Shown here piece by piece: positions 1 through 64,000 of a stretch of 64,000 nt of DNA. This DNA comes from Phaeovulum sp. (GTDB lineage: Bacteria > Pseudomonadota > Alphaproteobacteria > Rhodobacterales > Rhodobacteraceae). Both the position numbers and the translations under genes were made by a program. How positions within the stretch are numbered: the stretch's first letter is position 1; every line of letters begins with the position of its first letter. The DNA lies in NCBI RefSeq assembly GCF_030684035.1, contig NZ_JAUXPI010000002.1:62001-126000 (forward strand). The letters run 5' to 3'. The notes under the pieces were generated by a model. The model saw only the letters and a list, made by a program, of their open reading frames with translations, did no database searches and was not told where the DNA came from.

Positions 1-97
1 CAGCGGCGCGCGGCTTGCAACCGGCGGCGTGCCGCAACGTGGCGGGTTGACGGCGGCGGGGAGGTTTGGCAGCGAGGCGGCGATGAGGGAGAGTGCC

Positions 98-628
98 ATG
101 TATCCATATGTCAGGCTGGCGAAAGAGGCGCTGAATTCTCGCAAGGCCCCGCCGTTGGGGCTGTTTGGCACGCATCTGAGCCGGCATGTCTGCTGGCCAT
201 GGGATATCGACCCCTGGATGGAGTTGAACAACGGCCGCGCGCTGACACTTTACGACCTCGGGCGGATACCGCTCGCCGCGCGCACCGGCTTGACGCAGGC
301 GGCGCGCGACAAGGGCTGGGGGCTGACCGTGGCCGGTGTCTCGGTGCGCTACCGCCGCCGGGTGCAGATGTTCCAACGCTTTGAAATGCGCAGCCGCCTG
401 ATCGGCTGGGATGCGAGGTTCTTCTATATCGAGCAGAGCATGTGGCGGGCGGGCGAATGCACCAACCAGATGCTGTTGCGAATGGCGGTGATCACCAAGG
501 GCGGGATGATAGCGCCAGCGCGGCTGGCGGCGGAGCTTGGCCATGCCGATGCCTCCCCGGCGCTGCCGCAATGGGTGCAGGCGTGGATTGACGCCGATGC
601 AACCCGGCCCTGGCCGCCCGCGCCCTGA
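98..628 (+). CDS. acyl-CoA thioesterase-family protein (hotdog fold)
   Basis: A 176-residue protein resembling the 4HBT/THEM6-like thioesterase family, which hydrolyses acyl-CoA thioesters. The segment around residues 38-56 (DPWMELNNGRALTLYD) matches the family's D-x-N-x-H-M-N-N-x-x-Y region that lies on the central hotdog helix; here the usual His-Met is Glu-Leu before the Asn-Asn. The ATG at 98 is preferred over the upstream ATG at 29 because a GAGGGAGAG ribosome site lies just before it and the extension has no family similarity. The substrate is unknown. An MFS gene follows 61 bp downstream on the same strand. Confidence 0.75.
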   Translation: MYPYVRLAKEALNSRKAPPLGLFGTHLSRHVCWPWDIDPWMELNNGRALTLYDLGRIPLAARTGLTQAARDKGWGLTVAGVSVRYRRRVQMFQRFEMRSRLIGWDARFFYIEQSMWRAGECTNQMLLRMAVITKGGMIAPARLAAELGHADASPALPQWVQAWIDADATRPWPPAP

Positions 629-689
629 TCCGCTTGCGCCGCGCGCCGATTTCGGGCTTGATCGACGGCATCGGGGCAGGGGGGGCAGC

Positions 690-2024
690 ATGGCGCGCGC
701 AAGCAGGAAAATCTGGGGCTGGTGGTTTTTCGACTGGGCGAGCCAACCCTACAACACCCTGCTCATCACCTTCATCTTCGCCCCCTACATGACCGAGCTT
801 CTGGGCAGCGGCACCGCCGCGCAGACGGTTTGGGGCTACGGCATCGGTGCCACCGGTTTTGTCATCGCCATTCTGGCACCGCTACTGGGTGCCGTGGCCG
901 ACAAGGCGGGTGGGCGGATGCGGTTCATCTGGCTTTTCTCGGTCATGTATGTCGTCGGGGCGTGGCTTTTGTGGTATGCGGCACCGGACAATTTCAATGT
1001 CTGGCTGGTGATGCTCGCCTTTGCCATCGGCATGATCGGCATGGAGTTTGCCACCACCTTCACCAACGCCATGCTGCCCGACCTTGGCCCGGCAGACGAG
1101 ATCGGGCGCATTTCCGGCTCTGGCTGGGCGTTCGGCTATCTTGGCGGCATGGTCGCGCTGATCGTCATGCTCACGCTTCTGGCCGAGAACGGCGAGGGCA
1201 AGACGCTGATCGGCATTGCGCCGATCTTCGGGCTTGATGCCGCGGCGCGCGAGGGCACGCGGTCGGTCGGGCCATTCACCGCGATCTGGTATGCGGTGTT
1301 CATGGTGCCGTTCTTTCTATGGGTGCGCGAAGTCCGCCGCCCCGGCATGGTATCAATCGGCACCGCCGTGCGCGGAGCCTGGCCGGAACTGCGCGAAACG
1401 CTGCGGCACCTGCCGCGCGACCGCAGCCTGTTCGCCTTTCTCATGGCCTCGATGTTTTACCGCGATGCGCTGAATGGCATCTACTACTTCGGTGGCATCT
1501 ACGCGGTGGGCGTGCTTGGCTGGTCGATCATCAGTGTCGGTATCTTCGGCATTCTGGGCACCATCACCGGGGCGACCTTTGCCTGGCTCGGCGGCAAGGC
1601 CGATGATCGATTTGGCCCGAAACCGGTCATCATCTTTGCGGTGGCGGTGCTGGCGCTGGTGGCGGTGGGCGTGGTCTTTGTTTCGCGCGGCTCGGTTTTC
1701 GGCTTCGCGGTGGGGCCGGAAAGCAAGCTGCCCGACATCGCTTTTTATCTGATCGGCGGGCTGATCGGGGCGGCGGGAGGCACCATGCAGGCGGCCAGCC
1801 GGTCGATGATGGTGCGCCAGGCCGACCCGGCGAAGATCACCGAAAGTTTCGGGCTTTATGCGCTGACCGGCAAGGCGACCTCATTCATTGCGCCGCTCAG
1901 CATCGGCGTGGTGACGCAATTGAGCGGCAGCCAGCAGATCGGCATAACGCCGCTGGTGGTGTTGTTCCTGACCGGGCTTGTGCTTATGATCTGGGTGAAA
2001 CCCGAGGGAGAGGCCAAGGCATGA
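690..2024 (+). CDS. MFS transporter, UMF1/Atg22-like family
   Basis: A 444-residue polytopic membrane protein with about 12 hydrophobic segments. The N-terminal WGWWFFDWASQPYNTL signature and the LAPLLGAVADKAGGR loop are typical of the UMF1 (unknown major facilitator)/Atg22-like branch of MFS permeases, thought to export small metabolites such as amino acids. The start at 690 follows a G-rich ribosome site and gives the family-typical N terminus; an in-frame extension to 537 would be proline/arginine-rich and overlap the previous gene. Its TGA overlaps the mepA ATG (ATGA), so the two are probably co-translated. Confidence 0.85.
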   Translation: MARASRKIWGWWFFDWASQPYNTLLITFIFAPYMTELLGSGTAAQTVWGYGIGATGFVIAILAPLLGAVADKAGGRMRFIWLFSVMYVVGAWLLWYAAPDNFNVWLVMLAFAIGMIGMEFATTFTNAMLPDLGPADEIGRISGSGWAFGYLGGMVALIVMLTLLAENGEGKTLIGIAPIFGLDAAAREGTRSVGPFTAIWYAVFMVPFFLWVREVRRPGMVSIGTAVRGAWPELRETLRHLPRDRSLFAFLMASMFYRDALNGIYYFGGIYAVGVLGWSIISVGIFGILGTITGATFAWLGGKADDRFGPKPVIIFAVAVLALVAVGVVFVSRGSVFGFAVGPESKLPDIAFYLIGGLIGAAGGTMQAASRSMMVRQADPAKITESFGLYALTGKATSFIAPLSIGVVTQLSGSQQIGITPLVVLFLTGLVLMIWVKPEGEAKA

Positions 2025-2908
2025 TCCGGGCATTGCTCGCCGCGCTGCTGCTTGCCACCCCTGCCGGGGCGGAACCGCTGGCGCGCACGCTTTTTGGGGC
2101 GGCCAAGGTGCCATCGCAGCAGGCGAGCGAGGCGATCGGGTCGTATGCAAGGGGTTGCGCCGCCGGGCTGGTGGCAATGCCGGAAAGCGGGCCGGGCTGG
2201 CAGGCGATGCGGCTGAGCCGCAACCGCTTCTGGGGCCAGCCGGCGATGATCGACTATCTGCAAGACCTGTCGCTTGTGGCGCAGGGGCTCGGCTGGGCCG
2301 GGCTTTACATTGGCGATATCAGCCAGCCGCGCGGCGGGCCGATGACCGGCGACCATGCCAGCCACCAGATCGGGCTTGATGCCGACATCTGGATGTTGCC
2401 GCCCCGGCGGCTCAATCTGAGCCGCGCCGAGCGCGAGGAAATTTCCTCGATTTCGGTGCGCACCGAGGACCAGCGCGCGGTGAATGCCAATTTCACCCCC
2501 GCCCATGCCGCACTTTTGCAAGCCGCCGCCTCTGACCCGAGGGTGGAACGGATTTTCGTTGCGGCGGCGGTGAAGCTGGAGATGTGCAAGACCGCAACCC
2601 GGCGCGATAAAACGTGGTTGCAGAAGATCAGGCCGATAGCCGGGCACAACACCCATTTCCATGTGCGGTTGCGCTGCCCGGAGGGTTCGGCAAGCTGTGT
2701 CACCCAGTCGCCCACGGTGGCCGAGCTTTCCGATGGCGGCAGCGGCTGCGATGCCACGCTCGACTGGTGGGTGACAACCTACCTTGAGCCACCAAAGCCG
2801 CCCGCGAACCCGCCGCCAAAGCCGACCACACCGCCGCCGCGCAATGCGCGCACCTTTCTCATGTCTGACCTTCCCGCTCAATGCGCCGCTGTTCTGGCCG
2901 CCGGCTGA
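2021..2908 (+). CDS. mepA: penicillin-insensitive murein endopeptidase MepA
   Basis: A 295-residue periplasmic M74 (LAS-type) metallopeptidase that cleaves D-Ala-meso-DAP cross-links in peptidoglycan. Residues 1-17 form a signal peptide ending in AGA. Zinc ligands fit H115 and D122 in HQIGLDAD and the HFH motif at about residues 212-214. The last 30 or so residues are proline-rich (PPKPPANPPPK...), a linker-like tail. The start codon overlaps the upstream MFS stop by 4 bp, and the 3' end overlaps the next gene by 28 bp. Confidence 0.93.
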   Translation: MIRALLAALLLATPAGAEPLARTLFGAAKVPSQQASEAIGSYARGCAAGLVAMPESGPGWQAMRLSRNRFWGQPAMIDYLQDLSLVAQGLGWAGLYIGDISQPRGGPMTGDHASHQIGLDADIWMLPPRRLNLSRAEREEISSISVRTEDQRAVNANFTPAHAALLQAAASDPRVERIFVAAAVKLEMCKTATRRDKTWLQKIRPIAGHNTHFHVRLRCPEGSASCVTQSPTVAELSDGGSGCDATLDWWVTTYLEPPKPPANPPPKPTTPPPRNARTFLMSDLPAQCAAVLAAG

Positions 2909-3777
2909 GCGCGGCGCTTCTGGTGCTGGTGCTTGGCACCGGCGCATGCAGCGCCGACGGGCTTGCCGAATACCTCGGCTCGGTCATCTGGGCCGATGCC
3001 GACCCGGCGTTTGGCGGCTTTTCAGGTATTGATGTGGCGGCCGACGGAGCGAGCTTTCTGGCGCTGTCGGACCGGGCAACGCTCTGGCGCGGGCGCATCT
3101 TGCGCGACCGCGAGGGCCGCATGACCGGTGCCGAGGCGCTCGGGCATGATCTGCTGCACGACGCCGAAGGCGCACCGCTGCGCGGCTATCTGACCGATTC
3201 CGAGGGGTTGGCGCTGGCCGAAGACGGCAGCATTTATGTGAGTTTCGAGGGCCTGGCGCGGGTGGTGCGCTACCCCAGCGCCGGTGCCGCATCCGAACCG
3301 CTGCCGCGCCCGGAGGCATTCAAGGCGATGCAGTCGAATGCGTCACTGGAAGCGTTGGCAATCGGTCCGGATGGCACGCTTTACACCCTGCCCGAACGCT
3401 CGGGCGGGCAGGCTGTGCCTTTCCCGGTGTGGCGGTTTCGCGGCGGGGTCTGGGACCAGCCCTTTGAGGTGCCGCGCGATGGCAACTGGCTGCCGGTGGG
3501 GGCCGATATTGGCCCCGACGGGCGGTTTTATCTGCTGGAGCGCGACTTCTGGGGGCTGCTCGGGTTTCTCAGCCGGGCGCGGCGGTTCGATCTGACCGAG
3601 GCAGGCCTTGCGGGCGAGACCCTGCTTTTCGAGACGGCGGCGCGGGTGCACGACAATCTGGAAGGCATCGCGGTGTGGCGCGACGGGGCGGGCGACATCA
3701 GGCTGACGCTGATCGCCGACAACAACTTTCGCGGCTTTCAGCGCAACGAGATTGCCGAATACCGCGTCAGGGATTGA
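2881..3777 (+). CDS. esterase-like activity of phytase family protein
   Basis: A 298-residue exported protein of the phytase-like (esterase-like activity of phytase) family, predicted to be a beta-propeller. It has an N-terminal hydrophobic segment (LSAALLVLVLGTGACSADG); the Cys could be a lipid anchor, although Thr at -3 is unusual for a lipobox. Family blocks include FGGFSGIDVAADGASFLALSDRA, SLEALAIGPDGTLYTLPE and HDNLEGIAVWRD near the C terminus. It overlaps mepA by 28 bp, suggesting co-expression. The true substrate is unknown and the phytase name is only by homology. Confidence 0.8.
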   Translation: MRRCSGRRLSAALLVLVLGTGACSADGLAEYLGSVIWADADPAFGGFSGIDVAADGASFLALSDRATLWRGRILRDREGRMTGAEALGHDLLHDAEGAPLRGYLTDSEGLALAEDGSIYVSFEGLARVVRYPSAGAASEPLPRPEAFKAMQSNASLEALAIGPDGTLYTLPERSGGQAVPFPVWRFRGGVWDQPFEVPRDGNWLPVGADIGPDGRFYLLERDFWGLLGFLSRARRFDLTEAGLAGETLLFETAARVHDNLEGIAVWRDGAGDIRLTLIADNNFRGFQRNEIAEYRVRD

Positions 3778-3862
3778 CGCGGGCCACCGCAAGCGCGTAA
3801 GGCGCGCTGCCCGCGACGGTCGCGGGCCAAGTTTCCGCCACCTTGTCAAAACGGATGATCCC

Positions 3863-4468
3863 ATGACCCGCTACCTTCCCGGCATTCTTGCCATGTCCGC
3901 CCTTGTGGTGGCTTCGAACATTCTGGTGCAGTTTCTTTTTGGCAACTGGCTGACCTGGGGTGCCTTTACCTATCCATTCGCCTTTCTCGTCAATGATGTG
4001 ATGAACCGTGTCCATGGCCCGGACGCCGCCAAGAGGGTGGTGCTGGCGGGGTTCGGCGTGGGCGTTGTCTGCTCGCTGGTCGCGGCGGGCCTGAACCTCA
4101 CCACCCTGCGCATCGCGCTTGGGTCGGGGCTGGCGTTCGTGGTCGCGCAGATGACCGACGTGGTGGTGTTTGACCGGTTGCGCGCGGGCCAATGGTGGCG
4201 CGCGCCGCTGGTTTCGACGCTGATCGGGGCAACGCTCGATACGGCGATCTTCTTCAGCGTGGCATTTGCGGCGGTGTTCGTTTTCCTTGAACCGGGCGGT
4301 GATACGGGCTGGGCGACAGAGCTGGTGCCGATGCTTGGCAGTGGCCCCGAAGCGCCGCTCTGGGTGTCGCTTGCACTGGCCGATCTGGGGGTGAAACTGG
4401 CGCTCGCGCTTCTGGCGCTGCCGCTATTTCGCATCATTGTGAAGAGACTAATCGCAGGCGTTGCGTAA
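3863..4468 (+). CDS. yhhQ: queuosine precursor transporter (YhhQ/QPTR, Vut_1 family)
   Basis: A 201-residue inner-membrane protein with about six hydrophobic helices, matching the YhhQ/VUT family that imports queuosine precursors (preQ0/preQ1) for tRNA modification. Diagnostic stretches are WLTWGAFTYPFAFLVNDVMNR (N-terminal third), FVVAQMTDVVVFDRLR and WWRAPLVSTLIGATLDTAIFF. The ATG at 3863 gives the family N terminus; an extension to 3752 would be basic and overlap the previous gene. I saw no convincing preQ1 riboswitch in the 85-bp 5' gap. A separate RNA unit begins directly after the stop codon. Confidence 0.88.
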   Translation: MTRYLPGILAMSALVVASNILVQFLFGNWLTWGAFTYPFAFLVNDVMNRVHGPDAAKRVVLAGFGVGVVCSLVAAGLNLTTLRIALGSGLAFVVAQMTDVVVFDRLRAGQWWRAPLVSTLIGATLDTAIFFSVAFAAVFVFLEPGGDTGWATELVPMLGSGPEAPLWVSLALADLGVKLALALLALPLFRIIVKRLIAGVA

Positions 4469-4474
4469 AAACTT

Positions 4475-4498
4475 TTGACAAACACAAAATCTGTGTCA
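4475..4498 (+). promoter_or_regulatory. candidate sigma-70 -35 box with overlapping dyad, start of small RNA unit
   Basis: A consensus TTGACA (4475-4480) lies 7 bp after the yhhQ stop. Only a weak -10 (AGCTTG, about 4498) occurs at 17-bp spacing. The interval also holds an ACACA-AAATC-TGTGT inverted repeat (4482-4496) that could be a repressor site. Placement upstream of an RNA unit ending in a clear terminator supports promoter function. Confidence 0.4.
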
Positions 4499-4539
4499 GC
4501 TTGCAGGTAACGGTAACACGAGCGAAAGGAGGTGGTCCA

Positions 4540-4596
4540 GTGTCGAGAGTGATATTGGAGAGAGGTGTCGGGACAGTCAGGGGGGCCGTTGCCTGA
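4540..4596 (+). CDS. 18-residue peptide frame inside the small RNA unit
   Basis: A GTG-initiated frame (VSRVILERGVGTVRGAVA, then TGA) begins two bases after an unusually long Shine-Dalgarno core, so the spacing is tight if measured from GGTCC but normal (about 7-8 nt) from AGGAGG. Its 3' end overlaps the left arm of the long stem, so translation would disrupt that helix. No function is recognised. It could be a true small protein or a leader whose translation senses something; it could also be fortuitous. Confidence 0.35.
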   Translation: MSRVILERGVGTVRGAVA

Positions 4597-4676
4597 GGGC
4601 AAACCCAAGGGTTACCAACCCTGACTGGGACCAGTCGGCAACGACCCCCTAACTGGCCCATCTCCGTAGATCTCGA

Positions 4677-4703
4677 GGGCCGCCCGGCAACGGGCGGCCT
4701 TTC
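4677..4703 (+). terminator. intrinsic terminator of the small RNA unit
   Basis: A perfect 9-bp stem, GGCCGCCCG (4678-4686) and CGGGCGGCC (4691-4699), with a GCAA tetraloop is followed by TTTC. This is the strongest Rho-independent terminator in this stretch. Confidence 0.8.
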
Positions 4704-4712
4704 GATTGGCAG

Positions 4713-4760
4713 CCGGGGGCGCTGCCCCCGGACCCCCGGGGTATTTGAGACAAGGAAGAG
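4713..4760. repeat. dispersed intergenic repeat, copy a
   Basis: CCGGGGGCGCTGCCCCCGG hairpin followed by ACCCCCGGGGTATTTGAGACAAGGAAGAG. The same layout (G/C hairpin, ACCCCCG, GGGTATTT, purine-rich AAGA end) recurs at 15932-15985 and 59846-59894, with diverged relatives elsewhere in this window. Confidence 0.65.
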
Positions 4761-4802
4761 GCAGGGGCGGGGTGCGCTCTGCCGGGACGCAGGCTTTTGG
4801 GC

Positions 4803-5225
4803 ATGTTGCGGATCAATGACGCCATAGCGATAGCCGACTGGGAACTGGTCGAGAGCTTCACCCGCGCGCAGGGGCCGGGCGGGCAGAACGTCAACAAGGT
4901 TTCCTCGGCGGTCGAATTGCGCTTCGAAGCCGCGCGCAGCCCGCATCTCGGGCCCGCTGTCAAGGCGCGGCTGAAACGGCTGGCGGGGCGGCGCTGGACG
5001 CTGGACGGGGCAATTGTCATCCGCGCCGAGGAGACCCGCAGCCAGGCGCAAAACCGCGCCCTGGCGCGCGAGCGGCTGGCCGAAATGATCCGCGAGGCGC
5101 TGGTGGTGCCAAAGCGGCGGCTGGCGACAAAACCGACACTGGGCAGCCAGAGGCGGCGGCTTGCGGCAAAGACCGAACGCGGCGAGGTCAAGGTGATGCG
5201 CGGCAAGGTGGCTGATGACGATTAG
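4803..5225 (+). CDS. arfB: peptidyl-tRNA hydrolase ArfB (ribosome rescue)
   Basis: A 140-residue codon-independent release factor that hydrolyses peptidyl-tRNA on stalled ribosomes. The catalytic GGQ is at residues 26-28 in the GPGGQNVNKVSSAVEL motif, and the C-terminal tail (about residues 95-140) is rich in Arg/Lys, as needed to enter the empty mRNA channel. The ATG at 4803 is chosen; a TTG two codons upstream is possible. The 3' end overlaps the Nudix gene start by 11 bp, suggesting coupled translation. Confidence 0.9.
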   Translation: MLRINDAIAIADWELVESFTRAQGPGGQNVNKVSSAVELRFEAARSPHLGPAVKARLKRLAGRRWTLDGAIVIRAEETRSQAQNRALARERLAEMIREALVVPKRRLATKPTLGSQRRRLAAKTERGEVKVMRGKVADDD

Positions 5226-5685
5226 TCCGATGACCCGCGCCGCGAATGTTCTGCGCCGCTGGCTGGTGCGGTTCTTCAGCCGCCGCCTGCCTTCGTTGCA
5301 GGTCGGGGCGCTTTGTCTGCGCGGGCGGCCGGGGCGGCGCGAGGTGCTGCTGGTCTCGTCGCTTGGCACCGGACGCTGGATCATTCCCAAAGGCTGGCCG
5401 ATGCGCGGGCGCACGCTCGCCGAAGCGGCGCTGCGCGAAGCCTGGGAGGAGGCGGGGGTGCAGGGCGAGGTGGGCGCGCTGCCCTTTGGCAGCTTTGGCT
5501 ATGCCAAGCAGCGCGAAAGCGCCGCGCCGACGCCCTGCGAAGTGCAGGTGTTCATCGTCAAGGTCAGCGGGCTTGACGCGGATTATCCCGAGGCGGGGCA
5601 GCGGGTGCGGCGCTGGGTACGCCCGATCGAGGCGGTGGCGATGGTGGATGAGCCGGGGCTGAGGGCGCTCATCGGCGGGCTCTGA
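5215..5685 (+). CDS. Nudix hydrolase (DIPP-like)
   Basis: A 156-residue Nudix-fold phosphohydrolase. The Nudix box spans about residues 60-82 with the invariant core R74-E75-x-x-E78-E79-x-G; the first Glu of the classical G-x5-E spacing is Arg (GWPMRGR), as in PKGWPMxGR-type members. IIPKGWP resembles diadenosine/diphosphoinositol polyphosphate hydrolases, but the substrate is not predictable. The start overlaps arfB; an alternative ATG lies five codons in (5230). Confidence 0.82.
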   Translation: MTISPMTRAANVLRRWLVRFFSRRLPSLQVGALCLRGRPGRREVLLVSSLGTGRWIIPKGWPMRGRTLAEAALREAWEEAGVQGEVGALPFGSFGYAKQRESAAPTPCEVQVFIVKVSGLDADYPEAGQRVRRWVRPIEAVAMVDEPGLRALIGGL

Positions 5686-5764
5686 GCTGATTGGCAGTTG
5701 TCACGCGCAACGGTTCCGGCTACCCCGCTGACCGAATGTAACGGTTGCACGACGGATTTGTGAC

Positions 5765-7237
5765 ATGGCCTTGCCGCCGCAAAACCAGTGGAAAACGCTC
5801 GACAAGGACCTCGGCCGGATCGACCGGCTGGAGGAGGCGACGCATTTCGTGGCACGGCCGCTGGTGGCACCGGGCATTGCACTGGCCTTCGTGGCGCTGA
5901 CCGGGATCGGCGCGGCGGTGTTCTTTGGTGCCCAGCCGGGGGCGCTGGTGGTGATCGCGGCGGCGGTGATAGGTGCCTATATGGCGCTCAACATCGGTGC
6001 CAATGATGTAGCCAACAACATGGGCCCGGCGGTGGGTGCCAATGCGCTGACCCTTGGCGGGGCGCTGTTGATTGCCGCGGTGTTCGAAACCGCGGGGGCG
6101 CTGATTGCCGGGGGGGATGTGGTCAAGACCATTTCCGCGGGGATCGTGGCACCCGGTGCCTTCGAGCACACTGCGACCTTCATCTGGGCGATGATGGCGG
6201 CGCTGCTGGCGGCGGCGCTGTGGCTTAATCTCGCGACATGGTTCGGGGCACCGGTTTCGACCACGCATTCGATCGTTGGCGGCGTGGTGGGGGCGGGCAT
6301 CGCGGCGGGCGGCATGGATGCGGTCAACTGGGTGGCGATGGGGCGCATCGCCTTGAGCTGGATAATTTCGCCGGTGCTCGGCGGGCTGATTGCGGCTCTG
6401 TTTCTGGCCCTCATCAAGGCCCGCATCATGTATGCCGAAGACAAGATCGCGGCAGCGCGGCGCTGGGTGCCGGTGCTGATCGGCATCATGGCGGGGGCAT
6501 TTGCCGCCTATCTGGCGCTGAAAGGGCTGAGCAAGGTCGTCAAGATCGATCTGGCTTCAGCTGTGACCATCGGCTTTTCGGTCGGGGTGGTCGCCTGGGG
6601 CGTGATGGTGCCGGTGATCCGGCGGCAGTCCGAGGCCATGGAGAACCGCAAGAAATCGCTCAAGCGGCTGTTCGCGGTGCCGTTGGTGGTTTCCGCCGCG
6701 CTGCTGTCGTTCGCGCATGGTGCCAATGACGTGGCAAATGCGGTGGGGCCGCTTGCCGCGATCGTGCATGCAGTCGGCGAAGGCGATGCGGGCGCATCAG
6801 TCGTTGCGATTCCGATCTGGGTGATGACGATCGGCGCGGGCGGCATTTCGTTTGGTCTGGTGCTGTTCGGGCCGAAGCTCATTCGCATTGTCGGCAACGA
6901 GATCACCAAGCTCAACCCGATGCGCGCCTATTGCGTGGCGCTTTCTGCTGCGGTGACGGTGATCGTCGCTTCGTGGCTGGGCCTGCCGGTTTCCTCGACG
7001 CATATTGCGGTGGGCGCGGTGTTCGGCGTCGGGTTCTTTCGCGAATGGCATGCCGAGCGGCGGGCCCGGGCGCTGGGCCTTGTCAAGGGTAAGGTAGTTC
7101 CGCCAGAGGAACGGCGGCGGCGCAAGCTGGTGCGGCGCTCGCATCTGATCGCGGTCGCGGCGGCTTGGGTGATTACGGTGCCCGCCTCGGCGGCGCTTTC
7201 GGCGCTGGTGTTTGCGGTGCTCCGCTTCATCGCCTGA
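5765..7237 (+). CDS. pit: inorganic phosphate transporter, PitA family
   Basis: A 490-residue PiT-family permease that imports phosphate (as metal-phosphate) using the proton or sodium gradient. Both inverted-repeat signatures are present: GANDVANNMGPAVGA near residue 79 and AHGANDVANAVGPLAA near residue 318. Around 10-12 hydrophobic helices flank a central cytoplasmic loop (RRQSEAMENRKKSLKR). The 79-bp upstream gap shows no clear Pho box. It is convergent with pncB, with 8 bp between stops. Confidence 0.92.
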   Translation: MALPPQNQWKTLDKDLGRIDRLEEATHFVARPLVAPGIALAFVALTGIGAAVFFGAQPGALVVIAAAVIGAYMALNIGANDVANNMGPAVGANALTLGGALLIAAVFETAGALIAGGDVVKTISAGIVAPGAFEHTATFIWAMMAALLAAALWLNLATWFGAPVSTTHSIVGGVVGAGIAAGGMDAVNWVAMGRIALSWIISPVLGGLIAALFLALIKARIMYAEDKIAAARRWVPVLIGIMAGAFAAYLALKGLSKVVKIDLASAVTIGFSVGVVAWGVMVPVIRRQSEAMENRKKSLKRLFAVPLVVSAALLSFAHGANDVANAVGPLAAIVHAVGEGDAGASVVAIPIWVMTIGAGGISFGLVLFGPKLIRIVGNEITKLNPMRAYCVALSAAVTVIVASWLGLPVSSTHIAVGAVFGVGFFREWHAERRARALGLVKGKVVPPEERRRRKLVRRSHLIAVAAAWVITVPASAALSALVFAVLRFIA

Positions 7238-7245
7238 CGCCGGGT

Positions 7246-8541
7246 TCAGACCATGACCGGGCGCGCCACCTGTGCACCGACGCCGAACACCCGCTTGTAG
7301 CGCTCGATCTCGGCGGCGGGGCCCATTGCCTTCATCGGGTTGTCGGAAAGCTTGACCGTGGCGCGGCCGTTCGCCGAGACCGCCTTGCACACCAGGCTGA
7401 AGGGCGCGAGGCCATCGCCCGCTACGAGGCCGCGAAAGTCGTTGGTCAAAAGCGTGCCCCAACCGAACGAGACCTTTACCCGGCCGGCAAAGCGCGCCTG
7501 AAGCGAGAGGATGGTTTCAACGTCGAGCCCGTCGGAAAAGATCACCAGTTTTTCGCGCGGGTCTTCGCCGCGCGATTTCCACCAGGCAATGGCGGTCTCC
7601 GCACCCTCCACCGGGTCACCGCTGTCGATGCGGATGCCGGTCCAGGATGCAAGCCAATCCGGCGCGCGTTCAAGAAACCCGGCGGTGCCATAGGTATCGG
7701 GCAAGATGATGCGCAGGTTGCCTTCGTGTTCTTCCTGCCAGTCGGCGAGCACCCGGTAGGGGGCCTGGCGCAACTCCTCGTCGCTGTCGGCAAGGGCGGC
7801 ATAGACCATCGGCAATTCATGCGCGTTGGTGCCGATTGCCTCGATGTCGCGGCGCATGGCGATCAGGCAGTTCGAGGTGCCGGTAAAGCTGCTTCCCAAC
7901 CCCTCCATCATCGCCTGCACGCACCAATCCTGCCAGAGGAAGGAATGCCTGCGGCGGGTGCCGAAATCGGCGATGCGCGGTGTCGCGCCCGAGGCGCGCA
8001 AACGTTCGACCTTTTCCCAAAGGCGGGTCATGGCGCGGGCGTAGAGCACCTGCAGCTCGAACCGGCCCATGTCTTTCAGCACGGCGCGTGAGCGCAGTTC
8101 CATCAGCACCGCAAGCGCCGGGATTTCCCACATCATCACATCGGGCCAGTCGCCCTCGAAGGTCAGCTCATACTGGCCATCGCGCCGTTCCAGGTGATAG
8201 GGCGGCAGGCGGAAGCCTTCGAACCACTCCATGAAGTCGGGGCGGAACATCTGGCGTTTGCCATAGAACATGTTGCCCCGCAGCCAGGTGCTTTCGCCGC
8301 GGCTGAGCGACAGCGTGCGCAGGTAGTCGAGCTGCTCGCGCAGCTCGCCCTCGTCCACGAGATCGGCCATGCGGATCTTGCGCGACCGGTTGATCAGGCT
8401 GAACGTCACCTGGGTGCCAGGGCGATTGCGAAACACCGACTGGCACATGAGCAGCTTGTAGAAGTCGGTATCGATCAGGCTGCGCACGATCGGGTCGATC
8501 TTCCACTTGTGGTCATAGACGCGGCTGGCGATGTCGGCCAT
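7246..8541 (-). CDS. pncB: nicotinate phosphoribosyltransferase
   Basis: A 431-residue enzyme that converts nicotinate and PRPP to nicotinate mononucleotide in NAD salvage. Family blocks include [16 protein letters not shown] at the N terminus, the phosphoribosyl-binding region [14 protein letters not shown] and a C-terminal [13 protein letters not shown]. The start at 8541 gives the normal N terminus; an in-frame extension to 8595 lies inside pncA. It begins immediately after the pncA stop (1-bp gap) on the same strand, so nicotinamidase and PncB form a two-step salvage operon. Confidence 0.95.
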
Positions 8542-8542
8542 G

Positions 8543-9151
8543 TCAGCTCTCCAGTTCGACGCCGGCGGCGCGCATGGCCTGTCGGGCTGCGGCAAGCGAG
8601 CCGTTCAGATCGATGGCGCGGCAGGCACCAAGCAGCACGGTTGCACCAAAGCCCGCCCGCACCGCGTCAATCGCCGACCAAGCCACGCAGAAATCGGTGG
8701 CGAGCCCGGCAAAGGTGAGGTGCGTGGCACCGCGTTCGCGCAGGTAGCCGGCAAGGCCGGTGGCGGTGGTGCGGTCGTTTTCGAAAAAGGCCGAATAGCT
8801 GTCGATCGCGGCGCGAAAACCCTTGCGCAGGATCAGGTCGGCGCGGTCCGCGTGCAGCCCTGGGTGGAACGCCGCGCCGGGGGTGCCCTGCACGCAATGC
8901 GCGGGCCAGAGCACCTGTGGGCCGTATGGCATTTCGGTGGTCGAGAACGGCGCGGCTCCGGGATGGTTTTGCGCAAAGCTCGTGTGGTTCGCGGGGTGCC
9001 AATCCTGGGTCAGCACGCGGATCGGGAAGGCATCGAGCAGCGCGTTGACGCGCGGCACGATTTCGTCGCCACCGGCTACCGCAAGTGCACCGCCGGGGCA
9101 GAAATCGTTTTGCAGGTCGATCACGATCAGCGCTTGGGTTTCGCCCGGCAT
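8543..9151 (-). CDS. pncA: nicotinamidase
   Basis: A 202-residue isochorismatase-fold amidase converting nicotinamide to nicotinate. The catalytic triad fits D12 (IDLQNDF), K110 (LRKGF) and C155 (ATDFCV); metal ligands fit D50 and H52 in QDWHP plus H85 in WPAHC. The start at 9151 follows GAGGGATCG; an in-frame extension to 9280 would be low-complexity. The product feeds PncB, whose gene follows directly. Confidence 0.95.
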
Positions 9152-9292
9152 CGATCCCTCTCCCTCTGGCTGGCAATACCCCTCAGCCTTAAGTGCCGCC
9201 CTTTGCCCCGTCAATGGCCGCGCGGGCGGCGTTTTGCACTTGCTGCGCGGCGAAGGCGGGCTAGCATGGCGAAAAACCATTCAAGGTGCGCC

Positions 9293-10270
9293 ATGATCCC
9301 CGGTCTTGCCTCGCGTCGTCGGTTCTCGGACCTTTCCGAACGGGAAATCCTCGCCCTGGCGATTTCCTCCGAAGAGGATGACGCCAGCATCTACCGCACC
9401 TACGCGCAGCGGTTGCGCGCGGACTATCCGGCTTCGGCGCAGGTGTTTGACGGGATGGCTGCGGAAGAGGATGACCACCGCCGCCGCCTGATCGAGGTGC
9501 ATCGTGCGCGCTTCGGCGAGGTAATCCCGCTCATCCGGCGCGAGCATGTGGCCGGGTTCTATGCCCGCCGCCCGGTCTGGCTGATGGAGAACCTGTCACT
9601 GGAGCGGATGCGCGCCGAAGCCGAGGCGATGGAGCACGAGGCTGCGAAGTTCTATACCGCCGCCGCGCAGCACAGCACCGATGCCGCCGCGCGCCGGTTG
9701 CTTGGTGATCTGGCGGCGGCAGAGCAGGGGCATGAAGCGCGGGCGGGCGAATTGGTCGCCACGCATCTTGATGCGGAAGAAAAGGGCAAGGAAGACCGCG
9801 CGGCACACCGCCAGTTCATTCTGACCTGGGTGCAACCGGGGCTTGCGGGGTTGATGGATGGCTCGGTTTCCACCCTCGCGCCGATCTTCGCCACCGCCTT
9901 TGCCACGCAAAACACCTGGACGACGTTTCTGGTGGGGGCGGCGGCATCGGTGGGGGCGGGCATTTCGATGGGCTTCACCGAGGCGGCGCATGATGATGGC
10001 GTGCTTTCCGGCCGCGGCAGCCCGTTCAAGCGCGGGCTGGCAAGCGGGGTGATGACCACGCTTGGCGGCATGGGCCACGCGCTGCCCTACCTGATCCCGG
10101 ATTTCTGGACCGCGACCTCGGTGGCGATGGTGGTGGTGTTCGTCGAGCTTTGGGCGATTGCCTGGATTCAGAACCGCTTCATGGAAACCCCGTTCCTGCG
10201 CGCCGCCTTGCAGGTGGTGCTGGGCGGCGCGCTGGTGTTTGCGGCGGGTGTGCTGATCGGCGGCGGCTGA
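9293..10270 (+). CDS. mbfA: MbfA-type iron exporter: ferritin-like domain fused to VIT1/CCC1 membrane domain
   Basis: A 325-residue fusion. Residues about 10-160 form a rubrerythrin/ferritin-like di-iron domain, with Glu/His ligands in SSEEDDASIYRTYA, AAEEDDHRRRL, EAEAMEHEAAKFY and AAAEQGHEARA. Residues about 170-325 form a VIT1/CCC1-type transporter with several membrane helices (LMDGSVSTLAPIFATAFA, GISMGFTEAAHDDG). In Agrobacterium and Bradyrhizobium MbfA exports iron and protects against peroxide. I chose ATG 9293 (AAGGTG ahead); ATG 9266 after GAAGGCGGG is also possible. No obvious Irr (ICE) box was found upstream. Confidence 0.88.
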   Translation: MIPGLASRRRFSDLSEREILALAISSEEDDASIYRTYAQRLRADYPASAQVFDGMAAEEDDHRRRLIEVHRARFGEVIPLIRREHVAGFYARRPVWLMENLSLERMRAEAEAMEHEAAKFYTAAAQHSTDAAARRLLGDLAAAEQGHEARAGELVATHLDAEEKGKEDRAAHRQFILTWVQPGLAGLMDGSVSTLAPIFATAFATQNTWTTFLVGAAASVGAGISMGFTEAAHDDGVLSGRGSPFKRGLASGVMTTLGGMGHALPYLIPDFWTATSVAMVVVFVELWAIAWIQNRFMETPFLRAALQVVLGGALVFAAGVLIGGG

Positions 10271-10278
10271 GGAGAAAC

Positions 10279-10992
10279 ATGACTGCGATGCCCAAGACCC
10301 CGAAGCCCGCCTACCACGCCCTGCCGCTGCCTGACCGGGTACAATTGCCCGCGCCCGCTTCGCTTGCCGCCGCGCAGGCGTTTCGCGACTATATGCGCAA
10401 GCGCCATTCGGTGCGCGATTATGCCCCCACGCCGGTGGCACGGGAGGTGATCGAGGCCTGCATTGCCGCTGCCGCCAGCGCCCCTTCCGGGGCCAACCGC
10501 CAGCCGTGGCATTTTGTCGCCGTCGCCGACCCGGTGTTGAAGGCCCGCATCCGCGCCGAGGCCGAGGCCGAGGAGCGCGCGTTTTACGAGGGGGCTGCGG
10601 GCGATGAATGGCTGGCGGCGCTGGAACCGATCGGCACCGGGGCGAAAAAGCCGCATCTGGAAGCGGCACCCTGGCTGATCGTGGTCTTCGCGCAGCGCTA
10701 CGGGATCGGGCCCGAGGGGAAGCGGATCAAGCATTATTATGTGCCCGAAAGCGTCGGCATTGCGGTGGGGGTGCTGATTGCCGCCATCCATCACGCCGGG
10801 CTGGTGTGCCTTGAGCATACGCCGAGCCCGATGAAGTTTCTCAACGCCGCCTGCGGGCGGCCGGAAAATGAAAAGCCTGTAATGATCCTGCCGGTGGGCT
10901 ACCCGGCCCCGCATGCCACCGTCCCCGCCGCCTCCAAGATCAAGAAGCCGCCCGAAGAGGTGCTGACCGTCTTGCAGGGTGGCTCTGGCTGA
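10279..10992 (+). CDS. nitroreductase-family protein
   Basis: A 237-residue FMN-dependent nitroreductase-like enzyme. The N-terminal RKRHSVRDYAPTPV and AAASAPSGANRQPWHFV blocks bind FMN phosphate, and GIAVGVLIAAIHHAGLVCLEHTPSPM forms the C-terminal FMN-binding half. The start has GGAG at optimal spacing, 8 bp after mbfA, so the two are probably one operon. The natural substrate (nitro compound, quinone or other) cannot be told; related enzymes include dehalogenase-like flavoproteins. Confidence 0.85.
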   Translation: MTAMPKTPKPAYHALPLPDRVQLPAPASLAAAQAFRDYMRKRHSVRDYAPTPVAREVIEACIAAAASAPSGANRQPWHFVAVADPVLKARIRAEAEAEERAFYEGAAGDEWLAALEPIGTGAKKPHLEAAPWLIVVFAQRYGIGPEGKRIKHYYVPESVGIAVGVLIAAIHHAGLVCLEHTPSPMKFLNAACGRPENEKPVMILPVGYPAPHATVPAASKIKKPPEEVLTVLQGGSG

Positions 10993-11026
10993 TCCGGGCA
11001 TGACTGCGGGGATTCGCGCGCCTCGC

Positions 11027-11072
11027 CTGGCATGCATGCCAGCGCGCGGTGCAAACCGGTGTAACGTTACAC
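11027..11072. promoter_or_regulatory. two perfect palindromes upstream of the GDCCVxC gene
   Basis: CTGGCATGCATGCCAG (11027-11042, 16 bp, perfect) and GTGTAACGTTACAC (11059-11072, 14 bp, perfect) lie 76 and 46 bp before the start at 11118. The second, with a central CG, looks like a dimeric repressor operator. The first is flanked by CGCGCG on both sides and may instead be a hairpin ending the mbfA-nitroreductase transcript, though it lacks a T-run. Confidence 0.5.
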
Positions 11073-11117
11073 GCCCGTGCCAGTCGTGTCGCTATGGCTG
11101 ATCGTGAAGGAGGCAGC

Positions 11118-11354
11118 ATGGCTATCGAGACCCATTCGGAAATTACCTGCCCGGTCTGCGGCCACCGCAAGCTGGAGGAAATGCCGACAGATTCGTGCCA
11201 GTTCCTCTATGAATGCGCGCAGTGCAGCACGGTGTTGCGCCCGAAGCCGGGCGATTGCTGCGTGTTCTGTTCCTATGGCTCGGCACCTTGCCCGTCGATT
11301 CAAGCGCAGCGGGCGTTGCCGGGACCTGAAGCCACCGGTGCCTGCACTTGCTGA
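11118..11354 (+). CDS. GDCCVxC-domain cysteine-rich protein
   Basis: A 78-residue protein matching the 'GDCCVxC domain-containing (seleno)protein' family. It has CPVCGH at residues 11-16, CAQCSTVL in the middle, GDCCVFCSYG near residue 50 and a terminal CTC, together a plausible zinc ribbon plus a redox CxxC-type centre. In selenoprotein members one Cys is selenocysteine; here the codons are TGC/TGT, so it is the Cys form. The start has a strong GAAGGAGG site. The biochemical role is unknown. Confidence 0.8.
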   Translation: MAIETHSEITCPVCGHRKLEEMPTDSCQFLYECAQCSTVLRPKPGDCCVFCSYGSAPCPSIQAQRALPGPEATGACTC

Positions 11355-11370
11355 GCCGCCAAGCGCCGGG

Positions 11371-12126
11371 TTACCCGCCAGCTTCCGCCAGGTCCATGAC
11401 CCGGGCGTGAAAACTGCGGGTGAGGCTGCGGCACTGCTCCAGATAGCCATCCGCCACATGCGCGCGGGGCAGAGCTGCGCGCCAGTCGGCAGCATCGGCC
11501 ATTTCCGGTGGCTGCGAGAAGCCGCCGAATTTTGCGCCATAGGGCAGGCAGAGCACGCGGCGGCCCATCAGCATTGCCCAATAGGTGCCGTGGTAGGAGT
11601 TGCTGACAACGGTTTCGCCGGAAGCGATGAAATCGATCGCCTGCGCGAAGCTGCCCTGATGGTTGGTCGCATGGGGAATGCCGGGCGGCCGCGCGAGACC
11701 GGCCGATTTGGTGGCATGGGCGTAGATCACCACCGCATGGCGCGGCGGCGGCGGTTTGGTGAGCCTTGAGGCCATGCAGCTTGCGCAGGGCACATGAATG
11801 GTGCCGGGAACACCCAGATCGCGGCACCCCATGAGATCGACCGCCCCGGCCAAGATATCATGGCGCGCGGTATCGCGGTTGACGCCCAGCATGCCGACGC
11901 CCCAGACCACCCGGCGGCGCGCGGCGGCGCTGTGATAGAGCACCGCGCGCGCCACCTCGCCATAAACCTGCCCACCGCCCAGCACCGCCACATCGCAGGC
12001 GGGAAATTCTTCGCCAAGGTCCTGCACGCTCACCTGCCCGCCAAAATCGAGCCAGCGTGCGGGCGTGGCAACACGGTCGCCGATGTTGGGCGTGGAGCGG
12101 AGGTGCTGAAATGCGAAATGCGCCAT
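11371..12126 (-). CDS. polysaccharide pyruvyl transferase family protein
   Basis: A 251-residue protein of the CsaB/WcaK-like family that adds ketal pyruvate to surface sugars. The NIGDR motif near residue 15, AVLGGGQVYG near residue 50 and a C-terminal ETVVSNSYHGTYWAMLMGRRV block are characteristic. An in-frame ATG at 12186 would add 20 residues and overlap the divergent AEC gene start (shared CATG); the internal start at 12126 is preferred but its ribosome site is weak. The protein is shorter than most family members (about 300 or more residues). It faces convergently towards the GDCCVxC gene. Confidence 0.75.
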   Translation of the reverse strand: MAHFAFQHLRSTPNIGDRVATPARWLDFGGQVSVQDLGEEFPACDVAVLGGGQVYGEVARAVLYHSAAARRRVVWGVGMLGVNRDTARHDILAGAVDLMGCRDLGVPGTIHVPCASCMASRLTKPPPPRHAVVIYAHATKSAGLARPPGIPHATNHQGSFAQAIDFIASGETVVSNSYHGTYWAMLMGRRVLCLPYGAKFGGFSQPPEMADAADWRAALPRAHVADGYLEQCRSLTRSFHARVMDLAEAGG

Positions 12127-12184
12127 GCGCCCAAGGTGCCCGGCCCATCTTGCATTCGCAAGCGCGCCGTGAAAGCCTGCGGCC

Positions 12185-13111
12185 ATGCTGGCGATATTCC
12201 TGAAAACGCTTCCGTTCTTTGCATTGATCGGGCTTGGCTGGGCGGCCGGGCGGTTGCGGTTTTTCCCGCCCGAGGCGACCGCATGGCTGACGAAATTCGT
12301 GTTCTATTTCGCGCTGTCGGCGATGCTCTTTCGCTTTTCCGCAACACTCAGTCTTGGCGAATTGTTCAACGGCCGATTCGTGCTCGCCTATCTCAGCGGC
12401 ACGGCGCTGGTTTGGGCCGTAGGCATGGCAGTGGCGCGCGCCCGCCGCCTGCCGCTGGCCGCGGCGGCGATGGAGGCGCATACCGGAATGACAGGCAACA
12501 CCGGCTTTCTGGGGGTGCCGATGCTGGTTGTGCTTCTGGGCCCGGCAGCGGTCGGCCCGGTCCTGATGGTGCTGGCGATCGATCTGATCGTGTTCTCATC
12601 GCTGATCACGCTTCTGGTTACCGGGGCCAGGCATGGTCGGGTTTCGGCTGCGATGTTTGTGGCGCTGGCACTCGGCCTGCTGAAAAACCCGATGATCATG
12701 TCGATGGTGGCGGGTCTGGCATGGGCCGGTTTCAGCCTGCCGATGCCGGGGCCGCTGATGGAATTCGTCACCATTCTCGGTGCTGCCGCCACGCCGGGGG
12801 CGCTCTTTGCCATCGGTGCCTCGCTTGCCCCGCGGTCGGCAGAGCGTATCCGCCCGGCGATCTGGCTTTCCTTCGCCAAGCTCGTGTTGCACCCGCTGGC
12901 GGTTGCGGTGGCGGCGCTTCTTTTTGCCGTGGAACCCTACGCGGCCGGGGTGATGATTGCAGCGGCGGCTTTGCCGGTGGCGGGGAATGTCTATATTCTT
13001 GCCAGCCACTATGGGGTTGCACCACAGCGGGTTTCGGCCGCAATCCTGATCTCGACCGCGTTTTCCATCCTTACCGTGCCCGCCGTCATTGCCTGGGTCA
13101 CGGCCAGCTAG
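12185..13111 (+). CDS. AEC-family transporter (auxin efflux carrier-like permease)
   Basis: A 308-residue membrane protein with about ten helices in two halves, matching the AEC/bile-arsenite-riboflavin superfamily. FALIGLGWAAGRLRFFPPEATAWLTKFVFYFALSAML at the N terminus and GVMIAAAALPVAGNVYILASHYGV near residue 260 are typical. Such proteins export small organic anions; substrate unknown. The S-formylglutathione hydrolase gene follows after 10 bp. Confidence 0.87.
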   Translation: MLAIFLKTLPFFALIGLGWAAGRLRFFPPEATAWLTKFVFYFALSAMLFRFSATLSLGELFNGRFVLAYLSGTALVWAVGMAVARARRLPLAAAAMEAHTGMTGNTGFLGVPMLVVLLGPAAVGPVLMVLAIDLIVFSSLITLLVTGARHGRVSAAMFVALALGLLKNPMIMSMVAGLAWAGFSLPMPGPLMEFVTILGAAATPGALFAIGASLAPRSAERIRPAIWLSFAKLVLHPLAVAVAALLFAVEPYAAGVMIAAAALPVAGNVYILASHYGVAPQRVSAAILISTAFSILTVPAVIAWVTAS

Positions 13112-13121
13112 GGGGTAACCA

Positions 13122-13949
13122 ATGCGCATGATTTCCGAAAACCGGGCTTTTGGCGGCGTGCAGGGCGTTTATGCCCATGCTTCGCAAGCGACCGGCTGCG
13201 ACATGACCTTTGGCCTCTACCTGCCGCCTGCCGCCGAGGCCGGGCCGGTGCCGCTGCTGTGGTTTCTGGCAGGGCTGAGCTGCACCCACGAAAACGCGAT
13301 GGTCAAGGCTGGGGCGCAGGCCTTTGCTGCCAGGGCAGGGCTGGCGCTGTGCTTCCCCGATACCTCGCCGCGCGGGCCGGGCGTGGCCGATGACGCGGCT
13401 TATGACCTTGGTCAAGGTGCCGGGTTCTACCTGAACGCAACCGAGGCACCCTGGGCCGCGCACTACCGCATGTGGGACTATCTGGCCGAAGAATTGCCGC
13501 GCATCGTCACCGCCAATTTCACGGTGGATGAAGCGCGCCAGAGTGTGTGCGGCCATTCGATGGGCGGCCATGGTGCGCTGACGCTGGCGATGCGCCTGCC
13601 CGGCCGCTACCGCTCGGTCTCTGCCTTCGCGCCGATAGCGCAGCCCTCGCGGTCGGATTGGGGGCGCAAGCAGTTTGCGGCCTATCTCGGGCCTGATGAA
13701 AGCCGCTGGCTGGCGCATGACGCAAGCTATCTGATGCAGACCGAAGGCTTTGCGGGCGAAGTGCTGATCGATCAGGGCACCGCCGACCCCTACCTCGATC
13801 TCTTGCGACCCGAGGCGCTGGCTGGCGCAATGGCCGCCCGCCGCCAGCCGGGAAGCTTCCGGCTGCAAGCGGGCTACGATCACAGCTATTTCTTTGTCGC
13901 CTCGTTCATCGCCGAGCACATTGCCTTTCACGCCAAGGCGCTGGCGTAA
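13122..13949 (+). CDS. fghA: S-formylglutathione hydrolase
   Basis: A 275-residue alpha/beta hydrolase (esterase D family) that releases formate and glutathione in glutathione-dependent formaldehyde detoxification. The nucleophile Ser is in [10 protein letters not shown] (near residue 145), and the acid and base fit the D of [12 protein letters not shown] and the H of GYDHSYFF. The [12 protein letters not shown] and TSPRGPGV blocks are diagnostic. A second in-frame ATG lies two codons in. The next gene begins at its last base. Confidence 0.93.
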
Positions 13950-14410
13950 TGGCGCTTTACATCGATGCCGATGCCTGCCCGGTCAAGGCCGAGGCCGAAG
14001 CGGTTGCCACCCGGCTGCGCGCGCACCTGTTCATGGTCTCGAACGGCGGTCTGCGCCCCTCGGCCAATCCGCTGGTGGAAATGGTCTATGTTGCCTCCGG
14101 CGCGGATGAAGCCGACAAGTGGATAGCCGAACGCGCCGGGCGTGGCGATGTGGTGGTGACAGCCGACATTCCGCTTGCCGCGAAATGCGTGGCGGCGGGG
14201 GCGCGGGTGCTGACCCATGCGGGCGAACCGCTGACCCAGGCCAACATCGGCCAGATCCTTGCCACCCGCGATCTGATGGCAGATCTGCGCGCCGCCGACC
14301 CGTTCCGCCAAGGTTCCGGCAAGGGCTTTACAAAGGCCGACCGCTCGCGTTTTCTCGATGCGCTCGACAGGCTGCTGCGGGCCGCCGAAAGGGACGCGCG
14401 CGATGATTGA
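13949..14410 (+). CDS. YaiI/YqxD (DUF188) family protein
   Basis: A 153-residue PIN-like-fold protein of the YaiI/YqxD/DUF188 family. It begins [20 protein letters not shown], has [25 protein letters not shown] in the middle and ends with a basic [19 protein letters not shown] region. The acidic residues near the N terminus and TADIPLA fit a nuclease-like active site, but no firm function is known for the family. It overlaps both neighbours by one to eight bases, indicating one operon from fghA to the OCD gene. Confidence 0.85.
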
Positions 14411-15020
14411 GGCGGTGGTTTTCGACATTGGCAATGTGCTGATCGAGTGGCAGCCCGAGCGGTTCTACGATGCCGCCATTGGCCCCGAGGCGCGGGCGGC
14501 GATGTTTGCCGAGGTCGATCTGCACGGCATGAACGACGCCATTGACCGGGGCGGCGATTTTCAGGGCACGATCCATGCGACCGCCGAGCGCTACCCCCGT
14601 TGGCGCGCGGAAATCCGGCTTTGGCATGCAAACTGGATCGACATGGCAAGCCCGGTGATCCCGCGCTCGGTGCGGCTCATGCGGGCGCTGCGGGCGCGTG
14701 GTGTGCCGGTATTCGCGCTGACCAATTTCGGCATCGGCTCGTTTGCCTATGCCCGCACCCGGTATGATTTTCTTGACGAATTCGACCGGACCTGGGTTTC
14801 CGGCCATATGGGCGTGATCAAGCCCGACCCGCAGATCTATGCCCTGGTCGAGGCCGATTGTGGCCTCGGCCCCGGCGCACTCCTGTTCACCGACGATCGC
14901 GCCGACAACATCGCCGCCGCCGCCGCGCGCGGCTGGCAGGTGCACCAGTTCCTCGGTCCCGAGGGCTGGGCGGCGCGGCTGGTCGCCGAAGGCTTGCTGA
15001 ACGAAAGGGAAGCACAATGA
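14403..15020 (+). CDS. HAD-superfamily hydrolase
   Basis: A 205-residue haloacid dehalogenase-like hydrolase (subfamily IA). Motif I FDIGNVLI (nucleophile Asp near residue 7), motif II ALTNFG, motif III Lys in [10 protein letters not shown] and motif [11 protein letters not shown] are all present. This is the YihX-like layout acting on sugar phosphates or related compounds. The ATG at 14403 overlaps the YaiI-like gene by 8 bp, and its TGA overlaps the next ATG by 4 bp. Confidence 0.87.
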
Positions 15021-15931
15021 GCGTGGAAATCATCGGCCCCGAGGCCGAGGCGCATCTTGACTGGCTCGCGCTCACCGATGCCATCGCCGCCGGCCATGCG
15101 CTGCCGCGCGCCGAGGTGGCCGATACCTTTCTGTATCGCGGCAAGGACACGCTGCTGACCCGCTCGGCCTGGATCAGCGGGCTTGGGTTGGCGGTCAAGG
15201 CGGCGAGCATTTTCCCTGGCAACCCCGCGGCCGGCGTGCCGATGGTGAACGGTGCCGTCACGCTTTACGACGACGCGACCGGCCGACTTGAAGCCATCGT
15301 CGATTTCCACCTCGTCACCAAATGGAAAACCGCCGGTGACAGCCTTTTGGCCGCACGCCGCCTTGCCCGGCCGCAGGCGCGGCGCATTCTGATCGTCGGC
15401 GCGGGGCAGGTGGCACGCTCGATGATCGCGGCCTATTCGGCGGCTTTTCCAGCAGCTCGCTTCACCCTCTGGAACCGCTCGCCCGAGGCCGCCCGCGCGC
15501 TTGCCGCCGCCACCGGCGCGACGACGACAGAGGATCTGGAGGCCGCCACGCGCAACGCCGAGATCATCGCCACCACCACCATGTCCTCGGTGCCGCTGAT
15601 CAGGGGCGAATGGCTCAGCCCCGGCACCCACCTTGATCTGATCGGTGCCTACCGCCCCGACATGCGCGAGGTAGATGACACGGCGCTGACCCGCGCCAGC
15701 CTGTTTGTCGATGCCCGCGCCACCACCATCGCCCATATCGGCGAGTTGAAAGACCCGATCGCGCGCGGCGTCATCACCCCGGCAAGCATCCGCGCCGATT
15801 TCTACGACCTCGCTTCAGGTGGTTTTGCCCGCTCCAACGCCGACGAGATCACCCTGTGCAAGAACGGCGGCGGCGCGCATCTTGATCTCATCTGCGCGCA
15901 ATACATCCTTGCGGCGTGGCGGCAGCGCTAG
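15017..15931 (+). CDS. ornithine cyclodeaminase/mu-crystallin family protein
   Basis: A 304-residue NAD(P)-dependent enzyme of the OCD/mu-crystallin family. Residues about 45-105 carry the substrate region (GLGLAVKAASIFPGNPAAGVPMVNGAVTLYD), followed by a Rossmann motif RILIVGAGQVARSM near residue 115. Members act as ornithine cyclodeaminase, ketimine reductase or alanine dehydrogenase. The clearly different OCD at 61.5 kb sits with arginase, so this one probably has another imine or amino-acid substrate. ATGA overlap with the HAD gene. Confidence 0.85.
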   Translation: MSVEIIGPEAEAHLDWLALTDAIAAGHALPRAEVADTFLYRGKDTLLTRSAWISGLGLAVKAASIFPGNPAAGVPMVNGAVTLYDDATGRLEAIVDFHLVTKWKTAGDSLLAARRLARPQARRILIVGAGQVARSMIAAYSAAFPAARFTLWNRSPEAARALAAATGATTTEDLEAATRNAEIIATTTMSSVPLIRGEWLSPGTHLDLIGAYRPDMREVDDTALTRASLFVDARATTIAHIGELKDPIARGVITPASIRADFYDLASGGFARSNADEITLCKNGGGAHLDLICAQYILAAWRQR

Positions 15932-15985
15932 GATTTCTTCTTTGCGAAAATACCCTGCGGGGTCCGGGGGTGCAAAACCCCCGGC
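15932..15985. repeat. dispersed intergenic repeat, copy b
   Basis: Immediately after the OCD stop codon: TTTCTTCTTTGCGAAAATACCC, then TGCGGGGT and a CCGGGGGTGCAAAACCCCCGG hairpin. It is the reverse orientation of copy a (4713-4760). Confidence 0.65.
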
Positions 15986-15994
15986 CTTGCCGGA

Positions 15995-17737
15995 TCAGCT
16001 GCGGATGCCCGAGAACCGCTTCTGCCAGTCTTCGCGCTCCTCATCGGTGATCTTGCGAAACAGCACCTCGGGGGTGGTGAAGGCGTGGCCCGGGGCGAGT
16101 GCCGCGAGTGCTGCGGGAACATCCTCCGGCCAATCGCGGTTGGTGGTCTGCATGCCCGCCAGCATCGAGGCGGCGGCATCGGGAATGAAGGGCTCTGAAA
16201 GCACCGCATAAAGCCGCACGAGGTTGAGAGACAGGCGGGTTTGCGCGGCGGCGCGGGTGGGGTCGGTCTTGAACACGGTCCAGGGCGCGGCGGATTGCAG
16301 GTATTCGTTGCCCAAGACCCAGAGCGCGCGCAGATCCTGCGCGGCGCGGCGTATCGACATCGCGTCCATCATATTCTCATAGGAGGCCACACCTTCGGCC
16401 ACGGCGGCGATCAGCGCCAGTTCCTGCGGGCCATATTCGCCGCCCGCGGGCACCGCCTCGCCGAACTTGCCGCGGCAGAACTTGGTGATGCGCGAGACGA
16501 AGTTGCCAAGCACATCGGCAAGGTCCTTGTTGACGCTTTGCTGGAAATTCTCCCAGGTGAACTCGCTGTCGGCGCTTTCCGGCGCGTGCGACAAGAGCCA
16601 CCAGCGCCAGTAATCGGCGGGCAGGATCGAGAGCGCCTGATCCATGAACACGCCGCGGCCCTGGCTGGTGGAGAACTGGCCGCCGTCATAGTTGAGGTAG
16701 TTGAACGACTTGATGTAATCCACGAGCTTCCACTCGGCACCCCCGGCGCGGTTGGCTCCGATGATGGTGGCGGGAAAGGAAAGCGTGTGGAAGGGCACGT
16801 TATCCTTGCCCATGAATTCGGTATAGGTCACATCGCCTGCGCCCTTGTCGACGCGCCACCAGCGCTGCCAGGCGGCATCGTCTTGCCCCGTTGCGTCGGC
16901 CCATTCGGCGGTGGCGGAAATGTATTCGATCGGCGCATCGAACCAGACGTAGAAGACCTTGCCTTCCATGCCCTGCCACGGCGCACCATCAAACTGCGCG
17001 GGCACGCCCCAGGCCAGATCGCGGGTGATGCCCCGGTCCTGCAACCCATCGCCGTCATTGAGCCATTTGCGGGCGATCGAGGTGGTCAGCACCGGCCAAT
17101 CGGTCTTGCTGTCGATCCAGGCGGCAATCTCGGGCTTCAGGCTGCGCTGGCGCAGATAGAGGTGCCGGGTTTCGCGCACCTCAAGCCGGGTCGAGCCGGA
17201 AATGGCCGAGCGCGGGTTGATCAGGTCAGTCGGGTCAAGCTGCTTGGTGCAGTTTTCGCACTGGTCGCCCCGTGCCCGTTCATAGCCGCAATTGGGGCAG
17301 GTGCCCTCGATGTAGCGGTCAGGCAGAAAGCGGTTGTCATCGACAGAAAACACCTGGCTTTCCGCCACTTCGGAAATCAGCTCCTGTTCGCCCAGAGTGC
17401 GGGCGAAATACTGGGTGAGCGCGTGGTTGCGCGCACTGGACGAGCGCCCGAAATGATCGAAGGAAAGCCGGAAGCCGCGCGCGAGTTCGGCCTGCACCGC
17501 ATGCATTTCGGCGCAGTATTCGGCCACCGGCTTGCCCGCCTTGGCAGCGGCAAGTTCCGCCGGGGTGCCATGTTCATCGGTGGCGCAGATGAACATCACT
17601 TCGTGCCCGCGCGCGCGCAGGTAGCGGGCGTAAAGATCGGCCGGCAACTGGCTGCCAACGAGGTTGCCGAGGTGCTTGATGCCGTTGATATAGGGGATAG
17701 CCGAGGTGATGAGATGTCGTTTGCGTTCCGGGACCAT
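15995..17737 (-). CDS. metG: methionyl-tRNA synthetase
   Basis: A 580-residue class I aminoacyl-tRNA synthetase charging initiator and elongator tRNA-Met. The HIGH-type motif is HLGN near residue 22 ([15 protein letters not shown]), a zinc knuckle CPNC...CENC lies near residues 143-160, and the KMSKS-position loop reads [10 protein letters not shown], the altered form I associate with alphaproteobacterial enzymes. No C-terminal EMAP/Trbp111-like domain is present. Faces the OCD gene convergently across repeat copy b. Confidence 0.95.
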
Positions 17738-17825
17738 CGCGCGCCTTACCTTGTCGTTTCAGCGCGGTTTACAGCCCTTGTGCGGGCAAGGCCAGAGGGG
17801 GTTTGCCCCGCTGGCCAAGCTGGCA

Positions 17826-18578
17826 TCACTGCGCGGTATAGCCGCCGTCAACCAGATGGTAGGAGCCGGTGATGAAGCTCGCCTGATCCGAGAGCAGGAA
17901 CAGCACCAGCGCCGCGACCTCTTCCGAAGTGCCCAGACGTTTCAGCGCTTGCAGCGCGGCGATCCCTTCGAGCGCCTCGGGCGGCAGCACATCAAGCAGC
18001 GGCGTGCGGATGAAGCCGGGGCCAACGGCATTGACCCGGACCCCGGCACTGGCATGTTCAAGCGCCGCGTTCTTGGTCAGCCCGACGACCGCATGTTTGG
18101 CCGCGACATAGGCGGGGGCATTGGCAAAGCCCACCGTGCCAAAGATCGAGGCGATGTTGACGATCGCGCCGCCACCTGCCGCGATCAGATGCGGCATCGC
18201 GGCGCGCATGCCGAAAAAAACCCCGTCGAGGTTGACGCCCATCACCTGCCGCCAGCCATCAAGCGGGTACCCGCCCACCGGTGCGCTCGGCCCGCCGATA
18301 CCGGCGTTGTTGACCAAGAGTTGCAGCCTGCCAAAGCGCGCGACCGCCGCCGACATCATTTCGCTGACCGCACCCGCGCTGGCCACGTTGCAGGTGAATG
18401 CCGCCGCAGTGCCGCCCGCAGTGGCAATTTCAGCGACCACGCGATCAGCCGCCGCGCGGTCGATATCGGCCACCGCGACATTTGCCCCGGAAGCCGCCAG
18501 TTCGCGGGCGATTGCCGCGCCGATGCCTGCCCCTGCGCCGGTGACGAGTGCCACCTTGCCATCAAAACGAATATCCAT
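17826..18578 (-). CDS. SDR-family NAD(P)-dependent oxidoreductase
   Basis: A 250-residue classical short-chain dehydrogenase. The TGAGAGIG cofactor motif is at about residues 13-20, NNAGIGG near 90, the catalytic Ser in IVNIASIFG near 140 and YVAAK near 155. Asp in VAVADIDR at the end of beta-2 favours NAD(H). Highest resemblance is to 3-oxoacyl-ACP reductase/glucose dehydrogenase-like SDRs; substrate unknown. The start at 18578 follows AGGGGGC; an in-frame extension to 18608 is unnecessary. Confidence 0.88.
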   Translation of the reverse strand: MDIRFDGKVALVTGAGAGIGAAIARELAASGANVAVADIDRAAADRVVAEIATAGGTAAAFTCNVASAGAVSEMMSAAVARFGRLQLLVNNAGIGGPSAPVGGYPLDGWRQVMGVNLDGVFFGMRAAMPHLIAAGGGAIVNIASIFGTVGFANAPAYVAAKHAVVGLTKNAALEHASAGVRVNAVGPGFIRTPLLDVLPPEALEGIAALQALKRLGTSEEVAALVLFLLSDQASFITGSYHLVDGGYTAQ

Positions 18579-18647
18579 TTCGAGCCCCCTTCGCGTGAAT
18601 TGAACCACCTGGCCAGATATGGCGTCGCGGCGGCGCGGGAATAAGGC

Positions 18648-19868
18648 CTATTCCTCGCGCCCGCGCCCGAACAGGCGGCCGACGAGAAACGAAGTGCGCG
18701 GCATCCAGGTATAGGGCAGGCGGCGGCGCGGGCCGGGGCGCAGCGCCATGCGCCAGAGGCCGAAGACGACCAGCACGACATGCACCAGCGCAATGGCCCA
18801 GAACATCGAGGCGGGGCCGAAGCCCTCGATCAGCAGCGAGGCCAGCACCGGCGAGGCGATCGCCCCGATCGCGTAAAGGAACATCAGCGCGGCGGAAAGC
18901 TCGACCCGTTCGGACGAGGTGGCGTGGTCATGCGCATGGGCGGAGGAGATCGAATAGATCGGCAATGTGACAAAGCCGAAGAAACCGGCTGCGAGGTAGA
19001 TCGCCAGGCTGCCCGCCCCCGCCAGCGCCACGGTAAGCGCCGAGGCGAGCACCGAGGCCAGCGACAGGCCGATCAGCACCCAGCGGCGGTCGAAGCGGTC
19101 GGCGAGCCAGCCGACCGGAAGTTGCGCCATCCAGCCACCCAGCACATAGACCGCCAGAAACACCGCGATCTGGTCGAGCGTCAGCCCCACCTCGACGGCA
19201 TAGACCGGGCCGACAAAGCGGAAGGCGGCACCGGTGATGCCGGTGACCACCACCCCCGCCGCCGCCAGCGGCGAGCGCGCCCAGGCCATGGCGGGGCGCA
19301 GGCGCGGAGCCTCGGGGGTTTCCGGCTCGCGGGTGCGGGTCAGCGCCAGCGGCAGCAGCGCCGCGCAGCAGAGGATTGCCAGAAGGTTGTAGGAGGCATA
19401 GCTCGACGGGGTCAGCACCCCGATCATCAGCTGCGCGCCGAGCGAGGCGCCGACATCGACCACCCGGTAAACTCCGGTGGCGCGGCCACGGGTTTCGTTG
19501 GTGACGCTGGCCTGCAACCAGGCCTCGATGATGGTGTAGCAGCCCGCCACCGAAAGCCCGGTAAGCATGCGCATGGCCGACCAGGCGATCGGGTTCACCA
19601 GCATCATGTGCGCGGCGATGCCGATGGTGCCGAGCGCCGAAAACGCCGCGAAGGCGCGCGCATGGCCGACCGAGCCAAGCATCCGCGGTGCCCACCAGCA
19701 GCCGATGAAAAAGCCGATGAAATGCGCCGAGCCGAGCATGCCGACCTCGGCCTTGGAAAAGCCGAGGCCGAGGCCGGAGATGGCATCAAGCGGTGCCACC
19801 GCGCCCGAGCCGAGCTGGACGAAGATCACCGACAGAAACAGGGCAGCGAAAGAGATCAAGAGGCGCAT
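18648..19868 (-). CDS. MFS transporter (YcaD-like)
   Basis: A 406-residue major facilitator with 12 predicted helices. The N-terminal LGLGFSKAEVGMLGSAHFIGFFIGCWWAPRMLGSVGHAR and RGRATGVYRVVDVGASLGAQ blocks resemble the YcaD/UhpC-like group common in Rhodobacteraceae. The C-terminal end is basic (RPGPRRRLPYTWMPR...). The substrate is unknown. No operon partner: the SDR is 69 bp downstream and the decayed region lies upstream. Confidence 0.83.
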   Translation of the reverse strand: MRLLISFAALFLSVIFVQLGSGAVAPLDAISGLGLGFSKAEVGMLGSAHFIGFFIGCWWAPRMLGSVGHARAFAAFSALGTIGIAAHMMLVNPIAWSAMRMLTGLSVAGCYTIIEAWLQASVTNETRGRATGVYRVVDVGASLGAQLMIGVLTPSSYASYNLLAILCCAALLPLALTRTREPETPEAPRLRPAMAWARSPLAAAGVVVTGITGAAFRFVGPVYAVEVGLTLDQIAVFLAVYVLGGWMAQLPVGWLADRFDRRWVLIGLSLASVLASALTVALAGAGSLAIYLAAGFFGFVTLPIYSISSAHAHDHATSSERVELSAALMFLYAIGAIASPVLASLLIEGFGPASMFWAIALVHVVLVVFGLWRMALRPGPRRRLPYTWMPRTSFLVGRLFGRGREE

Positions 19869-19910
19869 GCGCGGCAGGCTAGCCGGGCAGGGCGGCGCGC
19901 GAAAGAGCGA

Positions 19911-20306
19911 TTACGCGGCGGCGCGCACCCGTGCTTTGGCCGGTGCGGCGATCATCCTGGCGCGCGGGCCAGAACGCCGGTCTGCCGCGCGACATGCCAG
20001 CACCCCGTCGCCCGCCCCGGCCCAGGCGGTGCGGTGCTTGAGGCCATCACCCCCGGCATCGACGAACATGCGCGACCGCGACTGCTCGGCAATGCGGATG
20101 CCGTGGTCGTCGAGGTCGAGGAGGATCGGGCGGGGGTTGGCTGGATTGCCTGACGGTTGTGGCGGGGCGGCGTCGGAACCGCGCGCGGGCACCGCCGCCG
20201 GTGCGCGAGCGGGGGAGACTGCTTTTCGCCTCGGAATGATCTGCCCCATCGCGCCCCCATGCCGGTTGCCTGCGCCGATGAAGGCCGATAGTGGCAGAGA
20301 AATCAT
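19911..20306 (-). pseudogene. remnant of RTX/calcium-binding repeat-type protein
   Basis: A 131-codon frame whose middle (PILLDLDDHGIRI...RMFVDAGGDGLKHRTAWAGAGDGVL) matches the module 'PLVLDLDGDGIE...FDADGDGLxxRTxWVGxxDGLL' seen in large secreted RTX/VCBS-type proteins. One Asp-Gly repeat has decayed to DDHG, and the sequence after GDGVL loses similarity (CRAADRRSG...). The N-terminal third is Pro/Ala/Arg-rich and unlike a signal peptide. It is read as a displaced and decaying fragment rather than a functional gene; a short genuine protein cannot be excluded. Confidence 0.4.
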
Positions 20307-20352
20307 GCGCGGGGGTCAATTTGGGGTGGCGCGTGGGTGCGGCAATTCAACC

Positions 20353-20400
20353 TTGAGTTCGGGCCTGAGTTCGGACCTGAGTTCAGGCCTGAGTTCAAGC
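20353..20400. repeat. 12-bp tandem repeat, four copies
   Basis: Four consecutive copies of CTGAGTTCGGGC-like units start at 20353, 20365, 20377 and 20389, each with one or two changes. A fifth, degenerate copy (CCGGGCTCTGGAC) follows. It lies between the RTX-type remnant and the imuA-like remnant and is in frame with no recognised gene. Confidence 0.75.
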
Positions 20401-20439
20401 CCGGGCTCTGGACTGGTCCGGGTTCGAGTTCGGGGTGGC

Positions 20440-20930
20440 TCAGCCCTCGGGTGCGGCTTGCGGGGTCAGATGTGCTGCGCCGTCACCGGGTTCGAGCAGC
20501 GATGCGGCGGCGGGGGCCATGCGGGCACGACGCTGTTCCCGCCATCTGCGCGCGGCCTTCGGCATGGACCATCTGCCAGCGGCTTTCGACCCCCGGCGCG
20601 CCGCCCGCCTCGGGGGGCAGGATGAGGTCGGCGGGGGCGCGCGGCTGCTGGCCTCGGCGGCGAGTTGCGGCCGCCGCATCGGGGGTTGGGCCGGGGGGGG
20701 GCGGCAAGCCCGGCCACCACCAGCGCCACGGCACCGCTGCGCAGCGCCTCGTCCATGCTCCAGCGCGCCGCGCCGGGGGCGGGGGGGAAGATCGGTCGGT
20801 CGGGGGGCGCAAAGCCCGCGCATGCCCCGAGGCTTGAGCGCGCCGCGATCCGGAGCGTCTGCCCGCTAGCCTGCCCACCTGCATCAGCGCCAGGGTGCGC
20901 CGCGCCGGGCAGCAAACTCCTGCGCGCGGT
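20440..20930 (-). pseudogene. frameshifted imuA-like (SOS mutagenesis, RecA-like) remnant
   Basis: Blocks typical of ImuA occur in order on the minus strand but in different frames: ARWSMDEALRSGAVALVVAGLAAPP (about 20769-20694), then MRRPQLAAEASSRAP (about 20679-20635), then LILPPEAGGAPGVESRWQM (about 20623-20570), then WREQRRARMAP. The first two shifts fall at G-runs (nine Gs at 20693-20701, five at 20633-20637). ImuA works with ImuB and DnaE2 in error-prone repair; neither partner is seen here. Either a true pseudogene or homopolymer errors in the assembly; the upstream boundary is uncertain. Confidence 0.5.
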
Positions 20931-21125
20931 CGCGCGCGAACGCGGCCCCCCGGACCAAGCCGCAGCTTCGGGGTGGGGGGGCGAGTGGGTATGGGGCAGG
21001 GCCAGAGCGTTCCGCAATCGCTCTCAATCGCGTCGGAGCCGTGCCGCCGGGCAGGCCGCTAAAGCTTCGGTGCGGCCCCCCCCTTGCCGCACCGCGCCGA
21101 AGCGATTAGCGATGAACAGGGCTGC

Positions 21126-21211
21126 GCGGGCGTGGCGGAATGGTAGACGCATGGGACTTAAAATCCCTCGGGCGAAAGCCCATGCCGGTTCGAGTCCGGC
21201 CGCCCGCACCA
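21126..21211 (+). tRNA. tRNA-Leu (anticodon UAA)
   Basis: The acceptor stem GCGGGCG (21126-21132) pairs with CGCCCGC (21201-21207), followed by discriminator A and an encoded CCA. The anticodon loop CTTAAAA contains TAA, and the class II variable arm is TCGGGCGAAAGCCCA. The T arm GCCGGTTCGAGTCCGGC is canonical. It decodes UUA (and UUG by wobble), rare codons in this GC-rich genome. Insertion-sequence debris lies directly downstream. Confidence 0.95.
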
Positions 21212-21349
21212 CCCCCGGCATGACGAGATGAGCCCCGGGCGCGGCGGGGACGGGCTCCGGGCGGGTGGAGGTTAGCCACGGCGCGACGGGGATGGAGCCT
21301 GGGCGGGCGGCGGTTGACCCCCATAGGCGCTAACTTAAGCCTTTGGCCA

Positions 21350-21445
21350 TTTGGCCTGCTGCCGGTTTCGTGGACAGCAGGTTAAGCTAGCATAGCGCGG
21401 GCCTCGAACCCATGGGGCTGAGGTAGCCCAGTTTCGAATGCCGCC
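21350..21445 (-). mobile_element. 3' remnant of an IS3-family element (element B)
   Basis: Reading the minus strand, codons for RHSKLGYLSPM, then after a one-base deletion FEARAMLA and TAA (stop at 21382-21384), are the usual C terminus of an IS3-type orfB integrase-core transposase. It is followed by CCTGCTGTCCACGAAACCGGCAGCAGG (21355-21381), which looks like the terminal inverted repeat region. Only the tail of the element remains, so it cannot transpose. Confidence 0.65.
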
Positions 21446-21570
21446 TGCTCGAGCCCATCGGAAACATCCCACCAGCCGAAGCAGAGGAGGCGTTTTATGC
21501 AAACCTGAACACACTCAATATGGTCGCGTAACACGGACTATTCGGTCTCCGGCAAAGCCGGGGCGGTTCA
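21433..21570 (+). mobile_element. 3' remnant of a second IS3-family element (element A)
   Basis: On the plus strand 21433-21531 encodes 32 residues ending RLLEPIGNIPPAEAEEAFYA...NMVA and TAA, the well-known C terminus of another IS3-type transposase group (normally preceded by WFNxRRLLEPIG). After the stop, CGGTCTCCGGCAAAGCCGGGGCGGTTCAG (about 21543-21571) resembles the element's right end. It meets element B tail to tail near 21433-21445. Confidence 0.7.
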
Positions 21571-21664
21571 GTTCAGAGCGCCGGGCGTGGCGGCGAAGGG
21601 CGATTGCGCCCTTGCCCATGCGCGCCACTGCGCATAGATCGCCGCAAGGCAAAAGGAAAAGTGA

Positions 21665-23455
21665 ATGGCACGCGGACCCCAGGCAGTTCTTGAAGACCGA
21701 CCCACGACGAAGAAGATTGGCGCGTTGCGTGCCCTGGTGCCGTTCGTGAAGCCCTATCGGGGGCAGGTTCTGGGGGCGCTGCTGGCGCTGGTGCTGACCG
21801 CCTCGATCAACCTGATCCTGCCCTTGGCGGTGCGCCGCGTGGTCGATGGCTTTCAGGCGGGCGCGGAACTGCTTGATGAATATTTTGCCGCCGCGCTTTT
21901 CATCATCGCATTGCTCGCGCTGGGCACCGGGCTGCGCTATTACCTTGTCACCCGGCTTGGCGAGCGGGTGGTGGCCGATATCCGCAAGGCGGTGTTCGAC
22001 CGCGTGCTGGGCATGTCGCCGGCGTTTTTCGAGCGGGTGATGACCGGCGAGGTGATCAGCCGGATCACCACCGACACGACACTGATCCTGTCGGTGATCG
22101 GCTCTTCGGTTTCGGTCGCGCTGCGCAATGTGCTGATCCTGTTCGGCGGCCTCGGCATGTTGCTTTTTACCTCGGGCAAGCTGACCGGGCTGGTTCTTCT
22201 GCTGGTGCCGGTGGTGATTGTGCCGATTGTCGTGCTGGGGCGCAAACTGCGCACGCTTGGGCGCGAGAATCAGGACTGGATCGCCAATTCGGCGGGCTCG
22301 GCCACCGAGGCGCTTTTGTCGGCGCAGACGGTGCAGGCCTTCACCCACGAGGCGCAGAGCCGTGCCGAGTTTGCCAGTGTCACCGAAAAATCCTTTGTCT
22401 CGGCGCGCCGCCGCATCGCCACCCGGGCGGTGATGACGGTGATCGTGATCTTCCTGATCTTCGCGGGCGTGGTGGGGGTGCTCTGGGTCGGGGCGCGCGA
22501 TGTGCGGCTGGGCGCGATGAGCGTGGGCGAACTGGTGCAATTCGTCATTTACGCGATCATGGTGGCGGGCGGGGTTGGGGCGCTTTCCGAGATCTGGGGC
22601 GAGGTGCAGCGGGCGGCGGGGGCGACCGAACGGCTGGCCGAGCTGCTATCGGCCGAAGACCCGGTGCGCGACCCGGCACGCCCCACCGTGCTGCCGCGCC
22701 CGGTGCGCGGCGAGATCGGCTTTGAGAATGTGACCTTTCACTACCCGTCGCGGCCCACCACTTCGGCGCTTGACGGGGTGACGATCAGCATTGCGCCGGG
22801 CGAGACCGTGGCGCTTGTCGGCCCCTCGGGGGCGGGCAAGACCACGATGATTCAGCTCATCCAGCGATTCTGGGACCCCGAGCACGGCAGGGTCACGCTT
22901 GACGGGCAGGATTTGCGCGATCTTACCCGCGCCGATTTCCGCCGCGCGATTGCGCTTGTGCCGCAGGATCCGGTGATCTTTGCCGCCACAGCACGCGAGA
23001 ATATCCGCTTTGGCCGACCCGATGCGAGTGATGCCGAGGTCGAAGTGGCGGCGCGGGCGGCGCATGCCCATGATTTCCTCATGGCACTGCCCGAGGGCTA
23101 CAACGCCTATGTGGGCGAGCGCGGGGTGATGCTTTCGGGTGGGCAAAAGCAGCGCATCGCCATTGCCCGGGCGATCTTGCGCGATGCGCCGGTGCTGCTT
23201 CTCGATGAGGCGACAAGCGCGCTCGACGCCGAAAGCGAAGGGCTGGTGCAGGCGGCGGTCGAGCGGCTTTCCTCCGGGCGCACCACCTTGATCGTGGCGC
23301 ATCGGCTTGCCACGGTGAAGCGCGCTGACCGGATCGTGGTCTTTGACAAGGGCCGGATTGTCGCGCAGGGCACCCACGAGGCGCTGGTCGCCGAGGATGG
23401 GCTTTATGCGCGCCTCGCAAGGTTGCAGTTCACCACCGGCACCACCACCGACTGA
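21665..23455 (+). CDS. ABC transporter, fused permease/ATPase (MsbA-related)
   Basis: A 596-residue half-transporter. Residues about 20-320 form the six-helix exporter membrane domain; residues about 345-590 form the nucleotide-binding domain with Walker A GPSGAGKTT, Q-loop VPQDPVIF, signature LSGGQKQR and Walker B VLLLDEATSALD, plus the H-loop IVAHRL. It fits the MsbA-related/LptA-like exporter group common in Rhodobacterales (lipid or drug export). A weak AAAGGAAAA site precedes the ATG. The acyl-CoA synthetase gene follows after 108 bp. Confidence 0.9.
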   Translation: MARGPQAVLEDRPTTKKIGALRALVPFVKPYRGQVLGALLALVLTASINLILPLAVRRVVDGFQAGAELLDEYFAAALFIIALLALGTGLRYYLVTRLGERVVADIRKAVFDRVLGMSPAFFERVMTGEVISRITTDTTLILSVIGSSVSVALRNVLILFGGLGMLLFTSGKLTGLVLLLVPVVIVPIVVLGRKLRTLGRENQDWIANSAGSATEALLSAQTVQAFTHEAQSRAEFASVTEKSFVSARRRIATRAVMTVIVIFLIFAGVVGVLWVGARDVRLGAMSVGELVQFVIYAIMVAGGVGALSEIWGEVQRAAGATERLAELLSAEDPVRDPARPTVLPRPVRGEIGFENVTFHYPSRPTTSALDGVTISIAPGETVALVGPSGAGKTTMIQLIQRFWDPEHGRVTLDGQDLRDLTRADFRRAIALVPQDPVIFAATARENIRFGRPDASDAEVEVAARAAHAHDFLMALPEGYNAYVGERGVMLSGGQKQRIAIARAILRDAPVLLLDEATSALDAESEGLVQAAVERLSSGRTTLIVAHRLATVKRADRIVVFDKGRIVAQGTHEALVAEDGLYARLARLQFTTGTTTD

Positions 23456-23563
23456 AGGGCATTGTGACGCGGCGTGCCGGGTGCCGCTTTTGCTTGCCGG
23501 ACGGCGAATTTCTGACCATTCTGCCCCAAAGGCCCGCGAGGAAGGGCCATGGGGAGGAAGCTG

Positions 23564-25456
23564 ATGTCGAGATTTGAGAGCGTCGCGAGCCGGGATGCGG
23601 TCGAACAGGAAATGGCCTGGGAAAAGCGACCGCGCGCGCCGACCATGTATCAGTTCATCGCCGATGTCGCGGCGCGGCACGGCAGCCGCCCGGCGACGTC
23701 GTTTCAACTGCTTTCGGGGGTGAAGGACAAGGCCGAAACGCTGACCTGGTCGCAGCTTCTGGCGCAGGTGACGCAGGCGGCCAACCTGTTCCGCAGCCTT
23801 GGCATTGGCGAAGGCGATACGGTTGCCTACCTTTTGCCCAATAGCAGCGAAACCGTGATTTCGCTGATTGCCGGTTCGATCGCGGGGATCGTGAACCCGA
23901 TCAACCCGCTTCTGGAACCCGAACAGATCTCGGCGATCCTGCGCGAGACCAAGGCCAAGGTTCTGGTGACGCTGAAGGCTTTCCCGAAAACCGACGTGGC
24001 GCAGAAGGCCGCCGAGGCAGTGCGGTTTGCGCCAAATGTGAAAACCGTGCTCGAGGTTGATCTGAACCGCTACCTCGGCCCGCCAAAAAGCTGGATCGTG
24101 CCGCTGGTGCGCCCGAAAAACCCGGTTTCACACAAGGCCGACGTGAAGAACTTCAACGCCGAATGTGCCCGCCAGCCCGCCGGGCAGCTGACCTTTGCCG
24201 ACAGCAAGAGCGACCGCGTTGCAGCCTATTTCCACACCGGCGGCACCACCGGCATGCCGAAAGTGGCGCAGCACAAGTATTCGGGGATGATCTACAACGG
24301 CTGGCTGGGGGCGCGGCTTCTGTTTGACGAAACCGATGTGCTGATCTGCCCGCTGCCGCTGTTCCACGTCTTCGCGGCCTATCCGGTCTTGATGTCGGCG
24401 ATTGCCTCGGGCGCGCATGTGGTGTTTCCGACGCCTGCGGGCTACCGCGGCGAAGGTGTGTTCGACAATTTCTGGAAGCTGATCGAGCGCTGGCAGGTGA
24501 CCTTTCTCATCACCGTGCCCACGGCGATTTCGGCGCTGATGCAGCGCCCGGTTAATGCCGATGTCTCGTCGCTGAAAACCGCGCTTTCGGGTTCTGCACC
24601 GCTGCCGGTCGAGCTTTACAACCGCTTTGAAAAGGCCACGGGGGTGCAGATATCGGAAGGCTACGGGCTGACCGAGGCCACCTGCCTCGTGTCGGTGAAC
24701 CCGGTTGACGGCAAGAAGAAGGTCGGCTCGGTGGGCATTCCGATGCCGCATACGCATGTGCGGATTCTGTTGCAGGAAAGCGACGGCACGTTCCGCGAAT
24801 GCGCGACTGACGAGGTCGGCGAGATCTGCATTGCCAACCCCGGCGTGTTCGAGGGTTCGACCTATACCGAGGTGGACAAGAACCATGGCCTGTTCGCCGA
24901 AAACCGGTTCCTGCGCACCGGCGACCTCGGGCGGCTTGATGCCGATGGCTATCTCTGGATCACCGGGCGCAAGAAAGACCTGATCATCCGCGGCGGCCAC
25001 AACATCGACCCGGCAGAGATTGAGGAGGCGATGATGTCGCATCCGGCGGTGGCCTTTGCCGGGGCGATCGGCCAGCCCGATGCCTTTGCCGGTGAACTGC
25101 CCTGCGTCTATGTGGAACTGGTGAAGGGTGCCGATGTCACCGAAGCCGAACTGATGGAGCACGCCCGCAGCCATATCCGCGAGCGCGCGGCGATACCGAA
25201 GCATGTCGAGGTGCTGGCGGAACTGCCAAAGACCGGGGTTGGCAAGATCTTCAAGCCCGACCTGCGCAAACGCGCCATTACCCGCGTGTACAACGAGGCG
25301 CTGGCGGCGGCGGGCTTTGCCGCCAATGTGGCGACGGTCACCGAAGACAAGAAACGCGGGCTGGTCGCGCATCTGCGCCGCCTTGGCGATGTCGACGATG
25401 CCGCACTTGCCGCCAAGATGGGCGAGTTCACCACGCCCTGGGACTGGGCGAAATAG
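23564..25456 (+). CDS. acyl-CoA synthetase (AMP-forming)
   Basis: A 630-residue ANL-superfamily ligase that activates a carboxylic acid to acyl-AMP and then acyl-CoA. Core motifs are the P-loop FHTGGTTGMPKVAQHKYSGM (near residue 222), GYGLTEATC (near 367) and RTGDLGRLDADGYLWITGRKKDLIIRGGHNIDPAEIE (near 452-488). The catalytic Lys fits KTGVGKIFKPDLRK near residue 565. The substrate is probably a fatty or other hydrophobic acid. The start at 23564 follows GGGGAGGAAG. Confidence 0.9.
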   Translation: MSRFESVASRDAVEQEMAWEKRPRAPTMYQFIADVAARHGSRPATSFQLLSGVKDKAETLTWSQLLAQVTQAANLFRSLGIGEGDTVAYLLPNSSETVISLIAGSIAGIVNPINPLLEPEQISAILRETKAKVLVTLKAFPKTDVAQKAAEAVRFAPNVKTVLEVDLNRYLGPPKSWIVPLVRPKNPVSHKADVKNFNAECARQPAGQLTFADSKSDRVAAYFHTGGTTGMPKVAQHKYSGMIYNGWLGARLLFDETDVLICPLPLFHVFAAYPVLMSAIASGAHVVFPTPAGYRGEGVFDNFWKLIERWQVTFLITVPTAISALMQRPVNADVSSLKTALSGSAPLPVELYNRFEKATGVQISEGYGLTEATCLVSVNPVDGKKKVGSVGIPMPHTHVRILLQESDGTFRECATDEVGEICIANPGVFEGSTYTEVDKNHGLFAENRFLRTGDLGRLDADGYLWITGRKKDLIIRGGHNIDPAEIEEAMMSHPAVAFAGAIGQPDAFAGELPCVYVELVKGADVTEAELMEHARSHIRERAAIPKHVEVLAELPKTGVGKIFKPDLRKRAITRVYNEALAAAGFAANVATVTEDKKRGLVAHLRRLGDVDDAALAAKMGEFTTPWDWAK

Positions 25457-25472
25457 GACCGCCAAACGAGAA

Positions 25473-25504
25473 CGGCCCGCGCCAACGCGCGGGCCGAAAG
25501 CTTT
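25473..25504. terminator. bidirectional intrinsic terminator
   Basis: A perfect 10-bp stem, CGGCCCGCGC (25473-25482) and GCGCGGGCCG (25487-25496), with CAAC loop. It sits between the convergent acyl-CoA synthetase and cold-shock genes; the plus-strand side continues AAAGCTTTT and the minus-strand side GTTCTCGTTT. Confidence 0.75.
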
Positions 25505-25525
25505 TGCGGTAACTGCCGAACTGCC

Positions 25526-25732
25526 TCAGAGCAGCCGCAGATCGCCCGCCGACGAGCGCCCGTCACGGCCCGATTGCAGCTCGTAGGCAACCTTCTGGTT
25601 GTCGTTGAGGCCCTTCAGCCCCGCACGTTCGACCGCCGAGATGTGCACGAACACATCCTTGCCGCCGTCGTCAGGCGCGATGAAGCCAAAACCTTTGGTG
25701 GTGTTGAACCATTTCACGGTGCCAGTGGCCAT
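25526..25732 (-). CDS. cspA: cold-shock protein (CspA family)
   Basis: A 68-residue single cold-shock domain that binds single-stranded nucleic acid. RNP1 (KGFGFI, residues 13-18) and RNP2 (VFVHI, residues 27-31) are intact. The start follows GGAGAGACGGGG. It is a paralogue of the gene at 60022-60228 (near-identical first 40 residues, diverged C-terminal third), so expression timing may differ. The 190-bp 5' gap towards thrS may hold its long untranslated leader. Confidence 0.93.
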   Translation of the reverse strand: MATGTVKWFNTTKGFGFIAPDDGGKDVFVHISAVERAGLKGLNDNQKVAYELQSGRDGRSSAGDLRLL

Positions 25733-25884
25733 CCCCGTCTCTCCATCATCAGTGTTCCCGGGGCGGAATGCACCGGGCCGTGCAGCCAGGTCTTTCGGGT
25801 CTTCCGGCTTGCCCTGATCGGGGAGGCGGTAGGAAAGGCAGCAGCAGCGCAGGCAAAAGCATGCCGCATCCGTGCCGAAAATCA

Positions 25885-25915
25885 ACAAAAAAACTGGCGG
25901 GCGCGGTGTCCCGCC
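25885..25915 (-). terminator. intrinsic terminator of thrS
   Basis: Minus-strand stem GGCGGG/CCCGCC (25910-25915 with 25896-25901) with an 8-nt loop is followed by AGTTTTTTTG, seven T in a row, 7 bp after the thrS stop. Confidence 0.8.
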
Positions 25916-25922
25916 GGTGGGG

Positions 25923-27869
25923 CTAGCGCTGGTCGGGGGGCAGGGCTTCGGCCACAAGCTCTGCGACCGCGTCGGCAAGCGCAAGCATGCGCGAATGCGC
26001 ATCGCCCAGGCGGCGCATCGAGACCGAACGCTCCGCAACCTCTTTCATGCCGATTGCCAGAATCACCGGCACCTTGCCGACCGAATGCTCGCGCACCTTG
26101 TAGTTGATCTTTTCGTTGCGAATGTCGGCCTCGGCGCGGATCCCTGCCGCCTGAAGCGCCGCCACCACCTCACCCACGAAAGCATCGGCATCGGAGACAA
26201 TCGAGGCCACCACCACCTGCCGCGGCGCAAGCCAGAGCGGCAGCTTGCCCGCATGGCTTTCGATCAGGATGCCGATGAACCGTTCGAAACTGCCAAGCGT
26301 GGCGCGATGCAGCATCACCGGGCGGTGTTTCATGCCGTCTTCGGCGATGTAGCTTGCATCAAGCCGCTCGGGCAGCACGAAATCGACCTGGTGCGTGCCG
26401 CATTGCCAATCGCGCCCGATGGCGTCGGTCATCACGAATTCGAGCTTCGGCCCGTAAAACGCCCCTTCGCCGGGGTTCATGATGAAATCATATCCCGCCG
26501 CGCGGGTGGCATTGGCCAGCGCCGCCTCGGCCTTGTCCCAGGTCTCGTCGCTGCCGGCGCGCTTTTCCGGCCGGTCGGAGAACTTGATCTTGAAGCTCTC
26601 GAACCCGAGGTCGCGGTAAACCGATGACAGGAAGCCGATGAAGCGGCTGGTCTCGGATTCGATCTGGTCTTCGCGGCAGAAGATATGCGCATCGTCCTGG
26701 GTGAAGCCGCGTACCCGCATGATGCCGTGCAGCGCACCCGAAGGCTCATAGCGGTTGCACGAGCCGAATTCGGCCATGCGCAGCGGCAGGTCGCGGTAGG
26801 ACTTGAGACCGACGTTGAAGATCTGCACATGGCAGGGGCAGTTCATCGGCTTCAGCGCGTTGATGGTTTTTTCGCGCGCGCCTTCTTCGTCAACCTCGAC
26901 GATGAACATGTTCTCCTGATACTTTTCCCAGTGCCCCGAGGCTTCCCAGAGCTTGCGGGAAACCACCTGCGGGGTGTTCACCTCGACATAGCCGCCTTCG
27001 CGCTGCCGCCGCCGCATGTAGTCTTGCAGCGCGACATAGATGCTCCAGCCGTTCGGGTGCCAGAAAATCTGCCCCGGTGCCTCTTCCTGCATGTGGAAAA
27101 GGTCCATTTCGCGGCCGAGCTTGCGGTGGTCGCGCTTGGCGGCCTCTTCCAGCATGGTCAGATGCGCCTTCAAGGCGTCGCGGTTTTTGAAGGCGACACC
27201 GTAGATGCGTTGCAGCATCGGCCGGGTGCTGTCGCCGCGCCAATAGGCACCGGCCACGCTCATCAGCTTGAAGGCGTCGGCGGGAAGCTGGCCGGTGTGT
27301 TGCAGATGCGGGCCACGGCAGAGATCCTGCCAGTGGCCATGCCAATACATGCGGATCTGCTGATCTTCGGGGATCATGCCGATCAGCTCCACCTTGTAGG
27401 GCTCGCCCAGCGCCTCGTAATGGGCAATCGCGCGGGCGCGGACCCAGACCTCGGTGGTGACCGGATCGCGGCGGTTGATGATTTCGCGCATCTTTGCCTC
27501 GATCGCGCCGAGGTCTTCGGGGGTGAAGGGCTCGGCACGGTCGAAATCGTAATACCAGCCGTTTTCGATCACCGGGCCGATGGTGACCTTGACGCGCGGC
27601 CAGAGCTCCTGCACGGCGCGGGCCATGACATGCGCGAGATCGTGGCGGATGAGTTCAAGCGCCGCTGCCTCATCCTTCATCGTGTTGATGGCGATTGCGG
27701 CGCTTTCAGCGATTGGCCAGGCCAGATCCCAGTGCTTGCCGTTGAGCTGCGCCGAAATCGCCTGCTTGCCGAGCGAGGGCGCGATGGAGGCTGCGACCTC
27801 GGCGGCGGTGATGCCTGCGGGGTAGCTGCGGCTCTGGCCATCGGGAAGGGTGAGGGTAATCTGGGACAT
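25923..27869 (-). CDS. thrS: threonyl-tRNA synthetase
   Basis: A 648-residue class II synthetase. The N-terminal TGS domain ([19 protein letters not shown]) is followed by the editing domain with its H-x3-H ([11 protein letters not shown]) and the Cys/His of the second editing motif, then the catalytic core with motif 2 [34 protein letters not shown] and motif 3 [13 protein letters not shown], and an anticodon-binding C terminus. The start at 27869 follows a strong GAGGAGG site; an in-frame extension to 28169 is antisense to the neighbouring hydrolase. Confidence 0.97.
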
Positions 27870-27927
27870 GCGGTCCTCCTCGTCGGTTTGGCGCCTACGA
27901 AACGCCCGGTTGCGGGTTATGCTGCGC

Positions 27928-27956
27928 GTGGTAGGAAGAATTCGCGCCCAAGTCAA
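27928..27956 (-). promoter_or_regulatory. candidate sigma-70 promoter of thrS
   Basis: On the minus strand TTGACT (27951-27956) and TACCAC (27928-27933) are spaced by exactly 17 bp, about 58 bp upstream of the thrS start in the divergent gap. The -10 match is modest. Confidence 0.4.
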
Positions 27957-27983
27957 CGGCGGGCAGGCTGCCGGGAGGCCCTC

Positions 27984-28721
27984 ATGACAGAAGATTTCAT
28001 TTCGCCCGAGGGACGGCGGATTGCCTTTGTGCAGCATGCGGGGCGGGGCCCGGGCGTGGTGTTTCTGGGCGGCTTCCGGTCCGACATGCAGGGCACCAAG
28101 GCGCTGGCGCTCGAGGCCTGGGCAGCCGCAGCGGGGCGTGGCTTTCTGCGCTTCGATTATTCGGGGCACGGCACCTCGGGCGGCGATTTCGAGGCGGGGT
28201 GCATTGGCGACTGGCTGGCGGATGCGCGGGCGGCGCTGGGCCTGACCGAGGGGCCGCAGGTGCTGGTCGGATCATCCATGGGTGGCTGGATAGCGCTATT
28301 GCTGGCGCGCGCGATGCCGGAGCGGGTGGCGGGGCTGGTAACGATTGCCGCCGCGCCGGATTTCACCGAGGACGGGTTCTGGGCCGGGTTCGATGCGGCG
28401 CGCCGCGCCGAGCTTTTGCGCGCGGGCCGGGTGGAAATGCCGTCGGACTATTCCGCCGAGCCCTATGCCATCACCCTTCGGCTGATCGAGGACGGGCGGC
28501 GGCATCTGCTGTTGCGCATGCCGCTCAACCTGCCGATGCCGGTGCGGATGTTGCAGGGCACCGCCGACGCCGATGTGCCGCAGGCGGTGGCGCTGCGGCT
28601 ATTGGCGCATGCCGAGGGGCCGGACATTCGGCTGACGCTGGTGAAAGCGGCGGACCATCGGTTTTCGACGCCGGAGTGTCTGCGGCTGATCGAGGCGGCG
28701 GTGGCGGAACTGGCGGGGTAG
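27984..28721 (+). CDS. alpha/beta hydrolase (ABHD10-like)
   Basis: A 245-residue soluble alpha/beta hydrolase. The nucleophile elbow is GSSMGG near residue 95; Asp in QGTADADVP and His in KAADHRFS complete the triad. GHGTSGGDF resembles the oxyanion region of the ABHD10/palmitoyl-thioesterase-like group. The start follows GGGAGG at good spacing and is divergent from thrS by 114 bp. Substrate not predictable. Confidence 0.85.
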
Positions 28722-28797
28722 GGGGGCCGTCTGCCCCCCTCTTGCGCGGTTCCCGCGCAATTCACCCCCCGAGGGTACTTGGGCATTGAAGAAGCGC
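28721..28797. repeat. diverged dispersed intergenic repeat, copy d
   Basis: Directly after the hydrolase stop: GGGGGGCCGTCTGCCCCCC hairpin, a second TGCGCGGTTCCCGCGCA hairpin, then CCCCCCGAGGGTACTTGGGCATTGAAGAAG. The end resembles GGGTATTT...AAGA of copies a-c. Confidence 0.45.
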
Positions 28798-28873
28798 CGA
28801 GTGGGATAAATGCAACCCGGCCTCCGCTTGGCTGGCGCGACCGGGTGGAAATATTACGTTTGTCTGGTGGTGT

Positions 28874-30139
28874 TCAGACGGCGCGGAGCGGGGTCACCTT
28901 CGCGGCGGTATTCGCGTTCTGGTCGATGAAGCGCAGAACCAGCGGGCGGATGCGCTCGCGCCAGCTTCTGCCGGCGAAGATGCCGTAGTGCCCCGCGCCG
29001 ATCTCGATATAGCCTGCCTTCTTTTCCGGCGGCAGGCCGGTGAGCAGATCGAGTGCTGCGGCGCACTGGCCGGGCGCGGAGATATCATCCTTGCTGCCTT
29101 CAACGGTTTTCACCGCGACATCGGTGATGCGGCCGATATCGACCTGGTGCCCGGCGACCACGAACCGGTTCTCGGCAATCTCGCGGCCCTTGAAGATGCG
29201 CTCGACGGTGGAAAGGTAGAATTCGGCGGTCATGTCCATGACCGAGAGATATTCATCGTAGAAGATGTTGTGCTTGTCGCGTTCGGAGCCCTCGCCCTTG
29301 GCTTCGGCGGTGATCTTGTCGGCGAAGGCCCTTGTGTGGGATTCGGAATTCATCGAGATGAACGAGGCAAGCTGCATCAGGCCGGGATAGACCAGCCGCC
29401 CGGCACCCCGGTATTTGAAGCCGACGCGCTGGATGACGAGGTGTTCAAGCTGGCCCATGGTCACCCGGCGGCCAAAGTCGGTGACTTCGGTGGGGTTGGA
29501 ATCGGGGTCGATCGGGCCGCCGATCAGGGTCAGGGTGCGGGGCTGCGCGGCGGGGTCGATTTCGGCCAGATAGGCGGTGGCGGCAAGCGTCAGCGGGGCC
29601 GGCTGGCAGACCGCGATCACGTTGATATCGGGGCCGAGATGGCGCATGAAATCAACGAGGTAGAGTGTGTAATCCTCGATGTCGAACTTGCCTTCGGAAA
29701 CCGCGATGTCGCGGGCATTGTGCCAATCGGTGATATAGACATCTGCATCGGGCAGCAGGCTTGCCACGGTTGAGCGCAAGAGCGTGGCGTAGTGGCCCGA
29801 CATCGGTGCCACCAGCAGCACCCGGCGCGGCATAGGCCCGCGCCCGGCTACCGCAAAGTGAATGAGGCTGCCAAAGGGCCGTTCGATCAGGGTTTCGACG
29901 TTCACCAGATGGTCGCGCCCGTCGATCCCCGGAATGCTGCGGATGCCCCAGTCGGGTTTGATCACCATGCGGGCGAAGCTGCGCTCGGTCACCCGGCCCC
30001 AGGCCGACATGACCTTGAACATCGGGTGCGGCACCAGGCCCCAGGCGGGGTAGGAGGCCACGGCGCGGGCCGAGGCACCCATCCATTCGTTGGTATTCCT
30101 GATGGTTTCCATCAGGTCATAACTCATCATGCCCTTCAT
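28874..30139 (-). CDS. phaZ: intracellular polyhydroxyalkanoate depolymerase PhaZ
   Basis: A 421-residue enzyme that mobilises stored PHB/PHA granules to hydroxyacids. MSYDLMETIRNTNEWMGASARA at the N terminus and the active-site Cys at about residue 178 in IAVCQPAPLT match the intracellular PhaZ family, which uses Cys rather than Ser. The start at 30139 follows GGGGAGACACG; ATG codons three and four codons in are also used in homologues. It is divergent from phaC across 93 bp, so the two may share regulatory sites. Confidence 0.94.
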   Translation of the reverse strand: MKGMMSYDLMETIRNTNEWMGASARAVASYPAWGLVPHPMFKVMSAWGRVTERSFARMVIKPDWGIRSIPGIDGRDHLVNVETLIERPFGSLIHFAVAGRGPMPRRVLLVAPMSGHYATLLRSTVASLLPDADVYITDWHNARDIAVSEGKFDIEDYTLYLVDFMRHLGPDINVIAVCQPAPLTLAATAYLAEIDPAAQPRTLTLIGGPIDPDSNPTEVTDFGRRVTMGQLEHLVIQRVGFKYRGAGRLVYPGLMQLASFISMNSESHTRAFADKITAEAKGEGSERDKHNIFYDEYLSVMDMTAEFYLSTVERIFKGREIAENRFVVAGHQVDIGRITDVAVKTVEGSKDDISAPGQCAAALDLLTGLPPEKKAGYIEIGAGHYGIFAGRSWRERIRPLVLRFIDQNANTAAKVTPLRAV

Positions 30140-30232
30140 CGTGTCTCCCCAACGGACCGGACCCAAACGCCGCTTTACCGCCCGGCCCCTGCGACGCTAT
30201 GTTGCATGTGAGGATAGGGAGGAAAGATTGCC

Positions 30233-32026
30233 ATGACAACGGCTGACGGTGACCTTCCTGCTGCGACGCAGCATTTGACCGAGAATCTGGCCCGAGTCGA
30301 GGCTTTGTCGCAACGCCTTGTGGCGGCATTGGCGCAAAAGCGGGCACCCAACCCGGCCCTTGAAGCGCCGGGGCAGGAGCTTTTCCTCAAGGCAGGCTCG
30401 GCGCTGATGAAGGAATGGCTGGAGCACCCGGGCAAGCTGATGGAAACGCAGATCAGCTATTGGGGCCAGGCATTGAAGCATTATGCCGAGGCGCAGGCCG
30501 TGCTGGCAAAGGGCAAGCTCGCGGTGCCCGAGGATACCGGGCCAAAGGACCGGCGTTTTTCCAACCCGCTCTGGGACACCAACCCCTATTTCAACTTCGT
30601 CAAGCAGCAATACCTGATATCGGCGAAGGCGATCGAGGCGTCGGTTTCCGCGATCGAGGGGCTTGAGCCGGTTGACCGCAAGCGGATCGACTATTTCACC
30701 CGGCAGATCATCGACCTGATGGCGCCGACGAATTTCCTTGCCACCAACCCCGATGCGCTGGAGCGCGCGGTGGCAACCGAGGGCGAGAGTCTGGTGCGGG
30801 GGATGGAAAACCTTGTTGCCGACATCGAGGCACACAAGGGCGATCTGGTGATCACCCTGGCCGACCGCGACGCCTTCAAGGTCGGGGTCAATATCGGCAC
30901 CGCAAAGGGCGGTGTGGTCTATCGCAACCATCTGTTCGAGTTGATCCAGTTCAGCCCCAGCACCGAAACGGTGCACCAGACGCCCCTGGTGATCTTTCCG
31001 CCATGGATCAACAAGTTCTACATTCTCGACCTGAAGCCCGAAAACAGCCTGATCCGCTGGATCGTCGATCAGGGCTTCACGCTGTTTGTGGTGGCATGGA
31101 AAAACCCCGATGCCTCCTATGCCAAGATCGGCATGGACGACTATGTGCGCGATGGCTATCTGACCGCGATCCGCGAGATCAAGGCGATCACCGGCGAGGA
31201 AAAGCTGAATGCGGTCGGCTATTGCATCGCGGGCACCACGCTTGGGCTGACGCTGGCGCTTATGCTAAAGCGCGGCGACAAGTCGATCAACGCGGCAACC
31301 TTCTTTACCACGCTTACCGATTTCGCCGATCAGGGAGAGTTCACCGCTTTCCTGCAAGATGATTTTGTCGATGGCATTGAAGAACAGGTTGCGCGCGAAG
31401 GGGTGCTGGCGTCGTATTTCATGACCCGCACCTTCAGCTATCTGCGCGCCAACGACCTGATCTATCAGCCGGCGATCCGCAGCTACATGATGGGCGAGGC
31501 CCCGCCCGCCTTCGATCTCTTGTTCTGGAACGGCGATGGCACCAATCTGCCGGGCAAGATGGCGGTCGAATATCTGCGCGGGCTTTGCCAGCGCGACGAG
31601 TTCGCCGGCAAGGGGTTCACGGTGCTGGGCGAGAAGGTAAAGCTTTCCGGGGTCAAGGTGCCGCTTTGCGCGATTGCCTGCGAAACCGACCATATCGCGC
31701 CCTGGCGCGCGAGCTTTGCCGGGGTGGCGCAGATGGGCGCGAAGGACAAGACCTTCATCCTGTCGCAGTCGGGCCATATCGCCGGTATCGTCAACCCGCC
31801 GGGCAAGGACAAATACGGCCATTACACCTCGCCAGCAGCGATCACCGATGCCGATGCCTGGCGCACGGCGGCGGAGTTCCACAAGGGCAGCTGGTGGCCG
31901 CGCTGGGGGGCGTGGCTGGCTGGGCGCTCCGGCAAGCGGATCGCGGCGCGGGAGTTGGGCGATTCGGCGCATCCGGTGCTGGCACCCGCGCCGGGCACCT
32001 ATGTGCTGGAGCGGCCAGAGGCCTGA
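30233..32026 (+). CDS. phaC: class I poly(3-hydroxyalkanoate) polymerase PhaC
   Basis: A 597-residue PHA synthase polymerising hydroxyacyl-CoA into polyester. The catalytic Cys is residue 331 in VGYCIAGTTLGL; the lipase-like box reads G-x-C-x-A-G, with Ala where G-x-C-x-G-G enzymes have Gly. The C-terminal triad Asp and His fit ETDHIAPW and SGHIAGIVNPP. The N-terminal 200 residues are the variable PhaC_N region. The start has GGAGGAAAG. Followed by phaP after 116 bp. Confidence 0.96.
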   Translation: MTTADGDLPAATQHLTENLARVEALSQRLVAALAQKRAPNPALEAPGQELFLKAGSALMKEWLEHPGKLMETQISYWGQALKHYAEAQAVLAKGKLAVPEDTGPKDRRFSNPLWDTNPYFNFVKQQYLISAKAIEASVSAIEGLEPVDRKRIDYFTRQIIDLMAPTNFLATNPDALERAVATEGESLVRGMENLVADIEAHKGDLVITLADRDAFKVGVNIGTAKGGVVYRNHLFELIQFSPSTETVHQTPLVIFPPWINKFYILDLKPENSLIRWIVDQGFTLFVVAWKNPDASYAKIGMDDYVRDGYLTAIREIKAITGEEKLNAVGYCIAGTTLGLTLALMLKRGDKSINAATFFTTLTDFADQGEFTAFLQDDFVDGIEEQVAREGVLASYFMTRTFSYLRANDLIYQPAIRSYMMGEAPPAFDLLFWNGDGTNLPGKMAVEYLRGLCQRDEFAGKGFTVLGEKVKLSGVKVPLCAIACETDHIAPWRASFAGVAQMGAKDKTFILSQSGHIAGIVNPPGKDKYGHYTSPAAITDADAWRTAAEFHKGSWWPRWGAWLAGRSGKRIAARELGDSAHPVLAPAPGTYVLERPEA

Positions 32027-32049
32027 TATTGGCCGAAACTATGGGTATT

Positions 32050-32090
32050 CTGCGTTGCAGCAATTTGCCTCTTGAAATGCTGCAGCGCAG
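32050..32090. promoter_or_regulatory. two CTGC-N3-GCAG sites, predicted PhaR operator of phaP
   Basis: CTGCGTTGCAG (32050-32060) and CTGCAGCGCAG (32080-32090) each fit CTGC-N3-GCAG exactly, the site known for PhaR of Paracoccus denitrificans. Their starts are 30 bp apart, so they lie on the same DNA face, 53-93 bp before the phaP start. PhaR is encoded just downstream, supporting repression of phaP when no granules are present. Confidence 0.75.
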
Positions 32091-32142
32091 CGTGTATGTA
32101 TCTTGGCAGAAACACACCGCACCCCAAACCGGAGATATTCAA

Positions 32143-32595
32143 ATGGCCAAGACCCAAGACTACACCAAGACCATGCAAGACATGTTCGGCGCCTTCCCGA
32201 TCGACACCTCGGCGTTCCAGGAAGCGTTCAAAAGCTCGACCGCGATGGGCGAGCGCCTGACCAAGGTGGCGCTTGAAGCCGCCGAAAAATCGACCGAGAT
32301 TTCCTCGGCATGGACCAAGGCGACGCTGTCGCGCGTTGGCGATCTGTCGAAATCGAAAGCGGAACCGGCCGATTACGCCAAGGCGATGACCGACTTTGCT
32401 TCGGCCGCTGCCGAGACCGCAGCCGAAAACCTCGCCGCCTTCGCCGAAGTCGCGAAGAAAGTGCAGATGGAAACCGTCGAGCTGATGCTTGCGGCGGGCA
32501 AGGAAGCGTCGGAAGATGCGACCGCTGCGGTGAAGAAAGCGACCGATGACGTGACCGCTGCGGCCAAGAAAGCCACCGCGAGCGTCAAGGCCTGA
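32143..32595 (+). CDS. phaP: phasin PhaP
   Basis: A 150-residue, Ala/Lys/Glu-rich, almost entirely helical protein that coats PHA granules. The N-terminal DYTKTMQDMFGAFPIDTSAFQEAFKSS region and a heptad-like Ala/Lys C terminus (AAVKKATDDVTAAAKKATASVKA) match alphaproteobacterial phasins of the Phasin_2 type. The start follows GGAGATATTC. It is flanked by the predicted PhaR operator and an intrinsic terminator, so it appears monocistronic. Confidence 0.9.
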   Translation: MAKTQDYTKTMQDMFGAFPIDTSAFQEAFKSSTAMGERLTKVALEAAEKSTEISSAWTKATLSRVGDLSKSKAEPADYAKAMTDFASAAAETAAENLAAFAEVAKKVQMETVELMLAAGKEASEDATAAVKKATDDVTAAAKKATASVKA

Positions 32596-32646
32596 TCGCC
32601 ATTTCAGATTGGCACTGCGGCCATCCTCTCTGCCGCAGCTGCATTC

Positions 32647-32678
32647 AAGGCGGGCTTCAGGGCCCGCCTTTTTCTTTT
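32647..32678 (+). terminator. intrinsic terminator of phaP
   Basis: Stem AAGGCGGGC (32647-32655) with GCCCGCCTT (32662-32670) and a 6-nt loop, running into TTTCTTTTG. It separates phaP from phaR. Confidence 0.85.
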
Positions 32679-32740
32679 GTTGCTTTTACGCGTCCGAGTA
32701 TTAGGCTTCGCTGCACTGCCAAAAGCTTCCGGAGGACCAC

Positions 32741-33304
32741 ATGGCCGAAGACGCCAAGCCGCTGCTCATCAAGCGTTACGCCAGCCGCCGACTCTACAAC
32801 ACCGAAACCAGCGATTATGTGACGCTGGAGGATATTGCCGCCTTCATCCGCGACGGCCGCGAGGTGCAGATCATCGACCTGAAATCGGGCGATGACCTTA
32901 CCCGCCAGTATCTGCTGCAAATCGTATCCGACCATGAAAGCCGTGGCGAAAGCGTGCTGCCGGTCGATCTGCTCACCGATCTTGTGCGCAGCTACACCAC
33001 CCAGGCGCAAAGCGTGGTGCCGCAGTTTCTTGCCGCCAGCTTCCAGATCCTGCGCGAAGGGCAATCGAAGCTGATGGAAAACCTCACCGCCTTTCCCAAC
33101 CCGATGGCCAAGATGCCGGGCTTCGAGGCGTTGCAGCGCCAGCAGCAGGCGTTCATGAAGACCATGATGGGGGGCTGGGCCGCCAGTCCGGACGACGACG
33201 AGGCCGCAAGCGATACCGCCACCGCCAAACCGGCGGGCCGCGAAGACCTTGACGCGATCAAGAAGCAACTGGCCGAATTGCAGGCGAAGCTTTCCAAATT
33301 GTGA
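32741..33304 (+). CDS. phaR: polyhydroxyalkanoate synthesis repressor PhaR
   Basis: A 187-residue regulator that binds both DNA and PHA granules and represses phasin genes until polymer appears. The PHB/PHA accumulation regulator domain is at the N terminus (LLIKRYASRRLYNTETSDYVTLEDIAAFIRDG), followed by the PHB-binding region around LLPVDLLTDLVRSYTTQAQSVVPQFL and a C-terminal coiled segment. The start follows CCGGAGGACC. The two CTGC-N3-GCAG sites upstream of phaP are its predicted targets. Confidence 0.93.
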   Translation: MAEDAKPLLIKRYASRRLYNTETSDYVTLEDIAAFIRDGREVQIIDLKSGDDLTRQYLLQIVSDHESRGESVLPVDLLTDLVRSYTTQAQSVVPQFLAASFQILREGQSKLMENLTAFPNPMAKMPGFEALQRQQQAFMKTMMGGWAASPDDDEAASDTATAKPAGREDLDAIKKQLAELQAKLSKL

Positions 33305-33311
33305 GAATGAC

Positions 33312-33328
33312 GGCGGCGCTACGCCGCC
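33312..33328. terminator. short hairpin between convergent phaR and aminotransferase genes
   Basis: GGCGGCG (33312-33318) and CGCCGCC (33322-33328) with a 3-nt loop, followed by ACCCTTTC. It lies 8 bp after the phaR stop and 7 bp from the other stop. Confidence 0.5.
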
Positions 33329-33334
33329 ACCCTT

Positions 33335-34702
33335 TCAGGCAACCTCGGCAAAGACCTGTTTCAGCGCCCGTTCAAGCTTGTCGAACATCTCGTCCATCTG
33401 CGGCAGCGTCATGATGAACGGCGGGCAAAGCACGATCGCCTGCCCCAGCGGGCGGCAGATCAGCCCTTGATCGGTGCAGGCATTGGCGATGCGCTCCGAT
33501 ACGCTCAGCGAGCCGTCGAACGGGGTTTTCGTGGCCTTGTCCTTCACCGCTTCGAGCGCGCCCATCAGCCCCTTGCCGCGCCACTCGCCGATATTGGGGT
33601 TTTCCGCCAGCCGCGCCAGCCCCGCCTCGAAATGCGGTGTGAGGTGGCGGACGTTTTCCGCCAGACCCTCGTTCATCACCACGTCGATCGCCTTGAGCGC
33701 GATGGCGCAGCCGACGGGGTGGCCCGAGGCGGTGAAGCCATGCGGAAACTCTTCAATCGCTTCCGCTGCGGCCTGCACCCGGTCGGCCAATTCGTCGCCA
33801 AGGATCACCGCACCCATCGGGAAAAATCCGGCGGTGAGGTTCTTTGAGGAAATGATCGCGTCGGGCATGAAGCCATAGGTTTCGCAGCCCCAGGTATTGC
33901 CGGTGCGGCCGAAGCCGGTGATGACCTCGTCCGAAATCACCGGAATCCCGTATTTGCGCAGGATCGGCAGCATTGCCTGAAAATACCCCGCCGAGGGCAC
34001 CACTACCCCGCCCGCGCCCATGACCGGCTCGGCGAAGAACCCGGCGATGGTGTCTGCCCCCTCCTTGATGATCGTCGCCTCAAGCTCATTGGCCAAGCGC
34101 CGGGTGAATTGCGCCTCGGTCTCGCCGTGCTGGCCATAGCGCCAGTAATGCGGGCAGCCAAGGTGCAGAAAGCCCGGCAGCGGCAGGCCGAAAACGCTGT
34201 TGTAGGGCTTGCCGGTCATGCTGGCGGAAACCGCGGTGACCCCGTGATAGGCGTTCCAGCGGGTGAGGATCTTGCGGCGTTGTGGCTTGCCCTCGGCCGC
34301 ATGCAGAAACCACAGGATCTTGACCATCGTGTCGTTCGCCTCGGAGCCGGAGTTGGTGTAGAACACCCGGCCCCGGCTGAACGGCGACACTTCCACCAGC
34401 TTTTCGCTCAGCAACACGGTCTGGTCCGACATCCGGCCGAAAAAGGCGTGATAGCCTGCCAGCTTTTCATATTGCCTCTTTGCGGTCTCGATCAGGCCGG
34501 GGTGATCGAAGCCCGCAACCATGTTCCAAAGCCCCGAGTTCGCATCGAGATATTCGCGCCCGTGGGTATCATAGACGTAAGGCCCGCGACCATGGGTCAG
34601 CACCACCGCGCCGCGTTCGTGCACCGAGGGCAGATCGGTGAAGCCGTAAAGCGAATAGCGGTCGGCCCGGGCTTCCCAGGAATTGGGGGCGTTGTCGCGC
34701 AT
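33335..34702 (-). CDS. class III aminotransferase (omega-amino acid:pyruvate type)
   Basis: A 455-residue PLP enzyme of the class III (subgroup II) aminotransferases. [13 protein letters not shown] binds the PLP phosphate, [14 protein letters not shown] holds the PLP-contacting Asp, and [17 protein letters not shown] carries the Schiff-base Lys. Members transfer amino groups from omega-amino acids, taurine or polyamines, usually to pyruvate. The substrate cannot be fixed from sequence. The start follows AAGGAGAG. Confidence 0.87.
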
Positions 34703-34802
34703 GGCACTCTCCTTCAAAGCATGAAGGGCAGGCTAGCCGGGTGCGCGGGCGGGTTCAATGGGGGCAGATGAAACGCCGCAGCGGCCCGCGACGTCGCTGC
34801 AA

Positions 34803-34884
34803 CTGCTTCAGTGCAAATATCCCCGCCGGAGGCTCTTGCCGCACACCAAGCGCGCTCCGCGAGGGATATTTCTTTCTGAAGCAG
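34803..34884. repeat. inverted pair of dispersed repeat units, copy e
   Basis: Outer arms CTGCTTCAG (34803-34811)/CTGAAGCAG (34876-34884) and inner arms AAATATCCC (34815-34823)/GGGATATTT (34863-34871) are both perfect. The left half shares an exact 19-nt reverse complement, AAATATCCCCGCCGGAGGC, with 40381-40399. It abuts the hisE stop codon. Confidence 0.75.
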
Positions 34885-35193
34885 TCAGCGCGATGCTTTT
34901 TCGGCGAGGCCCGAGGTGCCTTCGCGCCGCTCGAGTTCGGCCTCGATGTCGGCAAGGCTCACCTCGCGCGCGGCGAGCATGACCAGCAGGTGATAGAGCA
35001 CGTCCGCCGCCTCGGCGGTGAGGCGGGCCTTGTCGCCCCGGACCGCTTCGATGATCGCCTCGATGGCTTCCTCGCCGAATTTCTCGGCGCATTTTTCGGG
35101 GCCCTTGGCCAGCAGTTTCGCGGTCCAGCTGGTTTCCGGGTCGGTGCCCTTGCGGGCCGCGATGGTGGCGGCAAGGCGGTAAAGGGCGCTCAT
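34885..35193 (-). CDS. hisE: phosphoribosyl-ATP diphosphatase
   Basis: A 102-residue all-helical MazG-like enzyme for the second step of histidine synthesis (PR-ATP to PR-AMP). [31 protein letters not shown] and [11 protein letters not shown] supply the metal-binding Glu/Asp residues. The ATG overlaps the hisF TGA by 4 bp, so it is translationally coupled. It is a stand-alone HisE, not fused to HisI. Confidence 0.94.
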
Positions 35194-35951
35194 GCGAGCC
35201 TCATCGGGATGCCCGCGGCGGCCATGTGTTCCTTGGCCTCGCGGATGGTGAAGGTGCCGAAGTGGAAGATCGAGGCGGCGAGCACGGCGCTGGCGTGGCC
35301 TTCGGTGATGCCTTCGACGAGGTGGTCGAGCGTGCCGACGCCGCCTGAAGCGATCACCGGAATGGACACCGCATCGGCGATGGCGCGGGTGAGGGGGATG
35401 TTGAAGCCCTGCCTGGTGCCGTCGCGGTCCATCGAGGTCAGCAGGATTTCCCCGGCACCCTTGGCCGCCACGGTGCGGGCAAATTCGACAGCGTCGATGC
35501 CGGTGGCGCGCCGCCCGCCATGGGTGAAGATTTCCCAGCGGCCGGGGGCCACGGTTTTCGCGTCGATCGCCACCACGATGCACTGGCTGCCGAAACGGTC
35601 GGCGGCCTCGGCGACCACATCGGGGTTGGCGACGGCGGCTGAGTTGAACGAAACCTTGTCGGCACCGGCAAGCAGCAGCGCGCGCACGTCCGCATGGCTC
35701 CGCACGCCGCCGCCCACCGTGAAGGGCATGAAGCATTGTTCGGCGGTGCGGGTGACCACGTCATACATGGTGCCGCGATTTTCATGCGTGGCGTGGATGT
35801 CGAGAAAGGTCAGCTCGTCCGCCCCCGCCGCGTCATAGGCCTTGGCCGCCTCGACCGGGTCACCCGCATCGACCAGATTGACAAAGTTGACGCCCTTGAC
35901 CACGCGGCCATCGGCGACATCAAGGCAGGGGATGATGCGGGTTTTCAGCAT
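35190..35951 (-). CDS. hisF: imidazole glycerol phosphate synthase, cyclase subunit
   Basis: A 253-residue TIM barrel that partners HisH to make IGP and AICAR. Catalytic Asp residues fit [19 protein letters not shown] (near residue 11) and the second-half [18 protein letters not shown] (near residue 130). [12 protein letters not shown] is the second phosphate-binding site. In the same minus-strand run as hisA (upstream, 91-bp gap) and hisE (overlapping). Confidence 0.97.
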
Positions 35952-36042
35952 GGCGGGGCTCCTTGCCCCCTAGGTAGCGCCTCGGGGCGCGCGAGGGAAG
36001 GGGGGCGCGCGCCCGCCGAGGTTTGGGCGCTGATGAAGCGGG

Positions 36043-36762
36043 TCAGGCTTTCAGCGTGGCGAGGGCCTGGGAGAGATCAATCGCCCCGTCATAAAGCGCG
36101 CGGCCCGAGATTGCCCCGGCGATCACCCCGGTATCGCGGAGCGCCACGAGGTCGGCGAGTGACGACACGCCGCCCGAGGCGATGACGGGGATGGTGACGG
36201 CGCGGGCCAGCGCCGCGGTGGCGGCGATATTTGGGCCGCCCATGGCACCGTCGCGCAGGATGTCGGTGTAGATGATCGCGCTTACACCCGCGTCTTCGAA
36301 GCTTTTGGCAAGGTCGGTGGCTTGCACGGCGGTGGCCTCGGCCCAGCCCTTGGTGGCCACAAACCCTTCGCGCGCGTCGATGCCGACCGCGATATGGCCC
36401 GGAAAGCGGCGCGCCGCTTCGCGCACCAGGCCCGGGTTTTCAACCGCGACGGTGCCGAGAATGACCCGGGCGAGGCCCTTGGCAAGCCAGCGTTCGATAG
36501 TGGCCATGTCGCGGATGCCGCCACCGAGTTGCACCGGCACCTTCACCTGCGCAAGGATCGCCTCGACCGCCGCGGCGTTTACCGGCGTGCCCGCGAAGGC
36601 GCCGTTGAGATCGACGAGGTGCAGCCATTCAGCGCCCGCCGCCACGAAGGCGGCGGCCTGCGCGCCGGGGTCGGTGCCGAACACCGTGGCGCTTTCCATG
36701 CGCCCATGGATCAGCCGCACGCAGGCACCGTCCTTGAGGTCGATTGCGGGGTAAAGGATCAT
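36043..36762 (-). CDS. hisA: phosphoribosylformimino-5-aminoimidazole carboxamide ribotide isomerase
   Basis: A 239-residue TIM barrel isomerase of histidine synthesis. [20 protein letters not shown] has the first catalytic Asp (residue 8), and [18 protein letters not shown] the second. [13 protein letters not shown] is the phosphate site. The start at 36762 follows CGGAGCC; a very long in-frame extension upstream runs antisense across three plus-strand genes and is spurious. The gene is separated from hisH by those genes. Confidence 0.96.
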
Positions 36763-36929
36763 CGTTCGGCTCCGCCGGGCGCTATCTGGTGCGGGTGATA
36801 GCGGGAAACGGCGGCAGGTGCAAACCGCGCGGGTGCGGCGTGTAACCAATGTTGACGTAACGTCAAGAAGTGGTTGCGTCCGCGCGACGGTGGCGATAGG
36901 TCTCGCGACCAGGGCAGAGGAAGGCGCAT

Positions 36930-37115
36930 ATGGGGCATCGATCGTTTTGGGCGTGGGCGGTTGTAACTGCGGCGCTGGTGCTGTTGGCGGTGGCCATACC
37001 CTACCGCGTGCTGGCGGGCGGCGCGCCGTCGCTGGCGATCTTCGGCTTCTGGTCGGCTTTCGGGGTGGCGGTGATCGCCATGATCGGCCTTGCCGTGATG
37101 CGCTGGAAGGACTGA
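36930..37115 (+). CDS. small two-helix membrane protein (DUF3311-like) paired with SSS symporter
   Basis: A 61-residue protein with two hydrophobic helices (about residues 8-26 and 36-56) and an [22 protein letters not shown] middle that resembles the DUF3311 pattern (two helices around a conserved Pro/Phe-Gly loop). DUF3311 proteins typically sit directly before a sodium:solute symporter, as here (4-bp gap), and may be a small subunit. The start has a GGAAGG site. The family assignment is by layout and is tentative. Confidence 0.7.
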
Positions 37116-37119
37116 CAGC

Positions 37120-38589
37120 ATGCTCTCCACCACGCTGATCTCGGCCGCGATCGCGGTGTTTGCGCTTGTCGGGATGTTGATCGCGCGGGCAGCGACCCGG
37201 GCCAACACCGGCACGGCCGCCGATTATTACCTTGGCGGCGGTCGGCTGAGCGGGCTGGTTGCCGGGCTTTCCTACGGTGCCACAACCTATTCCGCCTTCA
37301 TGCTGGTGGTGCTGACCGGGCTGACCTATCGCGGCGGCGTAGGCGCGCTGGGGTTCGAGCTGATCTATTTCGCCGGGCTGAGCCTGTTGGTGATCTTTGC
37401 TCCGCGGTTCTGGCTGGCGGCGCGCAAATGGGGGTTCATTTCGCCCGCCGAAATGGTCGGCGCGCGCTATGGCAGCAAGGGCGTGGCGCGGTTGATGGCG
37501 GTGGTCGCGCTGGTGTTCCTCTTGCCCTATTGCACAACCCAGATGGCCGGTATCGGCCTGTTGCTTTCGGGCGTGACCGGCGGCGGCATCTCGCTCGTCG
37601 CGGCGGTGGTGACCGGTGCGGTGCTGGCGATGCTCTGGACGCTGCTGGCGGGTCTGCGGTCGGTCGCCTGGACTGATGCGGCGCAGGCAGGGGTGATGCT
37701 GTTGTCGGGACTGCTGGCGGTGGGCTTTGCGGTCGCGGCAATCGGCGGACCCGGGGCCTTTGTCGATGCGACAATTGCGACGCACGGCAAGTGGCTTGAT
37801 TTGCCGGGACCGGGGCTGTGGAGCCTGCCGACCTTCGCCGCGCTGGCGCTGCCGTGGTTCTTCTTTGCGATCTCGAACCCGCAGGTGAGCCAGCGGCTGT
37901 TCGTGGCGCGCGATTTCGCTGCGATGCGGCGGATGATCCTGTGGGTGCTCGGGTTCGGCTTCATTTTCACGCTGATCGCGGTGATTTGGGGTTTTGCGGC
38001 CCTGCAACTGGTGCCGGGGCTGGAGAATACCGCGTTGGCGACGCCAGCGCTGTTGACCTCGGGGGCTATCCCGGTGCCGGTGGCGGTGCTCTTGATAATC
38101 GGGGTGCTTTCGGCGGCGATCTCGACGCTCGATTCGATTGCGCTCACCGTCGGTTCGATGGTGGCGCGGGATCTGATGCGCCGGGGTTCCAGCGACGCGC
38201 GGCAGGTGTTTGCCGGGCGGATGGTGGTGGTGGCGGTGATTGTTTTTGCGGCAGCCTTTGCCATCGACTCGGCGCGGATTGTGGATCAGTTGGCGGCGCT
38301 TTCGGCGGCGGGGCTTCTGGTTACCGTGCCGCCGATCATCGGTGCCTTCTTCTGGCGGCGCGGCACCGCTGCGGGCGCGCTTGCCTGCCTGGCCGGGGGG
38401 GCCATGGTCGCGGTGTGGCTGTCGCTGGTGCAGGGGGTGAGCGTGTTCAACCCATGGCTCGCGGTGAGTGTGACGGCGATCAGCAGCGGGCTGTTCGTCG
38501 CCGTGAGCCTGTTCACCCGCCCTCGGCCGATGGCGCTCGATTTTGCCGGCGAGTTGCGCGATGATCTGGTGCGGCACAACGCCTGGTAA
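37120..38589 (+). CDS. sodium:solute symporter family protein
   Basis: A 489-residue SSS (LeuT-fold) permease with about 13 membrane helices. [35 protein letters not shown] and the [23 protein letters not shown] region (TM8, sodium site Ser/Thr) are typical of the family. Solute unknown; the YhjB-like branch that travels with DUF3311 proteins is the best fit. It lies on the plus strand inside an otherwise minus-strand histidine cluster. Confidence 0.87.
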
Positions 38590-38665
38590 CCTGCGACCCG
38601 ACGTCAGGCTTGCCGGGAATCGGGCAGTGTGGCTGATATGGTGCCAGCTATCAGGGAGGATAGAC

Positions 38666-39052
38666 ATGAAACGAGTGGTACTGGCGGCGGTTTTCGCCGT
38701 GGCGGCGGGTGTTGCGGGCGCGGACCCGTTGGAAGGCATCTGGAGGACTGCCCCCGACGACAACGGCAACTCCGGCCATGTGCAGATCGTGCCATGCGGG
38801 TCGGCGCTCTGCGGCACATTAATCAAATCGTTCGACAGCGCCGGCAAACCGATGGCTTCGGAAAACATCGGCAAGCTGATCATCTGGGATATGGTGGCCA
38901 ACGGCGCGAGCGGCTACAAGGGCATGCTCTGGTCGCCGGACCGCGACAAAACCTACAAGTCGAAGCTGACGCTTTCGGGTAATACTCTGGCGGTCGAGGG
39001 TTGCATTGCCTTCCTCTGCCGTAATGGCGGCACCTGGACGCGGGCCAACTGA
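38666..39052 (+). CDS. DUF2147-domain periplasmic protein
   Basis: A 128-residue exported protein. Residues 1-19 are a signal peptide (cleavage near VAGA-DP). The mature part starts [36 protein letters not shown], a lipocalin-like DUF2147 pattern (G-x-W, then a Cys pair), and has IIWDMV...[30 protein letters not shown]. No biochemical role is established for the family. The start follows AGGGAGG. It is convergent with hisH. Confidence 0.87.
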
Positions 39053-39070
39053 GCGCCGCGCCGGCGGGCT

Positions 39071-39709
39071 TCACGGGTTCCAGCGCAGGAAGTTGGCAAT
39101 CAGCCGCAGGCCCGCGGCCTGGCTTTTCTCGGGGTGGAACTGGGTGCCGACCATGTTGGCGCGCCCGACAATGGCAGTGATTTCGCCGCCGTAGTCGCAA
39201 TGCGCCAGCCTGTCGGCGGGGTTGGCCACCTTGAAGTGGTAGGAATGCACGAAATAGGCGTGATCGCCGGTCACGATGCCCGCCAGCAGCGGGTGCGGGC
39301 GGTCGATCACCAGGTCATTCCAGCCCATGTGCGGCACCTTCATGCCCGCATCGGAGGGGGTGATTTTCACCACTTCGCCGCCGATCCAGTCAAAGCCCGG
39401 TGTCGGCGTATATTCAAGCCCGCGCGTCGCCATCATCTGCATGCCGATGCAGATGCCGAGAAAGGGCCGCGCGCGCGCCGTGACCGCCTCTTCGATCGCC
39501 TCGAAAAGCCCGCCATGGGCATCGAGCGCGCGGCGGCAGGCGGGAAAGGCACCATCGCCAGGCAGCACGATGCGATCGGCGCGCGCCAAATCTTCGGGGC
39601 GCGAGGAAACCAGCACCGCGCCGCCCCCGACCTCGGCCGCCATGCGCTGAAACGCCTTTTCGGCCGAATGCAGGTTGCCGCTTTCGTAATCGACCAGAAC
39701 GGTCAGCAT
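39071..39709 (-). CDS. hisH: imidazole glycerol phosphate synthase, glutamine amidotransferase subunit
   Basis: A 212-residue class I glutaminase supplying ammonia to HisF. The nucleophile Cys is residue 87 in FLGICIGMQMM, and His/Glu of the triad fit GTQFHPEKSQAAG near the C terminus. The ATG at 39709 overlaps the hisB stop (ATGA); a TTG one codon upstream also exists. Its partner hisF is 3 kb downstream on the same strand, beyond the opposite-strand insertion. Confidence 0.95.
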   Translation of the reverse strand: MLTVLVDYESGNLHSAEKAFQRMAAEVGGGAVLVSSRPEDLARADRIVLPGDGAFPACRRALDAHGGLFEAIEEAVTARARPFLGICIGMQMMATRGLEYTPTPGFDWIGGEVVKITPSDAGMKVPHMGWNDLVIDRPHPLLAGIVTGDHAYFVHSYHFKVANPADRLAHCDYGGEITAIVGRANMVGTQFHPEKSQAAGLRLIANFLRWNP

Positions 39710-40296
39710 CAAAGCGCGCCCTTGGTGGAAGGCAGCACGCCGCCCATGCGCGGGTCGGGTTCGACCGCCGCGCGCAGGGCCCGGGCAACCGCCTTGAAGC
39801 TGGCCTCGGCGATATGGTGGCTGTTGAGCCCGTGCAGGCGGTCAACATGCAGTGTCATGCCGGCATGGGTGCTCAGCGCCTGAAAGAATTCGCGCACCAG
39901 TTCCGTGTCGAAGCTGCCGATCTTCGGGGTCGGGAAATCGACACTCCAGACAAGATAGGGGCGGCCCGACAGATCGAGCGCGGCGCGCACCAGCGCATCA
40001 TCCATCGCGAGATCGAAGTGACCGTAGCGGCGGATGCCGCGTTTGTCGCCGAGTGCTGCGCCAAGCGCCTGGCCAAGGGTGATGCCTACATCCTCGACGG
40101 TGTGGTGATCGTCGATGTGCAGATCGCCGGTGGCATGAATGGTCAGGTCGATCAGCGAGTGGCGGGCAAGCTGGTCAAGCATGTGATCGAAAAAGCCGAC
40201 GCCGGTGGCGTTTTCATAAGCGCCGGTGCCGTCAAGGTTGACCGTGACCGCAACCCGGGTTTCGGCGGTCTGGCGGGTGATGGTGGCGTTACGCAT
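39709..40296 (-). CDS. hisB: imidazoleglycerol-phosphate dehydratase
   Basis: A 195-residue manganese enzyme of histidine synthesis, monofunctional (no HAD phosphatase domain). Both metal-binding repeats are intact: [15 protein letters not shown] near residue 68 and [18 protein letters not shown] near residue 165. It is the first gene of the minus-strand his run and has a good promoter 27-55 bp upstream. The short 5' leader leaves no room for a His-codon attenuator. Confidence 0.96.
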
Positions 40297-40322
40297 GGGG
40301 CCTCTTTGCTGCTGCTGCCTGT

Positions 40323-40351
40323 CTTATAGGCGGCGCGCGGGGGTTTGTTAA
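40323..40351 (-). promoter_or_regulatory. hisB: sigma-70 promoter of hisB
   Basis: On the minus strand TTAACA (40346-40351) and TATAAG (40323-40328) are separated by exactly 17 bp. The expected start site lies about 20 nt before the hisB ATG. Confidence 0.65.
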
Positions 40352-40380
40352 GCCATGCGGGAACGCGCGTGGCGGGCTGC

Positions 40381-40412
40381 GCCTCCGGCGGGGATATTTC
40401 TTTCTGAAGCAG
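40381..40412. repeat. dispersed intergenic repeat unit, copy f
   Basis: GCCTCCGGCGGGGATATTTC then TTTCTGAAGCAG, ending 3 bp from the stop codon of the GhrA gene. It is the same unit as in copy e, there also abutting a stop codon in the same relative orientation. Confidence 0.7.
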
Positions 40413-40415
40413 CTG

Positions 40416-41351
40416 TCAGTAGCCGCGCGCACGATCGACAAGGTGCAGCAGCGGCAGGCCTGCGAGGTCGCGGCGGATGTTTTCGGCCACCACCCGCGCG
40501 GCCGAGGCGGGGCGGGTTTCGGCGGCGATATGCGGGGTGACGGTGACCCCCGGATGCGCCCAGAACGGGTGATCTGGCGGCAGGGGCTCGGTGCGGAACA
40601 CATCGAGCGTGGCATGCGCGATCTGGCCTGCATCAAGTGCGGCAAGAAGCGCCGCATCGTCGATCAACCTGCCGCGGCCGGGGTTGATGATGACGGCACC
40701 GCGCGGCAGCCTTGCGAGGGTGGCGGCGTTCAGCAGGTTTTCGGTTTCCGGCGTATCGGGCAGAAGCGTGACCAGAATTTCGGCGCGGGCAAGGGTTTCG
40801 GCAAGCCCTGCGGCACCCGAAAGGCAGCGGATGCCGGGCAGTTCCCTTGGCGCGCGGCTCCAGCCAGTGACGCGGAAATTGAGGCTTGCAAGCGCCGTTG
40901 CGGCGGCGCGGCCAAGTTCGCCGAGGCCAAGGATTGCCACGTTGCGTTCCCGCGCCAGGGGTGGGGTGAGCGCGCCGCGCCAGATGCCGTCCTGGCCGAG
41001 AATATGGGCATCGAGCCCGAGGTGGTGGCGCAGCACATGGCCGGTGACCCATTCCACCATGCCCTCGCTGAGCGCCGGATCGACCATGCGGGCAAGCGGC
41101 TGCGTCAGGCTCGGGTTCGTCACGATCCGCTCGACCCCGGCCCAGAGGCTCAGCACCGCGCGGGTGCGGCGATAGGGGGTGAAATCGGCCAGCAGCCCGC
41201 CGGGGGCGAAGATGATGTAATCTACCGTTTCGGGCGGGGTGGTGGCATCGGCCATCTGCACCCTCAGCCCGGCTTGGCGGAAAGCCTCGGCAAGCGGTGC
41301 CTGATACTTTGCCCAGAGCCGGGCGGGGGCGGCGAAAAGCACGGTTTGCAT
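40416..41351 (-). CDS. ghrA: glyoxylate/hydroxypyruvate reductase A-like 2-hydroxyacid dehydrogenase
   Basis: A 311-residue D-2-hydroxyacid dehydrogenase. The NAD(P) motif is LGLGELGRAAATAL near residue 144; Arg in INPGRGRLID, Glu in TEPLPPDHPFW and His in TPHIAAET form the catalytic set. Length and motifs fit GhrA, which reduces glyoxylate and hydroxypyruvate. The start at 41351 has GAGGTAA and lies 4 bp after the rodA stop, so it is the last gene of the rod-shape operon. Confidence 0.87.
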   Translation of the reverse strand: MQTVLFAAPARLWAKYQAPLAEAFRQAGLRVQMADATTPPETVDYIIFAPGGLLADFTPYRRTRAVLSLWAGVERIVTNPSLTQPLARMVDPALSEGMVEWVTGHVLRHHLGLDAHILGQDGIWRGALTPPLARERNVAILGLGELGRAAATALASLNFRVTGWSRAPRELPGIRCLSGAAGLAETLARAEILVTLLPDTPETENLLNAATLARLPRGAVIINPGRGRLIDDAALLAALDAGQIAHATLDVFRTEPLPPDHPFWAHPGVTVTPHIAAETRPASAARVVAENIRRDLAGLPLLHLVDRARGY

Positions 41352-41355
41352 CGGG

Positions 41356-42495
41356 TTACCTCGGGCGATGGACATGGGCGCTTTGCACCAGGCCGAAGGC
41401 CATGAGCAGGATCATCATTGCGGTGCCGCCGTAGCTGACCAGCGGCAAGGGCACCCCAACCACCGGCAGAAGCCCCATCACCATGCCCATGTTCACCGCG
41501 AAATAGAGAAAGAAGGTGGCGGCAACGCCGAGCGTGAGAAGTGCTGCGAAGCGGTCCTTGTTTGAGAGCGCCGAGTGGATGCAGAAGGCGATCACCAGCA
41601 CATAAAGCGCCAGCAGCGAGGCCCCGCCGACAAAGCCGAATTCCTCCGCCAGCGTGGTGAAAATGAAATCGGTGTGCTTCTCGGGCAGGAAATTGAGCCG
41701 CGACTGGGTGCCCTGCATGAAGCCGCGCCCGGCCCAGCCGCCGGAGCCGAGCGCGATCTGCGCCTGGGTGATGTTGTAGCCGGCACCGAGCGGATCGCTT
41801 GCGGGATCAAGAAACACGTCGATGCGGCGATACTGATAATCGCGCAGAAGCTGCCACGATGTGCCGCGGCTTTGCAGCACCGCGGCGACCGCCGCCACCC
41901 CCAGCGCCAGCACCGAGCCGAAATACCACAAGCTCACCCCCGCCGCGAACATCACCAGGCCGCCGCCCATGACCAGCATCAGCGCGGTGCCGAGGTCGGG
42001 CTGCGACAGCACCAGCGCCGTCGGCACCAGGATCAGCGCGGCGGGAACTGCCACCCAGATGAGCCGGGAGGTTCGCGCGAGGTCGAGCCAGTCGTAATAG
42101 GCGGCGAGCGCCATGATGAGCGCGATCTTCATCACCTCGGAGGGTTGCAGGCGCAGCGGCCCAAGCTCGAGCCAGCGCTGCGCGCCCATGCCGACATCGC
42201 CGAAGAACTCGACCGCGATCAGCAGCGCTAGCGAAAGCGCATAGGCCAGCGCCGACAGGTTGCGCCAGAACCAGATCGGCACCATGGCGATCATCAGCAT
42301 TGCGGCCATGCCTGCCGCGAAGCGTTTGATCTGCGGTTCCGCCCAGACCTCGATGCGGCCACCCGCCACCGAATAAAGCATGAGAAAGCCGACGCAGGCG
42401 ATGGCCGAGAGCAGCACGACCAGCGGCCAGCTGATATGGAGCACCTTGCGAAAGCCCGTCGGTGCCGATCTGAGGCCGTAATCGAGATGGGTCAT
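41356..42495 (-). CDS. rodA: rod shape-determining protein RodA
   Basis: A 379-residue SEDS-family peptidoglycan glycosyltransferase with ten membrane helices, working with PBP2 in lateral-wall synthesis. WLELGPLRLQPSEVMKIALIMALAAY and the large loop with ALGSGGWAGRGFMQGTQSRLNFLPEKHTDFIFTTLAEEFGF are diagnostic and include the catalytic Asp. It overlaps mrdA by 4 bp. Confidence 0.96.
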   Translation of the reverse strand: MTHLDYGLRSAPTGFRKVLHISWPLVVLLSAIACVGFLMLYSVAGGRIEVWAEPQIKRFAAGMAAMLMIAMVPIWFWRNLSALAYALSLALLIAVEFFGDVGMGAQRWLELGPLRLQPSEVMKIALIMALAAYYDWLDLARTSRLIWVAVPAALILVPTALVLSQPDLGTALMLVMGGGLVMFAAGVSLWYFGSVLALGVAAVAAVLQSRGTSWQLLRDYQYRRIDVFLDPASDPLGAGYNITQAQIALGSGGWAGRGFMQGTQSRLNFLPEKHTDFIFTTLAEEFGFVGGASLLALYVLVIAFCIHSALSNKDRFAALLTLGVAATFFLYFAVNMGMVMGLLPVVGVPLPLVSYGGTAMMILLMAFGLVQSAHVHRPR

Positions 42496-44438
42496 GCGCG
42501 GCTGCTCGTGCGCGGCGGCGTTTCGTCAGGATCGACAAGCTGCATCTGGTCGTGTTGGGTCTGAATGCGGGTGCGCTGGCTTTCGGGATAGGCAGAGAGC
42601 GGCGGCAGCTTGCCGTAGAGCGCGAAAAGGAGCATGTCGCGCGCCAGCGGTGCTGCCACCGCCGAGCCACCGCCGCCATGTTCTACCACCAGTGCCACGG
42701 CGTATTTCGGCGCATTCGCCGGGGCATAGGCCACAAAAAGCGCGTGGTCGCGCTGTGCCCAGGGCAGGTCCTCGTTGGAGGTGACGCCGCCTTCACGTTC
42801 GGCGGCCGAGATGTTGCGCACCTGACTGGTGCCGGTCTTGCCCGCCATGCGCATTTCGGCGGCGACGATACGCGAGCCGTTGGCGGTGCCCCTGGTCGAG
42901 TTGACCACAGCATCCATACCGGCCCGGACCGCTTCGAGATAGGCCGGGTCTATGGCCAGCACGGCGGCGCGCGGCGCGGCGATTTCAACGCCGTTGCGCG
43001 AACGCACCAGGCGCGGCACGATTTCGCGCCCCGAGGCGATGCGCGCGGTCATCACCGCCAGTTGCAGCGGCGAGGTGAGCACGAAGCCCTGACCGATGGT
43101 TGCATTCAGCGTATCGCCGATGACCCAATCGCGCCCGTAGCGGCGCTTTTTCCATTCCTGGGTCGGTGCCAGCCCATCGGCCACCGCCGACAGCGGCAGA
43201 TCGTGGTGCATGCCAAGGCCAAGCCTGCGCGCCATGTCGGAGATCTTGTCGATGCCGACGCGCTGCGAGACATCGTAATAGAAAACGTCGCAGGATTGTT
43301 CGAGGCTTTGTTGCAGGTTGATGTTGCCGTGACCGGCCGGGCGCCAGCAGTGGAACTTGCGGCCGCCGACCTCGACAAAGCCGGGGCAGCGCACGGTTTC
43401 CTTGGGGCCGATCACCCCGGCCTCCATTGCCGCGAGCGCAGTGACCATCTTGTAGGTCGAACCCGGCGGGTAGAGGCCCTGCACCGATTTGTCGGCAAGC
43501 GGGCGGTGGTCGTTTTCATTCAGGCCACGATAGGCTGCCGAGGAAATGCCGCGCACGAACAGGTTGGGGTCGAACGAGGGGGCCGAGGCGATCGCCATGA
43601 TATCGCCATTGGTCACGTCGATCACCACCGCCGAGGCGCTTTCCTTGCCAAGCCGCTCCTGCACATAGTTTTGCAGGCGGTAGTCGACGGTCAGTTGCAG
43701 CGCATCGCCGGGGTCGCCCTCCTGGCGGGAAAGCTCGCGCATTTCGCGCCCGGCGGAGTTGACCTCGACCCGCCTTGTGCCCGCGCGGCCGCGCAGCGCC
43801 TGTTCCATCTTCGCCTCGATGCCGACCTTGCCGATCTGGAAGCGCGGAATCCGCAGCAAGGGGTCAGGGTCTTCGATGCGGCCAAGGTCGAAGTCGGAGA
43901 CCGGCCCGACATAGCCGAGTACATGCGCGAAATCGGCGTGGCGCGGGTAGAACCGCGAAAGACCGACTTCGGGCGTGACCCCGGGCAGAGCCGGGGCGTT
44001 GACCGCGATGCGCGAAAACTCCTCCCAGCTCAGCCGGTCGGCGATGGTAAAGGGCGCAATCGGGCTGCGGCGGCGCATTTCGGCAAGAATCGATTCTGCC
44101 TCGGCATCGCTCAGCGCGATCAGGCGGCGAAGCCGTGCCAGTACATCGGCCACATCGCCCGCGTCTTCGCGGGTGATGGTCACCCGGTAATTCGATTCGT
44201 TGCCCGCCAGCAGGTAACCGTTGCGGTCGTGAATAAGCCCGCGGGCTGGCGGCAGCAGGCGGATCTTGATCGAGTTGCCCTCGGACAAAAGCCGGTATTC
44301 GTCGGCCTGGGCAAGCTGCATGCCGCGCATCCGCAGCGCCAGCACCGCCACTGTGCCCGCCTGAAACGCCCCAAGCATGAGGCCGCGGCGGCTGATCTTG
44401 CGCTGGCTTTCGGCGCTGTCGCGGGGGGAACGCCTCAT
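42492..44438 (-). CDS. mrdA: penicillin-binding protein 2
   Basis: A 648-residue class B PBP, the transpeptidase of the elongasome. A short cytoplasmic tail and one membrane helix (about residues 18-40) precede the dimerisation domain. The transpeptidase motifs are STYK (PGSTYKMVTALAAME), SCD (the SxN position, LEQSCDVFYYDV) and KTGT (AGKTGTSQV). It overlaps mreD and rodA by 4 bp each. Confidence 0.96.
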   Translation of the reverse strand: MRRSPRDSAESQRKISRRGLMLGAFQAGTVAVLALRMRGMQLAQADEYRLLSEGNSIKIRLLPPARGLIHDRNGYLLAGNESNYRVTITREDAGDVADVLARLRRLIALSDAEAESILAEMRRRSPIAPFTIADRLSWEEFSRIAVNAPALPGVTPEVGLSRFYPRHADFAHVLGYVGPVSDFDLGRIEDPDPLLRIPRFQIGKVGIEAKMEQALRGRAGTRRVEVNSAGREMRELSRQEGDPGDALQLTVDYRLQNYVQERLGKESASAVVIDVTNGDIMAIASAPSFDPNLFVRGISSAAYRGLNENDHRPLADKSVQGLYPPGSTYKMVTALAAMEAGVIGPKETVRCPGFVEVGGRKFHCWRPAGHGNINLQQSLEQSCDVFYYDVSQRVGIDKISDMARRLGLGMHHDLPLSAVADGLAPTQEWKKRRYGRDWVIGDTLNATIGQGFVLTSPLQLAVMTARIASGREIVPRLVRSRNGVEIAAPRAAVLAIDPAYLEAVRAGMDAVVNSTRGTANGSRIVAAEMRMAGKTGTSQVRNISAAEREGGVTSNEDLPWAQRDHALFVAYAPANAPKYAVALVVEHGGGGSAVAAPLARDMLLFALYGKLPPLSAYPESQRTRIQTQHDQMQLVDPDETPPRTSSRA

Positions 44439-44974
44439 AGCCGCCTGCCAAACGCGTCAACTTCGCCGGGGGCAGCGCGGCGCAGCCCGACGGCGATGTA
44501 ACTGGCGATCACCACCAGCGGATAGACGGCGATGGTGGCGAGGAAGTGCAGCAGCGACAGGCCGAGCGCGGGTTGCGGCACCATCAGCACCGCCAGCACC
44601 ATGCGGTTAGCCAGCACCATTGCCAAAAGCAGCACGCCGACCGTCAGCCATTCGAGCAAGAACGACAGATCGCGCAGGCTTGCCTCGCGGGCGCGCAGAA
44701 ACTCGGTGCCGCCGAGCACGATCAGCGCCCAGAGGCCGGGTGGGCGCTGGAACATCAGATCTTCGATCAGCATCACAGCGACGATCAGCATGGCAGGCAC
44801 ATATTCCGGGCGGCGCAGCAGCCAGGCGAGCGTGATTGCCAGCGTGATATCGGGGCCGGGCCAGCCCGATGTGCCGCTCGACAGCGGTAACAGGCGCAAG
44901 AACAGCACGCCGAGCGCCAGGCCCAGAAAGAGCGTGCGGTGGAAAAGCAGTTGCCGGGAAATCGGGTCAACCAT
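44435..44974 (-). CDS. mreD: rod shape-determining protein MreD
   Basis: A 179-residue membrane protein with five or six helices and little else. Position between mreC and mrdA identifies it, together with WPGPDITLAITLAWLLRRPEYVPAMLIVAVMLIEDLMFQRPPGLWAL. MreD links the MreBC scaffold to cell-wall enzymes. It overlaps mreC by 8 bp. Confidence 0.9.
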   Translation of the reverse strand: MVDPISRQLLFHRTLFLGLALGVLFLRLLPLSSGTSGWPGPDITLAITLAWLLRRPEYVPAMLIVAVMLIEDLMFQRPPGLWALIVLGGTEFLRAREASLRDLSFLLEWLTVGVLLLAMVLANRMVLAVLMVPQPALGLSLLHFLATIAVYPLVVIASYIAVGLRRAAPGEVDAFGRRL

Positions 44975-45899
44975 TGCCGCCGGGCCTCGGAAGCGCCGCC
45001 GGCGCGGTGAGCGGTGCCGATGAGCCAGCCTCGCCCGCCTCGGGTGCCGGCGGGATCAGCGCACCCACGTCTTGCAACTGTTCGGCCGGGTGGCTGCGCA
45101 GCACGCGCAGAAAATCGAGCCGCTCGTAATCTGCGGCAAGGCGCACCCGCAGGCGGCGGTCGCTGCCCTGCGCCACCTGGCCTACCAGAATTCCGGCGGG
45201 AAACACCCCGCCATCGCCCGAGCTTACCACCCGGTCGCCAGGCCGCACCAGTTCGGGGCTTTCCAGAAACTCGACCAGCGGCAGCGCCGAATTGTCGCCC
45301 GAGAGCAGCGCCCGCTGGCCCGAGGGCTGGATGGTGACGGGAATCCGGCTGGAGCTGTCGGTCAGCAGCACGACCCGGGCGGTGGTGCGCCCGACCCCCG
45401 AGATGCGCCCGACAAGGCCGAGCCCGTCCATCGTCGCCCAGCCATCCACCACCCCGTCGCGCGAGCCGACATTGAGCAGCACCGATTGGCGGAACGGCGA
45501 GCCCGAGTCGGCGAGCACCACCCCCGAAACCGAGGTCAGCTTGGGGTCAAGCCGCACAGCGTTCTGCGCCAGCAGTTTCGCGTTCTGCTGTTCCAGTTGC
45601 ACTGCCGCCTCTTTCCAGGCCTTCATCTGCTGCAACTCGCGGCGCAGTTCCTGGTTCTGTTCGTAGATCCGGGCGTAGGATTGAAAGCCTTCCACCATGC
45701 CCAGCATCTTGGTGACCGGCACCATTGCCCAGTCGAACGTGGGCACGAAGCGGTCGATGAAGGCGGCGCGAAAGCGTTCGACGCGCGGGCTGTCGATACG
45801 CCAGACCAGAAAGGTAAGCGCAAGCACGACCGCCATGGCCGCAATCAGGATGCGGCGCACGGGTCTGGCAAAGTCGATGTCGTCGCGGTTTCTTGCCAA
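44967..45899 (-). CDS. mreC: rod shape-determining protein MreC
   Basis: A 310-residue bitopic protein. A membrane helix (about residues 15-35) is followed by a coiled coil (EQNQELRRELQQMKAWKEAAVQLEQQNAKLLAQ, residues about 80-112) and two beta-barrel subdomains (VVLADSGSPFRQSVLLNVGSRDGV). It activates RodA/PBP2. The C terminus is Pro/Ala-rich. The start lies 56 bp after the mreB stop. Confidence 0.94.
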   Translation of the reverse strand: MARNRDDIDFARPVRRILIAAMAVVLALTFLVWRIDSPRVERFRAAFIDRFVPTFDWAMVPVTKMLGMVEGFQSYARIYEQNQELRRELQQMKAWKEAAVQLEQQNAKLLAQNAVRLDPKLTSVSGVVLADSGSPFRQSVLLNVGSRDGVVDGWATMDGLGLVGRISGVGRTTARVVLLTDSSSRIPVTIQPSGQRALLSGDNSALPLVEFLESPELVRPGDRVVSSGDGGVFPAGILVGQVAQGSDRRLRVRLAADYERLDFLRVLRSHPAEQLQDVGALIPPAPEAGEAGSSAPLTAPAALPRPGGNG

Positions 45900-45955
45900 T
45901 GTGGCCTCGTCTCAGGGGCGGCCCCATCCGTCGCGTCGCGGCGGCGGCGGCGCGC

Positions 45956-48714
<2,759 letters not shown>

Positions 48715-48787
48715 GTCACTTCTCTCGGATTGGGCTGGCTTCATTCCGGGTGCTGGTCAGTCCGAGCGGTCGCACCCAAAGGCACGC
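48715..48787 (-). promoter_or_regulatory. leuA attenuator: competing RNA pairings before the ribosome site
   Basis: In RNA order (minus strand): segment 1 GGTCGC (48799-48794, inside the leader) pairs with GCGACC (48773-48768). GGGTGC (48777-48772), which shares two bases with that partner, pairs instead with GCACCC (48753-48748). CTCGGA (48766-48761), in the loop of the second helix, can pair with TCCGAG (48729-48724), next to the GAGAGAAG ribosome site of leuA. All pairings are exact 6-mers and the first two are mutually exclusive. No T-run was found, so control is more likely on translation than by termination. Confidence 0.55.
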
Positions 48788-48889
48788 TCAGAAGCGACCA
48801 AGAAGAAGCAGACCACGGGCTTGCAGCGCGCAGGGCGGGGTGCCGAGCGGGGCGGGGCAGGCTGCGAAGGGGGGCCGCATGCGGGTCAT
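48788..48889 (-). CDS. leuA leader peptide
   Basis: A 33-codon frame (begins MTRMRPPF, ends GLLLLGRF) 73 bp upstream of leuA on the same strand. Codons 27-30 are CTG CTT CTT CTT, four consecutive leucines, directly before the segment GGTCGC that begins the competing RNA structures. This is the classical layout of an amino-acid-sensing leader. No Shine-Dalgarno precedes the ATG, but the predicted transcription start is at or 1-2 nt before it, so the frame is probably leaderless. A second ATG lies at codon 4. Confidence 0.65.
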   Translation of the reverse strand: MTRMRPPFAACPAPLGTPPCALQARGLLLLGRF

Positions 48890-48897
48890 GGGGCCGG

Positions 48898-48903
48898 ACT
48901 ATA
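48898..48903 (-). promoter_or_regulatory. -10 box of the leuA leader transcript
   Basis: TATAGT on the minus strand, 8 nt before the leader ATG; no strong -35 box is seen (CTTTTC at 17-bp spacing is the best). The position implies a transcript starting at the leader start codon. Confidence 0.45.
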
Positions 48904-48937
48904 GGCAGGGCGCGGCAAAAGAAAAGCGCAAAATCGC

Positions 48938-50068
48938 TCAGTCGAGCGTCTGCCGGTAGCGCAGCATCGCCGCCACGACGATCACCGCCATGATCGCGGC
49001 AATCGCCGCCATGTCGGGGGCGATGTCGGGAATGGTCGCCCCTTTGAGCATCACCTTGCGGGTCAGCCGCAGAAAATGCGTGGCCGGAATCGCGGTGCCG
49101 ATTGCCTGCGCCCAGCCGGGCATGCCCGCGAAGGGGAACATGAAGCCCGAAAGCAGGATCGAGGGCAAAAGCGTGAAGAACGAAATCTGCATGGCCTGCA
49201 TCTGCGAGCGCGACAGCGTCGAGATCAGGAACCCGAGCGCCAGATTGACGACGATATAAAGGTTGAAGCCGAGAAAGAACGCGAACCGGCTGCCGATGAA
49301 AGGCACATCGAAAAGCACCTTGGCGGCCAGCAGAAAGACCAGCGTCTGCACATATCCGACCAGCACATAGGGAATGATCTTGCCGAGCATCACCTCGGTT
49401 GGCCGCACCGGGGTGGCAATCAACGCCTCCATCGTGCCTTTCTCCGCCTCGCGCACGATAGCGACGGCGGTAATCATCACCATCGTCATGGCAAGGATGA
49501 TCGCCAGCAGGCCGGGCACGATGTTGGTCGAGGTCTTGCCCTCGGCATTGTACTGGCGGTGCACGGTCACGCCGAAGGGGTCGGGCGTGGTGGCTTTGGC
49601 CGCGACAGGCCCGGAGAGCGTTTCGGCAACCGCTGTGGCGGCGATGCCGGGCATCGCGCCCACCGCCGCGGCGGCGGCGCTCGGGTCTGACGCATCGACC
49701 GACAAGAGCAGTTCCGGCGACAGCCCGCGCTGCACGTCGCGCTCAAACCCCGGCGGGATCACCAGCACGAAACTTGCGCTGCCTTCGCGCAACGCCCGGT
49801 CGCCTTCGGCGGCACTGGTGACGGTGCCGATGATATCGAAATAGCCCGAGGCCTGCATGCCCGCAACCACCGCCCGCGCCGCCGGTCCGCTATCGGCCAT
49901 TTCCACCAGTGTCGGCATATGGCGCGGGTCGGTGTTGATCGCGAAACCGAAGATCAGCAGTTGCATGATCGGCACCCCGATCATCAGCGCAAAGGTGACG
50001 CGGTCGCGCCGCATCTGCACGAATTCCTTGGCCAGCACCGCAAAGAACCGCGAGAGGGAAAAGCTCAT
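48938..50068 (-). CDS. ABC-2 type transporter permease (YbhR/YhhJ-like)
   Basis: A 376-residue ABC-2 permease: one N-terminal helix (residues about 20-40), a large periplasmic domain (about 45-175) and five C-terminal helices with the family motif KGTMEALIATPVRPTEVMLGKIIPYVLVGY. It forms the membrane channel of an MDR-type exporter with the ATPase and HlyD-like adaptor encoded upstream. Only one permease gene is present, whereas the E. coli ybhFSR system has two, so a homodimer is expected. Confidence 0.9.
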   Translation of the reverse strand: MSFSLSRFFAVLAKEFVQMRRDRVTFALMIGVPIMQLLIFGFAINTDPRHMPTLVEMADSGPAARAVVAGMQASGYFDIIGTVTSAAEGDRALREGSASFVLVIPPGFERDVQRGLSPELLLSVDASDPSAAAAAVGAMPGIAATAVAETLSGPVAAKATTPDPFGVTVHRQYNAEGKTSTNIVPGLLAIILAMTMVMITAVAIVREAEKGTMEALIATPVRPTEVMLGKIIPYVLVGYVQTLVFLLAAKVLFDVPFIGSRFAFFLGFNLYIVVNLALGFLISTLSRSQMQAMQISFFTLLPSILLSGFMFPFAGMPGWAQAIGTAIPATHFLRLTRKVMLKGATIPDIAPDMAAIAAIMAVIVVAAMLRYRQTLD

Positions 50069-51003
50069 TCGGCTGCCTCCGCGAAATTGTCGCTGGCCCC
50101 GGCCATCAGGTAGATGAAGGCTTCCTCAAGCTCGGCTTCCTTCTTTTGCCAGCGGTGCAGGCCGCGCGCCATGCCCGCCCGCGCCACCGCTTCAAGCGCC
50201 GCCGCATCGGTTCCCGAAACGTGCAGCACCGCGCCAAAGCGCGCCACTTGCCCGACGCCGGGGGTTGAGCGCAGTTCCGCCTCGAGCGCGCCGATTTCGG
50301 GCCCCTGCACGCGCCAGGTGTGCAGCCCGATCATCGCCGGAATGTCTTGCGACGGGCCAGAGATGAGTTTTTTGCCGTAGGCGATATAGGCGATGTAATC
50401 GCATTGCACCGCTTCATCCATGTAATGGGTGGAGACGAGCACGGTCACCCCGGCCGCCGAAAGCCGCCGGATCTCGTCCCAGAAATCGCGCCGCGCCTTG
50501 GGGTCCACGCCTGCGGTGGGTTCGTCAAGCAACAAGAGCGCGGGGTTGTGCAGCATGCAGGCGGCAAGTGCCAGCCGCTGTTTCCAGCCGCCCGAAAGCG
50601 TGCCCGCCAGTTGCCCGGCGCGGTCGGCGAGCCCGAGGTCGGCGAGTGCCTTGTTCACCGCCGCGCGGCGGCCCTTCATCCGGTACATGCGGCCGACGAA
50701 ATCGAGGTTTTCGCGGATCGTGAGGTCTTCGTAGAGCGAAAACCGCTGGGTCATGTAGCCGACGTTTTCCTTGATCCGCTGCGGCTCGGTGCGGATGTCG
50801 AAGCCAAGGCAGGTGCCGTCGCCCGCATCGGCGGTCAAGAGGCCGCACATGATGCGGATGGTGGTGGTCTTGCCCGAACCGTTGGGGCCGAGAAAGCCGT
50901 AGATCGCCCCCCTCGGCACATCCATGTCGAAACTGTCGACCACGGTGCGCGCGCCAAAGCGCTTGGTGATGCCGCGCACCGAAATGGCAAGGTCGTCGCT
51001 CAT
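50065..51003 (-). CDS. ABC transporter ATP-binding protein (YbhF/CcmA-like)
   Basis: A 312-residue single-domain ATPase. Walker A GPNGSGKTT near residue 39, Q-loop YMTQRFSLYEDL, signature LSGGWKQRLALA and Walker B LLLLDEPTAGVD are intact, followed by H-loop STHYMDEAVQCD. The C-terminal 80 residues are the DrrA-type accessory region. It overlaps both neighbours by 4 bp, as part of the TetR-HlyD-ATPase-permease operon. Confidence 0.93.
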   Translation of the reverse strand: MSDDLAISVRGITKRFGARTVVDSFDMDVPRGAIYGFLGPNGSGKTTTIRIMCGLLTADAGDGTCLGFDIRTEPQRIKENVGYMTQRFSLYEDLTIRENLDFVGRMYRMKGRRAAVNKALADLGLADRAGQLAGTLSGGWKQRLALAACMLHNPALLLLDEPTAGVDPKARRDFWDEIRRLSAAGVTVLVSTHYMDEAVQCDYIAYIAYGKKLISGPSQDIPAMIGLHTWRVQGPEIGALEAELRSTPGVGQVARFGAVLHVSGTDAAALEAVARAGMARGLHRWQKKEAELEEAFIYLMAGASDNFAEAAE

Positions 51004-51950
51004 GGCCAGGGCCGAAGCGTGACCGGTTGGCCGGGCATCAGGCCCGATCCCGCCGCCAGCGCCGCCTCGGCACGATAGACGAGCCTGGTGCGCTCATCGC
51101 GGCTGTAGATCACCGGCGGGGTGTATTGCGGACTGGCAGCCAGGCGGGTGAGCGTGGCGGTCAGCCCCGGCGGGCAGGTGTCGCAGCTGAGCAGAAAGGT
51201 GGCCCCGGGTGCCAGTTTCGGGCGGTCGCTTTCGGGCACGAAAAAGAGTACCGTCAGCGGCCCCTCGGGCAGGATCGAGAGCACCGGCGCGCCGATCCCC
51301 GCCACCTCGCCCGGATCGAAGTAGAGCTTTTCCACCCGGCCGGCGGCGGGGGCGGCCACCACCCTTTCGGCCAGGGCGGTGCGGGCACGCTCGGCTTCGG
51401 CTTCGGCGGCCCGCAGCGCAGCTTCGGCGGCGGCGCGCTGGGCAGGGCGGGCAGGCAGTTCGGCCACCGCAAGCTGCGCCACGGCCTGCGCCACCTGTGC
51501 CTTTGCCGCCGCCAGCGCGGCGCGCTGCGCATCAAGCTGCGCCACCGTGGCGCTGCCGCTGGCGATCAGCCGCTCGGAACGCTCCAGCGTGCTTGCTGCG
51601 AGCTGCCGCTGCGCCTCGGCGCTGGCAAGGGCGGCGCGCAGCACCGCGATTTCCTCGGGGCGCGCCCCGGTTTGCAGGTTGTCGAGATTTGCCGCCGCTG
51701 CCGCAACCTGCGCCGTCGCCGCTGCCAGTGCTGCGGCATAGGCACCCTCGTCAAGCCGGAACAGCGGCTGGCCCGGTGCAACCTTGTCGCCTTCGCGCAC
51801 CGCGATCTCGCTCAGCCGCCCGGCGCTGGTGGCCGCGACATAGATGTAATCGGCTTCGATATAGCCGTTGTATCCGGTCTCGGGTGCCGCGCCGAACCCC
51901 GGAAACACTGCCGCAACCAGCCCGATGATCCACCCCGGCAATGTGCTCAT
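51000..51950 (-). CDS. HlyD-family periplasmic adaptor of ABC exporter (YbhG-like)
   Basis: A 316-residue membrane-fusion protein. An uncleaved signal anchor (residues about 5-20) precedes the biotinyl-lipoyl half motif (IEADYIYVAATSAGRLSEIAVREGDKVAPGQPLFRLDEG). A long Ala/Gln-rich coiled-coil hairpin (about residues 75-205) follows, then beta-barrel segments. It should bridge the ABC permease and an outer-membrane channel encoded elsewhere. Confidence 0.92.
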   Translation of the reverse strand: MSTLPGWIIGLVAAVFPGFGAAPETGYNGYIEADYIYVAATSAGRLSEIAVREGDKVAPGQPLFRLDEGAYAAALAAATAQVAAAAANLDNLQTGARPEEIAVLRAALASAEAQRQLAASTLERSERLIASGSATVAQLDAQRAALAAAKAQVAQAVAQLAVAELPARPAQRAAAEAALRAAEAEAERARTALAERVVAAPAAGRVEKLYFDPGEVAGIGAPVLSILPEGPLTVLFFVPESDRPKLAPGATFLLSCDTCPPGLTATLTRLAASPQYTPPVIYSRDERTRLVYRAEAALAAGSGLMPGQPVTLRPWP

Positions 51951-52621
51951 GCCCGTTCCTCCGCAACCGGTTCCAGCCCGGCGTTCAGAATTGCCAGATG
52001 GGTTTCGATCAGCCGGTCGAGGTTAAGCCCGCCTTCAGGGGCGACGCCGAACACCTCTGACAGCATCAGATGCGCTATGATCGGCCCCATCACGCAGCGC
52101 GCCGCCATTTCCGGATCGACCCGGCGGATAAAGCCGCCCGCCACGCCCTGCGCCAGCAAGGCCTGCAGCGCAGGCAGGGCGCGGGCCAGCACTTCGTCGC
52201 GGTAAAGCTGGGCAATTTCCGGCGCGGCCATTGCCTCGCGGATCACCAGTTTGGGCACGGCAAGGGTGTGCGGATTGGTCAGTGCTGCGGCGACAATGTG
52301 CAGGAAGCGGGCTATCAGCGGTCGCGGATCGCCCTTGAAGCTGTCGCCAAGCCCCTCGGCAAAGCCCGCGACCGGGCCGATGGCGCGGCGCACCAGCTCT
52401 TCGAGCAGCGCCCGCTTGGAGGGGAAGTAGAGATAGACCGCACCCTTTGAAAGCCCGGCGCGGTGGGCGATCTGATCGACCGTGGTGTGGCCATAGCCCT
52501 GCGCCGAAAACAGCGAGAGGGCGGCATCAAGCACCTCGTCGGGGCGCGCCTCGGCACGACGGCGGAACTTTGGGGTGCCGGGGCTGGAAGGCGAATCGGG
52601 GGTGGGGCTGGCATCTGTCAT
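51947..52621 (-). CDS. TetR/AcrR-family transcriptional repressor
   Basis: A 224-residue regulator. The N-terminal helix-turn-helix (VLDAALSLFSAQGYGHTTVDQIAHRAGLSKGAVYLYFPSKRALLEELV, residues about 30-78) is a textbook TetR domain; the C-terminal part resembles the CecR/YbiH-like ligand domain. It is the first gene of the efflux operon and has an 18-bp operator 10 bp upstream of its start, indicating autorepression relieved by the exported compound. Confidence 0.92.
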   Translation of the reverse strand: MTDASPTPDSPSSPGTPKFRRRAEARPDEVLDAALSLFSAQGYGHTTVDQIAHRAGLSKGAVYLYFPSKRALLEELVRRAIGPVAGFAEGLGDSFKGDPRPLIARFLHIVAAALTNPHTLAVPKLVIREAMAAPEIAQLYRDEVLARALPALQALLAQGVAGGFIRRVDPEMAARCVMGPIIAHLMLSEVFGVAPEGGLNLDRLIETHLAILNAGLEPVAEERA

Positions 52622-52631
52622 GTCAGATTAA

Positions 52632-52649
52632 TAACTGACTGGTCAGTTA
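52632..52649. promoter_or_regulatory. predicted TetR operator of the efflux operon
   Basis: TAACTGAC (52632-52639) and GTCAGTTA (52642-52649) form a perfect inverted repeat with a 2-bp TG centre, 10 bp before the tetR start. TGACTGGTCA-type dyads are typical of autoregulated TetR/AcrR genes. Confidence 0.75.
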
Positions 52650-52976
52650 GTTGCAAGCGGTGAAACCGGCAGCGGTTTGTTTCCGACCGCCGGATCGTGG
52701 CAGCGGCCATCGGTGCCGCGAAAGCGCCCGGCCACATCGGCAAGGCAACGGATAGCGCTTCTGCGGCTAGCGGTGCCAGTGCGGCGGGGAAGGCAGGTGG
52801 GGCGGGGAAGGCAGCGCAGCGGGAAAGGCGGGGGGGGGCGGGCCGGGCTGGCGGCGGGGCGGGGAAGGCAGCCGATTTCGGTGCCGCCGCCCTTCAGGGC
52901 AGGTATGGCTTTCGCGCCACGGGCGGAGGCGGGTCCGAAAGCAGCGCGTGCGCCGGGCGCGGGTTGGATGCGCGCG
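52650..52976. other. GC-rich spacer with short dispersed repeats, no gene recognised
   Basis: Three exact copies of GCGGGGAAGGCAG occur at 52784-52796, 52802-52814 and 52859-52871, with G-runs of up to nine between them. Open frames here are Ala/Gly/Arg low-complexity and match nothing recognised. The left end must hold the promoter of the tetR operon. Confidence 0.5.
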
Positions 52977-54446
52977 TCAGTTTGCGGGGGCTACGGGAGT
53001 TTCTGCGGCCTCGGCCGCGGCCTCGGCGGGGACCGCCTCGGGTAGTGGTGGCGCGGCAGCGATCGGCGCATCTTCGCGCCACTCGCCATCGATCACGCTG
53101 CCCGAACGATAGCGCATCACGCCGCTGCCCTGGCGTTTGCCCGCAACAAAACCGCCCTCATAGACATCGCCCGAGGGATAGCTGGCAATGCCCTGTCCCT
53201 CGGCCTCGCCCGCCACCCAGTCGCCCGAGTAGCGGTAGCCTGCGGGCGTGGTCAGCGTGCCCTTGCCTTCGCGCAGCCCGGCCACAAAGCCGCCTTCGTA
53301 AATCGAGCCATCGGCATAGACGGCGCGGCCCAGCCCATGGCGCTGGCCATCTTGCCAGCCGCCCTCATAGGTGTAACCGTCAGGATAGCTCATCCGGCCC
53401 TGGCCATGGGTGCGACCGGCCAGAAAGTCGCCCTCATAGGTCATGCCATTGGCATAGATCGCCACGCCACGCCCCTCGATCACGCCACCGGCCCAGCCGC
53501 CTTCGTAGCTTGACCCGTCGGGATAGGTGATGCGGCCAAGCCCGTCGGGCTGATCTGCCACAAAGCTGCCCTCGTAGATCGTGCCATCGGGGTAAACCAC
53601 CCGGCCCTCGCCCTCGATCCGGCCCTCGACCCATGCGCCGTCATAGATATAGCCATCGGTGCCGCGAAACACGCCGTTGCCGTGGCGGCGGTCGGCCTCG
53701 AAGCCGCCCTCGTAGGTGTCGCCATTGGCGTAGGTAACCCTGCCGGGGCCTTGCCGCTGACCGTCGCGCATGGTGCCTTCGAACAGATCGCCGCCGGGTT
53801 GGCGCAGCCGCCCCGGACCATTCATCTGCCCGGCGAGCCAGCCGCCATCATAGATCAGGCCCTCGATGGTGGTCAGTTTGCCCGCGCCTTCGCGCTGGCC
53901 GCCGCGCATCTGGCCCTCATAGACCGAGCCGTCGGCGTAGGTGATGGTGCCTGCACCCTCCTTGACGCCCATCACCCAGTCGCCGGAATAGACATAGCCA
54001 TCGGCACCGCGCATCTCGCCCCGGCCATTGTGCACCGCGTTCACGAAACCGCCCGCGTAGCTGGTGCCATTGGCGTAAACCGCGACACCCTCGCCGGTGA
54101 TCTCGCCCGCCACCCAGTCGCCCTCGTAGCTGGCACCATCGGCAAAGACGATGCGGCCCTTGCCCTCGGGTTTGCCCGCGACAAAGGCACCCTCGTAAAC
54201 CGAACCGTTGGGAAAGCGCGCCCGGCCCCGGCCCTCGATGACGCCCTCGACCCATTCGCCGACATATTCATAGCCGTTGGTCAGCCGGTAGCTGCCAAAG
54301 CCGTGCTGAACGCCGTTCTTGAAGGTGCCTTCGTAAAAGCCGCCATCCTCGTATTGCTTGGTCACCACTTCCTGTGCCGCCGCAGCGCCTGCCGCCAGCC
54401 CCAGCGCCAGCACCAGCCCGAAACCTGCCCATTGCGCGCGCTTCAT
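52977..54446 (-). CDS. secreted MORN-repeat protein
   Basis: A 489-residue exported protein with a signal peptide (residues 1-24, ending GAAAAQE) and about 19 tandem MORN repeats of 23 residues (pattern YEGxWxxGxxxGxGxxxYxDGxx) filling residues about 33-465. The C-terminal tail is Ala/Pro/Glu-rich. MORN arrays form elongated beta-hairpin ladders that bind lipids or proteins; in bacteria the roles are mostly unknown. The start at 54446 follows GGGAGAAA. It stands alone, divergent from nadE. Confidence 0.9.
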   Translation of the reverse strand: MKRAQWAGFGLVLALGLAAGAAAAQEVVTKQYEDGGFYEGTFKNGVQHGFGSYRLTNGYEYVGEWVEGVIEGRGRARFPNGSVYEGAFVAGKPEGKGRIVFADGASYEGDWVAGEITGEGVAVYANGTSYAGGFVNAVHNGRGEMRGADGYVYSGDWVMGVKEGAGTITYADGSVYEGQMRGGQREGAGKLTTIEGLIYDGGWLAGQMNGPGRLRQPGGDLFEGTMRDGQRQGPGRVTYANGDTYEGGFEADRRHGNGVFRGTDGYIYDGAWVEGRIEGEGRVVYPDGTIYEGSFVADQPDGLGRITYPDGSSYEGGWAGGVIEGRGVAIYANGMTYEGDFLAGRTHGQGRMSYPDGYTYEGGWQDGQRHGLGRAVYADGSIYEGGFVAGLREGKGTLTTPAGYRYSGDWVAGEAEGQGIASYPSGDVYEGGFVAGKRQGSGVMRYRSGSVIDGEWREDAPIAAAPPLPEAVPAEAAAEAAETPVAPAN

Positions 54447-54631
54447 CTGGTTTCTCCCGCCCGAGGTGCTGCGGTTGCCCGGCGGCACCGCTTTCGTGCA
54501 AACCTAAGCCCCGCGGCGGCGGGTGACAAGCCGCGGGCCATGCGCCCCGGCCACTTGGGCGCGCACGCGCGGGCTTCCGCTCGGGCGTCGTTCTGCTAAA
54601 CCCGAGGCAAGCAGCTTTCGGAGCGCCAGCC

Positions 54632-56290
54632 TTGACCGACCGTTTTCGCCTGACCCTCGCGCAACTGAACCCGACACTTGGCGCACTGGCTGCGAATGCC
54701 GCCAAGGCCCGTGCCGCGTGGGAACAGGCGCGCGCGGCGGGCGCGGATATGGTGGCGCTGCCGGAAATGTTCCTGACCGGCTACCAGACCCAGGATCTGG
54801 TGCTCAAACCGGCCTTTGTGGCCGATGCGATGGCGCGGATGGAAGCGCTTGCCGCAGCCTGCGCCGATGGCCCGGCAATCGGCATTGGTGCACCCTTTGC
54901 CGACGAAAGCGGCCTCTACAATGCGTGGTGGGTGCTGCAAGGCGGGCGGGTGGTGGCGCGGATGCTGAAGCACCATCGCCCGAACGATGACGTGTTCGAC
55001 GAGGTGCGGCTTTTTGACGAAGGCCCGATTTCCGGCCCCTACCGGATTGGCCCGCTGCGCATCGGCACCCCGGTATGCGAAGATGCCTGGTATGAGGATG
55101 TGGCCGAGACGCTGGCCGAGACCGGGGCCGAGGTGTTGCTGGTTCCGAACGGCTCGCCCTATCGGCGCGGCAAGCTTGATCTGCGGCTGAACGTGACCGT
55201 GGCGCGGGTGGTCGAAACCGGGCTGCCGCTGATCTACCTCAACGCCGTCGGCGGCCAGGACGACCAGGTTTTTGATGGCGCGAGTTTTGCGCTGAACCCC
55301 GGCGGCGCGCTGGCGCTGCAACTGCCGCCGTTCGAGGAGGTGATCGAGCATGTCGATCTGGCGCGCACGCCGCAGGGGTGGCGCGTGGTGCCGGGGCAGA
55401 TGGCAGCGCAGCCCGACGCATGGGAACAGGATTACCGCGCGATGCTGCTTGGGCTGAAGGACTACCTTGGCAAATCGGGCTTCTCGAAGGTGCTGCTCGG
55501 GCTTTCGGGGGGGGTCGATTCGGCGCTGGTGGCGGTGATCGCCGCCGACACGCTCGGGCCGCAGAACGTGCGCTGCGTCATGCTGCCTTCGGAATTCACC
55601 GCGCGGGATTCGCTTGAAGATGCCGCCGAGGTCGCGCGCCGGCTTGGCTGTCGGCTTGACACGGTGCCGATCGAGGGCGCGCGCGGCGCGGTGGCGACGG
55701 CGCTGGCGGCGGTTATGGCGGGCACCACGCCCGACGTGACCGAGGAGAACATCCAGTCGCGGCTGCGCGGGTTGATGCTGATGGCAATCGCCAACAAGTT
55801 CGGCGAAATGCTGCTGACCACCGGCAACAAATCCGAGGTGGCAGTGGGTTACTGTACCATCTACGGCGACATGGCGGGCGGCTACAACCCGCTGAAAGAC
55901 CTCTACAAGACCCGCGTCTTTGAAACCTGCCGCTGGCGCAACGCCAACCACCGGGCCTGGATGGCGGCACCTGCGGGCGAGGTGATACCGCCGCGGGTGA
56001 TCGACAAGCCGCCAACCGCCGAACTTCGTGCCGGTCAGAGGGATCAGGACAGCCTGCCCCCCTACGAGGTGCTTGACGCGATTCTGGAGCGGCTGGTCGA
56101 GGCCGACCAGTCGGTGGCAGAGGTGGTGGCGGCGGGGTTTGACCGGGCCACGGTGAAGCGGGTGGAGCATCTGCTTTATATCTCGGAATGGAAGCGCTTT
56201 CAGGCGGCCCCCGGCCCGCGGCTTTCGACCCGCGCCTTCTGGCTCGACCGCCGCTACCCGATTGTCAACCGCTGGCGCGACGAGGGCTGA
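54632..56290 (+). CDS. nadE: glutamine-dependent NAD+ synthetase
   Basis: A 552-residue two-domain enzyme that amidates deamido-NAD. The N-terminal nitrilase-type glutaminase (1-260) has the triad Glu in LPEMFLTGY, Lys in LKHHRPNDD and Cys in GTPVCEDAWYED. The synthetase domain (about 275-552) has the P-loop LGLSGGVDSALVAVIA and TGNKSEVAVGYCTIYGDMAGGYNPLKDLYKT. The start is a TTG at 54632 after GGAGCGCC. With pncA and pncB elsewhere in the window it completes NAD salvage. Confidence 0.95.
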   Translation: MTDRFRLTLAQLNPTLGALAANAAKARAAWEQARAAGADMVALPEMFLTGYQTQDLVLKPAFVADAMARMEALAAACADGPAIGIGAPFADESGLYNAWWVLQGGRVVARMLKHHRPNDDVFDEVRLFDEGPISGPYRIGPLRIGTPVCEDAWYEDVAETLAETGAEVLLVPNGSPYRRGKLDLRLNVTVARVVETGLPLIYLNAVGGQDDQVFDGASFALNPGGALALQLPPFEEVIEHVDLARTPQGWRVVPGQMAAQPDAWEQDYRAMLLGLKDYLGKSGFSKVLLGLSGGVDSALVAVIAADTLGPQNVRCVMLPSEFTARDSLEDAAEVARRLGCRLDTVPIEGARGAVATALAAVMAGTTPDVTEENIQSRLRGLMLMAIANKFGEMLLTTGNKSEVAVGYCTIYGDMAGGYNPLKDLYKTRVFETCRWRNANHRAWMAAPAGEVIPPRVIDKPPTAELRAGQRDQDSLPPYEVLDAILERLVEADQSVAEVVAAGFDRATVKRVEHLLYISEWKRFQAAPGPRLSTRAFWLDRRYPIVNRWRDEG

Positions 56291-56293
56291 GCG

Positions 56294-56311
56294 GGCCGCT
56301 GAAAAGCGGCC
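56294..56311 (+). terminator. hairpin downstream of nadE
   Basis: GGCCGCT-GAAA-AGCGGCC, a perfect 7-bp stem with a GNRA loop, starts 3 bp after the nadE stop. It lacks an immediate T-run, so it may mark a 3' end rather than terminate strongly. Confidence 0.45.
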
Positions 56312-56324
56312 ACAGCGCATTGAC

Positions 56325-56338
56325 TTGACCTGAATCAG
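56325..56338. promoter_or_regulatory. FNR-like box upstream of membrane protein gene
   Basis: TTGAC-CTGA-ATCAG matches the FnrL/FNR consensus TTGAT-N4-ATCAA at eight of ten positions. It overlaps a possible TTGACC -35 box, 131 bp before the start at 56469. Single weak site. Confidence 0.3.
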
Positions 56339-56468
56339 TGCTTTTTTTTGCTTTATCGTGCATACGCGGCATCGCACATGCAGAAGTGGAGCAAGCTTTC
56401 GCCCCGCCTCTGCCGCACCAACACCGCGTCCGTTTGGGCGGGTGACACAAACGAAGGAGTTACGCAGC

Positions 56469-56954
56469 ATGCAAGGCAATTTGACGCGCGCCATGGCGCT
56501 TCCCTCACGCCGCAATTTGATTGGCGCAGGGTTATGGGCAGGGCTTGCAGGAGGCACGGCAGAAGTGCTCTGGATTGCGATTTACCGGCAGTTGCAGGGC
56601 GCAGGCTCTGCCGATGTGGCGCGCGGCATCACCGAAACGGTGTTCCCGAGCCTTGCCGCCGCGCCCTATTCGGTGGCGCTCGGTCTGGTAATTCACATGG
56701 TGCTGGCGCTTGGCCTTGGCATCGCCGCGGCCTATTTCGTGGCCCGCGTGTTTCCGCGTCTGGCGGGTAGTTGGGCCGAGGTGGCGCTGATCGTGGCAAT
56801 ACTGGCATCCGTCTGGGGGATGAACTTTTTCGTGATTCTGCCGGCCATCAACCCGGCCTTTGTCACCATCGTTCCCTATGGCGCAAGCCTTGCATCAAAA
56901 CTGCTGTTCGGCGTCTCTGCCGCGCTGGTTTTCCGCCGCGCAGCCAGGGGCTGA
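56469..56954 (+). CDS. four-helix membrane protein of unknown function
   Basis: A 161-residue protein with about four hydrophobic helices (near residues 17-37, 65-90, 97-117 and 125-152). LIGAGLWAGLAGGTAEVLWIAIY and a later GMNFFVILPAINPAFVTIVPYG block are not assignable to a named family by me. The start at 56469 follows a strong GAAGGAG; an extension to 56358 is arginine-rich and unlikely. It stands between nadE and a convergent kinase gene. A candidate FNR-like box upstream hints at oxygen control. Confidence 0.7.
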   Translation: MQGNLTRAMALPSRRNLIGAGLWAGLAGGTAEVLWIAIYRQLQGAGSADVARGITETVFPSLAAAPYSVALGLVIHMVLALGLGIAAAYFVARVFPRLAGSWAEVALIVAILASVWGMNFFVILPAINPAFVTIVPYGASLASKLLFGVSAALVFRRAARG

Positions 56955-56961
56955 ACTGCGC

Positions 56962-57909
56962 CTAGACGCGGCTCAAAGTGCAGAGCGGCGTCAGGCGGCG
57001 AACATCGGCGGCGCGGCAAAGCTGCGTCGCCGCAGTCGCTACCGCAGAGCTTGCCGCTGCCGCGCCGATCTGCAGCGCCCGTTCGGGCCGGTCGCCACGG
57101 CTGAGCGCCAGCGTGAAAGCCCCCACCAGACTGTCGCCCGCGCCGACCTTTGATAGCACCGGCACCTTTGCCGCCGCCGCGTGCCAGCGCCCTTCGGCAC
57201 TGGCCAGCACCGAGCCATCGGCACCGCGCGCCACAATCACGATGTCGGCGACCCGGCGCATCACCAGAGACTGCGCGAAATCGGCGCTGTCCGCGCGGCC
57301 CGGCAGGGCGTGCCCGGCCAGCTCTTCCGCCTCTTCGCCATCCATCCGCAACACATGCGCGGGGGCCGAGTGCGCAGCCAGCAGATGGTGCAACGCCTTG
57401 CCAGAGGTATCCAGGATGAGCCGCGCCCCGGCGCGTTTGATCCGCGCCGCAAGATGGGCTGGAAAATCATCCGGCACCCCCGGCGGCTGGCTGCCCGAAA
57501 GCACCACATAGCCACCCCGAGGGGCTGCCCGCGCGATTCTCGAAAGTGCCGCGGTCACCGATTTTGCCGGCCAGGTCGGGCCAGGCATCACAAAGCGGTA
57601 TTGCTTGCCGCTGGAATTCTCGAGAACCGAAAAACTTTGCCGCGTCTCACCCGGCGAAGGAAAGGGTGCCAGGCCGATACCGGCCTCGGCCAGAAGATGC
57701 ACCAGCTTGTCGCCCATCGGCCCGCCCACAGCGACAAAGGCGGTGGAATGGCCGCCCAGAATGGTGATCGTGCGGCTCACGTTGATGCCGCCGCCACCGG
57801 GGTCGGTATCGGGGCGCGCGCAGCGCAGCTTGCGGTCAGGGTCAACCACATCAGTCGTGGTCGCGAAATCGACCGTCGGGTTGAGTGTCACAGTCAGGAT
57901 CGGATTCAT
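56962..57909 (-). CDS. PfkB-family sugar kinase (1-phosphofructokinase/Pfk-2-like)
   Basis: A 315-residue ribokinase-fold kinase. MNPILTVTLNPTVDFATTTDVV at the N terminus and PGGGGINVSRTI are hallmarks of the FruK/LacC/PfkB subgroup that phosphorylates fructose-1- or fructose-6-phosphate. The catalytic Asp and anion hole are in KVGAGDSLVGAF near residue 250. No PTS or fructose genes lie nearby, so 6-phosphofructokinase activity (Pfk-2 like) is as likely as FruK. The start at 57909 is after GGGGGCAGG. Confidence 0.85.
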   Translation of the reverse strand: MNPILTVTLNPTVDFATTTDVVDPDRKLRCARPDTDPGGGGINVSRTITILGGHSTAFVAVGGPMGDKLVHLLAEAGIGLAPFPSPGETRQSFSVLENSSGKQYRFVMPGPTWPAKSVTAALSRIARAAPRGGYVVLSGSQPPGVPDDFPAHLAARIKRAGARLILDTSGKALHHLLAAHSAPAHVLRMDGEEAEELAGHALPGRADSADFAQSLVMRRVADIVIVARGADGSVLASAEGRWHAAAAKVPVLSKVGAGDSLVGAFTLALSRGDRPERALQIGAAAASSAVATAATQLCRAADVRRLTPLCTLSRV

Positions 57910-58022
57910 CGCCTGCCCCCGAGCAAATTTTGCAGTGACAGTGCCACCAATATGCGGCGGTTCCAAGTGGTGGCGCTAACAATTCCGCACCTGCGGCGCT
58001 TTCGCCGCGGGCCGGGGCGGCG

Positions 58023-58430
58023 CTATTCCCACCAGCGGTCGATTGCCGCAATGTCATCATCCGACCAGCCGAAGTGATGCGCCATTTCATGCACCATCAC
58101 ATGCGCCACCAGCGCCCCAAGCGCGATGTCGCCGCGCGCCGCCCATTCATCAAGGATCGGGCGACGGAACAGCCAGATCACATCCGGGCCGATCAGCTGA
58201 TCCATCACCGATTTCTGGGTCAGCGGGATGCCGTCATATAGCCCGGTCAACTCGAACCCGTCCTCGATCTGCATCTCGTCAAGCATTTCGTCGGAGGCGA
58301 AATCCTCGACCCGCAGCACAATGCCCGCTGCCTGCGCGGCAAATGCCACGGGCAGGGCGGCGCGCGCCGCCTCGGCCATAGCCTCGATCTCGTCCAGCCC
58401 CGGCGCGCAGCGCCTTGTCCATTCGCCCAT
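58023..58430 (-). CDS. metallopeptidase family protein (zincin, DUF1025-type)
   Basis: A 135-residue minimal zincin. The HEMAHHFGWSDDD block at residues about 114-126 gives HExxH, with a further Asp downstream as third ligand. An acidic first half with LTGLYDGIPLTQKSV matches the small metallopeptidase family (PF06262). No substrate is known. Starts at 58430 or 58442 are both possible. It is divergent from gltX. Confidence 0.85.
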   Translation of the reverse strand: MGEWTRRCAPGLDEIEAMAEAARAALPVAFAAQAAGIVLRVEDFASDEMLDEMQIEDGFELTGLYDGIPLTQKSVMDQLIGPDVIWLFRRPILDEWAARGDIALGALVAHVMVHEMAHHFGWSDDDIAAIDRWWE

Positions 58431-58507
58431 GTCCGCCCCCATTCCCCCCCCGATATGGACAAAAGCCGCGCCGTATGAAAGAGCGAGGCCAACGAGGAGT
58501 GCCCGAA

Positions 58508-59836
58508 ATGTCCACCGTCACCCGCTTTGCCCCTTCGCCCACCGGTTATATCCATGTCGGTAACCTGCGCACGGCACTGATGGCCTATCTGATTGCGCGC
58601 AAGTCGGGAGGGCAGTTCATTCTGCGCCTCGACGATACCGACCGCGAACGTTCAAAGGTCGAATACGCCGACGCGATCATGGAAGACCTCGAATGGCTTG
58701 GTCTTACATGGGATCGGCTGGAACGGCAGTCGGAGCGGTTTGACCGTTACGAGGCGGCGGCGGAAAGCCTGCGCAGCATGGGCAGGTTCTATGAATGCTT
58801 CGAAAGCCCGGTTGAGCTCGATCTGAAACGCAAGAAACAGCTCAACATGCACAAGCCCCCGGTCTATGACCGCAGCGCGCTGGGCCTGACCGACTTTGAA
58901 AAGGATCGGCTGCGCGAGGAAGGGCGCGAGGGCTACTGGCGCTTTCTGCTCGATCAGGAACGGATCGAGTGGATCGATGGCATCATGGGGCCGATCTCGA
59001 TCGATGCGGGCAGCCTGTCGGACCCGGTGCTGATCCGCGCCGACGGACAGGTGCTTTACACCTTTGCCTCCTCGGTCGATGACCTCCAGATGGGGGTCAC
59101 CCATATCGTGCGCGGTGCCGACCATGTGACCAACACCGCCACCCAGATCCAGATCATGCGCGCCCTTGGCGGGCAGGTGCCGAGCTTTGCGCACCACAGC
59201 CTGCTGACCGGGCCGCAGGGGGAAGAGCTTTCCAAGCGCCTCGGCACGCTTTCCTTGCGCGATCTGCGCGCGCGCGGCGTTGCCCCCGAGGCGCTCTTGA
59301 GCCTGATGGCGCGGCTCGGCTCCAGCCAGCCGGTCGAATTGCGCATGAGCCTTGCGGAGATAGCCGAGGGGTTCGAACTGTCGCAGTTTGGCGCGGCACC
59401 GACCAAGCTCGACCCGGAAGACCTGATGCCGCTCACCCGCGAACGCAACCAGCGGCTGCCATTTTCGGCGGTGGCCGAGCGGGTTGCCGGGCTGGGTATT
59501 CCGGCGGCGATTGCCGAGCGGTTCTGGGCGGTGGCGAGCAAGAACATCACCGTTCTGGATGATCTGGCACCCTGGGCGGCGCTGGTGCTGGAAGGTGCCA
59601 AACCGGTGGTCGATGCCGAAGACGCCGAATTCATCGCCGCAGCGATGCGGCTGCTGCCCGCCCCGCCCTATGATGCGAGCACCTGGGGCAGCTGGACGGC
59701 TGCGGTGAAAGCGGCGACGGGGCGCAAGGGCAAGGAGCTGTTCATGCCGCTGCGCAAGGCGCTGACCGGGCAGGCGCACGGGCCGGAGATGGCCGAGCTG
59801 ATGCCGCTTTTGCAAAAGGTCCGCCGCACCGGCTGA
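58508..59836 (+). CDS. gltX: glutamyl-tRNA synthetase
   Basis: A 442-residue class I synthetase. The HIGH-type motif is HVGN in APSPTGYIHVGNLRTA (residues about 8-23), and the KMSKS-type motif is LSKRLG in GEELSKRLGTLS near residue 240. The C-terminal anticodon-binding bundle is short. The length suits the second GltX of alphaproteobacteria, which often carry two copies, one charging tRNA-Gln for GatCAB; which role applies cannot be told from one window. The start at 58508 follows GAGGAG. Confidence 0.95.
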   Translation: MSTVTRFAPSPTGYIHVGNLRTALMAYLIARKSGGQFILRLDDTDRERSKVEYADAIMEDLEWLGLTWDRLERQSERFDRYEAAAESLRSMGRFYECFESPVELDLKRKKQLNMHKPPVYDRSALGLTDFEKDRLREEGREGYWRFLLDQERIEWIDGIMGPISIDAGSLSDPVLIRADGQVLYTFASSVDDLQMGVTHIVRGADHVTNTATQIQIMRALGGQVPSFAHHSLLTGPQGEELSKRLGTLSLRDLRARGVAPEALLSLMARLGSSQPVELRMSLAEIAEGFELSQFGAAPTKLDPEDLMPLTRERNQRLPFSAVAERVAGLGIPAAIAERFWAVASKNITVLDDLAPWAALVLEGAKPVVDAEDAEFIAAAMRLLPAPPYDASTWGSWTAAVKAATGRKGKELFMPLRKALTGQAHGPEMAELMPLLQKVRRTG

Positions 59837-59845
59837 GGCGGCGCG

Positions 59846-59894
59846 CCGGGGGTTTTGCACCCCCGGACCCCCGCAGGGTATTTGCGCGTAGAAG
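59846..59894. repeat. dispersed intergenic repeat, copy c
   Basis: After the gltX stop: CCGGGGGTTTTGCACCCCCGG hairpin, then ACCCCCGCAGGGTATTTGCGCGTAGAAGA. Same arrangement as copy a and reverse of copy b. Confidence 0.65.
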
Positions 59895-59967
59895 ACTCGA
59901 CATTCGCGCGTCTTCATTGCATGCGGGTTTTCGTCGGCGCGGGGGCAGAAGCCCACGGCCATTGCCG

Positions 59968-60000
59968 AAATGAAAACGGGGCGAGCCGCAGCCCGCCCCG
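59968..60000 (-). terminator. intrinsic terminator of the second cspA
   Basis: Minus-strand stem CGGGGCG (60000-59994)/CGCCCCG (59983-59977) followed by TTTTCATTTC, about 22 bp after the cold-shock gene stop. Confidence 0.7.
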
Positions 60001-60021
60001 CCTCAAACCCGGTGCCCGAAA

Positions 60022-60228
60022 TCAGGCCAGCGCGAGGTTGGTGGCCGATTCGCGGCCGTCGCGGCTGGTTTCGATGTCGAAGGTCACTTTCTGACCATCG
60101 TTCAGCGCGCGGATGCCGGCGCGTTCAACCGCCGAAATGTGCACGAACACGTCTTTCTTGCCGCCATCGGGGGCAATGAAGCCGAAACCTTTGGTGGTGT
60201 TGAACCATTTCACGGAGCCAGTGGCCAT
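60022..60228 (-). CDS. cspA: cold-shock protein (CspA family), second copy
   Basis: A 68-residue cold-shock domain with intact RNP1 (KGFGFI) and RNP2 (VFVHI). It is a close paralogue of the gene at 25526-25732; they differ mainly after residue 38. The start has a strong AAGGAGATATC site. The 300-bp region upstream may hold the promoter and untranslated leader. Confidence 0.94.
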
Positions 60229-60531
60229 CGTGATATCTCCTTCAATATGCCACCCGCGAGATTGCGGCGGCCCGGCTCAGTCAGTGCAGAATCGAAAGAC
60301 TGGCCGATGAAGGAACAGTGTCGATCAGATAACATCGCGCCGCTGATATGGGCGCGCTGCGGGCAAAACTCAAGATGGTTTCTGCGGTCGCAGCAAGATT
60401 CACGCGCCGCCGCCAGCCTTGCCAGAATGCCAACCGCCCCCGCCACTTCGGGCGAAATACCGCTGATTTTCTGTTCAATACGGCTTTTCTCTGCCAGCAT
60501 CGGCGGCAATGCTGCGGCAAAGGGGAACATC
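60229..60531. other. intergenic region between divergent cspA and arginase genes
   Basis: 303 bp without a recognisable gene; frames on both strands are short and match nothing known. It should carry the promoters of the second cspA and of rocF. No clear promoter pair, repeat or operator was recognised. Confidence 0.4.
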
Positions 60532-61458
60532 ATGCAAAGACACTGCATTCTGATCGGGGCACCAGTCGATAGCGGGCAGCGCCATGCCGGCTGTCTGATG
60601 GGGCCGGCGGCCTACCGCGTTGCCGGGCTGGCGGCAACGCTGACCGAGCTTGGCCATAAGGTCAGCGACCATGGCGATGTGGTGCCCGGGCCCGCGCCCG
60701 CGCTGCACTGCGCCAACCCGGCGGTACACCATCTGGGCGAGATTGTCGCCTGGACCGCGGCGCTTGCGGCAGCGGCGCGGGCGGGCATGGCAGCGGGCCT
60801 CCCGATCTTTCTGGGCGGCGATCACGCGCTGTCGCTTGGCACGGTCTCGGGCGTGGCGGGGCATGCAGCGGCGCTGGGGCGGCCGCTTTTCGTGCTCTGG
60901 CTTGATGCGCATACCGATTTTCATTCGGTCGAAACCACCCAGAGCGGCAATCTGCACGGCACCCCGATGGCCTATATTGCCGGGCGCGAGGGCTTTGCCC
61001 CCTTCCCCCCCTTCCCGGCACCGGTGCCCGGCAAAAACATCTGCATGTTCGGCATCCGCTCGGTTGACCCCGCCGAGCATGACGCGCTGCTTGCCCGCGA
61101 CATCGAGATCAATGACATGCGGGTGCTGGATGAGCGCGGCATCATCGCGCCCCTGCGCGAATTTCTGGCCCGTGTCGCCGCTGCGAACGGGCTGCTGCAT
61201 GTGTCGCTCGATGTCGATTTTCTCGACCCGGCGATCGCGCCTGCGGTCGGCACCACCGTGCCCGGCGGCACCACCTTTCGCGAAGCGCATCTGGTGATGG
61301 AACTGCTGCATGAAAGCGGCCTTGTCAGCTCGCTCGATCTGGTCGAGCTCAACCCGTTCCTTGATGACCGGGGTCGCACCGCGCGGCTGATGGTCGATCT
61401 TGTCGGCTCGCTGATGGGCCGCAAGGTGTTCGACCGCCCGACCCGGGGCTTTGCATGA
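60532..61458 (+). CDS. rocF: arginase
   Basis: A 308-residue binuclear manganese hydrolase splitting arginine to ornithine and urea. Metal-binding motifs are GGDHALS (near residue 98), WLDAHTDFH (near 123) and SLDVDFLDP (near 226). The start at 60532 follows AAAGGGGA. Its stop overlaps the ocd start (ATGA), so ornithine is passed directly to the next enzyme of the pathway; a divergent Lrp-type gene lies downstream. Confidence 0.95.
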   Translation: MQRHCILIGAPVDSGQRHAGCLMGPAAYRVAGLAATLTELGHKVSDHGDVVPGPAPALHCANPAVHHLGEIVAWTAALAAAARAGMAAGLPIFLGGDHALSLGTVSGVAGHAAALGRPLFVLWLDAHTDFHSVETTQSGNLHGTPMAYIAGREGFAPFPPFPAPVPGKNICMFGIRSVDPAEHDALLARDIEINDMRVLDERGIIAPLREFLARVAAANGLLHVSLDVDFLDPAIAPAVGTTVPGGTTFREAHLVMELLHESGLVSSLDLVELNPFLDDRGRTARLMVDLVGSLMGRKVFDRPTRGFA

Positions 61459-62498
61459 CCAGCCCATCGCGCCTTGCGCTGGTGCCCTTCGTTTCGGTCG
61501 CCAACATGATGCGGCTGGTACATCACATCGGGCTGGAACCCATGCTGGTCGAGCTTGCCGGCGAGATCGAGGCAGATTTCCGCCGCTGGCCCGCCTTCGA
61601 CAAGACGCCGCGCGTGGCCAGCCATTCCGAGGTCGGGGTGATCGAGCTCATGCCCACGTCGGACGGCGAAACCTATGGCTTCAAATATGTGAACGGCCAC
61701 CCCAAGAACATGCGCGAGGGGTTGCAGACGGTGACCGCCTTCGGCCTGCTGGCCGATGTGAACACCGGCTACCCCTTGCTGCTCAGCGAGATGACCCTGC
61801 TCACCGCCTTGCGCACCGCCGCCACCTCGGCAATGGCGGCAAAATGGCTCGCCCCGCAAGGCGCGCGGGTGATGGCGCTGATTGGCAACGGCGCGCAATC
61901 GGAGTTTCAGGCGCTCGCCTTTCGGGCGCTCTGCGGCATCGAGGAGCTTCGGCTTTACGATATCGACCCGGCGGCGACGGCGAAATGCGCGGCAAACCTT
62001 GCCGGAACCGGGCTGAAGCTGGTGCCATGCCAGAGCGCCGAGGCCGCCATCGAGGGGGCCGACATCATCACCACCTGCACCGCCGACAAGCACTTTGCGA
62101 CGATCCTGAGCGACAACATGGTGGGTGCGGGCGTGCACCTCAATGCCATCGGCGGCGATTGCCCCGGCAAGACCGAACTGGCACCCGGCATTCTGCTGCG
62201 CGCTTCGGTATTCGTCGAATACCCCGAACAGACCCGGATCGAGGGCGAAATTCAGCAGATGCCCGCCGATTTTCCGGTAACCGAGCTCTGGCAGGTCATT
62301 ACCGGGCAGGCACCGGGGCGGCGGGATCGCGCCGAGGTGACGCTGTTCGACGGCGTCGGCTTCGCGGTCGAAGATTTCTCGGCGCTGCGCTATGTGCTGC
62401 GGCGGATCAAGGGCACCGGGCTTTATGACGATCTCGACATGATCGCCGACCCCGACGAGCCACGCGATCTTTACGGCATGCTGATGCGGGCGCGGTAG
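61455..62498 (+). CDS. ocd: ornithine cyclodeaminase
   Basis: A 347-residue NAD-dependent enzyme converting ornithine to proline and ammonia. VMALIGNGAQSEFQALAFRALCGIEELRLYDID is the Rossmann region; KYVNGHPKN and VNTGYPLLLSEMTLLTALRTAATSAMAAK match true bacterial ornithine cyclodeaminases (OcD), unlike the shorter family member at 15.0-15.9 kb. It is translationally coupled to arginase for arginine to proline catabolism. Confidence 0.94.
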   Translation: MTSPSRLALVPFVSVANMMRLVHHIGLEPMLVELAGEIEADFRRWPAFDKTPRVASHSEVGVIELMPTSDGETYGFKYVNGHPKNMREGLQTVTAFGLLADVNTGYPLLLSEMTLLTALRTAATSAMAAKWLAPQGARVMALIGNGAQSEFQALAFRALCGIEELRLYDIDPAATAKCAANLAGTGLKLVPCQSAEAAIEGADIITTCTADKHFATILSDNMVGAGVHLNAIGGDCPGKTELAPGILLRASVFVEYPEQTRIEGEIQQMPADFPVTELWQVITGQAPGRRDRAEVTLFDGVGFAVEDFSALRYVLRRIKGTGLYDDLDMIADPDEPRDLYGMLMRAR

Positions 62499-62535
62499 GC
62501 GGGGGGTCGGGGGACCCGGGCTGAAACCTTGCCAA

Positions 62536-62580
62536 AGTCTTATGGTTTTTTAAAGTATATAATATTGTCAGTTAGTTACA
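62536..62580. other. AT-rich island with consensus -10 box
   Basis: A roughly 45-bp stretch including TATGGTTTTTTAAAG and TATATAATATTG stands out against a GC-rich genome. TATAAT (62558-62563) is a perfect -10 hexamer, but no -35 lies at 16-18 bp. It separates the convergent ocd and lrp genes. Confidence 0.5.
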
Positions 62581-62582
62581 CA

Positions 62583-62602
62583 CGATAACACGCGTGTTAT
62601 CG
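62583..62602. promoter_or_regulatory. perfect 20-bp palindrome between ocd and lrp
   Basis: CGATAACACG/CGTGTTATCG is a perfect 20-bp palindrome, 7 bp from the lrp stop. It may be a regulator site or a short hairpin ending lrp transcription (the minus-strand continuation TGTGTAACTAAC has no T-run). Confidence 0.5.
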
Positions 62603-62609
62603 CTGCCGC

Positions 62610-63044
62610 TCAGGGTTTCGCACCCGGGCGGCGCGTGGTCAGCATCAGGCTGGTTTCCGAGGTGGTGACACCCTCGATGCGCCGGATCTGCGACAGCGTG
62701 TCATCAAGCTCGGCTAGGGTTCTGGCCCCGAGTTCCGCGATCAGGTCCCATTTTCCATTCGTGGAATGCACCGCCTGCACCGAAGCCAGCCCCATCAGCC
62801 GCGCCACGATCCTGTCGGTGCCGCGGCCTTCGATCCCCAGCATCATCAACCCGCGCACCGGCGATGCGGTCACATCGGCCCGCGTCAGCACGGTAAAGCC
62901 GGAAATCTCCCCCCGCGTCACCAGCCGCTCCATCCGCGCCCTGACCGTCGCGCGGGAAAGGCCGAGCACCAGCGCGAGGTCGGAAAGCGACGCCCGCCCG
63001 TCGCGGCGCAAGGCCGCGATCAGGCGTTGATCGGTGTCGTCCAT
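62610..63044 (-). CDS. Lrp/AsnC-family transcriptional regulator
   Basis: A 144-residue regulator. The N-terminal winged helix (DDTDQRLIAALRRDGRASLSDLALVLGLSRATVRARMERL) is followed by a RAM/AsnC ligand domain with MMLGIEGRGTDRIVARLMGLASVQAVHSTNGKWDLIAEL. Position next to arginase, OCD and a GABA-type aminotransferase suggests amino-acid-dependent control of arginine/ornithine use. It follows the aminotransferase gene by 2 bp on the same strand. Confidence 0.9.
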   Translation of the reverse strand: MDDTDQRLIAALRRDGRASLSDLALVLGLSRATVRARMERLVTRGEISGFTVLTRADVTASPVRGLMMLGIEGRGTDRIVARLMGLASVQAVHSTNGKWDLIAELGARTLAELDDTLSQIRRIEGVTTSETSLMLTTRRPGAKP

Positions 63045-63046
63045 CG

Positions 63047-64000
63047 CTAGGCCCGCGCCGCCAGCATCGAGGCTTCGAGAATGTCGAGCGCCTCGTCAAA
63101 GACCGCGTCCGGAATGGTCAGCGGCGCGAGGAAGCGGATCACGTTGCCATAGACCCCGCAGGTGAGCAGGATCAGGCCGCGCTTCAGCGCCTCTTCCCGC
63201 ACCCGGTTGGTGAAGGCCGGGTTCGGCTCGGCCTTGCCCGCCACGTTGAATTCAACCGCGTTCATGAAGCCGGGGCCGCGGATATCGACAATTTCCGGCA
63301 CCCCGTCGCGCATCCCCGCCAGCCGCTGTTTCAGCCGCTGCCCAAGCCGGGTGGCGCGCTCGCAAAGCTGCTCATCCTCGATCACGTCAAGCACCGCATG
63401 CGCTGCGGCCACGCCCAGCGGGTTGCCTGCGTAGGTGCCGCCAAGGCCGCCGGGGTTGGGGCTGTCCATGATCTCGGCGCGGCCGGTAACTGCCGAGATC
63501 GGCAAGCCGCCGCCCAGCCCCTTGGCCATGCAGGTGATGTCGGCTGCCACCCCGTGGTGCTCCATCGCGAACATCTTGCCGGTGCGGGCAAATCCGGTCT
63601 GCACCTCGTCGGCGATCAGCACGATGCCGTGCTGGTCGCAGACCCTGCGCAGCGCCGCCATGAAACCCGCCGGGGCCTCGTAGAACCCGCCCTCGCCCTG
63701 CACCGGCTCGACGATGATCGCGGCAACACGCGCGGGTTCCAGATCGGCCTTGAACAGGCGATCAAGCGCTGCCAGCGCGTCGTCGGTAGAGGTGCCATGC
63801 AGCGCAACCGGAAACGGCAGGTGCCACACGTCGCCCATCATCGGCCCGAAACCCGCCTTGTAGGGCTGCACCTTGCCGGTCAGCGCCATGCCCATGAAGG
63901 TGCGGCCATGAAAGCCGCCCGCAAATGCCACGACAGCCGCGCGCCCGGTGTAATGGCGGGCGATCTTGACCGCGTTTTCCACCGCCTCGGCGCCGGTGGT
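63047..64000 (-). CDS. gabT: 4-aminobutyrate aminotransferase-like class III aminotransferase (5' end outside window)
   Basis: The C-terminal 317 codons of a PLP-dependent aminotransferase; the gene continues beyond the window edge, which reads TTGAEAVENAVKIAR, the PLP-phosphate site. VLIADEVQTGFARTGKMFAMEH holds the PLP Asp, and DITCMAKGLGGGLPISAVTG the Schiff-base Lys. This pattern fits 4-aminobutyrate--2-oxoglutarate transaminase, but ornithine or other omega-amino acids are possible given the neighbours. Next gene is the Lrp regulator. Confidence 0.88.
   Translation of the reverse strand, partial: TTGAEAVENAVKIARHYTGRAAVVAFAGGFHGRTFMGMALTGKVQPYKAGFGPMMGDVWHLPFPVALHGTSTDDALAALDRLFKADLEPARVAAIIVEPVQGEGGFYEAPAGFMAALRRVCDQHGIVLIADEVQTGFARTGKMFAMEHHGVAADITCMAKGLGGGLPISAVTGRAEIMDSPNPGGLGGTYAGNPLGVAAAHAVLDVIEDEQLCERATRLGQRLKQRLAGMRDGVPEIVDIRGPGFMNAVEFNVAGKAEPNPAFTNRVREEALKRGLILLTCGVYGNVIRFLAPLTIPDAVFDEALDILEASMLAARA

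Follow-up and report, generated by a model that had tools for sequence, protein, structure and literature searches.

What is encoded in the short interval between yhhQ and arfB in Phaeovulum sp. (Rhodobacteraceae; RefSeq assembly GCF_030684035.1)? The interval lies in the window, a 64,000-nt stretch of contig NZ_JAUXPI010000002.1 that was analyzed as a whole and to which all positions below refer. The original prediction, made from the letters alone, had described positions 4475 to 4703 as a self-contained structured RNA unit, either a regulatory small RNA or a leader whose translation changes its fold. We find that this segment is a real, stand-alone RNA gene unit between the two genes, and every sequence element named in that description was located where it had been placed (Table 1). 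The self-contained character also holds, as the unit carries a promoter-like site and a terminator hairpin of its own and is retained where its neighbors differ. A 246-nt region folds at -110.5 kcal/mol, compared with -90.9 ± 5.4 kcal/mol for shuffled sequences, and lies below all 200 of 200 shuffles (z = -3.6). Across the class, the unit comprises a promoter, a nearly full complement of the 16S rRNA tail, the start motif RTG-TC, a frame of 14 to 26 codons, a structured 3′ region, and a terminator hairpin; measured from 9 nt before GAAAGG to the terminator end, it is about 165 to 190 nt long (group medians).

Table 1. Elements of the RNA unit and flanking genes, with positions in the window. 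SD, Shine-Dalgarno sequence.
Feature	Position	Strand	Basis or remark
YhhQ, queuosine-precursor transporter	3863-4468		Flanks unit upstream
-35 hexamer TTGACA	4475-4480	+	Sequence; 7 bases past yhhQ stop codon
Weak -10-like CAGCTT	4497-4502	+	Sequence
Extended SD GAAAGGAGGTGGTCC	4524-4538	+	Complements essentially the whole free 16S 3′ tail; conserved across class
H1, 5′ strand, SD core GGAGGTG	4528-4534	+	Pairs with 4659-4665; 97.8% of cells, 45 sequences
H2, start-codon hairpin, TCCAGTGTC (4536-4544) / GATATTGGA (4551-4559)	4536-4559	+	96.8% of cells, 45 sequences
18-codon frame, GTG start, TGA stop, (M)SRVILERGVGTVRGAVA	4540-4596	+	Length and stop conserved
H3, 5′ strand GTCGG	4567-4571	+	Pairs with 4653-4657; 95.1% of cells, 45 sequences
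9-bp pairing, CAGTCAGGG (4574-4582) / CCCTGACTG (4619-4627)	4574-4627	+	Present; partly conserved in family alignment
Near-perfect 13-bp stem	4580-4593 with 4637-4649	+	Present in window sequence
Small hairpin GGG-CAAA-CCC, right after stop codon	4597-4606	+	Family alignment
H3, 3′ strand CTGGC	4653-4657	+	Pairs with 4567-4571
H1, 3′ strand, anti-SD-like CATCTCC, just upstream of terminator	4659-4665	+	Pairs with SD core
Terminator hairpin GGGCCGCCCGGCAACGGGCGGCC, then TTT	4677-4702 (hairpin 4677-4699)	+	Sequence
ArfB, ribosome-rescue hydrolase	4803-5225		Downstream of unit; identity confirmed

The ends of the unit can be followed in its relatives. TTGACA lies just after yhhQ, as originally described, and a TTG-type -35 element stands 46 to 51 nt upstream of GAAAGG in 48 Rhodobacterales copies (TTGACA in 31 of the 48); a strict Escherichia coli-type consensus scan returned no promoter at the unit on either strand. 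The leader ahead of the SD is short and A-rich, with CAACAA in many groups. At the other end, a hairpin followed by T-rich sequence occupies the terminator place in 47 of 50 Rhodobacterales copies. The "strong terminator" of the original prediction has a strong hairpin in the right place, but its T-tract is TTT alone, and the hairpin goes uncalled in a strict terminator scan. Two inverted repeats lie close to these elements: ACACA-AAATC-TGTGT (4482 to 4496), a possible operator between the -35 and -10-like elements that is kept in close relatives (e.g., loci L002 to L006 and L010 to L012) and lost in more distant ones, and the G+C-rich GGCAGCCGGGGGCGCTGCCCCCGGACCCC (4709 to 4740), directly past the terminator and common to the same-genus loci L002 and L003.

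We identified the unit in 24 of 44 alphaproteobacterial genomes and in none of 116 other Pseudomonadota of a phylum-wide sample. Its 21-nt block GAAAGGAGGTGNTYCARTGTC, allowing at most one mismatch, matched 71 of 385 alphaproteobacterial genomes, nearly always as a single copy, and the reversed control gave zero matches in the same 385 genomes. Among genomes of the same family, 81 of 100 match with at most two mismatches and about three quarters with none or one; blastn likewise places the unit in most same-family genomes. A pattern scan of species genomes returned at least 119 contigs, and 118 of 119 among the matches listed are from Alphaproteobacteria, assigned by title or type and counting three metagenome-assembled genomes (MAGs) titled just Proteobacteria as Alphaproteobacteria. 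The orders among the matches listed are Rhodobacterales, Sphingomonadales, Rhizobiales, Caulobacterales, and Rhodospirillales/Acetobacterales. The window unit had no match in plasmid and phage records. By these searches it is specific to Alphaproteobacteria, spread over the class, and present about once per genome. The objection that a long SD could have arisen by convergence is answered by this pattern, because the unit is taxonomically restricted while the anti-SD is also common to other classes. The original prediction had been staked against a lack of conservation outside close relatives; conservation instead reaches across the class. The sole non-alphaproteobacterial contig among the matches listed belongs to a Gemmatimonadota MAG (L089, CP070812.1), where a binning error, transfer, or chance may account for it. 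One genome carries two copies of the block (G048:C1:805112 and G048:C1:2922049), one of them with an MSHCHA... frame, a possible paralogue pair. In another (G019), the family search with at most two mismatches found AAAGGAGGAGCTTGAATGTC at nine places; this is probably where a multicopy gene of a mobile element begins, with no relation to the RNA.

We compared the unit with Rfam families to establish its identity. At the gathering threshold, Rfam reports a single tRNA in the whole window and nothing else, in agreement with the original statement that the unit matches none of the standard RNAs; the sensitive form of the proposed Rfam search (256 bases), however, aligned window positions 4516 to 4700 (+ strand) with the Caulobacter small RNA (sRNA) family CC2171 (RF01867) at 33.4 bits (E ~ 1e-5), below the gathering score of 75 bits. 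This alignment spans model positions 1 to 159 on the right strand, with the 5′ block and the terminator in register, and most of its score comes from the SD block and terminator. Loci of other families match RF01867 over its full length in a graded series (33 to 91 bits) in which seven loci exceed the gathering score, so that intermediate sequences tie the window unit to accepted members. Together these comparisons identify the unit as a diverged Rhodobacterales branch of the CC2171 family and a distant relative of RF01867. The two share the 5′ block CGAAAGGAGGUGAUCCAGUGUC at the RNA start, the full-length model match, and a terminator hairpin at the same end, but differ in the middle part, the peptide, and the folding of the ribosome site. 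RF01867 is an sRNA in Rfam, and the family material examined mentions no coding frame, whereas the above-cutoff members that we identified bear the same kind of mini-frame. The analysis adds two features to the named family: a mini-frame under selection and a predicted, lineage-specific self-locking of its ribosome site. A 215-nt RNA-seq transcript, MH_s33 of Mesorhizobium huakuii, has been annotated as RF01867 (PMC5596092), and the family gained one covarying pair in Rfam 15 (PMC11701678). Two earlier-predicted Caulobacter noncoding RNAs proved to be translated (PMC4117421). The papers examined on Rhodobacter sphaeroides sRNAs (RSs and Uds series) contained nothing linked to the window locus.

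The extended SD, originally described as matching about 15 nt of the 16S tail, pairs with GGAUCACCUCCUUUCU over 15 bp including one G-U, at a predicted -27.6 kcal/mol (perfect complement, -28.4; ordinary strong SD, -11.6). No other part of the family is as strongly conserved as this 15-nt complement. In the assembled genome, a pattern count found its 13-mer AAAGGAGGTGRTC exactly once; one mismatch added 13 further sites, no more than for the reversed control pattern. By this count, no fuller ribosome-docking site was seen in the genome.

The short frame behind this site, correctly read as 18 codons in the original prediction, has conserved boundaries. The usual length is 18 codons both in Rhodobacterales (48 of 50 copies) and in Sphingomonadales-type loci (28 of 32 copies); all nine Bradyrhizobium-type copies have 14 codons, Mesorhizobium-type copies have 22 to 25, and Caulobacter-type copies mostly have 21 to 26. 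At the Rhodobacterales stop position we counted TGA 23 times, TAG 17 times, TAA 6 times, and a sense codon never, with at least 15 switches among the three stops on the tree. One gap interval starts within the frame in the Rhodobacterales alignment, compared with 21 in the next 54 columns. The start codon varies among ATG, GTG, and TTG across families and is followed by TC, and a peptide start of MS is common class-wide. These alignments show that the start, length, and stop of the frame are under selection, and they provide strong indirect evidence that it is translated. The amino acids are less constrained: they are mostly not conserved outside Rhodobacterales, and the peptides of different orders are unrelated. 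In Rhodobacterales, synonymous change somewhat exceeds expectation, and does so in the coding frame only (0.44 versus 0.30); it falls below expectation in Sphingomonadales (0.20 versus 0.29) and Bradyrhizobium-type copies (0.09 versus 0.28), and several conserved residues correspond to base-paired codons. Judged from the alignments, the ends of the frame are kept more than its amino acids. The window peptide VSRVILERGVGTVRGAVA is short and basic and has no Pfam match. Longer frames with a signal-peptide-like start (MSHGAKPVIAVLFGISALLTAGVASACP...) follow the ribosome site GAAAGGAGGTGATCCAATGTCTCATGG in L035 (56 codons) and L146 (Azospirillum sp. B21, 59 codons); neither Pfam nor NCBIfam has a match to the L035 protein.

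In Rhodobacterales, we recovered a conserved fold that was absent from the pairings originally listed, in which the SD core pairs with the segment just upstream of the terminator (H1) and the start codon lies in a local hairpin (H2). Across 45 Rhodobacterales sequences, helices H1, H2, and H3 are paired in 95 to 98% of cells, compared with 41 to 48% for slid controls. Both partners vary in two H3 pairs, and changes in the 3′ strands of H1 and H3 are compatible with pairing in 29 cases and incompatible in 15; covariation is modest, since the SD and the frame hold the 5′ strands constant. H2 accounts for the nearly invariant codons TTG GAG. In the small hairpin after the stop codon, the outer two pairs form in 43 to 44 of the 45 sequences and the third is missing in 17. 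The pairings proposed in the original prediction fared less well. Its 13-bp stem is paired in 61% of cells across relatives and is rejected as the family fold, the pairing of TGGTCC (4533 to 4538) with GGACCA (4628 to 4633) is possible in the window but is not kept in relatives, and the 9-bp pairing is present with partial conservation across the family.

In the finished Rhodobacterales RNA, the ribosome site is predicted to be self-locked, the SD by CATCTCC and the start codon in its hairpin. Mean predicted probabilities of being unpaired are 0.017 for the SD and 0.09 for the start, versus 0.28 and 0.44 when the middle is shuffled and the 5′ part and terminator are held. In growing transcripts, modeled by equilibrium folding of truncated RNAs as a proxy for real folding kinetics, the SD is predicted to stay about half to two-thirds open (0.59) until position 4666 is transcribed and to fall to 0.06 to 0.08 thereafter; the start-codon hairpin arises before the SD closes. 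The predicted cost of opening the SD is about 9 kcal/mol in the window and averages 11 kcal/mol in Rhodobacterales.

This lock differs among lineages. Bradyrhizobium-type copies bury the start codon in a local hairpin with the RCHL codons, ribosome-site burial in Sphingomonadales about equals that of controls, and Caulobacter-type and Mesorhizobium-type copies leave the SD and start more accessible than shuffled controls do. Class-wide SD masking is thus rejected, strong masking being found in Rhodobacterales and Bradyrhizobium-type copies only. A helix joining early codons to the pre-terminator segment, considered as a closing element for the whole class, was suggestive in alignments but did not reach significance against shuffles in a crude test. 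Because the Caulobacter- and Mesorhizobium-type sites are open and the Sphingomonadales sites resemble controls, locking is not what the class shares; the common denominator is the full-length SD, short frame, and terminator, and the self-lock is a lineage variant.

What might such an RNA do? Our preferred reading, to which we give slightly less than an even chance, is that the Rhodobacterales branch of CC2171 is an independently transcribed, single-copy mini-mRNA of about 190 nt that acts as a ribosome-gated regulatory RNA. The original notion of a frame whose translation changes the fold is the best available idea for how it could work. During transcription the SD would be partly open, and a 30S subunit could dock through the long SD pairing; the docked subunit would melt the start hairpin, translate the 18 codons, and disrupt the inner helices. 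If no ribosome arrived before the last segment was transcribed, the RNA would snap shut. Invasion of the finished RNA by a 30S subunit also appears possible in principle, because pairing with the 16S tail is predicted to gain more energy than opening the SD would cost. The output would then be a ribosome-dependent RNA state (locked versus open, stable versus degraded, or with the 3′ region exposed versus hidden), and ribosome availability would gate the action of the unit as a small regulatory RNA. Such an RNA state is more likely than the peptide to be the functional output because the amino acids drift. This model builds on the observed conservation, frame ends, and pairing potential; to these it would add transcription in the window organism, ribosome gating, and a regulatory output. 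A broader version, which we regard as rather doubtful, holds that the whole class possesses an ancient ribosome-gated switch whose ligand is almost the entire 16S 3′ tail and which would sense ribosome availability by translating a short frame with largely free amino acids, the Rhodobacterales form closing itself if no ribosome arrives during transcription.

The downstream gene suggests another role, as a leader or attenuator in which ribosomes on the 18-codon frame would decide whether transcription continues past the hairpin into arfB. The RNA lies directly after yhhQ in Rhodobacterales, with arfB following in 35 of 50 loci and standing directly after the hairpin in most; the short T-tract could permit read-through, and a Hyphomonadaceae genome (L116) has arfB beside the RNA on the opposite strand. 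The other 15 Rhodobacterales loci, however, keep the RNA although no arfB is seen after it, and at least nine of these have ample sequence on that side; in other orders the RNA is retained among unrelated neighbors in either orientation. Since the RNA persists without arfB, we reject a dedicated arfB leader as a general explanation and consider control of arfB by this route improbable. The original idea of a leader whose translation changes its fold survives in its conserved start and stop and in the predicted masking of the ribosome site in the finished RNA, but not as a dedicated arfB leader. Near the above-cutoff CC2171 RNA of locus L045, positions 241 to 1521 and 2723 to 3021 hold an SspB homologue (Pfam SspB, 138 bits) and an alpha-tmRNA gene, both no more than about 1.3 kb away. 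Neighbors of this kind (arfB here, sspB and tmRNA near L045) could point to ribosome rescue, but shared ancestry or chance would explain such a link.

The remaining alternatives each put a single part of the unit at its center. If the 16S-tail complement were what mattered, the RNA would be a ribosome decoy or free-30S sensor that holds 30S subunits while the frame matters little, as the original remark that it could titrate ribosomes implied. The predicted excess in duplex strength over an ordinary strong SD and the conservation of the complement above all other parts fit such a role, but titration from a single-copy gene demands very high abundance, stop codon and frame length are under selection, and the SD is predicted to be hidden in finished Rhodobacterales RNA. 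Because a pure decoy needs no conserved stop codon and because of that hidden SD, we treat titration as the weaker reading and as unlikely. If instead the frame were the product, the locus would be an ordinary micropeptide gene (about 18 residues) whose ribosome site is unusually strong and under structural control. The synonymous excess in Rhodobacterales, confined to the coding frame, the class-wide MS start, and the long, signal-peptide-like Azospirillum and L035 frames argue for a peptide; the lack of relationship among peptides of different orders, the deficit of synonymous changes in Sphingomonadales and Bradyrhizobium-type copies, and the placement of several conserved residues on base-paired codons argue against it, and we give it a low probability. 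Finally, CU-rich anti-SD seeds are a usual means by which sRNAs reach mRNA targets, and the CU-rich anti-SD CCCAUCUCC could belong to a trans-acting antisense sRNA, masked by its own SD and freed when a ribosome takes the SD. H1 does pair the SD and this segment with each other, but the segment is a Rhodobacterales feature and we found no Hfq evidence for the unit RNA, and this function seems very unlikely.

The ribosome-gated mini-mRNA that we favor would matter beyond this locus. A named, uncharacterized Caulobacter sRNA emerges as one end of a gene family that occurs in single copy across Alphaproteobacteria; the gene shows evidence of translation, and its ribosome docking site is near the maximum possible. 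Whether ribosome supply can be read out by a single mini-mRNA is now a testable question in well-studied hosts such as Caulobacter or Rhodobacter. The family also carries a warning that alphaproteobacterial RNAs filed as noncoding may hold selected frames whose amino acids hardly matter.

Several known systems share parts of this design. Like the fold-back type I toxin mRNAs hok and, in Helicobacter pylori, aapA3 (PMC6733600), the window unit is a short mRNA whose SD would finally be trapped by a far-3′ anti-SD after a different co-transcriptional fold, as H1 and the low predicted accessibility of the SD indicate. It differs in that its SD is predicted to be about half open during transcription where theirs is kept shut, in being single-copy and class-wide, and in its peptide, which is basic and by sequence not the small hydrophobic membrane toxin of those systems. 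Leader-peptide attenuators that also act in trans, such as the trp leader peptide peTrpL of Sinorhizobium meliloti (PMC7298713), resemble the unit in being small terminated RNAs with a short frame close to the 5′ end, and by sequence evidence the unit has such a translated frame ahead of a hairpin with a weak T-tract. Unlike them, it has no run of regulatory codons and no conserved same-direction downstream operon, given the Rhodobacterales loci that lack arfB and the other neighbors found elsewhere. Long SD-anti-SD pairing also governs initiation at extended-SD genes of Staphylococcus aureus, including small frames (PMC13009471). There, extended pairing is a general feature of many genes, whereas in the window organism the exact 13-mer stands once in the assembled genome, within a self-folding mini-mRNA.
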